Source: Bacteroidota bacterium
Lineage (GTDB): Bacteria; Bacteroidota; Bacteroidia; JABEUT01
DNA length: 40,829 nt
Assembly: GCA_013288205.1 (NCBI GenBank)
Contig: JABDCH010000012.1
Coordinates: forward strand, 1 to 40,829
Reading direction: 5' to 3'
Shown here: positions 1-40,829 of the stretch, in pieces
Layout: each line of letters begins with the position of its first letter
Numbering within the stretch: the stretch's first letter is position 1
Made by a program: the position numbers and the translations under genes
Notes under the pieces: generated by a model
The model's database searches: none
The model's input: only the letters and a program-made list of their open reading frames with translations
What the model was told of the DNA's origin: nothing

Positions 1-805
1 TGCCATTCCACATGGCAATATTATTTACTGTGTCTTTTATAGGGCGACTTAGATTTTGGTCCTCAAAGTATAAAAAAGAGCCACCAACATAAAACTCGGT
101 ATCAATTAGACAGAAGTGGGTCATATATATTGGTGAGTTATTTGAACTAGTATAAAAATAACCATTACCTGGGTATGAAAAGCCCTTATTATTCCACCCA
201 ACTATCGGTTGACCAAAAGTACCATAGTAAAGAGGCCCAAAACCCATTAATAGCTCATTTTTATAGATTGATAAGGCGCATACATTATTCCAATCGCCGC
301 CGTAAGCAATGTGAAGCGAATCTACCTTATTGCCGTTCCAAGTAACAAGTCCGGAAGGACGCTTATGATTTACTGAATCAAATTCCCCTCCAATGTATAG
401 TAAGTTGTTATATGCTTGAATAACATTCACCTGGCCCAACCCTCCTTCTACATCAAAGCCTGCATTGGCAAATGAAGTGCCATCCCATTTGGTGACACAA
501 CCTGCCGAATGCCCGCCCGCAGAGCTGAAATATCCACCCATGTAAACAGTATCTTTATATATACCTATGGCACAAACTCTGCCATTGATACCTGAGCCTA
601 GGTTTTTCCAAGTGATATCATTCCATTGTATAATATTATTTCCGGGCGAGGAGAAATAGCCCCCAGCATACATTACAGAATCGTAAACGAATAAAGTTGT
701 AACATAGCCTCCGGCGGATATTCCGCCTCCAACGGTGGTCCAGGTTTGTGCTGAACTGACACTAAAGAATCCTAAAACAAAAAATATAGAAAGTATTTTC
801 TTCAA
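1..805 (-). CDS. Exported beta-propeller-like repeat protein (3' end outside window)
   Basis: Open minus-strand frame of about 268 codons running off the left edge, so the C-terminus is missing. It starts at TTG 803-805 and encodes a signal peptide (KKILSIFFVLGFFSVSSAQ). The mature part carries repeats of the form 'vYmGGyFssag...W(d/n)g..', typical of kelch/propeller-like T9SS cargo; a sorting domain cannot be seen because the gene is cut. The TTG overlaps the TGA of the upstream gene (sequence TTGA, 802-805), so as drawn it has no promoter of its own and would depend on translational coupling. I suspect this arrangement is a product of the inversion between 805 and 1966: in the opposite orientation a TATCTTTG promoter would lie about 20 nt upstream of the TTG. 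The specific role is unknown. Confidence 0.75.
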   Translation of the reverse strand, partial: MKKILSIFFVLGFFSVSSAQTWTTVGGGISAGGYVTTLFVYDSVMYAGGYFSSPGNNIIQWNDITWKNLGSGINGRVCAIGIYKDTVYMGGYFSSAGGHSAGCVTKWDGTSFANAGFDVEGGLGQVNVIQAYNNLLYIGGEFDSVNHKRPSGLVTWNGNKVDSLHIAYGGDWNNVCALSIYKNELLMGFGPLYYGTFGQPIVGWNNKGFSYPGNGYFYTSSNNSPIYMTHFCLIDTEFYVGGSFLYFEDQNLSRPIKDTVNNIAMWNG

Positions 806-1857
806 TAGAAAAGGGAATCACCAAACTTGCGGAAACGATTAATATACGGTAGTGGTTGTGTATATGGCACAGAAGCAATGCCAAAACTACTGTCCAAGGC
901 CCATGAGTTACCCCCATCTTTTGTAATGTATGACATACCTGTCCATCCACCAATCCAGCCTACTGTATCATTTATAAACCCACACCCTTCTTCATCATAA
1001 TTAGGTATAAAGGGATGTTCCGTCCATGTTTTGCCACCATCGGTTGTTTTTACAAAATAGGTCTTATAGCTTCCTAAATTATTGGATATGTAAATCCCGC
1101 TGTTTCCCGTATATTCAATACTTCCATAGCCCACATTACGGCTCGGAAAAAATATTTTCCAAACATGGTCGGTATCGTTCCGGGTGGCTTCATAAACGGT
1201 CTGCCAGGTTTCACCCCCATCAGTAGTATGCAGGATTACAGAATTAGGGCCGTTTTGCCCCGTAATAAATCCCGTATCTTTACTCCAAAACCAACCGTCA
1301 ATTAACCCCACGGAAGCATAGGAACTCATATCGTAAGTCTTCCAACTTTTCCCCCCATCAATAGTTTTAGCCAAAACAGACGGTCCGTAATATCTACCAT
1401 AAGCATATACAACTGAGCTGCTAACAACAGAAATGCCACATATACCTTTAGGACGTGGTGAGGGGAAATTAACAGGAGTTAATGTTTTTCCACCATCATT
1501 AGTGGAATACATTGCTACTGTATCTGACGTTACAGTTTGATCACCCAGATTGCCAATAAAGCCATGAAGTGAGTCGATAAAACCAACCGAACGTAGGTAA
1601 GATTCCATGCTGTCATGCACCAAAGTCCATGTGACACCAGCATTTCTTGTTTCATACACTTTTCCGAGAATTTTATCAGTAATGGAGTACGCAGCTATAG
1701 GTTCTACCAACCATCCCTGGTTGGGATTGATAAAATAGACATCATCAAAACGCTCAGGAGTAGTTGGGGTATTAGGATAAACTACCCAATTGTATTGGGC
1801 AAATAGCTTTGTAGATGCTATGCACAATAATACTGAAAGAAAAATTCTTTTTCTCAT
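802..1857 (-). CDS. Ycf48/BNR-repeat propeller protein lacking its sorting domain
   Basis: 351 residues with a signal peptide (MRKRIFLSVLLCIASTKLFA/Q) and about six Asp-box/Ycf48-type motifs (TTDGGKTW, TTDGGETW, TIDGGKSW, TKDGGNSW and variants), indicating an exported beta-propeller. Such Bacteroidota proteins usually end in a T9SS type A sorting domain, but this one stops abruptly at GDSLFY. The plus-strand fragment at 1956-2299 begins LFYASGNTIYK and continues into a complete sorting domain in the same frame relative to the shared 11-bp CCCTTTTCTAT. Joined, the two give a normal protein of about 461 residues. A near-consensus -7 element (TATATTTA, reverse of 1881-1888) lies upstream. As drawn, the product would enter the periplasm but not be handled by T9SS. 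Confidence 0.85.
   Translation of the reverse strand: MRKRIFLSVLLCIASTKLFAQYNWVVYPNTPTTPERFDDVYFINPNQGWLVEPIAAYSITDKILGKVYETRNAGVTWTLVHDSMESYLRSVGFIDSLHGFIGNLGDQTVTSDTVAMYSTNDGGKTLTPVNFPSPRPKGICGISVVSSSVVYAYGRYYGPSVLAKTIDGGKSWKTYDMSSYASVGLIDGWFWSKDTGFITGQNGPNSVILHTTDGGETWQTVYEATRNDTDHVWKIFFPSRNVGYGSIEYTGNSGIYISNNLGSYKTYFVKTTDGGKTWTEHPFIPNYDEEGCGFINDTVGWIGGWTGMSYITKDGGNSWALDSSFGIASVPYTQPLPYINRFRKFGDSLFY
805..815 (-). repeat. Left 11-bp inverted repeat of putative inversion
   Basis: On the minus strand it reads CCCTTTTCTAT, identical to plus-strand 1956-1966. It covers the last codons of the propeller ORF (S-L-F-Y) and touches the TTG start of the leftmost gene. The identity stops on both sides (T versus A before, T versus G after). 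Confidence 0.75.
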
Positions 1858-1938
1858 GTATCTTCAATTCATTTCAACTGTAAATATACTTAAATATCTC
1901 TTTTACAGACATTTTTAATATCTATTTGATTTTTCGCC

Positions 1939-1946
1939 TATCTTTG
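1939..1946 (+). promoter_or_regulatory. -7 promoter element TATCTTTG inside the invertible segment
   Basis: Exact match to the Bacteroidota -7 consensus TAnnTTTG. In the present orientation it points at the orphan sorting-domain fragment. After inversion it would face the leftmost gene, with a leader of about 16-19 nt, like other leaders in this window. No convincing -33 element is seen. Confidence 0.55.
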
Positions 1947-1955
1947 AGTTATATA

Positions 1956-1966
1956 CCCTTTTCTAT
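1956..1966 (+). repeat. Right 11-bp inverted repeat of putative inversion
   Basis: CCCTTTTCTAT, the inverted partner of 805-815. It lies in the reading frame of the detached sorting-domain fragment, where CTT TTC TAT again encodes L-F-Y. Confidence 0.75.
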
Positions 1967-2299
1967 GCCAGTGGAAATACCATATATAAACTGATGTTAT
2001 ATAAGCCCGGTACAACAACAACTAATAACGAGGAGACAAACTATGTATTAACAAATTTCCCTAATCCCTATAATACTCAAACCACTATTATATACACCAT
2101 ACCACGCACAAGTAGTTTTGTAACCTTTGAAGTTTATGATGCCGTAGGGCGGAAACTTTTCACCCAAAATTTGGGCAGCCAAATAGCAGGCGAACATCAA
2201 TTACAATATAGCCAACCACTTGCCCCCGGCGAATACTACTACACCATTACTACCAACAACTTCAAGGGTACAAGGAAGATGGTAGTGGTGAACAAGTAA
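1956..2299 (+). pseudogene. Detached T9SS type A sorting domain
   Basis: The frame is open from 1919 to 2299. It reads LFYASGNTIYKLMLYKPG, then a linker, then the sorting domain: FPNPYN, a central VYDAVGRKLF strand, and the terminal PGEYYYTITT...KMVVVNK. The first ATG is at 1994 but nothing there resembles a signal peptide, so alone it cannot be exported. T9SS sorting domains are always C-terminal to a cargo, and the cargo that fits in frame is the propeller gene at 802-1857 on the other strand. It is best viewed as that gene's 3' end, separated by inversion. The DNA shows no stops or frameshifts, so separation looks recent or reversible. Confidence 0.75.
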
Positions 2300-2306
2300 A
2301 TAAATT

Positions 2307-3170
2307 TTAGGGATGAGCAGGGGTTGGGTGCTTGGTGTTTACTTTGAAGGAAATCCCTGCGTTTGCAAAATAAGGTGTACCAATTCCACCTTCCAGGGTT
2401 ATACCCATAAAGTCGTTAAGTCTCTTTCTTACCCCTATTACAAATTGCACACTTGGTGCAACTAAATTAGTCATAGAGTTATATCCCATGGGGATACTTT
2501 TATCGGTCCAGAAAGAAACTCCCAGACGGGTACCCAAATAAAAATCTTCATCATCATCATTGCGGATGTGATAAAGTAATCGAACACCTATATTGAACCG
2601 GGTAATTGTTTCGAGAATGGTATTATCAGATCCACCAAAATAAGAGTTGGGGATAAAAATGGTGGGGGAGGGATGAATGTTTACGCTGGGAAAAAGAGGA
2701 TTAAAACTATAGGTGGATAATTGTCCATTATAGGAAGTATAGGGATTGATTTTGACAGATTGCCAGGCGAAACCAATTCCAATACTAAATTGTGAATTTT
2801 GATCATAATCTACATTGAGGGTATATACAGGCGTTGAAGCCTGGATGGTTGAACCTGAATCGCCTAAAATAGAACGGAAAAGGTATGGCATTGTACTCAA
2901 CCCAATCCCGGGAGTGATTACAAAATAAGGAAGCCATGGAGGCGGAATCATAGGTATTTTCCAGCCAGACTCATGAATTACATAGTTTACTTGTGATTTC
3001 GCTATGGAGTCTTTTAGGTGGGTTGTAGAATTCTTGTAATAGATTTTTTGCCTGATATGTATATGTTGGGCTAATATCTTTTTGCCGTCGTTCAGCACAA
3101 TGGTGTCCTGTGCTTTTATGCAGGAAGAAGTTAGAACAAACAACAAGAAGGCAGTAAAAATGTATTTCAT
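2307..3170 (-). CDS. Exported hypothetical protein, possible outer-membrane barrel
   Basis: 287 residues with an N-terminal signal (MKYIFTAFLLFVLTSSCIKA/QD). The cysteine preceded by TSS is a poor lipobox, so signal peptidase I cleavage after KA is more likely. A short region after the signal ('IVLNDGKKILAQ...') resembles the N-terminus of Bacteroidota proteins that sense or bind at the envelope. The rest has alternating aromatic/polar strands with an ordered 'NIGVRLLYHI', 'YLGTRLGVSFW', 'FVIGVRKRL', 'GITLEGGIG' pattern typical of a small beta-barrel. No family is recognised with confidence. An exact -7 element lies upstream (3192-3199) with a leader of about 18 nt. The stop converges on the sorting-domain fragment with a 7-nt gap. 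Confidence 0.8.
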   Translation of the reverse strand: MKYIFTAFLLFVLTSSCIKAQDTIVLNDGKKILAQHIHIRQKIYYKNSTTHLKDSIAKSQVNYVIHESGWKIPMIPPPWLPYFVITPGIGLSTMPYLFRSILGDSGSTIQASTPVYTLNVDYDQNSQFSIGIGFAWQSVKINPYTSYNGQLSTYSFNPLFPSVNIHPSPTIFIPNSYFGGSDNTILETITRFNIGVRLLYHIRNDDDEDFYLGTRLGVSFWTDKSIPMGYNSMTNLVAPSVQFVIGVRKRLNDFMGITLEGGIGTPYFANAGISFKVNTKHPTPAHP

Positions 3171-3191
3171 CTATAACCTCATTAGTAGGGG

Positions 3192-3199
3192 CAAAGATA
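3192..3199 (-). promoter_or_regulatory. -7 promoter element TATCTTTG
   Basis: Reverse complement of caaagata, an exact TAnnTTTG match. It predicts a start near 3188 and a leader of about 18 nt for the gene starting at 3170. It lies just beyond the 3' end of rnpB on the same strand. Confidence 0.6.
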
Positions 3200-3216
3200 A
3201 TGGTTTGGGTAAATAA

Positions 3217-3613
3217 AAAAGCAGGTCTGTAAGCCGGATTCTGTCTGCTTTCTAATAAATTAAAAAGGATCCTATCATTTATCTTACACCGGTTTGCACC
3301 GGTATAGGTCCGCTTTCGCGAATCCTGCAACCTACCCACCTGGATCGGGCGAGCCACCCTCAAGCCCAGGCTTATTTGGTTTTGCAACTCCCGGGGTTTT
3401 TCCCTCCTGCAAGTTGCCTTACAGAATCGTGAGCTCTTACCTCGCGTTTTCACCCTTATCCCTGGGGTTTAGTCAGAGACGGTAATTTTCTGTGACACTA
3501 TCCATCACCCGGTATTTACTACCAAGTGTCCCCCGTACTTCAGGGGCGGGATGCTCATTGTTGTCCGGACTTTCCTCCCCATATCACTATGGAGCGATAG
3601 AACGACCTGCTGG
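3217..3613 (-). ncRNA. rnpB: RNase P RNA
   Basis: Catalytic RNA of RNase P, which removes 5' leaders from tRNA precursors. The minus strand carries the diagnostic GGAGGAAAGTCCGGACA near the 5' end and ACAGAATCCGGCTTACAGACC near the 3' end, the two halves of the conserved P4 core. The outermost helix P1 is perfect: AGCAGGTC (3611-3604) pairs with GACCTGCT (3227-3220). A T-run follows the 3' end (3220-3215). The length of about 395 nt fits bacterial type A RNA. Two apparent ORFs on either strand here (2971-3453 and 3294-3485) are artefacts of this RNA gene. A -7 element lies immediately upstream. Confidence 0.96.
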
Positions 3614-3616
3614 GTG

Positions 3617-3624
3617 CAAAATTA
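3617..3624 (-). promoter_or_regulatory. -7 promoter element TAATTTTG of rnpB
   Basis: Reverse complement of caaaatta, an exact TAnnTTTG match 4-6 nt before the predicted RNA 5' end at 3611-3613. This is the expected distance for a Bacteroidota -7 element and a transcription start. Confidence 0.7.
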
Positions 3625-3652
3625 GTAAATTAATACTTACCCGCTTCCCCAA

Positions 3653-3678
3653 ACCCCTTTTCCGGGAATGAAAGGGGT
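3653..3678. promoter_or_regulatory. 8-bp inverted repeat between the divergent rnpB and ddl promoters
   Basis: ACCCCTTT (3653-3660) and AAAGGGGT (3671-3678) with a 10-nt loop. It lies upstream of both -7 elements rather than in either transcript, so an operator or protein-binding palindrome is more plausible than a terminator. The function is unknown. Confidence 0.35.
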
Positions 3679-3690
3679 GCGTAATTACCT

Positions 3691-3698
3691 TATATTTG
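3691..3698 (+). promoter_or_regulatory. -7 promoter element TATATTTG of the ddl operon
   Basis: Exact TAnnTTTG match. The predicted transcription start is near 3702, which rules out the TTG at 3696 as the start codon and favours ATG 3711 or 3720. Confidence 0.65.
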
Positions 3699-3710
3699 CA
3701 AATTCAGAAA

Positions 3711-6452
3711 ATGAGCTTGATGAAATTGAGGATAGGAATTATTTTCGGCGGTATTTCCCGTGAAAGAGAGGTCTCTTTTGCAGGGGGAAGAACAGTATAT
3801 GATAATTTAGATAAATCTCTATTTGATGCGGTACCTGTCTTTGTTGATAGCTTCGGCAATTTCGTTCTGTTAGACTGGAAATACATTTATAAAGGCAGTA
3901 TTCGCGATTTCTATCCCCCTGTTGAGTATTTGCCAAATTCTCCAAATAATTTCCAGGTTTATGCGGAATCAGTCATCAGTCGTCAGTCATCAGTCGTCAG
4001 TAAGGGAAGTGATATAGCAACTGAAATGCTAAGTAAGATAGGCACTCCATTGAAATCGGAAGAGCTTAAAAAACATATTGATTTCGCTTTCCTTTGTCTG
4101 CACGGGGCAGGAGGGGAAGATGGTAGCATACAAGGCTTGTTAGAATACTTGAAAATCCCTTATTCGGGTTCAGGGATATTGTCTTCTGCACTGGGTATGG
4201 ACAAGGCCCTGCAACGCCAGTGGATGAAAAGCTATGGCTTTGAAACTCCGAATTATATCAGCCTAAAAAGAAGTAATATTTCAGATAAATCGCTTAAGAA
4301 AATATATACTGAAGTAAAGAAAAAAATAAGCATACCTTGTGTTGTAAAGCCTTCGCACCAAGGCTCTTCTATTGGCGCTACGGTACTTGCAAAAAGTGAT
4401 TTTGCTTCTTTCGAAAAAGCGGTACTGCGGAGCTTTTTTATGCGCAAAATTACCTACAAAGAGTGGGGAGCATATAAGGAACCGCAACAAGTTGCTTTTG
4501 TTCGTGAACTGTCTGATATCCGTGAAGGGATAGGTTTTCCGCTTACATTGAAATACAAAAAAAACACAGCAGTTATACAACATCCCGAAGAGTTGTTGAC
4601 CAACATCAATGCCTCTTTTGAGAAGTCGAAGGACGATATTTTACTGGAAGCCTTTGACGGGGAAAGCGAAATATTGATTGAAAAATTCCTTTCGGGTAAG
4701 GAGTTTTCCTGCATAGTGATACAAGATGAGAATGGAAATCCGATTGCATTGCCACCTACCGAAATCCGCAAAGGGAATAACATATTCGATTACCGGTCTA
4801 AGTATTTGCCGGGCTTATCACGTAAAATAACCCCGATCGATTTGCCCGAAAAGCAAATAAAATCTATTTCGCAAGCTTGTTGCAAGTTATTTTCTGATAT
4901 GCATTTTAATGTGTATGCCCGTATTGATGGCTTCATTTCTCCCAAAGGAAAAGTCTTTTTAAATGACCCCAATACAACTTCGGGTATGTTGCCTTCTTCG
5001 TTCTTTTTCCACCAGGCAGCAGAGATAGGCCTTAATCCATCTAAGTTTTTGACTTTTATTATTTATACTTCTTTGCAGCAGCGGTTGATTTCTTCCATGT
5101 TTTATCCTCCGTATGCCGGATTACTTAAACAATTGGATGAGAGCCTGGAGAAGGAAAAAAATGCGTCTTCTTCTAAAAAGAAAATTGCTGTTATACTGGG
5201 GGGATATTCTTCCGAAAGACATATATCGGTTGAAAGCGGTCGGAATATTTATGAAAAGCTGGCATCTTCTACCAAATATGAACCGGTGCCTGTTTTCCTT
5301 GCAGGAAGTTCTGAAAATTATAGCCTTTATACCATCCCCATAAATGTTTTGTTGAAGGATAATGCGGATGATATACGCGACAAAATTCTGAATTACAAGA
5401 TACATCCCTTTATCAAAAAAATACAACAGAATTGTAAAGCGATAACCGATAAATATGTTTCGGGGAAAACACTATCACCTCCCCACGAATTAAGTTATGC
5501 CCAATTGGCAAAAGAAGTAGATGGAGTTTTTATTGCGCTTCATGGCCGGCCAGGAGAGGATGGTTCCGTACAAAAGGAATTAGAGAAAGTAGGACTGCCG
5601 TATAATGGCTCTTCGGTGCAGACTTCCGCTATCACCATTAATAAATATGAGACCGACAGGATACTCCGAGAAAACGGAATGTTGGTTGCCGCAGACTTGA
5701 TAGTGAATAAAGACGAGTGTGGAAATAAATCGGAAGTTTATAAGAAGTTGGTGGAAAAATTGGGTACCCCATTTATTGCAAAGCCCATTGATGATGGATG
5801 CAGTTCTGCCGTGCGCAGGATTCCATCGCAACAGGAATTTGATGCCTACCTGAAGCTTATTTTTCGCGACAAACAGGAGAAGGATAGGAAAGCAGCAGAA
5901 ACATTAAAGATTCGTACGAATGAAGAGTTCCCTATAAAGCAGGCCTTTTTGGCAGAAGAACTGATAAGCAAAAAGGGAGCATCTCGTTTTATTGAAATAA
6001 CAGGCGGAATGCTTACCCATCATACACTACTGGGTAAGGAATATGAAATATTTGAAGCGTCGGAGGCATTATCGGGTGGAGATGTGTTATCGCTCGAAGA
6101 AAAATTTTTGGCAGGCGAGGGGCAGAATATTACCCCGGCCCGTTATTCTGACGATCCCGAACTGAGGCAAAAAATATCCGATTCTGTGAAAGCAGAATTT
6201 TTGAAGGTTGCCAGGTTATTGAATATTGAAGGATATGCCCGCATTGATGCCTTTGTTCGGATTTTTTCAGATGGGAGAGCAGAGGTAATATTTATTGAAG
6301 TAAATTCGCTCCCCGGAATGACACCTGCAACTTGTATATTTCATCAGACAGCAATAAATGGATACACGCCCTATCAGTTTATCGATAATATTTTACAATA
6401 TGGCTTTGAAAGGCAGAAGGCGCTAACCGAAAAAGTTATTGCGAATGTTTAA
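3711..6452 (+). CDS. ddl: Tandem fused D-alanine--D-alanine ligase (two ATP-grasp units)
   Basis: About 913 residues, 2.5 to 3 times the usual Ddl, made of two complete Ddl-like units of roughly 480 and 420 residues. Ddl joins two D-alanines for peptidoglycan precursors in the cytoplasm. Unit 1 has GGISREREVS, HGAGGEDGSIQG, HQGSSIG, IFDYRSKY and YARIDGF, but its metal-binding segment reads NDPNTTSGM instead of the usual E-x-N-T-x-PGM. Unit 2 has GGYSSERHIS, HGRPGEDGSVQ, DDGCSSAV, YARIDAF and a canonical FIEVNSLPGMT, but lacks the tyrosine loop motif (LSLEEKFLAGEG instead of DYxxKY). Each half is thus atypical in a different place. ATG 3720 is an alternative start. The stop overlaps the next gene by 8 nt. 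Ddl next to a PASTA protein is a known Bacteroidota arrangement. Confidence 0.88.
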   Translation: MSLMKLRIGIIFGGISREREVSFAGGRTVYDNLDKSLFDAVPVFVDSFGNFVLLDWKYIYKGSIRDFYPPVEYLPNSPNNFQVYAESVISRQSSVVSKGSDIATEMLSKIGTPLKSEELKKHIDFAFLCLHGAGGEDGSIQGLLEYLKIPYSGSGILSSALGMDKALQRQWMKSYGFETPNYISLKRSNISDKSLKKIYTEVKKKISIPCVVKPSHQGSSIGATVLAKSDFASFEKAVLRSFFMRKITYKEWGAYKEPQQVAFVRELSDIREGIGFPLTLKYKKNTAVIQHPEELLTNINASFEKSKDDILLEAFDGESEILIEKFLSGKEFSCIVIQDENGNPIALPPTEIRKGNNIFDYRSKYLPGLSRKITPIDLPEKQIKSISQACCKLFSDMHFNVYARIDGFISPKGKVFLNDPNTTSGMLPSSFFFHQAAEIGLNPSKFLTFIIYTSLQQRLISSMFYPPYAGLLKQLDESLEKEKNASSSKKKIAVILGGYSSERHISVESGRNIYEKLASSTKYEPVPVFLAGSSENYSLYTIPINVLLKDNADDIRDKILNYKIHPFIKKIQQNCKAITDKYVSGKTLSPPHELSYAQLAKEVDGVFIALHGRPGEDGSVQKELEKVGLPYNGSSVQTSAITINKYETDRILRENGMLVAADLIVNKDECGNKSEVYKKLVEKLGTPFIAKPIDDGCSSAVRRIPSQQEFDAYLKLIFRDKQEKDRKAAETLKIRTNEEFPIKQAFLAEELISKKGASRFIEITGGMLTHHTLLGKEYEIFEASEALSGGDVLSLEEKFLAGEGQNITPARYSDDPELRQKISDSVKAEFLKVARLLNIEGYARIDAFVRIFSDGRAEVIFIEVNSLPGMTPATCIFHQTAINGYTPYQFIDNILQYGFERQKALTEKVIANV
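3970..4001 (+). repeat. 14-bp tandem repeat inside the ddl coding region
   Basis: Two full copies of CAGTCATCAGTCGT (3970-3983, 3984-3997) plus CAGT, also readable as 4.6 copies of the 7-mer CAGTC(A/G)T. It encodes the low-complexity stretch SVISRQSSVVS in the first Ddl unit, where standard Ddl has no such segment. The unit length is not a multiple of three, so gain or loss of one copy would shift the frame. Confidence 0.8.
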
Positions 6453-7014
6453 AAACCTCAAAGCTTTCCTTAAGAGCAGATTGTTTTTAATAAATCTTGC
6501 TATCGCTATCGTATTTCTAATTGTATTTTTCAGTTGTATAGGTTTCTTCCTTGCTAAATATACCCGTCATGGAGAATTTATAACCCTGCAAAATCTGAGT
6601 AATAAGAGGCTTTCTGATGTAGAGAGCGTATTAAAAAGCGAGGAGTTGAACTATATTATTATTGATTCGGTATATGTGGAAAACAGTATCCCTGGACTTG
6701 TAGTAAACCAAAATCCATATCCTGGAGCCCATGTAAAACGGGGTAGAAACATATATCTGTATATCACCGCCACATTGCCACCGCTTGTAGAGATGCCTGA
6801 CCTTGCAGACAAATCGCTCAGGCAGGCAAAGAATTTGCTTGATAATGCAGGGTTAAAAACAGGACGTGTGCAGATGGTGCCCGCCCCACTTTTAGGCTTT
6901 GTGTTAAGTCAAACTTATAAAGACAGACCTATTCCACCGGGAACTAAAATTCCCAAGGGTTCTGTCATAAATTTGCAAATCGGCGGAAGCAATGTAGATG
7001 ATACAATTCAATAA
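6445..7014 (+). CDS. Membrane-anchored PASTA-domain protein
   Basis: 189 residues from ATG 6445, which overlaps the end of ddl (atgtttaa, 8 nt), so the genes are translationally coupled. A short basic N-terminus is followed by one membrane segment (about residues 14-38, LFLINLAIAIVFLIVF...). The remaining exported part holds two PASTA domains: one with LSDVESVLKSEELN...VVNQNPYPGAHVKRG, the second with LRQAKNLLDNAGLKTG...PIPPGTKIPKGS. PASTA domains bind peptidoglycan fragments. The kinase and penicillin-binding-protein partners found in Gram-positives are not fused here. The position directly after ddl suggests a cell-wall role. The TTG at 6439 is a less likely start. The stop overlaps the following ATG at 7014 by one base (TAATG). 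Confidence 0.88.
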   Translation: MFKNLKAFLKSRLFLINLAIAIVFLIVFFSCIGFFLAKYTRHGEFITLQNLSNKRLSDVESVLKSEELNYIIIDSVYVENSIPGLVVNQNPYPGAHVKRGRNIYLYITATLPPLVEMPDLADKSLRQAKNLLDNAGLKTGRVQMVPAPLLGFVLSQTYKDRPIPPGTKIPKGSVINLQIGGSNVDDTIQ

Positions 7015-7091
7015 TGTACAATTTTATTGGTAATAGGACGTTATTAGAGAAGAAAAGAAGAGATAAGATGGAAGAAAGTAAATATAAAATA

Positions 7092-9032
7092 ATGAAGTTT
7101 AAACAAATCCTTATACTGTTCCTGGTTTTCGGGTTCCGTGTTTCTTTTTTATATGGACAGCAACATGCCGACCATCTTTCCCCTTTGGGTGTGAATCCAT
7201 ACCTGGTAAATTACACAAACCAGGCTAATAAATTGCATACGCCGATTAGGAGGCTTATATATGATTCAATAACGGATACTTTACCATTCCAGGACGATTT
7301 TTCCCATGGAGGGCCATATCCCGATACTAATTTGTGGATGGATGATGCAGCCTTTATCAATAATACCTATCCGATATGTCCCCCAACACTGGGCGTAGCT
7401 ACCCTAGATGGGGTAAATAACGAAGGCAGGCCCTATAATCCTTATTGCCCTCCGGGAGCTTCTTATCCTGCGGATTCCCTTACCTCACGCCCTATACGGA
7501 TGAATTATTCTAACGCAGATAACCAGAATATTTGGTTTAGTTTTTACTGGCAGGCTGGTGGACGGGGCTTTCCTCCGCTTACTTCCGACACATTATTGCT
7601 TCAATTCAGAACGAGTAAAACTCCCTGGACAACTGTATGGTGTCATTTAGGGTATTATCCTGTTGCTCCCGATACGGGTTTTCATTTAGTGATGATACAC
7701 CTGCTTGATACGATGCATCCAACGTTACCACTCGATACAACTGTTCGATTTAACCCATTTGATAAAAATTTCCAATTCCGATTTAAAAATTATGCCTGTA
7801 CTTCAGCCGATGCTGATCAATGGAATATTGATGAGGTATATCTTAACAAGCATAGGTCGGCATCAGATTCCATTTTTAATGATGTAACATTTGTATATGA
7901 ATCGCCCCGCATATTGGCAAATTACGAATACATGCCCTGGGAGCAATTTACTGCCGCTGATGTGGCGGATACCCTATATCTTACCGCTCGTAATAATACC
8001 GGTTCTATTCAACAAATAACATATCATTTAGATATTCCTTCTGCTATTTCCAGTTATAACCCAACAGGTGATGTAAATCCATGGCCTCCGTATGTCACAG
8101 ATCCTATTGTGACTCGCATCCCTATTAAATCCAAATTCACCTATACGGCCTTGAATGGGCCTACAGATATGCCTGTTCATCAGTATTTTACATTCACGGG
8201 GGATTATAATCTTTGGAATGATACCCTCAGTTTCGACCAAGTTTTTCATGATTTTTATGCCTACGATGATGGTACAGCCGAAGCCTCCTATTTTGTGAAT
8301 GGAAACGCCCCTATTGAATTGGCAGAAGCAATTACTGTGAATAATCAAGATACATTGCGTGGGGTTCAGTTGTATTTTAACTACATGTTTGTAAATCCGG
8401 CCAATTATAGCATGACTATGACTGTGTGGGATAATTCTGGGCCTCAAGGCTCACCGGGCAAGATCATTTTTCAGGATGATACTTTAGCAACTCCCAGAAC
8501 AAGCGATACACTTAATGGGTTTACATACTATCCTTTCTCTAAAGCGGTGGCGTGCAAGGCAGGACAAACTATATATGTGGGCTGGGTGCAAAACAACGGG
8601 GACTCTATAAATATTGGATTTGACCTCAATACAAATAGCGAAAGCAGGATAGTTTACAATGCAAATACTAATCAGGGATATTGGAATACTGGTTGGAGTC
8701 CGGGAACTTATGCAGGTTCCCTTATGATGCGTCCTGTATTCGGCCATGTTAACAGCCACGGACCTGTATTATCAACGTCAGAATTAACACCTTCTCCTGA
8801 AACAATTAATCTTTATCCCAACCCGGCTAACAATACGGTTACCCTCAGCTCAGCTATGCCGGCTAATACGATGCTTAAAGTATATACTATAGATGGCAGG
8901 GAGTGCATGAGCAACACGAACTTCTATGGTAATTCTATTAATACCTCACTGCTTTCTCCGGGGTTCTATATTGTAGAAATCACTCCAGCGGGCGGACAGG
9001 CATCCTATCAAAAGCTATTGATACAGAGGTAA
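7092..9032 (+). CDS. T9SS cargo protein with type A sorting domain
   Basis: 646 residues from ATG 7092, which begins a good signal peptide (MKFKQILILFLVFGFRVSFLYG/QQ). An in-frame ATG at 7014 overlaps the PASTA gene stop (TAATG) and would add 26 charged residues before the signal, so I prefer 7092 while noting that 7014 may re-initiate ribosomes. The body includes FQDDFSHGGPYPDTNLW (jelly-roll-like start common in these proteins) and repeated beta-sandwich motifs. The C-terminus is a typical sorting domain (INLYPNPANNTVTLS ... LLSPGFYIVEI ... QKLLIQR). It is expected to cross the outer membrane by T9SS and be anchored or released. Third gene of the ddl operon; substrate unknown. Confidence 0.87.
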   Translation: MKFKQILILFLVFGFRVSFLYGQQHADHLSPLGVNPYLVNYTNQANKLHTPIRRLIYDSITDTLPFQDDFSHGGPYPDTNLWMDDAAFINNTYPICPPTLGVATLDGVNNEGRPYNPYCPPGASYPADSLTSRPIRMNYSNADNQNIWFSFYWQAGGRGFPPLTSDTLLLQFRTSKTPWTTVWCHLGYYPVAPDTGFHLVMIHLLDTMHPTLPLDTTVRFNPFDKNFQFRFKNYACTSADADQWNIDEVYLNKHRSASDSIFNDVTFVYESPRILANYEYMPWEQFTAADVADTLYLTARNNTGSIQQITYHLDIPSAISSYNPTGDVNPWPPYVTDPIVTRIPIKSKFTYTALNGPTDMPVHQYFTFTGDYNLWNDTLSFDQVFHDFYAYDDGTAEASYFVNGNAPIELAEAITVNNQDTLRGVQLYFNYMFVNPANYSMTMTVWDNSGPQGSPGKIIFQDDTLATPRTSDTLNGFTYYPFSKAVACKAGQTIYVGWVQNNGDSINIGFDLNTNSESRIVYNANTNQGYWNTGWSPGTYAGSLMMRPVFGHVNSHGPVLSTSELTPSPETINLYPNPANNTVTLSSAMPANTMLKVYTIDGRECMSNTNFYGNSINTSLLSPGFYIVEITPAGGQASYQKLLIQR

Positions 9033-9111
9033 TTAAAGCTTTTATTTCGGTTCAATAATTCCTATTTATTTTTGGGTATTTAAGTATCCTACTGCCATTT
9101 TTTCGCGTATA

Positions 9112-9119
9112 TAACTTTG
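9112..9119 (+). promoter_or_regulatory. -7 promoter element TAACTTTG of clpB
   Basis: Exact TAnnTTTG match with a predicted leader of about 40 nt. No heat-shock operator (CIRCE) is visible between 9033 and 9162, so heat induction cannot be read from this stretch. Confidence 0.55.
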
Positions 9120-9162
9120 GAATGGTATTTGATAGGGTAGTAGTATACAATAGATATTATAT

Positions 9163-11805
9163 ATGAACCTAAATAATTTCACATTAAAGTCACAGGAAGC
9201 TATTCAGCAGGCGCAGCAAATGGCTGTTGGAAATGGCAATCCTGCCATTGAAAATGGGCACATACTGAAAGGCATTTTTGAAGTAGATGAAAATGTTACT
9301 CCTTTTCTTTTTAAGAAAATGAATGTCAATATTCCTGTTTTCAGGCAAGCATTAGATAAGATTATAGAAAGATATCCTAAGGTAGATGGTGGTAGTACAG
9401 GGCAATACCTGTCAAATGAGGCGCAACAAGCCCTGGCTAAGGCGGCTAATTTTATTAAGGAATTTAAAGATGAATATGTATCCATAGAACATCTTTTATT
9501 GGGGATATTAAGTACCCGTGATACCGTTTCGCAATTAATGAAGGATAATGGTATTACTGAAAATGATTTGAAAAAGGCTATCCAGGAACTTCGCAAGGGA
9601 AGTACAGTTACCAGTTCGGGCCAGGAAGAAACTTATAATGCCTTGGCCAAATATGCCATTGACCTAAATGAAATGGCAAAGAATGGCAAGCTAGACCCGG
9701 TTATTGGCCGCGATGAGGAGATACGCAGAGTGCTGCAAATACTTTCGCGCCGCACAAAGAATAACCCCATACTGGTTGGAGAACCGGGTGTTGGTAAAAC
9801 AGCCATTGCCGAAGGGTTGGCCCAACGGATTATAAATGGCGATGTGCCCGAAAACCTGAAAACCAAAAGGATATTTTCCCTTGATATGGCCGCCCTTATT
9901 GCAGGAGCCAAATACAAGGGCGAGTTTGAAGAAAGATTAAAAGCCGTAGTAAAAGAAGTTACTTCTTCTGATGAAGTGATTTTGTTTATTGACGAAATTC
10001 ACACACTGGTGGGTGCAGGCGGCGGCGAAGGAGCTATGGATGCCGCAAACATTCTGAAACCGGCCCTGGCCAAAGGTCAATTGAGGGCCATTGGCGCCAC
10101 CACCTTGAGTGAATACCAGAAATATTTCGAAAAGGACAAAGCCTTAGAGCGCCGTTTTCAACGGGTGATGGTAGATGAGCCTTCGGAAGAAGATGCTATT
10201 ACCATTTTGAGAGGCATAAAAGAAAAATATGAAAGCCATCATAAAGTGCGCATTAAAGACGAAGCTATTATTGCTGCCGTAGAGCTTTCGCAACGTTATA
10301 TCAGCGACAGGTTTTTGCCTGATAAGGCTATTGACCTGATAGATGAAGCTGCGTCCAAGCTTAGGATGGAAATAAATTCCGTACCTGCTGATTTAGATGA
10401 AGCCGAGCGCAAAATACGTCAACTGGAAATAGAGCGCGAAGCCATAAAAAGAGAAAACGACAAAGAAAAGTTAGAAGAGCTAAACCACGAAATTGCCGAA
10501 ATAAGCGATAAGCGTTCTGACCTTAAAGCTCAATGGCAATCGGAAAAAGAAGTGGTTAATTCTATTCATAGGATAAGAAAAGATATTGAAAACCTTAAGC
10601 TGGAAGCCGAGCAGGCAGAGCGGGTTAGTGATTTTGGAAAAGTAGCTGAAATCCGTTATGGTAAGATTAAAGAGGCAGAAGAGCAGCTTAAGGATATGGA
10701 AAAAAAATGGGATACCATTAAAGCCAAAGGCTCTCAAATGCTGAAAGAAGAGGTGGATAGGGAAGATATTGCCCGCGTGGTTTCGCGCTGGACAGGCATC
10801 CCGGTGAATAAAATGCTGCAAGGTGAAAAAGAAAAGCTGCTGTTACTGGAAGATGAACTGCACAAACGTGTGGTGGGGCAAGATGAGGCTATAGAAGCCG
10901 TTGCCGATGCCATACGCCGCAGCCGTGCCGGTTTACAGGATACTAAGCGTCCCCTTGGGTCTTTTATCTTTTTAGGTACTACCGGTGTAGGTAAAACCGA
11001 AGTTGCAAAAGCTTTGGCTGAATACTTGTTCAATAGTGAAAATAATACGGTACGCATAGATATGAGCGAGTACCAGGAAAAGCATAGTATTTCACGCCTT
11101 ATTGGCGCCCCTCCGGGATACGTGGGCTATGATGAGGGCGGACAGCTAACCGAAGCTGTAAGACGCAAACCCTATTCGGTAATATTGTTGGACGAAATAG
11201 AAAAAGCGCATCCAGATGTATTTAATATTCTGTTGCAGGTGCTTGATGACGGACGATTAACTGATAGTAAAGGCCGTGTGGTGAATTTTAAAAATACCAT
11301 TATCATCATGACCTCCAACATTGGTTCGGATATTATACAGGAGAATTATGACAAGATTGGAAAAGACAATCGTGATACAGTGTTTGAAGCCACAAAAGAA
11401 CAAGTGTACAATTTGTTGAGGAACACATTGCGCCCTGAATTTCTTAATCGTGTAGATGAAGTAATCATGTTCTCTCCGCTTACAAAGAAGAATATCAACG
11501 CTATCGTCAAGATACAATTCAATGCAGTGGTGAATAAGCTGAAAGATGAAAATATACGCCTGAGCGCAACCGATGAAGCTATTGATTGGCTTGGACAAAC
11601 CGGCTTTGACCCTTCATTTGGAGCAAGACCGATTAAGAGGCTTATCCAGAAGAAGGTACTTAATGAACTTTCTAAAGAGTTGCTTGCCGGAAAAATAGAA
11701 CGCGACAGTGATATAGTAATGGACGTATTCGACGATAATGTAGTGTTCCGCAAACCGATAGAAACGGATAAGAAAAAGCCCGAAGAAAAGTTGAAGGCTA
11801 ATTAA
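9163..11805 (+). CDS. clpB: ClpB disaggregase (AAA+ chaperone)
   Basis: 880 residues, full length for ClpB. It forms a cytoplasmic hexameric ring that pulls polypeptides out of aggregates with DnaK. Domains in order: double Clp N motif (about 1-145), first AAA+ module with Walker A GEPGVGKT (about 206-213) and Walker B VILFIDEIH (about 272), coiled-coil middle domain (about 400-520, many E/K/R heptads), second module with Walker A GTTGVGKT (about 605) and Walker B VILLDEIEKAH (about 673), arginine/sensor regions and the C-terminal small domain (FDPSFGARPIKRLIQ). The middle domain separates it from ClpA/ClpC-type proteins. It has its own promoter and converges on the GWxTD gene with only 17 nt between stops and no evident terminator. 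Confidence 0.97.
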   Translation: MNLNNFTLKSQEAIQQAQQMAVGNGNPAIENGHILKGIFEVDENVTPFLFKKMNVNIPVFRQALDKIIERYPKVDGGSTGQYLSNEAQQALAKAANFIKEFKDEYVSIEHLLLGILSTRDTVSQLMKDNGITENDLKKAIQELRKGSTVTSSGQEETYNALAKYAIDLNEMAKNGKLDPVIGRDEEIRRVLQILSRRTKNNPILVGEPGVGKTAIAEGLAQRIINGDVPENLKTKRIFSLDMAALIAGAKYKGEFEERLKAVVKEVTSSDEVILFIDEIHTLVGAGGGEGAMDAANILKPALAKGQLRAIGATTLSEYQKYFEKDKALERRFQRVMVDEPSEEDAITILRGIKEKYESHHKVRIKDEAIIAAVELSQRYISDRFLPDKAIDLIDEAASKLRMEINSVPADLDEAERKIRQLEIEREAIKRENDKEKLEELNHEIAEISDKRSDLKAQWQSEKEVVNSIHRIRKDIENLKLEAEQAERVSDFGKVAEIRYGKIKEAEEQLKDMEKKWDTIKAKGSQMLKEEVDREDIARVVSRWTGIPVNKMLQGEKEKLLLLEDELHKRVVGQDEAIEAVADAIRRSRAGLQDTKRPLGSFIFLGTTGVGKTEVAKALAEYLFNSENNTVRIDMSEYQEKHSISRLIGAPPGYVGYDEGGQLTEAVRRKPYSVILLDEIEKAHPDVFNILLQVLDDGRLTDSKGRVVNFKNTIIIMTSNIGSDIIQENYDKIGKDNRDTVFEATKEQVYNLLRNTLRPEFLNRVDEVIMFSPLTKKNINAIVKIQFNAVVNKLKDENIRLSATDEAIDWLGQTGFDPSFGARPIKRLIQKKVLNELSKELLAGKIERDSDIVMDVFDDNVVFRKPIETDKKKPEEKLKAN

Positions 11806-11822
11806 CCAGCTTTAGGTAGTTT

Positions 11823-13100
11823 TTAGTAAATCCGGCCGTCTCTCCACAAATCAACAGCATTATACCAAATGTTGCGATAGTTGATATTACGCTGCAAGGC
11901 GTAATCGTTATCCGAAAAAGGATTGTCAAGTTTAATAAAGGTGAATGATAACGCCATGTAACTTCGTTCTTCGCCGTATGACCATGTTTCACCTTCAGAG
12001 GAGCGATAGATAGAACTGGGTGGTCCGAATATCAGGTAAATCATTCCCCGGTCAGTTCTCCAGCCTTCCTCATACGAGGCGAAATAACGATTGGCTTCCT
12101 GTATCCTGCTATAGTAGTTATGAACCAGCGCCCGACCACGGTCCTTATTACCACTAGCTGCGGTAAGCCAGAAATTATCTACATCTTCTTTCGGTGCCTT
12201 TGAATTCACCAGCTTTCCAAATTCTTCATTGGAGGATATGTAACGCAACGGGGCTACCAACTGGTAGGCTTGTGAGATATTGGGGTAGCTTTCATCAAAG
12301 CGGAATAGCGTTAGTCCGGACATATCGTTTGAGTCCGCGGTAATATGATACATCCCTCTGGATTTTACGTATAATTGGAACATGCCGTTTCTTTTTGTTA
12401 TTGAAAAGCTGCTATCGGCATATAATTGAGGGGAACTGTATTCATCCGAATTAAAGGGTGGGGCAGCAATAGGGAACTTATTCTTATATATTTTTACATA
12501 GAGTTTTTGTGCGGGCTGCATGTATTGAATAGAAACGTGCATAGCCGAATCAATTATAGGGGAGAATATAATATGTCCATTATCAGGGTCGCGCACCAGA
12601 AAATTTTGCCCCGTTGAAAAATCTGTTTTGTTTGCAGTTATATAGGTAGTTTCATTTCGTTTGCTGTTCATGTCCAAGGTTAGCGCTGTGAGCAGGTACC
12701 GTGTTCCTTTACTAAGCTTAACAGGCATTGAGCCTACCGCATACTCCTGCCTGCTATTGCTTAAACTTTGCAGGTGAATAACAGTGGAGTTACTATCCAT
12801 AATGAGCGGTGATTCATAGTTTATAGTAACCCTGAAAGAAACACGCACGGCGGCTGAAAAACTATCTGAGAGCGCTCTGCGTTCATATAGTAGCTCACTT
12901 TCATTTATTTTAAAATAGAGCAACGACATAGAATCGTCAACATGCACCAGGTTAAATTCAGGATGCAGGGAGTGTATATCATTTTTATATTGCTCTGCAA
13001 TATTTTGATTGCTTACCCTGGTGGGGCTATAACAGCCAATTAACGATAGAAGAAAAGCGGATGCTATTCCAATGCTATATAGATACCTGCTTTTTTTCAT
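11823..13100 (-). CDS. GWxTD-domain lipoprotein
   Basis: 425 residues. The start is set at ATG 13098-13100, because it opens a lipoprotein signal (MKKSRYLYSIGIASAFLLSLIGC, lipobox LIGC) and because the -7 element at 13118-13125 lies inside the longer open frame that begins at 13172. The C-terminal third holds the defining motif EEGWRTDRGMIYLIFGPP followed by ETWSYGEE, the GWxTD domain found in Bacteroidota and Acidobacteria. The N-terminal part has beta-strand-rich segments. The family's biochemical role is not established; a periplasmic or outer-membrane-bound location follows from the lipobox. Confidence 0.88.
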   Translation of the reverse strand: MKKSRYLYSIGIASAFLLSLIGCYSPTRVSNQNIAEQYKNDIHSLHPEFNLVHVDDSMSLLYFKINESELLYERRALSDSFSAAVRVSFRVTINYESPLIMDSNSTVIHLQSLSNSRQEYAVGSMPVKLSKGTRYLLTALTLDMNSKRNETTYITANKTDFSTGQNFLVRDPDNGHIIFSPIIDSAMHVSIQYMQPAQKLYVKIYKNKFPIAAPPFNSDEYSSPQLYADSSFSITKRNGMFQLYVKSRGMYHITADSNDMSGLTLFRFDESYPNISQAYQLVAPLRYISSNEEFGKLVNSKAPKEDVDNFWLTAASGNKDRGRALVHNYYSRIQEANRYFASYEEGWRTDRGMIYLIFGPPSSIYRSSEGETWSYGEERSYMALSFTFIKLDNPFSDNDYALQRNINYRNIWYNAVDLWRDGRIY

Positions 13101-13117
13101 CTTCCGTTGTAGTATTG

Positions 13118-13125
13118 CAAATATA
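13118..13125 (-). promoter_or_regulatory. -7 promoter element TATATTTG
   Basis: Reverse complement of caaatata, an exact TAnnTTTG match. The predicted leader to ATG 13100 is about 13 nt. Confidence 0.6.
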
Positions 13126-13181
13126 GGCGATATCACGGAATATTGAAGCCCCATTTTGAATATTGAACTCATGGGAATTAG

Positions 13182-14498
13182 TTATTCTTCCTGGGCTTTA
13201 TTAACCAATTCCGTCGAAATATTATCAAGCGATTTAGCCGTTTTTGCGCCGAGCTTTTTTATATTTTCCATACGTTTAACAATATTTCCGGGGCCGCTTG
13301 AGGCTTTTTTTATAGCTTCATCATAGCTTATTTTTGCAGCGTTCATCTTCTTTCCTACATCCAGCAGGTCTTCTATTAAACCATAGAATTTATCGTAAAG
13401 TTTACCGCTTTCTTCCGCTATTTCAAAAACATTCCTGGCTTGCTTTTCCTGTCTCCATAGCGCTGCAATAGTGTAAAGCGTAGCAAGCAAGGTAGTGGGG
13501 CTTACAATTACAATTTTCCGGTCCCAGGCATAATTAAACAGATCATTATCCGATTGCAATGCAATGCTGAACGAAGATTCAATGGGCATGAAGAGCAATA
13601 CAAAGTCAAGAGTATTTATATCGATAAGCGATTGATAATCTTTTCTGCTTAGTTCGTCAATATGCTTTTTTACTGAAACGAGATGCTTTAACAGGTATTG
13701 TTGTTTTTCTTCTTCTGTTGGGGCGTTTACAAATGCCTCGTACGCAGTAAGCGATACCTTAGCGTCAATAATAATATGCTTATTATTAGGAAGAAATACC
13801 ACCACATCAGGCTGCAGGCGATCTCCTTCCGAATTTTTCAAACTGTATTGTATTCTATATTCTTTGTCTTTTTCAAGCCCCGAACGCTCCAGCGCCCTTT
13901 CTAATATTATTTCGCCCCAGTTCCCTTGCGTTTTGCTGTCACCTTTTAACGCCTGGGCAAGATTGTTGGCCTGATCGCTGATTTGCTTATTTAATGTAAT
14001 CAGCGTACTTATTTCCCCTTTTAAGGTGTTCCGGTCTTTCGATTCATCGCTGTATAATTTCTCTACTTTTTCCTGGAAGCTTTTCAGGTTTGTATTTACA
14101 GGGTTCAAAATGGCTTCAATGCTCTCTTTATTTTGCAGGGCGAACTTCCTGCTTTTCTCCTCCATTATTTCATTGGCCAGATTTTTAAACTGCTCCCGTG
14201 ATTGGTTGTGAAGGTTTTCAATATCCTGTTTTAGTGTATTTAGTTTTTCTATCTGACCGTCTTTTTCAGTCCGCAGTGTTGCCAGCTGGGTGTTCAAATC
14301 AAGAATTTGCTTAGTGGAGGTAACCAGTTCAGATTCTTTAGTGCGTAATCTTTCAGAAGTATCCTGGTGAAGTTCTTTACTTACGTAACGATTTTCTATT
14401 TCCCCGCTAGGGGTACTATTTTTTAGTAAAGTTGTTTTTAATAGCAAGTATCCTACTAAAAAACCAATGAGCAAACCAATAAACAAGCCTGTGAGCAT
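13182..14498 (-). CDS. rmuC: RmuC-family DNA recombination protein
   Basis: 438 residues, normal for RmuC. It has an N-terminal membrane anchor (MLTGLFIGLLIGFLVGYLLL), a long coiled coil (about 35-170, rich in K/E/L/Q), then the conserved nuclease-like RmuC core with QGNWGEIILERALERSGL, LQPDVVVFLPNNKHIIIDAK (the D...D-x-K pattern of PD-(D/E)xK nucleases), FVLLFMPIE and ALWRQEKQARN. RmuC limits inversions and other rearrangements between short inverted repeats in E. coli; that is family knowledge, not seen here. A near-consensus -7 element, TTATTTTG, lies at 14549-14556 (reverse), giving a leader of about 47 nt. Confidence 0.95.
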   Translation of the reverse strand: MLTGLFIGLLIGFLVGYLLLKTTLLKNSTPSGEIENRYVSKELHQDTSERLRTKESELVTSTKQILDLNTQLATLRTEKDGQIEKLNTLKQDIENLHNQSREQFKNLANEIMEEKSRKFALQNKESIEAILNPVNTNLKSFQEKVEKLYSDESKDRNTLKGEISTLITLNKQISDQANNLAQALKGDSKTQGNWGEIILERALERSGLEKDKEYRIQYSLKNSEGDRLQPDVVVFLPNNKHIIIDAKVSLTAYEAFVNAPTEEEKQQYLLKHLVSVKKHIDELSRKDYQSLIDINTLDFVLLFMPIESSFSIALQSDNDLFNYAWDRKIVIVSPTTLLATLYTIAALWRQEKQARNVFEIAEESGKLYDKFYGLIEDLLDVGKKMNAAKISYDEAIKKASSGPGNIVKRMENIKKLGAKTAKSLDNISTELVNKAQEE

Positions 14499-14617
14499 AA
14501 ATAAATTTCGTTTAAACGAGAGATTCCCGGGGAAGAATCAAATTTCTGCAAAATAACTAAACATTCCTGAAAAAAATGCAGAATTCAGGTTAAATCGTAA
14601 TTATATAATAATGTAAA

Positions 14618-15490
14618 TCAGCTTGCCGATTCGTAGGGGCCTGTAATTGGCTTGATGCTAAGTACAGGTACCTTGGAATGGTTTACAATTTGCCTTGCAA
14701 AAGCGCCCATAAATATGCCTGTCATATCCGATTCGTGGTCAGTCATAATAGAAAGTAAATCGGCATTCACCTCTTCTGCATATTTCATGGCTTCCATAGC
14801 AATATTGCTTCCTTTTACCACTTTGCGAACAAAGGTTAATCCTGCTTTCTCAATAGCTTCCTGAACCGTATTGATTTTTATGTTGAGTTTTGCTATGTCA
14901 GATTTGTCGTCAGTCTGAACAATACCTAACACATGCACCGTTGATTTGCATTTAGCTGCAAGCGGCAATACGTTGCTTACTTTTTGTCGTGAGTAGCGTG
15001 ACTCATCAATTGGTAATACGATAGATTTTAGTTCGCTGGATTCAAAGCCTTCGCGGATAGTGACCACCGGGCAGGGAGAAAGATTGACTACTTTGTGTGC
15101 TGTGCTCCCAATAAAGAAAGCTTCAAAGCCTTGCACACCATGGGTGCCCATTACAATTAAATCGGCATCGTGTTCGGTAACTGTAGCAATAATTTTAAAG
15201 GCTGGCTTGCCGGTTGTTATAATGGTTTGTACGTATACGCCATATTTTTTAGTGATGTCTTCGGCATATTCATCCATCTTTTCTTTCACCTTTTCGTCAA
15301 TCGTTCCTTTGCTTGCGTTCTTATCGGTGAACCAAGCAGGCGGATAGGCGTGGGGATTTTCTAAAATGTGAAGTAAAAAAATATCTGCCCGGTATTTATT
15401 GGCTAAATAGCTTCCGTATTTGATGGCAGATTCGCCGGCAGGGGAAAAATCTACCGGAATAAGGATTCGATGTATAATCGCGCTGTTCAT
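14618..15490 (-). CDS. Universal stress protein, tandem UspA domains (first copy)
   Basis: 290 residues made of two UspA folds. Domain 1 starts HRILIPVDFSPAGESAIKYG and ends with the ATP-binding signature MGTHGVQGFEAFFIGSTAHK...CPVVTIRE (G-2x-G-9x-G-S/T). Domain 2 starts IVLPIDESRYSRQK and ends MGAFARQIVNHSKVPVLSIK, with a degenerate nucleotide loop, so probably only the first half binds ATP. Soluble cytoplasmic stress or energy-state protein. It is a clear paralogue of the neighbour at 15752-16642 on the same strand, pointing to local duplication. A 261-nt gap precedes it and holds a consensus -7 element far upstream (15668-15675). Confidence 0.92.
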   Translation of the reverse strand: MNSAIIHRILIPVDFSPAGESAIKYGSYLANKYRADIFLLHILENPHAYPPAWFTDKNASKGTIDEKVKEKMDEYAEDITKKYGVYVQTIITTGKPAFKIIATVTEHDADLIVMGTHGVQGFEAFFIGSTAHKVVNLSPCPVVTIREGFESSELKSIVLPIDESRYSRQKVSNVLPLAAKCKSTVHVLGIVQTDDKSDIAKLNIKINTVQEAIEKAGLTFVRKVVKGSNIAMEAMKYAEEVNADLLSIMTDHESDMTGIFMGAFARQIVNHSKVPVLSIKPITGPYESAS

Positions 15491-15667
15491 AATTGATTTA
15501 TTTAAGAATTAATACCAATCATTGGGGAAAAATAATGGTTCTTCTCGTTTTCAACTATAGTTCGCATTTAGATAGTATTTTTTTACATGCAGACTGAAAT
15601 AGTTTAACTCAGATATAACACCGATGCAATTATACAAAAAAATAACGTAACTAACAAGTGCTTAGTG

Positions 15668-15675
15668 CAAATATA
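15668..15675 (-). promoter_or_regulatory. -7 promoter element TATATTTG with long leader
   Basis: Reverse complement of caaatata, an exact TAnnTTTG match, but about 175 nt before the UspA start at 15490. That leader is much longer than others in this window. A weaker match (TATAGTTG, 15552-15559 reverse) lies nearer, with a leader of about 58 nt. The leader could be regulatory or hold a small RNA; I see no strong hairpin-plus-T-run in it. Confidence 0.4.
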
Positions 15676-15751
15676 CCCCCTAAATTGGCAAGATTATTTG
15701 TAATCAGGCCATTTTAACGGGTGAAAAGAAGAATATTCCGGAAAATGAGGA

Positions 15752-16642
15752 TTAAAGAGTGCCCGTTCCTCCGTCGGGGCTAAAAGTGTCAATCATAGTT
15801 TCTTCAGGGCGAATACTCATCACAGGTATTTTCGAATGGTTTACTATCTGTTTGGCTGCGGCACCCAAAAACATCCCGGTAAGGTCAGATTCATGCTCGG
15901 TCATAATCAAGATAAGGTCTCCATTTATTTCCTCCGAAAACTTCATGGCTTCCACAGCCGGATTGGAAGCATGTATTATTTTTTTAGTGTAGTTGATGTT
16001 AGCATGTTTCAATGCATTTTCAACGGTTTCGATCTTAATGTCAAATTTACTTTCATCCTCCTTATCCTTGGTATCAAGCAGGCCAAGTAGATGCACGGTA
16101 GAGCCATATACTTTAGCCAGCTCAATGGCATTATTCACCTTTTGGCGGGAATGGAGGTAATTGCCAATAGGTAAAATAATATTGGCGAAACCAATGGTTT
16201 TTGTATTGAGCCGTACGGTTATTACCGGGCAGGGGGCAATAGTTACCACTTTGTGTGCATTGCTGCCCATAAAGAGTTCTTCGAACCCACTGGCTCCATG
16301 CGTACCCATAATGATAATATCAATATTATTTTCTTTTACTGCACTGGCAATTGCAGCGGCCGGGCGACCATTTGCTATAATGGGCGTAATAGCTACGGCG
16401 TATTCTGTTTTTAAGGCTTCCGACGCTTTATTTAACTGTTCCGTTGCTTCTTTATAAATATCCTGGATGTCGGGCATCATTACAGGTTCTCCAATTCCTG
16501 CTGTATACAGGGTTGTTTCGACAGAATGCAGCAAAAATATTTTTGCGTTAAACAGTTGAGCCATTTTGGCTCCGTGAGCTACTGCAAGAGTTGCTGTTTC
16601 AGAAAAATCGGTAGGAATGAGAATATTGTTAATCGTCGCCAT
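15752..16642 (-). CDS. Universal stress protein, tandem UspA domains (second copy)
   Basis: 296 residues from ATG 16640-16642 (MATINNILIPTDFSE). An in-frame upstream ATG at 16681 is rejected because the exact -7 element TACATTTG (16669-16676 reverse) lies between the two. It has two UspA folds: the first with MGTHGASGFEELFMGSNAHK...PVITVR, the second ending LGAAAKQIVNHSKIPVMSIRP. The layout matches the gene at 14618-15490, with clear similarity in both halves. Cytoplasmic, probably ATP-binding through domain 1. Transcribed separately from the upstream SprB-repeat gene, since a strong terminator separates them. Confidence 0.92.
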   Translation of the reverse strand: MATINNILIPTDFSETATLAVAHGAKMAQLFNAKIFLLHSVETTLYTAGIGEPVMMPDIQDIYKEATEQLNKASEALKTEYAVAITPIIANGRPAAAIASAVKENNIDIIIMGTHGASGFEELFMGSNAHKVVTIAPCPVITVRLNTKTIGFANIILPIGNYLHSRQKVNNAIELAKVYGSTVHLLGLLDTKDKEDESKFDIKIETVENALKHANINYTKKIIHASNPAVEAMKFSEEINGDLILIMTEHESDLTGMFLGAAAKQIVNHSKIPVMSIRPEETMIDTFSPDGGTGTL

Positions 16643-16668
16643 GCTTGGTGTGTGTTGTGTTTGGTTGC

Positions 16669-16676
16669 CAAATGTA
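16669..16676 (-). promoter_or_regulatory. -7 promoter element TACATTTG
   Basis: Reverse complement of caaatgta, an exact TAnnTTTG match. The leader to ATG 16642 is about 23 nt and it decides that start codon. Confidence 0.6.
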
Positions 16677-16692
16677 ATCATTAAATGGAAAT

Positions 16693-16722
16693 AAAAAAGA
16701 GGGATGATTTTCCCTCTTTTTT
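16693..16722. terminator. Intrinsic terminator, probably bidirectional
   Basis: A 12-bp perfect stem (AAAAAAGAGGGA / TCCCTCTTTTTT) with a 6-nt loop TGATTT, bounded by A-run and T-run. It follows the minus-strand gene ending at 16750 and precedes the promoter of the universal stress gene. Confidence 0.85.
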
Positions 16723-16749
16723 AAAACTATAGTAATAGCAGTTTTGCTA

Positions 16750-18381
16750 CTACTGGAAAATGGATAGTTTTTGTACAGAACTACCCTTTGACGTTTGTAT
16801 CCGCAAGGTATATATACCCCCGGCAAGGCCTGAAATATTTAGTTGTTCTATGTTCAGTCCATTGTTAGCCAGCTTTTGCTCTGTATAAACCTGTTGTCCG
16901 AGTTCATTCATAATGCTGATGGTAACATGGTCGTTTCCGGTCATAGAATAGTTCAAAGTAAACGAGCCATTATTTGGATTTGGGTATACCTTAAGTCCCG
17001 ATAAATTATTAGTCAACGAGGCAACTCCCAGCAATATACTGTTGAATCCATTCGAGAATGAGCCGGAATACAGTGAAAAGGAAGCATTGGCGCTATGTGT
17101 TGTAGGAACACATGGGCCATTAGGATTTATCGCTTCAACCACATAATAGGAGCCTAATGGGGGCAGGGTATCGTGAAAGGTAAGTACGTTCGAAGCTACA
17201 GAATCTATAGGCGTCAACTTGCTTAGCGAAGGACCGCGCAGAATAATATATCTGGAAGGAGTGAATCCAAAATAAGCTGTCCAGTTTAATATATATACAT
17301 TATGTGCTGCTGTAGCTGTGAGATAAATGCTGCTATGGATAGGGCTTAAGGCCGATTCGCCACAGGAGTCTACAGTTGATATTCGATAGCTTTCAATCCC
17401 CAGCGAAGGGTAGGAACTAGAATCTGTAAACTCACTCAGTATATTTAAAGGTTGGCTATGTATTAAAACATAGTTGGAATTGGTGTCTTTATATATGTTA
17501 AAGTGCCCGGAACCACCGGCAGGCGGAGAGTTGTTTCTTCCCCAAACTATCCTACATTTATTAATGGAGGTGTCTAATGTAATAATACAAATTGGTTGAG
17601 CAAAATTATTTACCGGGCCTGCTACTTTTAATGCGGCAGACGCACTACACCCATTGGCATCTGTTACTGTGCATGTATAAGTACCTCCTGATAAACCGGT
17701 GGCCGTTGCATAAGTCTGGCCTGCTGACCAGGAATAAGTATATGGAGATGTCCCCCCGGAAGGTTTTGCAGTTATAGTTCCGACAGGAGTCACACAATTA
17801 CTATCAGGTGTTGATGAGTGGCCAATGCTGATAGCAGCAGGTTGTGTAAGGCACACTGAGGAAGTAGCTGTACATCCATTATTATCTGTTACTGTCATAG
17901 TATAGCAGCCTGCGCTCACACCCGTTGCGGTATCTCCTATGCCTACCAAAGGAGACCACAAATATGTATAAGGAGAAATTCCGCCTGAGGCAATAGATGA
18001 GATTATTCCATTAGATCCTCCATTACAGGTAATGATTAGTACAGGAATTGCTTTACTAGTAAGTTGGGTAGGTTGCGTAATAGTAACGCTTACCGTAGCT
18101 GTAGAGAAATTAGCATCAACTACGCCCACGGTATAGGTGCCGGCACTTAAGCCCGTTGCTGTAGCAGTAAATTGTCGTGGAGTGGTTGACCAGGCATATG
18201 TATAAGGTGATGCGCCACCTGTTGCCGCTGCCGTTGCAGTGCCATTCGTACCTCCGTTACATAAAATGTTGGTTTGTGCAGTAATAGTAATATTTAATGG
18301 GGTTGCTTTAACTTGGTTATAGGACATAAAGCCCATTAATACAAACAGAAGTGTCGATAAAAAGGAAGTATTTTTTTTCAT
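16750..18381 (-). CDS. SprB-repeat surface protein with T9SS sorting domain
   Basis: 543 residues. A signal peptide (MKKNTSFLSTLLFVLMGFMSYNQVKA) is followed by three SprB-type repeats of about 75 residues, each with the pattern 'CNGG.NG......GG.SPYTY.WS......A.GLSAGTYT..V.D..GC....' (about residues 30-255). A fibronectin-like region follows (about 270-420), then a type A sorting domain (LKVYPNPNNGSFTLNY ... GLAGGIYTLRIQT ... KLSIFQ). SprB repeats occur in Flavobacterium gliding adhesins, but at this length the protein is more likely a general surface or adhesive protein. A consensus -7 element at 18413-18420 gives a leader of about 28 nt, and a strong terminator follows. Confidence 0.9.
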   Translation of the reverse strand: MKKNTSFLSTLLFVLMGFMSYNQVKATPLNITITAQTNILCNGGTNGTATAAATGGASPYTYAWSTTPRQFTATATGLSAGTYTVGVVDANFSTATVSVTITQPTQLTSKAIPVLIITCNGGSNGIISSIASGGISPYTYLWSPLVGIGDTATGVSAGCYTMTVTDNNGCTATSSVCLTQPAAISIGHSSTPDSNCVTPVGTITAKPSGGTSPYTYSWSAGQTYATATGLSGGTYTCTVTDANGCSASAALKVAGPVNNFAQPICIITLDTSINKCRIVWGRNNSPPAGGSGHFNIYKDTNSNYVLIHSQPLNILSEFTDSSSYPSLGIESYRISTVDSCGESALSPIHSSIYLTATAAHNVYILNWTAYFGFTPSRYIILRGPSLSKLTPIDSVASNVLTFHDTLPPLGSYYVVEAINPNGPCVPTTHSANASFSLYSGSFSNGFNSILLGVASLTNNLSGLKVYPNPNNGSFTLNYSMTGNDHVTISIMNELGQQVYTEQKLANNGLNIEQLNISGLAGGIYTLRIQTSKGSSVQKLSIFQ

Positions 18382-18412
18382 GGATTGATTTTTATGAATA
18401 GATTTTCAACTA

Positions 18413-18420
18413 CAAATATA
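18413..18420 (-). promoter_or_regulatory. -7 promoter element TATATTTG
   Basis: Reverse complement of caaatata, an exact TAnnTTTG match, about 28 nt of leader before ATG 18381. Confidence 0.6.
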
Positions 18421-18506
18421 TTGATTTTTATTATCTTATGATAATAAAAAGCCATGAAAGAGATAGATGAATCTTTTCAAATTTGCCCAAGTGCTCTCCT
18501 ACAAAA

Positions 18507-18932
18507 TTACTTCAGATTTTCTATAGCTGCCCTTAATTCTATAGGTATAGGAACTTTTTCATTGCTGTTAAAATTGTAAAGAACAATTACATCATGTGCC
18601 TCGGCTGCAATTTCGTTTTTGCTGTTCAATATGCGATGATGAAGCCCGATGCTGGTAGTCTTTATGAATTCAATACGTACCTCTACAACTATATTATCCG
18701 GATAAAAGAGTGGTTTCTTAAACTGGCAACCCGAAGAAACTAAAATGGGGCCTATTTTATCTTTAAAGTAGCGATTCATAAAACCCACATGTTCCCAAAA
18801 ATTCACCCGCGATGCCTGTATAAATTTAAAATACATCACATTGTTGATATGCCCAAATAAGTCCATTTCGCTCCAGTCCAACCGCAACTGTAGTTTAGCG
18901 GGAAAGTGATGCGATTCTTTTTCCTTTTCCAT
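18507..18932 (-). CDS. Acyl-CoA thioesterase, hotdog fold (4HBT/YbgC type)
   Basis: 141 residues from ATG 18930-18932 (MEKEKESHHFP). The longer frame from 19028 is rejected because the -7 element TATCTTTG (18953-18960 reverse) lies inside it and its extra N-terminus is low-complexity. The hotdog signature is RLDWSEMDLFGHINNVMYFKFIQASR, with the catalytic aspartate in the W-x-x-x-D-x-x-GHINN context, followed by the central hotdog strands. It probably hydrolyses acyl-CoA or aryl-CoA in the cytoplasm. It is divergent from lolD with overlapping promoter regions: 72 bp between the two start codons. Confidence 0.9.
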   Translation of the reverse strand: MEKEKESHHFPAKLQLRLDWSEMDLFGHINNVMYFKFIQASRVNFWEHVGFMNRYFKDKIGPILVSSGCQFKKPLFYPDNIVVEVRIEFIKTTSIGLHHRILNSKNEIAAEAHDVIVLYNFNSNEKVPIPIELRAAIENLK

Positions 18933-18952
18933 TTCAAGTTTTAATAGGAAAA

Positions 18953-18960
18953 CAAAGATA
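18953..18960 (-). promoter_or_regulatory. -7 promoter element TATCTTTG of the thioesterase gene
   Basis: Reverse complement of caaagata, an exact TAnnTTTG match with a leader of about 17 nt to ATG 18932. Confidence 0.6.
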
Positions 18961-18992
18961 ACGATAGATGTCGCTAATTTCCGCTTTTTCAT

Positions 18993-19000
18993 TACGTTTG
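18993..19000 (+). promoter_or_regulatory. -7 promoter element TACGTTTG of lolD
   Basis: Exact TAnnTTTG match ending only 4 nt before ATG 19005. With the usual spacing the transcript would begin at or next to the A of the start codon, so the mRNA would be leaderless. Confidence 0.5.
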
Positions 19001-19004
19001 CTGC

Positions 19005-19658
19005 ATGATAGTTGCAAAAGGCATCCATAAGTCATTTGGTTCGCTGCATGTGTTAAAAGGTATTGACATGGAGGTGAAGAAGGGGGAAGTAGTATCGATA
19101 GTGGGAACATCGGGGGCAGGTAAAACTACCTTGCTCCACATCCTTGGTACACTTGATCGTGCCGACCAAGGTAGCATTGAAATAAATAATATGCCAATTC
19201 ATAGCCTGAAAGACCGTGAATTATCTCGTTTTCGGAACCGGCAAATAGGCTTTGTATTCCAGTTCCATTACTTATTGCCCGAATTTACTGCATTGGAAAA
19301 TGTGTGTATACCGGGATTTATAGCTAAAACTGCAGCTTCTGAGGTCCGTCATAGAGCTGAAGAGTTATTAATTTTGCTGGGCTTAAAAGAAAGATTGGAG
19401 CATAAACCGTCGCAACTATCTGGTGGTGAGCAACAACGGGTGGCTGTTGCCAGGGCGCTTATAAATAATCCTTCAGTTGTTTTTGCCGATGAACCTTCCG
19501 GAAACCTCGATTCTACCAATGCAAGGGATCTACATAAATTATTTTTTCATTTGCGGGATACCTTGTCACAAACCTTTGTAATTGCTACGCACAATGAGGA
19601 ATTAGCCGCTATGGCCGACCGGAAAATTACCATGAAAGACGGACAAATTGTTGAATAA
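19005..19658 (+). CDS. lolD: LolD-like lipoprotein-releasing ABC ATPase
   Basis: 217 residues, a stand-alone ABC ATPase of the LolD/MacB group: Walker [10 protein letters not shown] (34-42), Q-loop [18 protein letters not shown] (the 'LLPEFTA.ENV' string is a LolD hallmark), signature LSGGEQQR, Walker [13 protein letters not shown], and switch histidine ATHNEE. LolD powers LolC/LolE in extracting mature lipoproteins from the inner membrane for transfer to LolA. The membrane partners are not in the window. No Shine-Dalgarno is seen, and the -7 element sits so close that translation may start on a leaderless mRNA. Confidence 0.9.
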
Positions 19659-19682
19659 GTTTCTACGTAATACAGAAACTTA

Positions 19683-19690
19683 TATATTTG
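19683..19690 (+). promoter_or_regulatory. -7 promoter element TATATTTG of the tRNA pair
   Basis: Exact TAnnTTTG match 35 nt before tRNA-Gly. Both tRNAs are probably co-transcribed from it. Confidence 0.6.
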
Positions 19691-19725
19691 CACCCCCAAA
19701 AAGTTCATTTATTATTAAAATCAAT

Positions 19726-19798
19726 GCGAAAGTAGCTCAGTTGGTAGAGCGCAACCTTGCCAAGGTTGAGGTCGCGGGTTCGAGACCCGTCTTTCGCT
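19726..19798 (+). tRNA. tRNA-Gly(GCC)
   Basis: 73 nt. Acceptor stem GCGAAAG/CTTTCGC, D-arm GCTCAGTTGGTAGAGC, anticodon loop TTGCCAA (anticodon GCC), T-arm GCGGGTTCGAGACCCGT, discriminator T. CCA is not encoded. Confidence 0.97.
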
Positions 19799-19856
19799 CT
19801 CTGGTCCGCCACTAAGCCAGTTTGACGGACGCTAAGTGTGATGCTTAGTTCTTATT

Positions 19857-19941
19857 GCCCTGGTGGTGGAATTGGTAGACACGCAGGACTTAAAATCCTG
19901 TATTCATTGCGAATGTGCGGGTTCAAGTCCCGCCCGGGGTA
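19857..19941 (+). tRNA. tRNA-Leu(UAA)
   Basis: 85 nt, class II with a long variable arm. Acceptor GCCCTGG pairs with CCGGGGT (with G-T pairs at positions 1 and 5), anticodon stem CAGGA/TCCTG with loop CTTAAAA (anticodon TAA), variable arm TATTCATTGCGAATGT, T-arm GCGGGTTCAAGTCCCGC, discriminator A. No encoded CCA. Confidence 0.97.
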
Positions 19942-20009
19942 CGTTGGTAATCAATATTTTATAAGTTAATCCCCAAAGGGGAACAACATCCTGAAAAACG
20001 AAGATGTGC

Positions 20010-20033
20010 AATATTGGTATGCAATATTTTTTT
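20010..20033 (+). terminator. Possible terminator of the tRNA operon
   Basis: AATATTG (20010-20016), loop GTATG, CAATATT (20022-20028), then a T-run. The stem is AT-rich and only 7 bp, so it is weak, but it is the only hairpin-plus-T-run downstream of tRNA-Leu. Confidence 0.45.
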
Positions 20034-20040
20034 CATTTTA

Positions 20041-20274
20041 TTTATTTTGTTGCGACAACTTAGTAAACTCATCATAGGGAATACAACAGTCAATATGAAG
20101 AAGGAACCTATTTTGACACGACTAATTTCCTCCCATCCTTAAAACAATATCCGTTCAAAGGATGGGGAGTTTATCTTATACAAGGTAACGTTACGGGAGA
20201 ATTTGGTTACGCAACCCATTGAAGTAGAAAAGATGACTAAGCTTTCATTACAGTCTAATCCGAGATATAATTAA
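20041..20274 (+). pseudogene. Possible decayed reading frame
   Basis: The 494 nt between tRNA-Leu and 20436 has no complete gene. One frame here reads as two protein-like pieces split by a single TAA: FILLRQLSKLIIGNTTVN then MKKEPILTRLISSHP, stop, then SKDGEFILYKVTLRENLVT and QPIEVEKMTKLSLQSNPRYN, stop. The amino-acid mix looks coding but I recognise no family. It may be a gene remnant or chance. Downstream (20275-20435) is AT-rich, with TATCTTTA at 20384-20391 as a near-consensus -7 element for the next gene. Confidence 0.3.
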
Positions 20275-20435
20275 GACATTAAGAAAGAATTAGGATAGTA
20301 ATAGAACCTTAGTTTTCAATTTACCTCGTATACCACAACCGAATAAATAACATCAAATTTATACTATATTAATAAAATATTCCTATCTTTATTTTATATT
20401 ATAGGTAAAAGGCATTAAAATCTGATTAATCTATT

Positions 20436-21152
20436 ATGCTAAGGAGGCTACAATGCATACTAGTAGATGATGATCCAACTATTCACGATATTTTCAAGGA
20501 ATACCTTAAAGATTGCGAATACGCAACCATAATGGATTATTACAGAGACCCACGAGAGTTTCTTAAATCTACTAAAAAGCCTGATCTTGTTTTTGTCGAT
20601 ATAGTAATGCCCCATATTGATGGCTTCACGTTAGCGCATATAATAAAACCAACTCCTGTAATATTATTTACAGGAATGGCAAAACATTTTAGTGAGATAA
20701 TGAATGCGATTGAAGCAATAGATGCGTTTCCAAAACCGATTATAAAAGAAAGGCTTTTAAGCTCTGTAAAGAATGCATACTTTTCATTGAATCCAAAGAA
20801 CTCTATGGATGAATACGAACTCTTTCACACAAATGATGGAAAAGTAAACGTTTTGCTGTCTGATATTTTATTTGTCAAAACAATTAAAAATTCACATAGG
20901 TTTATAGAGGTCTATCTGAAGGGTGGGGTGAAATTAATTATTAAAGGATATTCGCTGGAATATATTCATGGAATTGCAGGATTCTTATTACAATCAAACC
21001 GTTCTGAACTAGTTTCCCCACAAGCAATAGCTTTGCTTGAGCATAATTCATTAATAAAATTGCGGGATGTGAGTGACAATGGCAAACCATTGCATTCTGA
21101 ATTATGCCACAGTTTTCGTAATAACTTTTTGGCAAGTATCCATTCTATATAA
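20436..21152 (+). CDS. Response regulator, REC plus divergent LytTR domain
   Basis: 238 residues. The REC domain (about 1-115) has the acidic pocket VDDD (10-13), phospho-acceptor D55 in VFVDIVMP, the conserved threonine in ILFTG and lysine in FPKPI, so it looks phosphorylatable. The C-terminal part (about 125-235) follows the LytTR plan (SDILFVKTIKNSHRFIEVYLKGG, then a helix and a final strand pair), but the usual 'F.R.H+S..VN' signature is degenerate (ELVSPQAIALLEHNSLIKL). No kinase is adjacent. It sits just before three same-strand T9SS cargo genes, making those a possible target; that is inference only. Confidence 0.8.
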   Translation: MLRRLQCILVDDDPTIHDIFKEYLKDCEYATIMDYYRDPREFLKSTKKPDLVFVDIVMPHIDGFTLAHIIKPTPVILFTGMAKHFSEIMNAIEAIDAFPKPIIKERLLSSVKNAYFSLNPKNSMDEYELFHTNDGKVNVLLSDILFVKTIKNSHRFIEVYLKGGVKLIIKGYSLEYIHGIAGFLLQSNRSELVSPQAIALLEHNSLIKLRDVSDNGKPLHSELCHSFRNNFLASIHSI

Positions 21153-21228
21153 TTAAGTTTTTTATTTATTATTTCCATCCCAAAACAGGGTATTTATCAT
21201 TCTCTTCTCCCCCCACAATATTTCAAAA

Positions 21229-21275
21229 CATCGTTTCAGTACAACTTTTATAGTGTTTAGTATAGAAAAACGATG
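21229..21275. promoter_or_regulatory. Inverted repeat upstream of the giant T9SS gene
   Basis: CATCGTTT (21229-21236) and AAACGATG (21268-21275) separated by 31 nt, in the 207-nt gap between the response regulator and the giant cargo gene. The half-site centres are about 39 bp apart. A possible operator; no exact TAnnTTTG element is seen in this gap. Confidence 0.25.
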
Positions 21276-21359
21276 ATTGGGTGCAATTTTGCTTTTCAGC
21301 AACTTTTATTCCAAATTTTGTACTATGAAATTATTTTAAAACTACAAAATTCTTCTATC

Positions 21360-24300
21360 ATGAAAACCTCTACATTATTTAAGGTATCTCTTCTGAAATT
21401 TGTTATCTGTTTGCTTTTTATGCTTGGTTCTTCATTCTTCATACCAAGTAATGCCCAAATCATAACAACTTTTGCCGGCAATGGTACAGCAGGCTATTCA
21501 GGAGATGGAGGAAATGCAACTTCGGCTAAGCTGAGTAATCCATATTCTGTAACTTACGATAGTCATGGAAATCTATACATTTCAGATCCCGGCAATGAAC
21601 GAATTCGATTAGTTACTAAAGCAGGAACTATAATTACAATCGCCGGAAACGGAACAGCAGGATTTTCAGGAGATGGTGGAAATGCAACTTTGGCGGAGTT
21701 ACAGTCTCCTAAGGGTATTGGAATCGATATGTTTAATAACATATATATAGCAGACAATGGTAATAATTGTATTCGTGAAGTAAGTGCTGTCGGAACAATG
21801 ACTACCGTTGCTGGTAATGGAACAGCAGGATATTCAGGAGATGGAAGCGCAGCTACTTCTGCTGAATTGGATAATCCTTATGGTGTAGCAGTCGATCCTA
21901 ACTCTGGAAATATCTACATAGCAGATGCAGGTAACAATTGTATTAGGGTATTCACTGTTTCAGGAAATATATCAACATTTGCGGGTAATGGTACCGGAGG
22001 TTATTCGGGAGATGGAGGTGCAGCCACTTCTGCCGAATTGAATTTTCCGGTTGCAGTAGCAGTTGATGCTTCAGGAAATGTTTATATAGCAGATGCAAGT
22101 AATAACCGTGTTAGAATGGTTAATGCATCAGGTATTATCAGCACTGTTGCCGGTAATGGAACAGCAGGATTTTCAGGAGATGGAGGTACAGCCACTTCGG
22201 CAGAATTAAATTATCCTTTCAATCTTACTTTTGATGGTTCGGGTAATCTTTATATCACTGATTATAATAATGAACGTATCCGGGAAGTTAAATCTGGTAT
22301 TATTAACACTGTTGCGGGTAATGGTACAGCAGGATATTCTGGAGATGGTGGCCAAGCTACCTCTGCTGAAATTAATAATCCGAGGGGTCTGATATTTGAT
22401 AATAATGGCAATTATTATATAGCGGATGCCGGCAACAATAGGATACGTGTAACTTATCTGAGTTTAGACGTAACAACCAGCGTTATATCTAATGTAAGTT
22501 GTGATGGATTAAGTAATGGGAGTGCCTCAGCAAGTGCAAGTAATGGCACTACTCCGTATTCCTATCTTTGGATGCCAGGTAGCCAAAGTACAAGTACTGC
22601 ATCTGCATTAAGTGCAGGTCAATATACGATAACAGTCACAGATAACAAAAATATTTCGGGCTCTGCAACGGTAACTATTACTCAACCATTTGTTTCTGCA
22701 TCCCTGCTTGAAAACCCTAGTGGTTCTGTAATAGCTGAAATGACAGGGGGGACTTCACCATATACCTACTCATGGAGCCCTTCCAGCGGTCTATCATGTA
22801 CTACTTGTCAAAATCCTTCAGCCACACCAACTGTAACTACAACATACACAGTAACCATTACCGATAACAGTTCGTGTACATCTTCATCATCTGTTACTGT
22901 AAATGTTAATACGGGTTCAGGTGGAGGAGCCTCTTCTTTAGCACTTCCTCCTATAGTTCAATGGACTTATGGCGCTTCGGGTCGGTATTCCGGTCAAATA
23001 GGACAAGACTGGATATATGATATTATACAAAGCCATGATGGATATTTTTATGGTGCAGGATATACTAATTATACAGGATGTAGCACAATTCCTGTTATTA
23101 TTAAATTAGATGCCAATGGAAATAAGATTTGGGAACAAGTTTATCTTCCTCCAGGTTGTAGTAATCCATTTGGCACAACTTCATATACTTGTGACGCAAT
23201 TTATGGTCCACATTCATTAGTCGGTGGTTCTGGACCAGGAACTCAAGATGTTGATGGGTGTTTTTCAGGTAGTGTGATGAGCAGTTTTTATAATATCAAA
23301 GAAGTAACTGATCCTGCTGGAACGGGGGGATATGGCATTATTGCAGAAGGGGGATACGCTGAAGATATTTGTACATCATCTTCTCTTTTAGCAGGCTTCC
23401 CTATGCCCAACACCTCCATTTATGGCGTTACTTGCAAAACCTGCACCCCGGGTAATTGCCCATCTTGTCCGTCAGGTAATAACGATGTATATCCTTCAGG
23501 CAATAATCCCGACAATTATTATGTTTATGCTGTAGAAATAAATGCAGACAGCACCGTAATTCGGGATGCTTATAGCGCCTTAAAGGAGAGAGAATTTTGG
23601 GCAAATATGCTGATTGATAAAACAATACATTATTATTGGGTTAATACCCCTACTGTTACTCCTACACTTATTGCCACTGACCCAATAATTGACCAGGGAG
23701 GTTCTTTCGATAATATCGATTATGTCTATAATTCATCTAATAGTACTGCTCCAACTGGTTTAATTATTGCGACTGTAGCTAGTATGGAAAGTAATACTTC
23801 CAATCAACCAGGTGAAGCTATGTTGATAAAATTAGATCAAGATTTTAATTTGGACCATTCATTTGGAAATTCCACCCCTTCTAAGCTTGGCTATGGACTA
23901 TATTATGACCCTAACAATTCTTCAGCCCCCACAGTATATGGAGGAATTGCAGTAATAAATAATAATTCAGGTTCACAATATTATATAACATCAGGTATTG
24001 TTTATCCAACTTCTTCAGGACAAGCTTTGTGCCAGAGGATTGTCACAAATGGTAGTTCAACTAGTTGGACAGACGATCCTACCAATTCAACTTTAACAGC
24101 CGGATTTCCGGCATTTACACATTCACTAATACAAAATGTTCCTCCCGCAAACAGTGCCTTCGCAGCACAGGTAAAGTACGTAAGCGGTAGTGATGTTTTA
24201 GTTAATACTTGGTGCAACTCTACAGAGCTTTATGGACCTGTTGATTTCTATACAGGAGTCACGTGTGGTTCTTCCCCTGGTTCTTCTGTATACACTAGTG

Positions 24301-27300
24301 GTCCGGGAGGATACCTTACTATGCAAGATGCAGTATTAAAAATCGACCTTTCTTCAGGTACTATAAACAAAATTGTGTATACGAGGCAATTTGAGGGTAT
24401 TGATTTTAGCCCGAAACTTACTTTAACCGCGGATGGAGGGTATGCAATTGGCGGTGATCTATCATTTAATTTAGTATCGTCGCCTGATGCCATAATTCCT
24501 GATGGAGTACATTTAGGGGTATATAATGATATCATTAAATTTGATGCAAGCGACAATGAGCAATATGATCAGATATATATGATCAATAGTGAACAGAGTG
24601 GTTTATTATGCCAAGGACCAAATATTCAAAAAGGTGTTGGAACAAACTGTATCTTTGGTTTTGCAGCCACTAGTGATAACGGTTTTATTCTGGCTGGCAA
24701 CACTGAGTTGAATGGTGATGATTATTATGCAATAAAAGTTGAGCCTCCACAATGCTCCGGAGCATACGTAACTGCTACATCGCAGCTTAAAATCCCTCCT
24801 TCCAATGCTACTGTTATCCGCTATGGAACAATCATAAATAGTAATACTACCTGGACTGGTAACTATTTGGTGCAAGGTTATGTTGATATTCAGGCTCCAA
24901 ATACACTTACTATTGCTCCCGATGCTAATATTCAATTTGCCAACATTGCCGAAACTGGCGTAGAAAGCAAAATCGTGGTTGAACCGGGCGCCAGATTAGA
25001 TGTAAAGGGTACGCTTACAAGTATGAATTCCTGTGTTAACGAAATATGGGATGGAATAGAGTTAAGGGGTAATGCAAGTTTATCGCAGGGAGGTTCACCA
25101 ACCAACCAAGGACAAGTTATAATGGAAGGAACAAGTACTCTTTCTAACGCGAATCTGGGTATATTTACTATGAAAATTAATACGGACGACGCTTGGGATA
25201 ATAATCATACGGGAGGTTATATATATGGGGTATCAGGATCTAATTTCATTAATAATAATGAATCCATAGATATGCAATGGTATAATTATTATAATCCAAA
25301 TATTAGTCGTTTCACATATACTAACAAAAGCTATTTCAACGGATGTAATTTCCAAACTACACCGGCATCTTATCTGCCTGTTGGTTATACTATTCCAAAT
25401 GTGCATGTTTGTCTTAACCATGTATATGGTATAAATTTAACGGGGAATCACTTCCGATGCGATGAAGCTTACACTTCAGGTTCGGATCCAAGGGGAATAG
25501 GCATTAACAGTTTAGATGCCAGTTATAATGTAACTAATTGTTCATGTATATCATTTTCCGGTTGCTGTGGTACTGGGAATTATTTTGATAGCCTTTCCTA
25601 TGGAATACTGGCCACCTCGGCTAATAATTATGGTGTTACTGCAACTGGTAATACATTTACCAATAATTATTTCGATATTATGGCACAAAGTGTGATTTCT
25701 AATTTTTCCAATAATACTTTTTCAAAAACAGGGTTTGGCTCTGCATCCGTTCCGATTGTTGATAATATTTACTTGCAAAACTGTTTTAACTATATAGTTA
25801 CAAATAATAGTTTTTCCACCTCAAGCCTTGCTCCTTATACAAATGCTGTGGTGGCTAATATTTCAGGGAGTAACCCAAATAGAATCAGTTATAATACTTT
25901 TAGTAACAGCAGCAGTTTGGAGGGATTGATGGTTGGAGCGGAAATACAAGGAAATAATAGTGGTTTAGTTTTGCAATGCAATACCTTTCACTCACCCATA
26001 TACACTGCAGATATCAGTGTTACTCCTTCAGGGAATGCCCCAGGGGATATTCCTGACCAGGGAGATCCATGTAATCCATCGGGAATATTTGCTAATAATG
26101 CCTTCAGTAATACATGTACAAGTGTAAGCCCCCAGGCATACGATATTTATAATAATAGTGCTGATAATACATTTAATTATTTTGCTAGTGCGGGTAGTGA
26201 GCCTAATGCAGGTTGTTATAACAATAAGGTCAATGTAGTTACTTGTTTGGGTGACCCTACAACTTCATGTACGCCTCCTTCTCCCATCTGGTGGATGAGT
26301 CAGTCAACAATGTATACTTCCCAGGCTACTTATAAAGGTACCGCGAACGCTTTAACTACTATTCTTGATTCTGGTAATGCCGTGCATTTATACAGGTATA
26401 TATCTGCAGGTTATACACCGGCACGTTTACAGGATTCTATGCTTGCGGCCGGACCCTATTTATCCGATGGAGTATTGAGTGACATTATATCATTAGGTTT
26501 ACCTTACGACACTATGAGAAATATTTTAGTACCCAATGCCCCATTGGACAATTCGGTACTAACAATACTTAATTCCAGCGGTTATACGAGTGCACAAAAG
26601 TATAGAATAGATACCATTACAGGTGTATCAGCCCACACTCAATTACAGGAATCCATACAATTTTATAATAATGAATCTGCTATATATACAAATGCTATTA
26701 TCAATCATTATGTTAATGACACGATTGCAGGAAATATAGATAGCGCTCTCAATGCATTTAGTTATTTTGGAGGATATTCTTTATCAAACACACAACTAGC
26801 AGAAGAAGCAACCTTGCAGAGTATGAATGGAGATACGACTTCAGCTAAAAGTACTATTTCTACCATTTCGACAACCGGGGATACTAACTTTACTAATTTT
26901 TGCAATCTAATGCCTATAGTAATGCGGTTGCAATATAAACCGAACAACTATTTTGCATTAAAAAGTCTTTCATCCGATTCTTCCCAATTGCAATATATTG
27001 CCAGAGATTCGAATGATATGGGCTTTGCCCAAGCCAGGAGCTTGTTGGAATATGTATATAATCTTCAATTTGCTGCTCCTATTATTAATTTAACTTTCGG
27101 AGGTGGTCATGACCCAGTTAAGCATAATAAAGGAGAAAGTTCAACAGATAATATAACTTCTTCGTCACCCGGTACAGACTTTAGACTTTATCCAAATCCT
27201 GCTAAAAATAGTCTTACCATAGCGTATAGTTTAAACGCTGCTGCTCAGGAGGTGAATATTATTATGTATGATATGGTGGGTAATAAAGTAGCTAATTGGT

Positions 27301-27434
27301 CGTTACCAAGTGGAATATCAAGCAACACAATAGTGAATGAAAATATATCTTCTTTAGCGCCAGGAATGTATTTTTATACTATATTTGAAGATAATAAAAT
27401 TGTACAAAGGAATAAGCTTGTGATTGAAAGATAA
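21360..27434 (+). CDS. Giant NHL/SprB/beta-helix surface protein with T9SS sorting domain
   Basis: About 2024 residues from ATG 21360, which opens the signal peptide (LLKFVICLLFMLGSSFFIPSNAQ); the upstream in-frame ATG at 21273 gives a non-signal extension. Modules in order: six NHL-type propeller repeats with the near-identical GNGTAG(Y/F)SGDGG motif (about 35-365), one SprB repeat (about 370-440) and a related PKD-like repeat with PSSGLSCTTCQNP (about 445-515), a long region of 'IKLDANGNKIWE'-like strands (about 530-1140), a right-handed beta-helix segment with N-rich turns (about 1180-1600), a helical segment, and a type A sorting domain (FRLYPNPAKNSLTI ... APGMYFYTI ... KLVIER). Probably a large surface or adhesive protein. 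The next gene overlaps its end by 11 nt. Confidence 0.9.
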   Translation: MKTSTLFKVSLLKFVICLLFMLGSSFFIPSNAQIITTFAGNGTAGYSGDGGNATSAKLSNPYSVTYDSHGNLYISDPGNERIRLVTKAGTIITIAGNGTAGFSGDGGNATLAELQSPKGIGIDMFNNIYIADNGNNCIREVSAVGTMTTVAGNGTAGYSGDGSAATSAELDNPYGVAVDPNSGNIYIADAGNNCIRVFTVSGNISTFAGNGTGGYSGDGGAATSAELNFPVAVAVDASGNVYIADASNNRVRMVNASGIISTVAGNGTAGFSGDGGTATSAELNYPFNLTFDGSGNLYITDYNNERIREVKSGIINTVAGNGTAGYSGDGGQATSAEINNPRGLIFDNNGNYYIADAGNNRIRVTYLSLDVTTSVISNVSCDGLSNGSASASASNGTTPYSYLWMPGSQSTSTASALSAGQYTITVTDNKNISGSATVTITQPFVSASLLENPSGSVIAEMTGGTSPYTYSWSPSSGLSCTTCQNPSATPTVTTTYTVTITDNSSCTSSSSVTVNVNTGSGGGASSLALPPIVQWTYGASGRYSGQIGQDWIYDIIQSHDGYFYGAGYTNYTGCSTIPVIIKLDANGNKIWEQVYLPPGCSNPFGTTSYTCDAIYGPHSLVGGSGPGTQDVDGCFSGSVMSSFYNIKEVTDPAGTGGYGIIAEGGYAEDICTSSSLLAGFPMPNTSIYGVTCKTCTPGNCPSCPSGNNDVYPSGNNPDNYYVYAVEINADSTVIRDAYSALKEREFWANMLIDKTIHYYWVNTPTVTPTLIATDPIIDQGGSFDNIDYVYNSSNSTAPTGLIIATVASMESNTSNQPGEAMLIKLDQDFNLDHSFGNSTPSKLGYGLYYDPNNSSAPTVYGGIAVINNNSGSQYYITSGIVYPTSSGQALCQRIVTNGSSTSWTDDPTNSTLTAGFPAFTHSLIQNVPPANSAFAAQVKYVSGSDVLVNTWCNSTELYGPVDFYTGVTCGSSPGSSVYTSGPGGYLTMQDAVLKIDLSSGTINKIVYTRQFEGIDFSPKLTLTADGGYAIGGDLSFNLVSSPDAIIPDGVHLGVYNDIIKFDASDNEQYDQIYMINSEQSGLLCQGPNIQKGVGTNCIFGFAATSDNGFILAGNTELNGDDYYAIKVEPPQCSGAYVTATSQLKIPPSNATVIRYGTIINSNTTWTGNYLVQGYVDIQAPNTLTIAPDANIQFANIAETGVESKIVVEPGARLDVKGTLTSMNSCVNEIWDGIELRGNASLSQGGSPTNQGQVIMEGTSTLSNANLGIFTMKINTDDAWDNNHTGGYIYGVSGSNFINNNESIDMQWYNYYNPNISRFTYTNKSYFNGCNFQTTPASYLPVGYTIPNVHVCLNHVYGINLTGNHFRCDEAYTSGSDPRGIGINSLDASYNVTNCSCISFSGCCGTGNYFDSLSYGILATSANNYGVTATGNTFTNNYFDIMAQSVISNFSNNTFSKTGFGSASVPIVDNIYLQNCFNYIVTNNSFSTSSLAPYTNAVVANISGSNPNRISYNTFSNSSSLEGLMVGAEIQGNNSGLVLQCNTFHSPIYTADISVTPSGNAPGDIPDQGDPCNPSGIFANNAFSNTCTSVSPQAYDIYNNSADNTFNYFASAGSEPNAGCYNNKVNVVTCLGDPTTSCTPPSPIWWMSQSTMYTSQATYKGTANALTTILDSGNAVHLYRYISAGYTPARLQDSMLAAGPYLSDGVLSDIISLGLPYDTMRNILVPNAPLDNSVLTILNSSGYTSAQKYRIDTITGVSAHTQLQESIQFYNNESAIYTNAIINHYVNDTIAGNIDSALNAFSYFGGYSLSNTQLAEEATLQSMNGDTTSAKSTISTISTTGDTNFTNFCNLMPIVMRLQYKPNNYFALKSLSSDSSQLQYIARDSNDMGFAQARSLLEYVYNLQFAAPIINLTFGGGHDPVKHNKGESSTDNITSSSPGTDFRLYPNPAKNSLTIAYSLNAAAQEVNIIMYDMVGNKVANWSLPSGISSNTIVNENISSLAPGMYFYTIFEDNKIVQRNKLVIER
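21463..22456 (+). repeat. Six tandem NHL-propeller coding repeats
   Basis: Units of roughly 160-170 bp, each starting with a conserved DNA core of the type 'gc(c/g)gg(t/c)aatgg(a/t)ac.g.agg.t..tc.ggagatgg'. Six units would close a six-bladed propeller. The similarity is visible at DNA level, so recombination between units could change the blade number. Confidence 0.85.
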
Positions 27435-28947
27435 CACTTTAAAAAATATAGCTTTTTTAGTGATATTCTTTAGCATGTTGAGTAGCGTTTCTGCTCAACA
27501 TGCTATTAGATTTAATAAGATTTATAATGTTATTCCGGGTATAGCCTGTTATGCACAAAGAGTATCCGTTTATAATGATGGGTATGCTTTGTATGGGGAA
27601 ACAGATGATTCCACCAATAGTTATACAAAAATTTCGGTGACTAAAATAGACACGTCAGGAAATATTATGTGGAACAAATCCTATGGAAAACCAGGGTTTG
27701 GTTATTTTTTTGGTAATTTACCCGGTGGTGGTGGTGGAACAAAAGTTCCATGGGGAGGATACATCGAAGCGGGAATCATAAGTAATATTGCACAGACATG
27801 GTATAGGCTGGCATTATTTCGCTTTGATGATAAGGGAGATACTTTATGGACAAGAATATATAATGACTCCACTGATGAATTAGGAATAACCATTAAAGTA
27901 ACAAGAGATAAAAAGTATATAGTTGGTGGAGATTGGTATTATTTAAAAGGGAGTACGTTTGTTACAATGACCCTAAAAAAAACAGATAGTTTAGGAAATG
28001 TAATATGGCAAAAGAGCTACCAGGGAGCGCCAAGTCATTATAGGGAAGGTTTATCATTAGATACCTGCAAAGATGGAGGATATATTCTTTGTTCGTATGA
28101 TGGAGATACTAATTCTGAATGTGGTGGTAGTATCTTCATTATGAAAACAGATTCTGCGGGAAATCCTCAATGGACTAATTATATTTATGACAAGGTTTGT
28201 TTGGTTGATCCCGACTATGTACTATCCTTACGGGATGGGGGTTATTTAGTTTGTGGGGGATACGATGATTCTTTAACTGGTAATGGGGAACAATATGGTA
28301 AAATATATCTGACAAAAATTTCAAGTACCGGGAGTGTAAAATGGGCAAAACAATATGGTCAAAATTGCAGATCTTTCGTGCTATTTTCAATAAAGGAACT
28401 GCCGAATGGAGATATAATAAGTTGTGGTGGGGATAGTAGTGCATTTATAGGCTGTATCCTACGTACAGATTCGAATGGCAATGAAAAATGGAGACGATAT
28501 TATAAAATGGAATCTCCAGCTGAAGAAGATTATTTGTATGATATACAATTAACCCCAGATGGAGGATTTGTTGCCACGGGTTTCACATATGGAAATACAG
28601 AGAATATATGGGTTGTAAAAACTGACAGCCTGGGGTGTGATACGGTAGACTGTGATTATGCAACAAGTGTAAGTGAGATGAGAGGAGAAAGTGGAAAGGT
28701 AAAAGTGTATCCTAATCCGAGCAATGGCACTTTCCAATTAGTAATTAGCAATTACAAATTAGGAATTAATAGTACAGTAGAAATATATAATGTATTGGGA
28801 GAGGAAGTGTATTCCTCTTATCAAATTACACAATCATCAAATTACCCAATTGATATATCTTCTCAATCCAATGGGGTATATATGTATCGTATCATTTCAG
28901 AGACGGGGGATTTGGTGGGCGAAGGGAAAGTTATAATTCAGAAATAA
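27424..28947 (+). CDS. T9SS cargo protein with propeller-like repeats
   Basis: 507 residues from TTG 27424, which lies inside the end of the giant gene (11-nt overlap). The signal peptide follows (NIAFLVIFFSMLSSVSA/Q). Repeats have the form 'KTDS.GN..W...Y' with 'DGGYI..G' (ISVTKIDTSGNIMWNKSYG, TLKKTDSLGNVIWQKSYQG, IFIMKTDSAGNPQWTNYIY, LRTDSNGNEKWRRYY), as in many Bacteroidota secreted proteins of unknown ligand. The end is a type A sorting domain (VKVYPNPSNGTFQLV ... SNGVYMYRII ... EGKVIIQK). Its sorting domain is very close to that of the next gene (both contain VYPNPSNGTF, EIYNVLGE.VYS and LVGEGKVI), suggesting duplication or gene conversion. Probably translationally coupled to the giant gene. 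Confidence 0.88.
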   Translation: MKDNTLKNIAFLVIFFSMLSSVSAQHAIRFNKIYNVIPGIACYAQRVSVYNDGYALYGETDDSTNSYTKISVTKIDTSGNIMWNKSYGKPGFGYFFGNLPGGGGGTKVPWGGYIEAGIISNIAQTWYRLALFRFDDKGDTLWTRIYNDSTDELGITIKVTRDKKYIVGGDWYYLKGSTFVTMTLKKTDSLGNVIWQKSYQGAPSHYREGLSLDTCKDGGYILCSYDGDTNSECGGSIFIMKTDSAGNPQWTNYIYDKVCLVDPDYVLSLRDGGYLVCGGYDDSLTGNGEQYGKIYLTKISSTGSVKWAKQYGQNCRSFVLFSIKELPNGDIISCGGDSSAFIGCILRTDSNGNEKWRRYYKMESPAEEDYLYDIQLTPDGGFVATGFTYGNTENIWVVKTDSLGCDTVDCDYATSVSEMRGESGKVKVYPNPSNGTFQLVISNYKLGINSTVEIYNVLGEEVYSSYQITQSSNYPIDISSQSNGVYMYRIISETGDLVGEGKVIIQK

Positions 28948-28958
28948 AGTTTATACTC

Positions 28959-30383
28959 ATGAGAAATGCCTGTCTTTTGCTGTTTGGCTTACTCTCTGTA
29001 GGCATTGAAACAATCAAAGCACAATATACAGTGCTCCTTAATTTTGATGATACAAATGGTGCCAATCCTTGTGGCTCATTAACCTATTCAGGAAATAATT
29101 TATTATATGGAATGACACCAATAGGAGGAGTATATAAATATGGATTTATTTTTTCTATAGATATTAATGGGAATAATTATAAGGACCTGTTCGATTTTGA
29201 TGGAATAAATGGAGAAGACCCACAAGGTTCATTAATACTATCAGGTAGCACGTTATACGGTATTACCAACGGGGGTGGCACGTTGGGCTATGGTACTATT
29301 TTTTCTGTTGATACTACCGGTAAAGGGTACAAAGTGTTGCACAATTTTAATGACACTGCAGGTGAGATGTCTATCAGCCTAGGCTCATTAGTACTTTCAG
29401 GAGGTGTATTATATGGGATGACAGAAGCTGGAGGTAAATACAATGATGGTTGTATTTTCTCTATTAATACGGATGGAAGTAATTATAAAGATATACTTGA
29501 TTTTAATGGCACAAATGGATATGAGCCCTTTGGCTCTTTAGCAGTTTCAGGAAACAAATTATATGGAATGACATCGAGAGGAGGAGCAAATAGTTTTGGT
29601 CTTATTTTCTCCATTGATATCAATGGCAAAGGATACATTGACATTTGGAATTTTGATGATACAGGATCAAACGGTGAAACTCCTCAGGGTTCGTTAATTG
29701 TTTCAGGCAATAAATTATATGGGATGACTATGGCCGGAGGGAACGATGCACAGGGCAATATCTTCTCTATAGATACAGATGGGACCGGGTATATTAACCT
29801 ATTGAGTCTTAATAATCAACCATACGGACAATGGCCCACGGGAGATTTATTGCTCTTAGGAAATACATTGTATGGTATGGCAGGTTTTGGAACATACGGA
29901 CGCTCCCAAAAAAATGATAGTGGTTACATTTTTTCTATTAATACTGATGGAACCGGGTTTACTGACTTGTATAACTTCAATCTTCGAGGAGGATATGCTC
30001 CCCGTGGCTCATTAATAGCTGTTGGAAATTCGTTATACGGCATGACAGAGTTTGGTGGGAAATATTCCGATGGAGTTATTTTTAGCATTAGTGATAAGGG
30101 CACCGGAATTGATAAATTGATTATACCTACTGGGTTAATAAGTGTTTACCCCAATCCAAGCAACGGCACTTTTAATTTATCCCTGTCGAACGTTAATACA
30201 GCATATAATATTGAAATTTATAATGTACTTGGGGAGAAAGTATATTCAGAATCCTTACCACAAAGCCAAAACAACAACACCATTAACTTAACAGCTCAGC
30301 CAAGCGGAGTCTATCTTTATCGTGTAATTACTGAGAGTGAAGAATTGGTAGGGGAGGGGAAAGTGATTTACAACGCTAAATAA
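28959..30383 (+). CDS. GLoeo_Verruco-type repeat protein with T9SS sorting domain
   Basis: 474 residues, start ATG 28959, 11 nt after the preceding stop. A signal peptide (NACLLLFGLLSVGIETIKA/Q) is followed by about eight repeats of the type 'L.(N/D)F(D/N)...G..P.GSL..SG..LYGMT..GG....G.IFSI...G..Y', the choice-of-anchor 'Gloeo_Verruco' repeat, a propeller-like array. The C-terminus is a type A sorting domain (ISVYPNPSNGTFNLS ... PSGVYLYRVITE ... EGKVIYNAK). Third gene of the three-gene T9SS cargo cluster. Its stop lies only a few bases from the transposase remnant on the other strand, so the element ended right at this gene. Confidence 0.9.
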   Translation: MRNACLLLFGLLSVGIETIKAQYTVLLNFDDTNGANPCGSLTYSGNNLLYGMTPIGGVYKYGFIFSIDINGNNYKDLFDFDGINGEDPQGSLILSGSTLYGITNGGGTLGYGTIFSVDTTGKGYKVLHNFNDTAGEMSISLGSLVLSGGVLYGMTEAGGKYNDGCIFSINTDGSNYKDILDFNGTNGYEPFGSLAVSGNKLYGMTSRGGANSFGLIFSIDINGKGYIDIWNFDDTGSNGETPQGSLIVSGNKLYGMTMAGGNDAQGNIFSIDTDGTGYINLLSLNNQPYGQWPTGDLLLLGNTLYGMAGFGTYGRSQKNDSGYIFSINTDGTGFTDLYNFNLRGGYAPRGSLIAVGNSLYGMTEFGGKYSDGVIFSISDKGTGIDKLIIPTGLISVYPNPSNGTFNLSLSNVNTAYNIEIYNVLGEKVYSESLPQSQNNNTINLTAQPSGVYLYRVITESEELVGEGKVIYNAK

Positions 30384-30390
30384 ACTAAAT

Positions 30391-31067
30391 TTTATATGCC
30401 AATTATAATAGTCATCAAAAGCATCAAGTTCTTTCAGAAGACCTGAGTCATCATGAATCTTTCTGTCTCCTATAAATTCATTTTTGAAAATATGAAATAT
30501 GCTTTCAATCATATTGTTTGTATAGTCAAAATTCACCCTGGCCGTGAGTTTTAGAACCTTGTAATTATTCAAACCTCTAACCCATTCAAATACTTTTCCT
30601 TTGTTTTCCGAACCGCCATCGCTGATAATATTAATTGGTTCGGTTGTATTGAACAAATTGTACTTTTCAAATGTTGTTTTTAATAAGTCGCGGATATAAT
30701 CTGATTTCCCATCCGGTACAATCGCCTTATGAAGCAATGCCTTTGATTTATTATCTTTCACAAATACCACTCTTCTGCTGCCTTCTGTATCGGTTGGTAC
30801 GAAAGTAGTATCAATATGGAGGTATTCAAACACTCTGGTTGCCCTGAATGATGATGACTTTTCTTTCACCAGTGCAGTTCTTCTTCTGAATATCAGGGAT
30901 GCATACTTATAAAACGTGGCCAGCGAACAATACAACTTGCCTGAACGTACCAACCCATAATATAAAGTACACATGGGCTTGAAGAAGTTCTCCTGGTTAG
31001 TTATGCAGTCCTTTATTACGGTTGCTTCCGGAACTGATAATTGAGAAGGATGTGTTTTATAGCATAA
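30391..31067 (-). pseudogene. Truncated DDE (rve-type) transposase remnant
   Basis: A minus-strand frame encodes the catalytic core of an integrase-type transposase: first D in YLHIDTTFVPTD, second D in NIISDGGSENKG, E in NNMIESIFHIFKNEF, then YYNWH. The homology stops there; the open frame after it (30288-30390) is antisense to the sorting domain of the neighbouring gene. At the 5' end the frame extends above ATG 30974 through KTHPSQLSVPEATVIKDC and TFYKYASLIF, the usual helix-turn-helix linker, but no complete N-terminus or terminal inverted repeats are visible before 31067. A dead insertion-sequence fragment, probably of the IS3/IS481 type; exact family uncertain. Confidence 0.82.
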
Positions 31068-31636
31068 GTGAGAACAAAACTTGTAATAATAGCATTAGCA
31101 CTTACTGTAATTCCCCTTTTAACTATATATGCACAAGACGGGGCAGAGTTATTTAGAAACAATTGTGGTGCGTGTCACACCGTAGGAAAAGGAAAGTTGG
31201 TTGGACCTGATTTAAAGATGTGCAAGACAGGCACTCCGAACAATGGATATCAAAATGGATACAAGGTTCGCAAACAATGGTAAAGGCAGGAGATAAGGAT
31301 GCTGTTAAGCTTTTCAATGATAATAGCCAAATACCTATGCCCCCGGACCAGGCTTTATCTGATAATGATATTAAAACCATACTGGCTTTTATTAAAACGG
31401 AAGGCACACCCCAGGTCGCTGCAGCATCATCGGGTAGTTCTAATGTAACACCTGTCAATTCTATCGGAACAGATAATATAACTATTGCTGCCCAAAAGAC
31501 TGCAGTAGACGAAAAGAGCAGTCCTTCCTTTATCGAATCGCTTACGTTTACGAATTATATGGTATTCTTTCTGATAGGAATATTATTACTTGTTATATGG
31601 GTATTATCATCAAGTATTAAATCGCTTGCTGAGTAA
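31068..31636 (+). pseudogene. Frameshifted c-type cytochrome with C-terminal membrane anchor
   Basis: Two overlapping frames make one protein. Frame 1 (GTG 31068 to 31283) has the signal (LVIIALALTVIPLLTIYA/Q) and the haem motif CGACH in FRNNCGACHTVGKG, up to GPDLK. The match then jumps to frame 2 near 31218: DVQDRHSEQWISKWIQGSQ, MVKAGDKDAVKLFNDN, IPMPPDQALSDNDIKTILAF with the distal methionine ligand, then a linker and membrane helix (YMVFFLIGILLLVIWVL), ending at 31636. One missing base in the TTTAAAG run (31213-31219) explains the break. This membrane-tethered mono-haem protein normally belongs to Bacteroidota respiratory gene sets, but none are present. The upstream region is occupied by the transposase remnant, so the promoter is probably lost too. 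Confidence 0.85.
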
Positions 31637-31663
31637 GCAGGGGATAAGCAATGATAAACTTAT

Positions 31664-32404
31664 TTAACCGGATAATGCTGCAAGTATAAGGGGGCTTTTT
31701 AACCGGGAGACTTCTAAGACAGAACCATCTACCATTATAATTAGCCGTTCTCCTTTTTTAAACGTATTAATATGCGACCGGTTTATTAAATTCTTTTTAT
31801 GGATGCGTAAAAATATTTCTTCCGGGACTGTTTTTTCATAATCGGCAAGCGGCTTGGTAGATGTAATTTTTTTTCCATTCATAAGGTGAATTATAGAATA
31901 ATTGCGGTCTGCTTCAAACCATATAATGTCTTCTATATCTACCAGCATTATTTCCGTGCGGTTGTGAATGGCAATTTTATGTATGGTGAGCGCTTCTTTA
32001 AAAAAGAATAACTGGTTTTGCAATTTTTGCAGGTGAGCAGACTGGCTTAATTTTTTTTGACATTTTTTAACTGAATTAACCAGTTCTGAAGGTTTAATAG
32101 GCTTGAGTAAATAATCAACAGCATTGCGCTTGAACGCTTTAATTGCATATTCGCTATGGGCTGTAACAAATATTATTTCGAAATGAATGGTGCCTATTTT
32201 ATCCAGCAACGAGAATCCATCCACATAAGGCATTGAAATATCAAGAAAAACCAAATCGGGTGTTAAGTTGCTAATTTTCCTAATTGCCTCATCTGCTGAA
32301 TAAGCTACATCCATTACCTGTACTTCGGGGCAATGCTCTTTCAGCAGCAGCCGGAGGGTCTCAGTTCCCTTTATTTCATCATCTACTATTAATGCCTTAA
32401 TCAT
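31664..32404 (-). CDS. LytTR-family response regulator
   Basis: 246 residues. The REC domain (about 1-120) has VDDE (7-10), phospho-acceptor D55 in LVFLDISMP, conserved T in FVTAH and K in LLKPIK. The LytTR DNA-binding domain (about 145-243) has MLVDIEDIIWFEADRNYSII, the signature EEIFLRIHKKNLINRSHINTF and the final VDGSVLEVSRL strands. LytTR proteins bind direct repeats spaced about two helical turns apart; such repeats occur at 34595-34624, upstream of this operon. The start codon overlaps the sensor kinase stop by 8 nt, so it is coupled to its partner. Confidence 0.94.
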   Translation of the reverse strand: MIKALIVDDEIKGTETLRLLLKEHCPEVQVMDVAYSADEAIRKISNLTPDLVFLDISMPYVDGFSLLDKIGTIHFEIIFVTAHSEYAIKAFKRNAVDYLLKPIKPSELVNSVKKCQKKLSQSAHLQKLQNQLFFFKEALTIHKIAIHNRTEIMLVDIEDIIWFEADRNYSIIHLMNGKKITSTKPLADYEKTVPEEIFLRIHKKNLINRSHINTFKKGERLIIMVDGSVLEVSRLKSPLILAALSG

Positions 32405-34502
32405 ATAAAACGGTATTTAAAATCAGTGGGAGGTATAGCTCCACCCTGGTACCTGTAGATACTTCATCTTCATTGACCTTATCAATAACGTGTACTTTCA
32501 TATCCCAGTGGTACATTCTATTCATCGATTCCATTCTTTCCGCAACTATAGACATTCCGTGAGGCTTATGGAGTAATTTATTCCGTAACTCTTTCGCAGC
32601 TTTCCTACCTATGCCATTATCGTCAATAACGCACATAATATGTCCATCTATTTTTTCAAAGATAATGGTTACTTGTCCAATTCCATCTTGCATATGCATC
32701 AGGCCATGCCATATTGCATTTTCCACATAGGGTTGTATAAGAAGGGGAGGCAGTAATGTTTTATTCTTGTCAAGGTGATTATCAATTTTAATTTGGTATT
32801 TAAATTTGGAGGGAAACCGCATTGTTTCAAAATCAAGATAGTTGAATAGGCCTTCTACTTCATCGGACAGTGTAATTTTATCTTTCCGCGAGTTTTCAAG
32901 CACTCCACGCATTAAACTTGCAAACTGGGCAAGGTAATTGACGGACGATTTTGTATCATTTTTTAATACATAGCTTTGAATAGAGTTAATGGTGTTGTAT
33001 AAAAAGTGGGGATTCATTTGGGTACGTAATGCTTTTAGCTCCAGCCACGATTTCTGCTGTTCCACCATTAGTTTTTCCTTTTCGGCCCCTCTCATCCGCT
33101 GGAATATTACTATAACGAGCAAAATAAGTATTACAGCAATAGATGCAATAAGTATAGTGATTATTTTTTGTGTCTTATATTCTGCAGTCTGCTTAATTTC
33201 CTCTGCGTTACGTATGGCATCTTTTTTATCTTGTTCAGCTTTTGCAGATGCTTGTTTTTGTTCAAATTCATAATTCATTTCGGCCTGGACTATTTTCTTC
33301 TGGTTTGCTTCATTAACTATACTGTCTTTAAATGCTATATATTTTTTAAAATTTCCTAATGCTTCTTTGTAGTTAGCTATTGCGCTGTCGAGTTGAAACA
33401 ATCCTCGATAAGCATCTTGTATTATATCTTTTACTTCGATATTTTTTGAAATTACAAGCGAAGAATCAAAATAGATTTTTGCTTCCTTGTAATTTTTTTT
33501 CAATATATCAAGTCTGCCCAATTCGATATAACATTTTGCTATAGTGCGTTTATAATCTATTTTTCTTGACAGAACCAATGCCTTATAATCATTTTCCCAT
33601 GCCGCTGAATTTTTTCCTTCCTTTTTATATGTGTTTCCAATATCAAGAAGGCAAAGTGTAATTCCAATATTATATTTTATATCCTGGAATATATTCAATG
33701 CTTTGAAAAAGTAGGTAAGCGCAACAGAGTCATTACCTTGTTCAAAGTAAATATTGCCAATATTGATAAGATCATGGGCGCTTGAGTTTCTTTCTCCTAT
33801 TTTCTCACTTATTTGTAACGATTGTGTATAGTACTTCAGTGCATTGGAAAGATCTTCCTGGCTGCCATAGTCAGAGCCTATATCTTCAAGAACACTTGCA
33901 AGTCCTTTTTCGTCATTTATTTCCTTGCAAATAGTGAGGGCTTTAAAATGATACTCCAATGCCTCGGAGTAATTACCTAAGTAATAATAATTGAGCCCGA
34001 TATTAGTAAGATTGTAAGTTATGCTTTTTTTATCGTCAAGTTCTTCATTAATGACAAGGGCCTTGAAGAGGTAGCCTAACGATTTAGTATAGTTGCATAA
34101 TTGGGAATAAGTAGCACCTAACTTCGACAGGGCACTTACTATCCCTTTTTTATTATTTATCTCCTGGAATAAGGCCAAAGCCTTTAATCCATTATCTTCT
34201 GTTGTAGAATAATTGCCCAAGTTATAATTGCATACAGCGCTAGTTAAGAGAGCTGTGCCTATTCCTTTTTTATAATGGATTTTTTCTGATAGAACCTGTG
34301 TTTCCTTTGCAATTATCAATACCGTATCGTACTTGCGGAATTTGAGTAATTCCCCACATAAGGCAGTTAGGGTATTCACCTTGTTGGTATCTTCCCGAAC
34401 AGAATTTCTCAGCAAGGTATTCAGCGAATCTATTTGAGGTGATTGACCCCGGGCTATAATAATTGAAAACAAAAGGAGTAGGGATACAATAAAAGTTTTC
34501 AT
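32397..34502 (-). CDS. TPR sensor histidine kinase, LytS/His_kinase type
   Basis: 701 residues. A signal peptide (MKTFIVSLLLLFSIIIARG/Q) is followed by a periplasmic domain of about eight TPR units (about 35-390, e.g. GNYSEALEYHFKALTICKEI), a coiled coil (AEMNYEFEQKQASAKAEQDKKD), one membrane helix (IITILIASIAVILILLVIVIF), then the cytoplasmic His_kinase domain with the phospho-acceptor histidine in TQMNPHFLYNTINSIQSYV and a HATPase domain (LLIQPYVENAIWHGL, VIDDNGIGR). This TPR plus His_kinase design is typical of Bacteroidota. It forms an operon with the LytTR regulator, overlapping by 8 nt. The -7 element TATGTTTG lies 32-39 nt upstream. Confidence 0.94.
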   Translation of the reverse strand: MKTFIVSLLLLFSIIIARGQSPQIDSLNTLLRNSVREDTNKVNTLTALCGELLKFRKYDTVLIIAKETQVLSEKIHYKKGIGTALLTSAVCNYNLGNYSTTEDNGLKALALFQEINNKKGIVSALSKLGATYSQLCNYTKSLGYLFKALVINEELDDKKSITYNLTNIGLNYYYLGNYSEALEYHFKALTICKEINDEKGLASVLEDIGSDYGSQEDLSNALKYYTQSLQISEKIGERNSSAHDLINIGNIYFEQGNDSVALTYFFKALNIFQDIKYNIGITLCLLDIGNTYKKEGKNSAAWENDYKALVLSRKIDYKRTIAKCYIELGRLDILKKNYKEAKIYFDSSLVISKNIEVKDIIQDAYRGLFQLDSAIANYKEALGNFKKYIAFKDSIVNEANQKKIVQAEMNYEFEQKQASAKAEQDKKDAIRNAEEIKQTAEYKTQKIITILIASIAVILILLVIVIFQRMRGAEKEKLMVEQQKSWLELKALRTQMNPHFLYNTINSIQSYVLKNDTKSSVNYLAQFASLMRGVLENSRKDKITLSDEVEGLFNYLDFETMRFPSKFKYQIKIDNHLDKNKTLLPPLLIQPYVENAIWHGLMHMQDGIGQVTIIFEKIDGHIMCVIDDNGIGRKAAKELRNKLLHKPHGMSIVAERMESMNRMYHWDMKVHVIDKVNEDEVSTGTRVELYLPLILNTVLYD

Positions 34503-34533
34503 TCCTCTGCCGTTTCTGCTGACTAATTTTATA

Positions 34534-34541
34534 CAAACATA
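34534..34541 (-). promoter_or_regulatory. -7 promoter element TATGTTTG of the LytS/LytTR operon
   Basis: Reverse complement of caaacata, an exact TAnnTTTG match with a leader of about 28 nt to ATG 34502. Confidence 0.6.
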
Positions 34542-34594
34542 GATATCTGTATGAATATTAGCTATGATGTGATATGGATTTTAAGCCTGATTTT

Positions 34595-34633
34595 GCAGTT
34601 AATCATTCAAATTATGCAGTTAGTGCAGATAAT
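34595..34633 (+). promoter_or_regulatory. Candidate LytTR binding site (9-N12-9 direct repeat)
   Basis: GCAGTTAAT (34595-34603), 12-nt spacer, GCAGTTAGT (34616-34624), followed directly by a third imperfect copy GCAGATAAT (34625-34633). Published LytTR-domain sites are paired 9-mers of form [TA][AC][CA]GTTN[AG][TG] spaced by 12-13 bp; each of the first two copies fits 8 of 9 positions and the spacing is exact. It lies about 54-90 bp upstream of the LytS/LytTR promoter and between it and the divergent hybrid kinase. Confidence 0.6.
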
Positions 34634-34748
34634 GTACCGATAAATAAATATCCGTTGAATTTTAAGTTTATTTTTTTAAATACTCTTTCAATTAGATGGT
34701 AAGAAAAAAAAATCCTTATTTTGCATCGATTTAAGAACGATAATTTAT

Positions 34749-37685
34749 ATGCCTGCAAAAGTTAGGGCTCTCATTACATTTTTGCTGGGTAGTTTAATGG
34801 CTACCATAAGCGTGTATTCATATCGCAGCGCCTATAATTATAAAAAAGCGACTGAATGGGTAAATCATACCCAACAGGTTATTGCGGAGGCCAATAGTGT
34901 TCTCGCCGATATACAAGATATAGTAATTGATGAGAAAGGATTTGTTATACTAGGTGATTCTAGTTACCTTATACCCTATAAATCAGGGATAAAGAGTATT
35001 CAGGATAAATATTTCGTAATCAGAAATCTGGTGCAAGATAATCCCGGACAAGAAGTCCTTCTTGATTCCATCAATACGCTTATTGCTGCTAAAGTAAGGT
35101 TCACTCAGCAGGTAATTAATGCCCGTGCAAATAGCGGGTTTGCAGGAAGCCAAACCATTCTTCTTACAAGAGGAGGAGAAATTATTATGAAACAGCTAAA
35201 GACGCTGCTTAATGAATTTACGTTGAAAGAAAGACTCCTCCTTGCGCAAAGACTCGACCGTGCAAAAAAGAGTTATAGCTGGGCTGTTACATTTATAATT
35301 ATAGGTGTAATACTAACCCTATTCATTATACTTATTTCCTACTATCTACTCAATAGAGATTATAAACAGCGCTTAAAAAGCGAAATGAAAGTAAAAGAGA
35401 GTGAATTGCTCATGAGGAAATTCCTTAATAGTATTCCGCTTGGCATCCTTATATTGGGGAAAGATGGGAAACTTTACTTTGCTAATGATAAGGCTGCTGA
35501 AATTTTAGGCAAGGGGCTAATGCCCAATGCTACACCCGAAAATCTATCTGAAATCTATTCCATTGTTAAGGCTGGCACTAATGAAATGTATCCTCCTGAA
35601 AAGCTCCCTTTAGTAAGGGCAATTAATGGAGAAAAGAATGTGCTGGTGGATGATATGGAGGTACTAAAGAAACCAAAGAATACACCATTAAGAGTAAACG
35701 CTACTTCGGTTTTTAATGCAGAAGGTGAGGTAGAATATGCCATATCTATATTTGAAGATATAACAGATATGCAAGAGGCTAACAGGAAAATAAAGGAAAG
35801 TGAAGAGAAGTTTTATAAAGCTTTTGCCATAAGCCCGGTAGCTTTTGCCATAAATGATAGTGAGACGGGGAAATATATAGAAGCCAATGATAGCTTTGCC
35901 CAACTTACAGGATATTCACGGGAAGAGATAATTGGTAAAAGTTCAGTGGAGGTGGGAATAATGGTAGATGTGAAGTCTCGCGAAAGAATTATGCAAAATA
36001 TACGGCAACACGGTACTATGAAAAATGCCGAGCTGGTGATCCGTAATAAGGACGGCAGGATGATAGATATGCTAACTTCTGCTGAAACCCTTACTTTAAA
36101 AGGCAGAAAATGTACGCTTTCTATTAATTACGACATTACTACATTAAAGGAATCGGAACGCAGACTGATTGAAGCTAATAAGCTGGCAGAAGAATCAGCG
36201 CATTTAAAGGAAGCGTTTTTAGCCAATATGAGCCATGAGATTCGTACCCCTATGAATGCGATTGTGGGCTTTACTGAACTGCTGCTTAAAAAGAGCCTTG
36301 ATGAAGAGCAAAGGGATTATGTGGAGACTATTAAAAGCTCGGGTGAGAATTTACTGCGGATTATTAATGATGTGCTTGATATTTCAAAAATAGAGTCCGG
36401 TGCAATGGTGTTTGAGAAAAGTCCAATAAGTGTTAAGGAGCTGTTTCACTCGCTACATAGTATGATGATGCCTAAGGCAGTTGAAAAAAAACTGGAACTG
36501 ACATTCGAATACCCGCCTGATATGCCGGATACGATAATAGGAGACCCAACAAGGCTCACACAAATTATTATTAACCTGGTCGGGAATGCTCTTAAATTTA
36601 CTGAAAAGGGTAGTGTGACCGTTTTAGCAAGGGTATTGAACATAGAAGCAAGCCGCTATATCATTGAATTTTCAATAAAGGATACCGGTGTGGGGATACC
36701 GGAGGATAAGCTAAAATATATTTTTGAGCGTTTCCGGCAGGCTGAATCTTTTACTACCCGGCATTATGGCGGAACCGGGTTAGGTCTTAGTATTGCCAAA
36801 CAATTGGTTGAAATGCAAGGCGGAGAGATTACTGTTAAAAGTGTAGAGGGCATTGGTTCGGAGTTTATTTTTTCGCTGCCATTTAAAAAAGCGGATGATG
36901 CGGAGAAGAAAGTTGATAAAACAATTACTAAAATAAATCTGGAAGAGTTAAGCAAGCTTGCTATTTTAATGGTTGAGGATAACCTGATCAATATAAAATT
37001 CATACAAAGTTTGTTTAAAGACTATAAAATTCACACTGATATTGCCCGAAACGGGAAGGAGGCCATTGAGAAATTTGTAGAGAAAAACTATGATATGGTA
37101 TTGATGGATATTGAAATGCCTGAAATGAACGGGTATGAAACAACGGACATAATCCGAAAAAAATTTAAAAGCGGAATACCCATTATTGCTATGACGGCTA
37201 ATGCCATGGCGGGAGAAAGGGAAAAATGTCTAAAAATGGGAATGGATGATTACATTTCAAAGCCTATAAAGGCCGACTCCTTATTTGTAAAGATGTATAA
37301 TGCGGCTTTTAAGAAGGAAGGACAGAATAACAAAGCTAAAAAAGCGGCGGACCTTACATTTTTAGTTACATCTATGAATGGCCGGAAAGATGTTATCCGG
37401 GAAACCATAGATCTTTTTATCGAACAAATTCCTCAAGATATGGGCTTGTTGGAACACGCCGTTACTACAGAAAATTATGAGGCTATAAAACAATGCGCCC
37501 ACAAAATAAAATCTGCCGTTTCTTTGATGGGGATGACCGAACTGCAAAATATGCTTAATGAAATGGAGCTGCTGGCTGCTTCGGGCAGCAATTTTGAAAA
37601 AATAAAAATACTTTTTTCTGATGTCGTTGCATTGAATGAAGAAGCGATGAGTGAAATACAGGAAGAAAGATCAAATTTTGTATAA
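34749..37685 (+). CDS. Hybrid histidine kinase: CHASE3, two PAS, HisKA, HATPase, REC, HPt
   Basis: 978 residues. An N-terminal membrane helix (VRALITFLLGSLMATISVY), a periplasmic CHASE3-like sensor (about 30-175), a second helix (about 178-198), then PAS 1 (about 220-340) and PAS 2 (about 350-465), HisKA with H496 in MSHEIRTPMNAIVGF, HATPase (NLVGNALKF, DTGVGIPEDK, YGGTGLGLSI), receiver with D787 in MVLMDIEMPEMNGYE, and HPt with H918 in QCAHKIKSAVSLMG. All phosphorelay residues are present, so it could run a complete His-Asp-His relay ending on an outside regulator. Divergent from the LytS/LytTR operon. The element TTATTTTG at 34716-34723 is one base off the -7 consensus. Paralogue of the partial kinase at 40169. 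Confidence 0.94.
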   Translation: MPAKVRALITFLLGSLMATISVYSYRSAYNYKKATEWVNHTQQVIAEANSVLADIQDIVIDEKGFVILGDSSYLIPYKSGIKSIQDKYFVIRNLVQDNPGQEVLLDSINTLIAAKVRFTQQVINARANSGFAGSQTILLTRGGEIIMKQLKTLLNEFTLKERLLLAQRLDRAKKSYSWAVTFIIIGVILTLFIILISYYLLNRDYKQRLKSEMKVKESELLMRKFLNSIPLGILILGKDGKLYFANDKAAEILGKGLMPNATPENLSEIYSIVKAGTNEMYPPEKLPLVRAINGEKNVLVDDMEVLKKPKNTPLRVNATSVFNAEGEVEYAISIFEDITDMQEANRKIKESEEKFYKAFAISPVAFAINDSETGKYIEANDSFAQLTGYSREEIIGKSSVEVGIMVDVKSRERIMQNIRQHGTMKNAELVIRNKDGRMIDMLTSAETLTLKGRKCTLSINYDITTLKESERRLIEANKLAEESAHLKEAFLANMSHEIRTPMNAIVGFTELLLKKSLDEEQRDYVETIKSSGENLLRIINDVLDISKIESGAMVFEKSPISVKELFHSLHSMMMPKAVEKKLELTFEYPPDMPDTIIGDPTRLTQIIINLVGNALKFTEKGSVTVLARVLNIEASRYIIEFSIKDTGVGIPEDKLKYIFERFRQAESFTTRHYGGTGLGLSIAKQLVEMQGGEITVKSVEGIGSEFIFSLPFKKADDAEKKVDKTITKINLEELSKLAILMVEDNLINIKFIQSLFKDYKIHTDIARNGKEAIEKFVEKNYDMVLMDIEMPEMNGYETTDIIRKKFKSGIPIIAMTANAMAGEREKCLKMGMDDYISKPIKADSLFVKMYNAAFKKEGQNNKAKKAADLTFLVTSMNGRKDVIRETIDLFIEQIPQDMGLLEHAVTTENYEAIKQCAHKIKSAVSLMGMTELQNMLNEMELLAASGSNFEKIKILFSDVVALNEEAMSEIQEERSNFV

Positions 37686-37713
37686 CCGGGTATAATTAAA
37701 TTCCGAGAGCAGA

Positions 37714-38868
37714 CTACTTTTTATGAAGGTGCTTATAATAATCACCCAATATTTTCTCAGTCATAGGCAGATAGTATTCCCAAAAAAAGCTTTCTCTTTC
37801 AGCATTCTGTTTATTGTATAAAAACCAGCGTAAGGTCACAATTCCCCTGTAATCGGAAAGAGCCGGGTCTATAGGGTCATCTGCAAAATCGCCCGTAAAG
37901 TAGTAGAATTTATAATTGTCGCTGTCATGGGCAATAACCGAAGGAGATGTTGATGGAATACCATTTTTAGCCAGGATCGAATCACCCCGGGCTGTTGGTT
38001 TAACCGATATTTCTGATACAATTTCATTGGTTTTATCACTGAACATAATATCAAACCAATAAGGGTATTTTATCTTGGAAACAACACCATAATATTTTTT
38101 CCATTTGTCCTGTGTTTCAATTATAGGTACAAGTTCTTTCAGGTCTGTGGTGTGTGATAAGACTTCTACTCGAGTATCCTCGTTCACATAAGCAATACCT
38201 GAACCTTTAAAGTGCCAATCTGTTTTGTGTTCTTGCACATAACCACGTACAAGCCACCGGGGTATTTCATCTGTTTTTGTAGTGTCTAACTGGTCAAAAT
38301 AACGAGCTACCCAACCGGTCCAATGCAGCCCAAACATTTCTTGAAATTCTCTACTCACACCATCACTTGTGGGTGATTCTATATCATTAAATTCAGTAAG
38401 AATAAGCTTATGCTTGTTTTTCATGTTCTTTAGGAAGTATAGATCTTTTTGTGTCATACCTCCATATATGATATGTGACCGTTCTTTTATATCATGGTGC
38501 AGATACCATTCATTGTAGTAAATTCCGTATGTATCTGTAAAGTAAGTCATATCGGCTGTGTCTGACAGGCTATCTAATTGTGAATAGGAAAGTGATTCAA
38601 GCCCATGCACTATGTATTTTTCACTGTCTTTCGGAAAGAAACCATAGTAGTCTTTGGATACGCTGTATAATCGTTTATTGGGCTTGCAGTAACGCTTGTT
38701 AATTAAAATCCAGGTAAATGAACAATGCTCCGTACATTTACTATTCAGCACGGTTTTGTCAACTATTACAACATTCATCACCTTTTTTGGGGTGAGTAAC
38801 CATGCAATCCACATCCATAATGGGGTAAATATGAGAGCAATCACAATAATGTAGACTCTTCCGCGCAT
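37714..38868 (-). CDS. Membrane-anchored protein of unknown function, YaiO neighbour
   Basis: 384 residues. A single N-terminal membrane helix (VYIIVIALIFTPLWMWIAWLL) is followed by an entirely soluble, presumably periplasmic region, with no lipobox and no sorting domain. Notable segments: MNVVIVDKTVLN, a Cys-rich stretch TEHCSFTWILINKRYC, SHIIYGGMTQKDLYFLK, LILTEFNDIESPTSDG and MFGLHWTGWVARYFDQL. The alternation of strand and helix ('LILTEFN...PT') reminds me of class I glutamine-amidotransferase-like folds, but I cannot assign a catalytic residue. Start 11 nt after the YaiO stop; probably the last gene of that operon and functionally linked to it. It converges on the hybrid kinase gene with a 28-nt gap. 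Confidence 0.75.
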   Translation of the reverse strand: MRGRVYIIVIALIFTPLWMWIAWLLTPKKVMNVVIVDKTVLNSKCTEHCSFTWILINKRYCKPNKRLYSVSKDYYGFFPKDSEKYIVHGLESLSYSQLDSLSDTADMTYFTDTYGIYYNEWYLHHDIKERSHIIYGGMTQKDLYFLKNMKNKHKLILTEFNDIESPTSDGVSREFQEMFGLHWTGWVARYFDQLDTTKTDEIPRWLVRGYVQEHKTDWHFKGSGIAYVNEDTRVEVLSHTTDLKELVPIIETQDKWKKYYGVVSKIKYPYWFDIMFSDKTNEIVSEISVKPTARGDSILAKNGIPSTSPSVIAHDSDNYKFYYFTGDFADDPIDPALSDYRGIVTLRWFLYNKQNAERESFFWEYYLPMTEKILGDYYKHLHKK

Positions 38869-38879
38869 AGCAGGTAAAC

Positions 38880-40154
38880 TTAAAATAATATATCAAGGCC
38901 AACAAAGAAGCTATAATCGAGACCAGTGAGGTCGCTGCTTCCTCTTGTAAAATCAGAGCGCACCAGGCCGGCACCTATACTGAAAAGCCATTCGCTGCTA
39001 AACAGCTTTTGGTAACTTAATTTTGCCTCATCGCTTTTAAGCTTTGGATTGCTTACCAGGTCGACCAATGACCTATCGTCGGGCGATATACCGGTGCCTA
39101 ATACTAAACTAAAGTAATCGTCAGCACTGCCCATGTAATACCGTGTAGTTAATAAGTATGATTCTGAATAGCTGTTAAAGCTTCCCGGAACTATATATGT
39201 CCTTAATGAAAACCATAGATTTTTATAATATTTTCCAATGGCCCCGGTATAAATAAGAGTAGCAGGAGAACTAAAATAAAGATACCTGAATCCAATATCG
39301 ACCTCAAAACTTTTCGGAAGGCTGCTATATAAGGAAGCTCCAAACATATAATTAGGAAACAAGCTGGTGTAAGAAGAGTATCCCGCATCTACAAAAGCAT
39401 AAAACCGTTTTGATATATTGGGATATGCATCTATCTCATATTGCACCCCATTTGCATTTGAAAAACGATTGGCAAAGTTTAAACGTGCTATAACAGTTCC
39501 CATTTTAGTATGGTCGGAATAGGAGAGTGAGGCTAATGTCCAGGGATTAGCATATTGTGTATTGTAAACATCTAGGTAATAAATAAGTCCAATATCATTT
39601 ACAGCCATTTTTCTTCGTAATGATAGTTGATAGTCTATAGCCTGCGCATCATTCGAATTGTGTGCTAAAAGAGTATCTATTAGAATGTAGGCTGCTTTGT
39701 AATTTCCGGTATCTGCTACTGCTTTCGCTTTTTTATATAGCAAATCGCGTGAATTATGGTTATACATAAGTCCGGTATCAGCCTCTTTTATGGCTGCCTT
39801 GCTATTACCGGACCAGTAATCTAAATCTACCAGGGCGCAACGGGTATCCTCGTCTGTGGGTTTGGCTGCAAGTACTTGGTTAAATTCCATCCTGGCCGAA
39901 TCATATTGATGGTTCCAGGTGTAAATACGGCCTAAAAAAGTTCGTACGTCGGAATATCCGGGTGATTTTTTTAAAATTCTTTTAGCTAATGCAATTGCTT
40001 CCGGCCGCCTTCCATTGAAGGCCATTTTACGGGCTGTGTCAAAAGCAACGTCCACATTAATCGTGTCGCGTAGTGGTGTGTTTTGGCCTTGAATCTGAAT
40101 AAAACTCAGTACTAGAAAAGCAACAAGAAATAAATTACTTATACGATAATACAT
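38880..40154 (-). CDS. YaiO-type TPR and outer-membrane beta-barrel protein
   Basis: 424 residues. A signal peptide (NLFLVAFLVLSFIQIQG/Q) is followed by TPR units (about 30-165: AFDTARKMAFNGRRPEAIALAKRILKKSP split over helices, TYTWNHQYDSARMEFNQ, DYWSGNSKAAIKEADTGL, AVADTGNYKAAYILIDTLL), then a 12-16 strand barrel from about 180 to the C-terminus. The chain ends in SFFVGLDILF, with the terminal phenylalanine expected of BAM substrates. The layout matches the YaiO family, which often sits beside exopolysaccharide genes. It probably acts as an outer-membrane assembly or export partner. The preceding gene stop is 14 nt upstream. Confidence 0.87.
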   Translation of the reverse strand: MYYRISNLFLVAFLVLSFIQIQGQNTPLRDTINVDVAFDTARKMAFNGRRPEAIALAKRILKKSPGYSDVRTFLGRIYTWNHQYDSARMEFNQVLAAKPTDEDTRCALVDLDYWSGNSKAAIKEADTGLMYNHNSRDLLYKKAKAVADTGNYKAAYILIDTLLAHNSNDAQAIDYQLSLRRKMAVNDIGLIYYLDVYNTQYANPWTLASLSYSDHTKMGTVIARLNFANRFSNANGVQYEIDAYPNISKRFYAFVDAGYSSYTSLFPNYMFGASLYSSLPKSFEVDIGFRYLYFSSPATLIYTGAIGKYYKNLWFSLRTYIVPGSFNSYSESYLLTTRYYMGSADDYFSLVLGTGISPDDRSLVDLVSNPKLKSDEAKLSYQKLFSSEWLFSIGAGLVRSDFTRGSSDLTGLDYSFFVGLDILF

Positions 40155-40168
40155 TAGGGGGGATGTAG

Positions 40169-40829
40169 TTAACTAGAGGCCATCAGTTTGTTTTTCTCTT
40201 CCTTGGCTTCTTTTAATACCTCTTCGTAATAAGAATGCAAAGATGTATACAAATCATTAATATCTTCAATTCCAGTACCCTCCGCACCTTTTGCTTCAAT
40301 TTTTTTAGATTGGGTAAGCATGGTTTCTACCCCCATAAGCGATAATGTAGATTTCATTCTATGAGCATATTGCCGGATGTTTTCATAATCTATCCTGTCG
40401 ATGGCCGCAGATAGCTCTTTCATATCTTCCGGGAGTTGTTCGCAGAATATGTCAATAATCTCTATTATCTCCGCTTTTTTATTGCCCATGTTTTCAAAAA
40501 GGAAAGCGAGATTTATTAGTTTCTTCGGAGCTGTATTTTGAGGTGTTTCGATTTGTGGCGCTTTATCCGGGATGCCGAATTTTGCAATGGAAATTGCGTT
40601 TATTTTTTCGAATAATAGTTGAATGGAAACAGGCTTTGGAATGTAGGCATTCATACCATAGGCAATGCATTTTTCCCTTTCGCCAGCCATCGCATTAGCA
40701 GTCATGGCAATAATATATACATTCAGTTTCAACTCGTTTCTAATCATTTGCGCCGTTTCATATCCATTCATATTGGGCATCTCAATATCCATAAGTATCA
40801 AATCGTAGTCATTATTTTGCAGTTTTTGT
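40169..40829 (-). CDS. Hybrid sensor kinase C-terminal part, receiver plus HPt (5' end outside window)
   Basis: The frame stays open through the right edge (QKLQNNDYDLILMDIEMP), so the N-terminus, presumably sensor and kinase domains, is missing. Visible: receiver with phospho-acceptor D in LILMDIEMPNMNGYE, T in IIAMTAN and K in YIPKPVS, then a linker with PQIETPQNTAP and an HPt domain with the phospho-histidine in QYAHRMKSTLSLMG. The receiver and HPt closely resemble those of the kinase at 34749-37685, both carrying AMTANAMAGEREKC, so the two are paralogues. Only 14 nt separate its stop from the YaiO start, so the three minus-strand genes are probably one operon with the kinase first. Confidence 0.9.
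   Translation of the reverse strand, partial: QKLQNNDYDLILMDIEMPNMNGYETAQMIRNELKLNVYIIAMTANAMAGEREKCIAYGMNAYIPKPVSIQLLFEKINAISIAKFGIPDKAPQIETPQNTAPKKLINLAFLFENMGNKKAEIIEIIDIFCEQLPEDMKELSAAIDRIDYENIRQYAHRMKSTLSLMGVETMLTQSKKIEAKGAEGTGIEDINDLYTSLHSYYEEVLKEAKEEKNKLMASS

Follow-up and report, generated by a model that had tools for sequence, protein, structure and literature searches.

The locus at the left end of this contig raises the question of whether a gene for a T9SS cargo protein has been split by a DNA switch that attaches and removes its sorting domain, as a sequence-only reading had proposed, or by an event of another kind. The window, i.e. the whole stretch of DNA that was analysed, is the complete contig C12 (40,829 bp) of a draft genome (G000) of 2.42 Mb in 153 contigs, which is 62% complete. 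The features on which the argument turns are the following.

2–805, minus strand: neighbour gene with a TTG start, of which 268 aa are encoded before the contig stops; identified by its orthologue in the congener G009
802–805, minus strand: 4-nt overlap, TTGA, shared by the propeller stop (TGA) and the neighbour start (TTG) and made by the inversion; read from the sequence
805–815, strand-neutral: left arm of an 11-bp inverted repeat, ATAGAAAAGGG; direct sequence match
805–1966: inverted interval, comprising the propeller gene body and the divergent promoter region; one flip gives the G009 gene order and frame
1857–802, minus strand: truncated YCF48/BNR-type propeller ORF of 351 aa with a signal-peptide-like N-terminus (PF14870, 3.5e-10)
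1939–1946, plus strand: promoter-like box TATCTTTG, of predicted activity; a matching box lies between the divergent genes in G009
1956–1966, strand-neutral: right arm, CCCTTTTCTAT, the reverse complement of ATAGAAAAGGG
1958–2299, plus strand: severed C-terminus of the propeller protein, with the last propeller strand, a linker and a T9SS type A sorting domain (profile match; 77% identity to G009)

Elsewhere, the window carries a class A RNase P RNA (3214–3613, minus strand) and two tRNA genes (19726–19798 and 19857–19941, both plus strand).

Structure of the split gene

The two arms of the repeat are identical at 11 of 11 bp, and at 93% over 14 nt when extended inwards; they sit in the SLFY codons of the propeller gene and in the short leader of the divergent neighbour. 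The minus-strand propeller ORF ends in ...KFGDSLFY followed by a stop just past the left arm, and the plus-strand frame from position 1958 reads LFYASGNTIYKLMLYKPG...VVVNK before its own stop, with LFYASGNTIYK leading into the sorting domain. The severed fragment matched the Por_Secre_tail profile TIGR04183 (6e-10, over its cut-off) as well as PF18962 (1.3e-6). An in-silico flip of the interval joined propeller and sorting domain into a protein of 461 aa from its ATG, within a frame of 463 codons. Both the inverted 11-mers, with the frame kept across them, and the restoration of a propeller-plus-sorting-domain protein of about 461 residues had been put forward from the sequence, and both were confirmed.

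The joined protein resembles T9SS type A cargo (TIGR04183/PF18962) in having a signal-peptide-like N-terminus, which was judged by eye, a propeller and a C-terminal sorting domain. It differs from such cargo in that, as drawn, passenger and domain lie on opposite strands, so that signal peptide and sorting domain do not share one open frame.

The joined form in related genomes

The comparison set comprised the 11 genomes of the genus, with a single genome for each species, which are likewise the whole sample of the family, and five of them besides G000 have an orthologue of the propeller gene. All five (55–77% identity) match the truncated ORF to residue 351, and their frames of 451–486 codons run across the junction into a sorting domain, so that the joined protein is present in 5 of 5 cases, in line with the sequence-only reading. 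In the nearest congener, G009, the sorting domain shares 77% identity with 1958–2299 and is collinear with it, which identifies the fragment as the T9SS domain of the same gene and rules out a domain from another gene family. A natural short form ending at GDSLFY is ruled out as well, because the junction is crossed in all five orthologues, and the last propeller strand is retained even by homologues lacking the sorting domain. In G009 the neighbour diverges from the propeller gene with the same box between them, which is the arrangement obtained by one flip of 805–1966. Since the five orthologues are joined and the gene order of G009 equals the flipped form, the window shows a derived and precise inversion. 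Taken together, these alignments indicate that the joined propeller and sorting domain are ancestral, that the drawn orientation is derived, and that an inversion has occurred with its breakpoints at the repeat, a single flip giving back the congeners' gene order and frame. No relatives were found on viral contigs.

The drawn break falls inside the last propeller blade, away from the domain boundary. In the structure predicted for the G009 orthologue (pLDDT 69.5 on average, about 60 in the junction block and 34 in the next), the break lies within strand 347–352, and strand 355–362 is removed. The drawn state is thus more than a propeller without its signal, as the end of the propeller is missing too, in the manner of an accidental break.

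The severed fragment contains no stop and no frameshift, and its pN between G000 and G009 (0.158) is close to that of the propeller part (0.151), synonymous sites being near saturation. This absence of decay means that the inversion is recent, that it is reversible or still flipping, or that it is an assembly error.

Rewiring of the neighbouring gene

In G009, the orthologue of the neighbour gene encodes a 445-aa T9SS cargo protein that has a sorting domain of its own. The start codon appears to be TTG both in the window and in G009. Between the divergent propeller and neighbour genes of G009, the intergenic sequence TATCTTTGAATTATATA matches the window box at 1939–1946, suggesting that this predicted promoter would serve the neighbour in the ancestral arrangement and face the severed domain as drawn. 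As the TTG start overlaps the propeller stop, the neighbour becomes a second cistron that could be read from the propeller transcript. The sequence-only reading had held that two defects are repaired by one flip; the box does relocate to a position before the neighbour, as in G009, but with the TTGA coupling the neighbour is not plainly defective. On this arrangement of signals, the neighbour was re-wired by the inversion and is not clearly silenced.

The repeat and the search for a recombinase

Like an inverton, the segment 805–1966 lies between inverted repeats that reach the minimum of about 10–11 bp, although pairs of this kind arise commonly by chance: 3460 inverted 11-bp pairs lying within 6 kb were counted in 1.50 Mb of G000. 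For two given breakpoints to coincide exactly with 11 bp of inverted identity is a different matter, with P about 4e-6 (8 of 2 million random pairs), and because it is so improbable we take the repeat to have guided the rearrangement. The 11-mer occurs three times in the whole genome, the third copy being unpaired on its own contig. No congener has a close pair of the 11-mer, whose frequency there is about that of the control, i.e. at chance level, and the pair is absent from the orthologous sites in 5 of 5 congeners with an orthologue. Inspection by eye for longer recombinase-type sites around the 11-mer gave no convincing similarity past 11 bp. The repeat thus seems to have guided the inversion, yet it is not a recognisable recombinase site.

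No recombinase match was obtained on contig C12, and no serine recombinase was found in the 62%-complete genome. Two tyrosine recombinases of the Arm-DNA-bind_5/SAM_5 architecture, a Bacteroidota type, are encoded elsewhere (C34:8643–9710 and C16:24449–25678), and an IS110-type protein lies on contig C110; these three contigs hold the only matches. The negative results on recombinases and on reuse of the repeat are limited by how incomplete the draft is.

These results bear directly on a reversible inverton, in which a recombinase would flip 805–1966 between two states: in one the propeller is sorted and the neighbour has a transcript of its own, and in the other the propeller is short and unsorted and shares its transcript with the neighbour. 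Breakpoints precisely at the inverted repeat, open frames in both orientations, the TTGA coupling in the drawn orientation, the undecayed sorting domain and the two tyrosine recombinases are all consistent with such a system, and the 11-bp arms fall within the 10–40 nt given for inverton repeats in one published account (PMC11892184). However, the repeat is not conserved and recurs as a pair neither in G000 nor in the genus, a nearby recombinase was not found, and the last propeller strand is missing from the short form. We consider a reversible inverton rather unlikely.

Genome-wide scan for similar cases

All 3460 inverted pairs in the 1.50 Mb were flipped in silico and ranked by gain in frame length, a procedure that promoter inversions leaving frames unchanged would escape. 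The C12 pair ranked 7th by ORF gain. No other repair was found among the remaining 24 flips of the top 25, which were rejected either as end effects or as fusing genes that are unrelated and each intact on their own. A stricter scan, requiring a gain at both junctions, retained 8 of 3460 pairs and 13 of 9996 controls and did not pick out the C12 pair.

Among 72 frames with sorting domains in the 1.5 Mb, two internal ones are orphaned: 1958–2299 of the window and one behind a transposase-like frame. The latter (C15:35215–35655, within C15:33688–35655, locus L140) is a second headless sorting domain made in another way, and a 24-bp inverted repeat has its arms at 33617 and 35219; the fragment was discarded as a second flip-split gene because it stands behind the transposase-like frame with no inverted passenger alongside. 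The 62%-complete genome gives at least about 100 matches to T9SS type A sorting domains, which makes for a very large repertoire of secreted proteins. On contig C1, a 243-nt inverted repeat of 83.5% identity (47766–48008 and 50443–50685, L101) arises where two convergent T9SS genes end in their sorting domains; the two genes flank a propeller paralogue, and the repeat may be a substrate for homologous inversion.

Longer inverted repeats were also seen near contig ends. On C2, an exact 77-bp inverted duplication (64965–65041 and 65559–65635, L105 and L124) has one copy in a permease-like ORF and is probably an assembly fold-back, 77 being a common assembly k-mer size. Repeats of 63 nt at 100% (C17:38549–38611 and 38777–38839, L143) and 76 nt at 96% (C47:654–729 and 1413–1487, L182) each lie within a single ORF, and may be either assembly fold-backs or invertible segments.

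Such fold-back-like inverted duplications (the exact 77- and 63-bp ones) lend some support to the view that the 1.16-kb segment was assembled backwards on 11-bp overlaps and that the organism really has the joined gene. A contig end is 0.8 kb away in a 62%-complete draft of 153 contigs, and an overlap of about ten bases is enough for some assemblers to join tips, which counts in the same direction. Nevertheless, an error would require wrong joins at both junctions, each placed precisely on an arm and without loss, a single fold-back yields an inverted duplication and not an inversion, the top flips in 1.5 Mb contain no second such case, and the window has no N. We consider an assembly error rather unlikely as well.

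Discussion

The most economical reading, which we favour by little more than an even chance, is a recent, one-off and lineage-specific inversion in which fortuitous 11-bp inverted repeats bound a segment of about 1.16 kb. A short-homology rearrangement between chance arms would have inverted the segment once and split an ordinary T9SS cargo gene that encoded a signal peptide, a beta-propeller and a type A sorting domain. The 351-residue product, without its last strand and sorting signal, would presumably, by what is generally known of T9SS, reach the periplasm only, may be unstable and has probably lost its function. The neighbour gene would have ended up in tandem behind the propeller promoter, with the sorting domain remaining as a headless fragment. 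Of the sequence-only interpretation, one gene split by inversion at the 11-mer and an ancestral joined form stand; the programmed switch is not supported, given a repeat that is unconserved and not reused, a contig without a recombinase, the lost last strand and the re-wired neighbour.

Several observations count against a one-off inversion. A clean, loss-free inversion limited to 11 bp also fits a site-specific recombinase, and RecA usually needs more than 11 bp. The undecayed domain fits a switch equally well, two tyrosine recombinases exist, and the draft is 62% complete. Inversion of the spacer between short inverted repeats by template switching, which needs no dedicated recombinase, offers a partial parallel in the form described by one report (PMC8604942); the arms are short in both cases, whereas the spacer here measures 1.1 kb, and two switches would be required to invert it cleanly.

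The locus resembles invertons in that a segment between short inverted repeats is flipped, altering a coding sequence and relocating a promoter. It differs in being known from one orientation, in having no adjacent recombinase and no genome-wide site, and in that what the inversion alters is a T9SS sorting domain. Gene-altering and intragenic inversions have reportedly been included among the invertons described by Jiang et al. in 2019, Milman et al. in 2023 and Chanin et al. in 2024. No example of DNA inversion acting on T9SS sorting appeared in the literature searched, a weak absence, as the main papers on gene-altering inversions lay outside that search. A reversible inversion that toggled the T9SS signal of the propeller and moved a neighbouring T9SS cargo between its own promoter and the propeller transcript would amount to phase variation of the export route, which we regard as unlikely; we know of no earlier DNA switch on T9SS sorting, and the window would be the first if it were reversible. 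A switch inferred from one assembly needs support from relatives and from reads. As most likely read, the locus would be a well-resolved case in which a chance short inverted repeat guided an inversion that split the gene of a secreted protein and rewired its neighbour.
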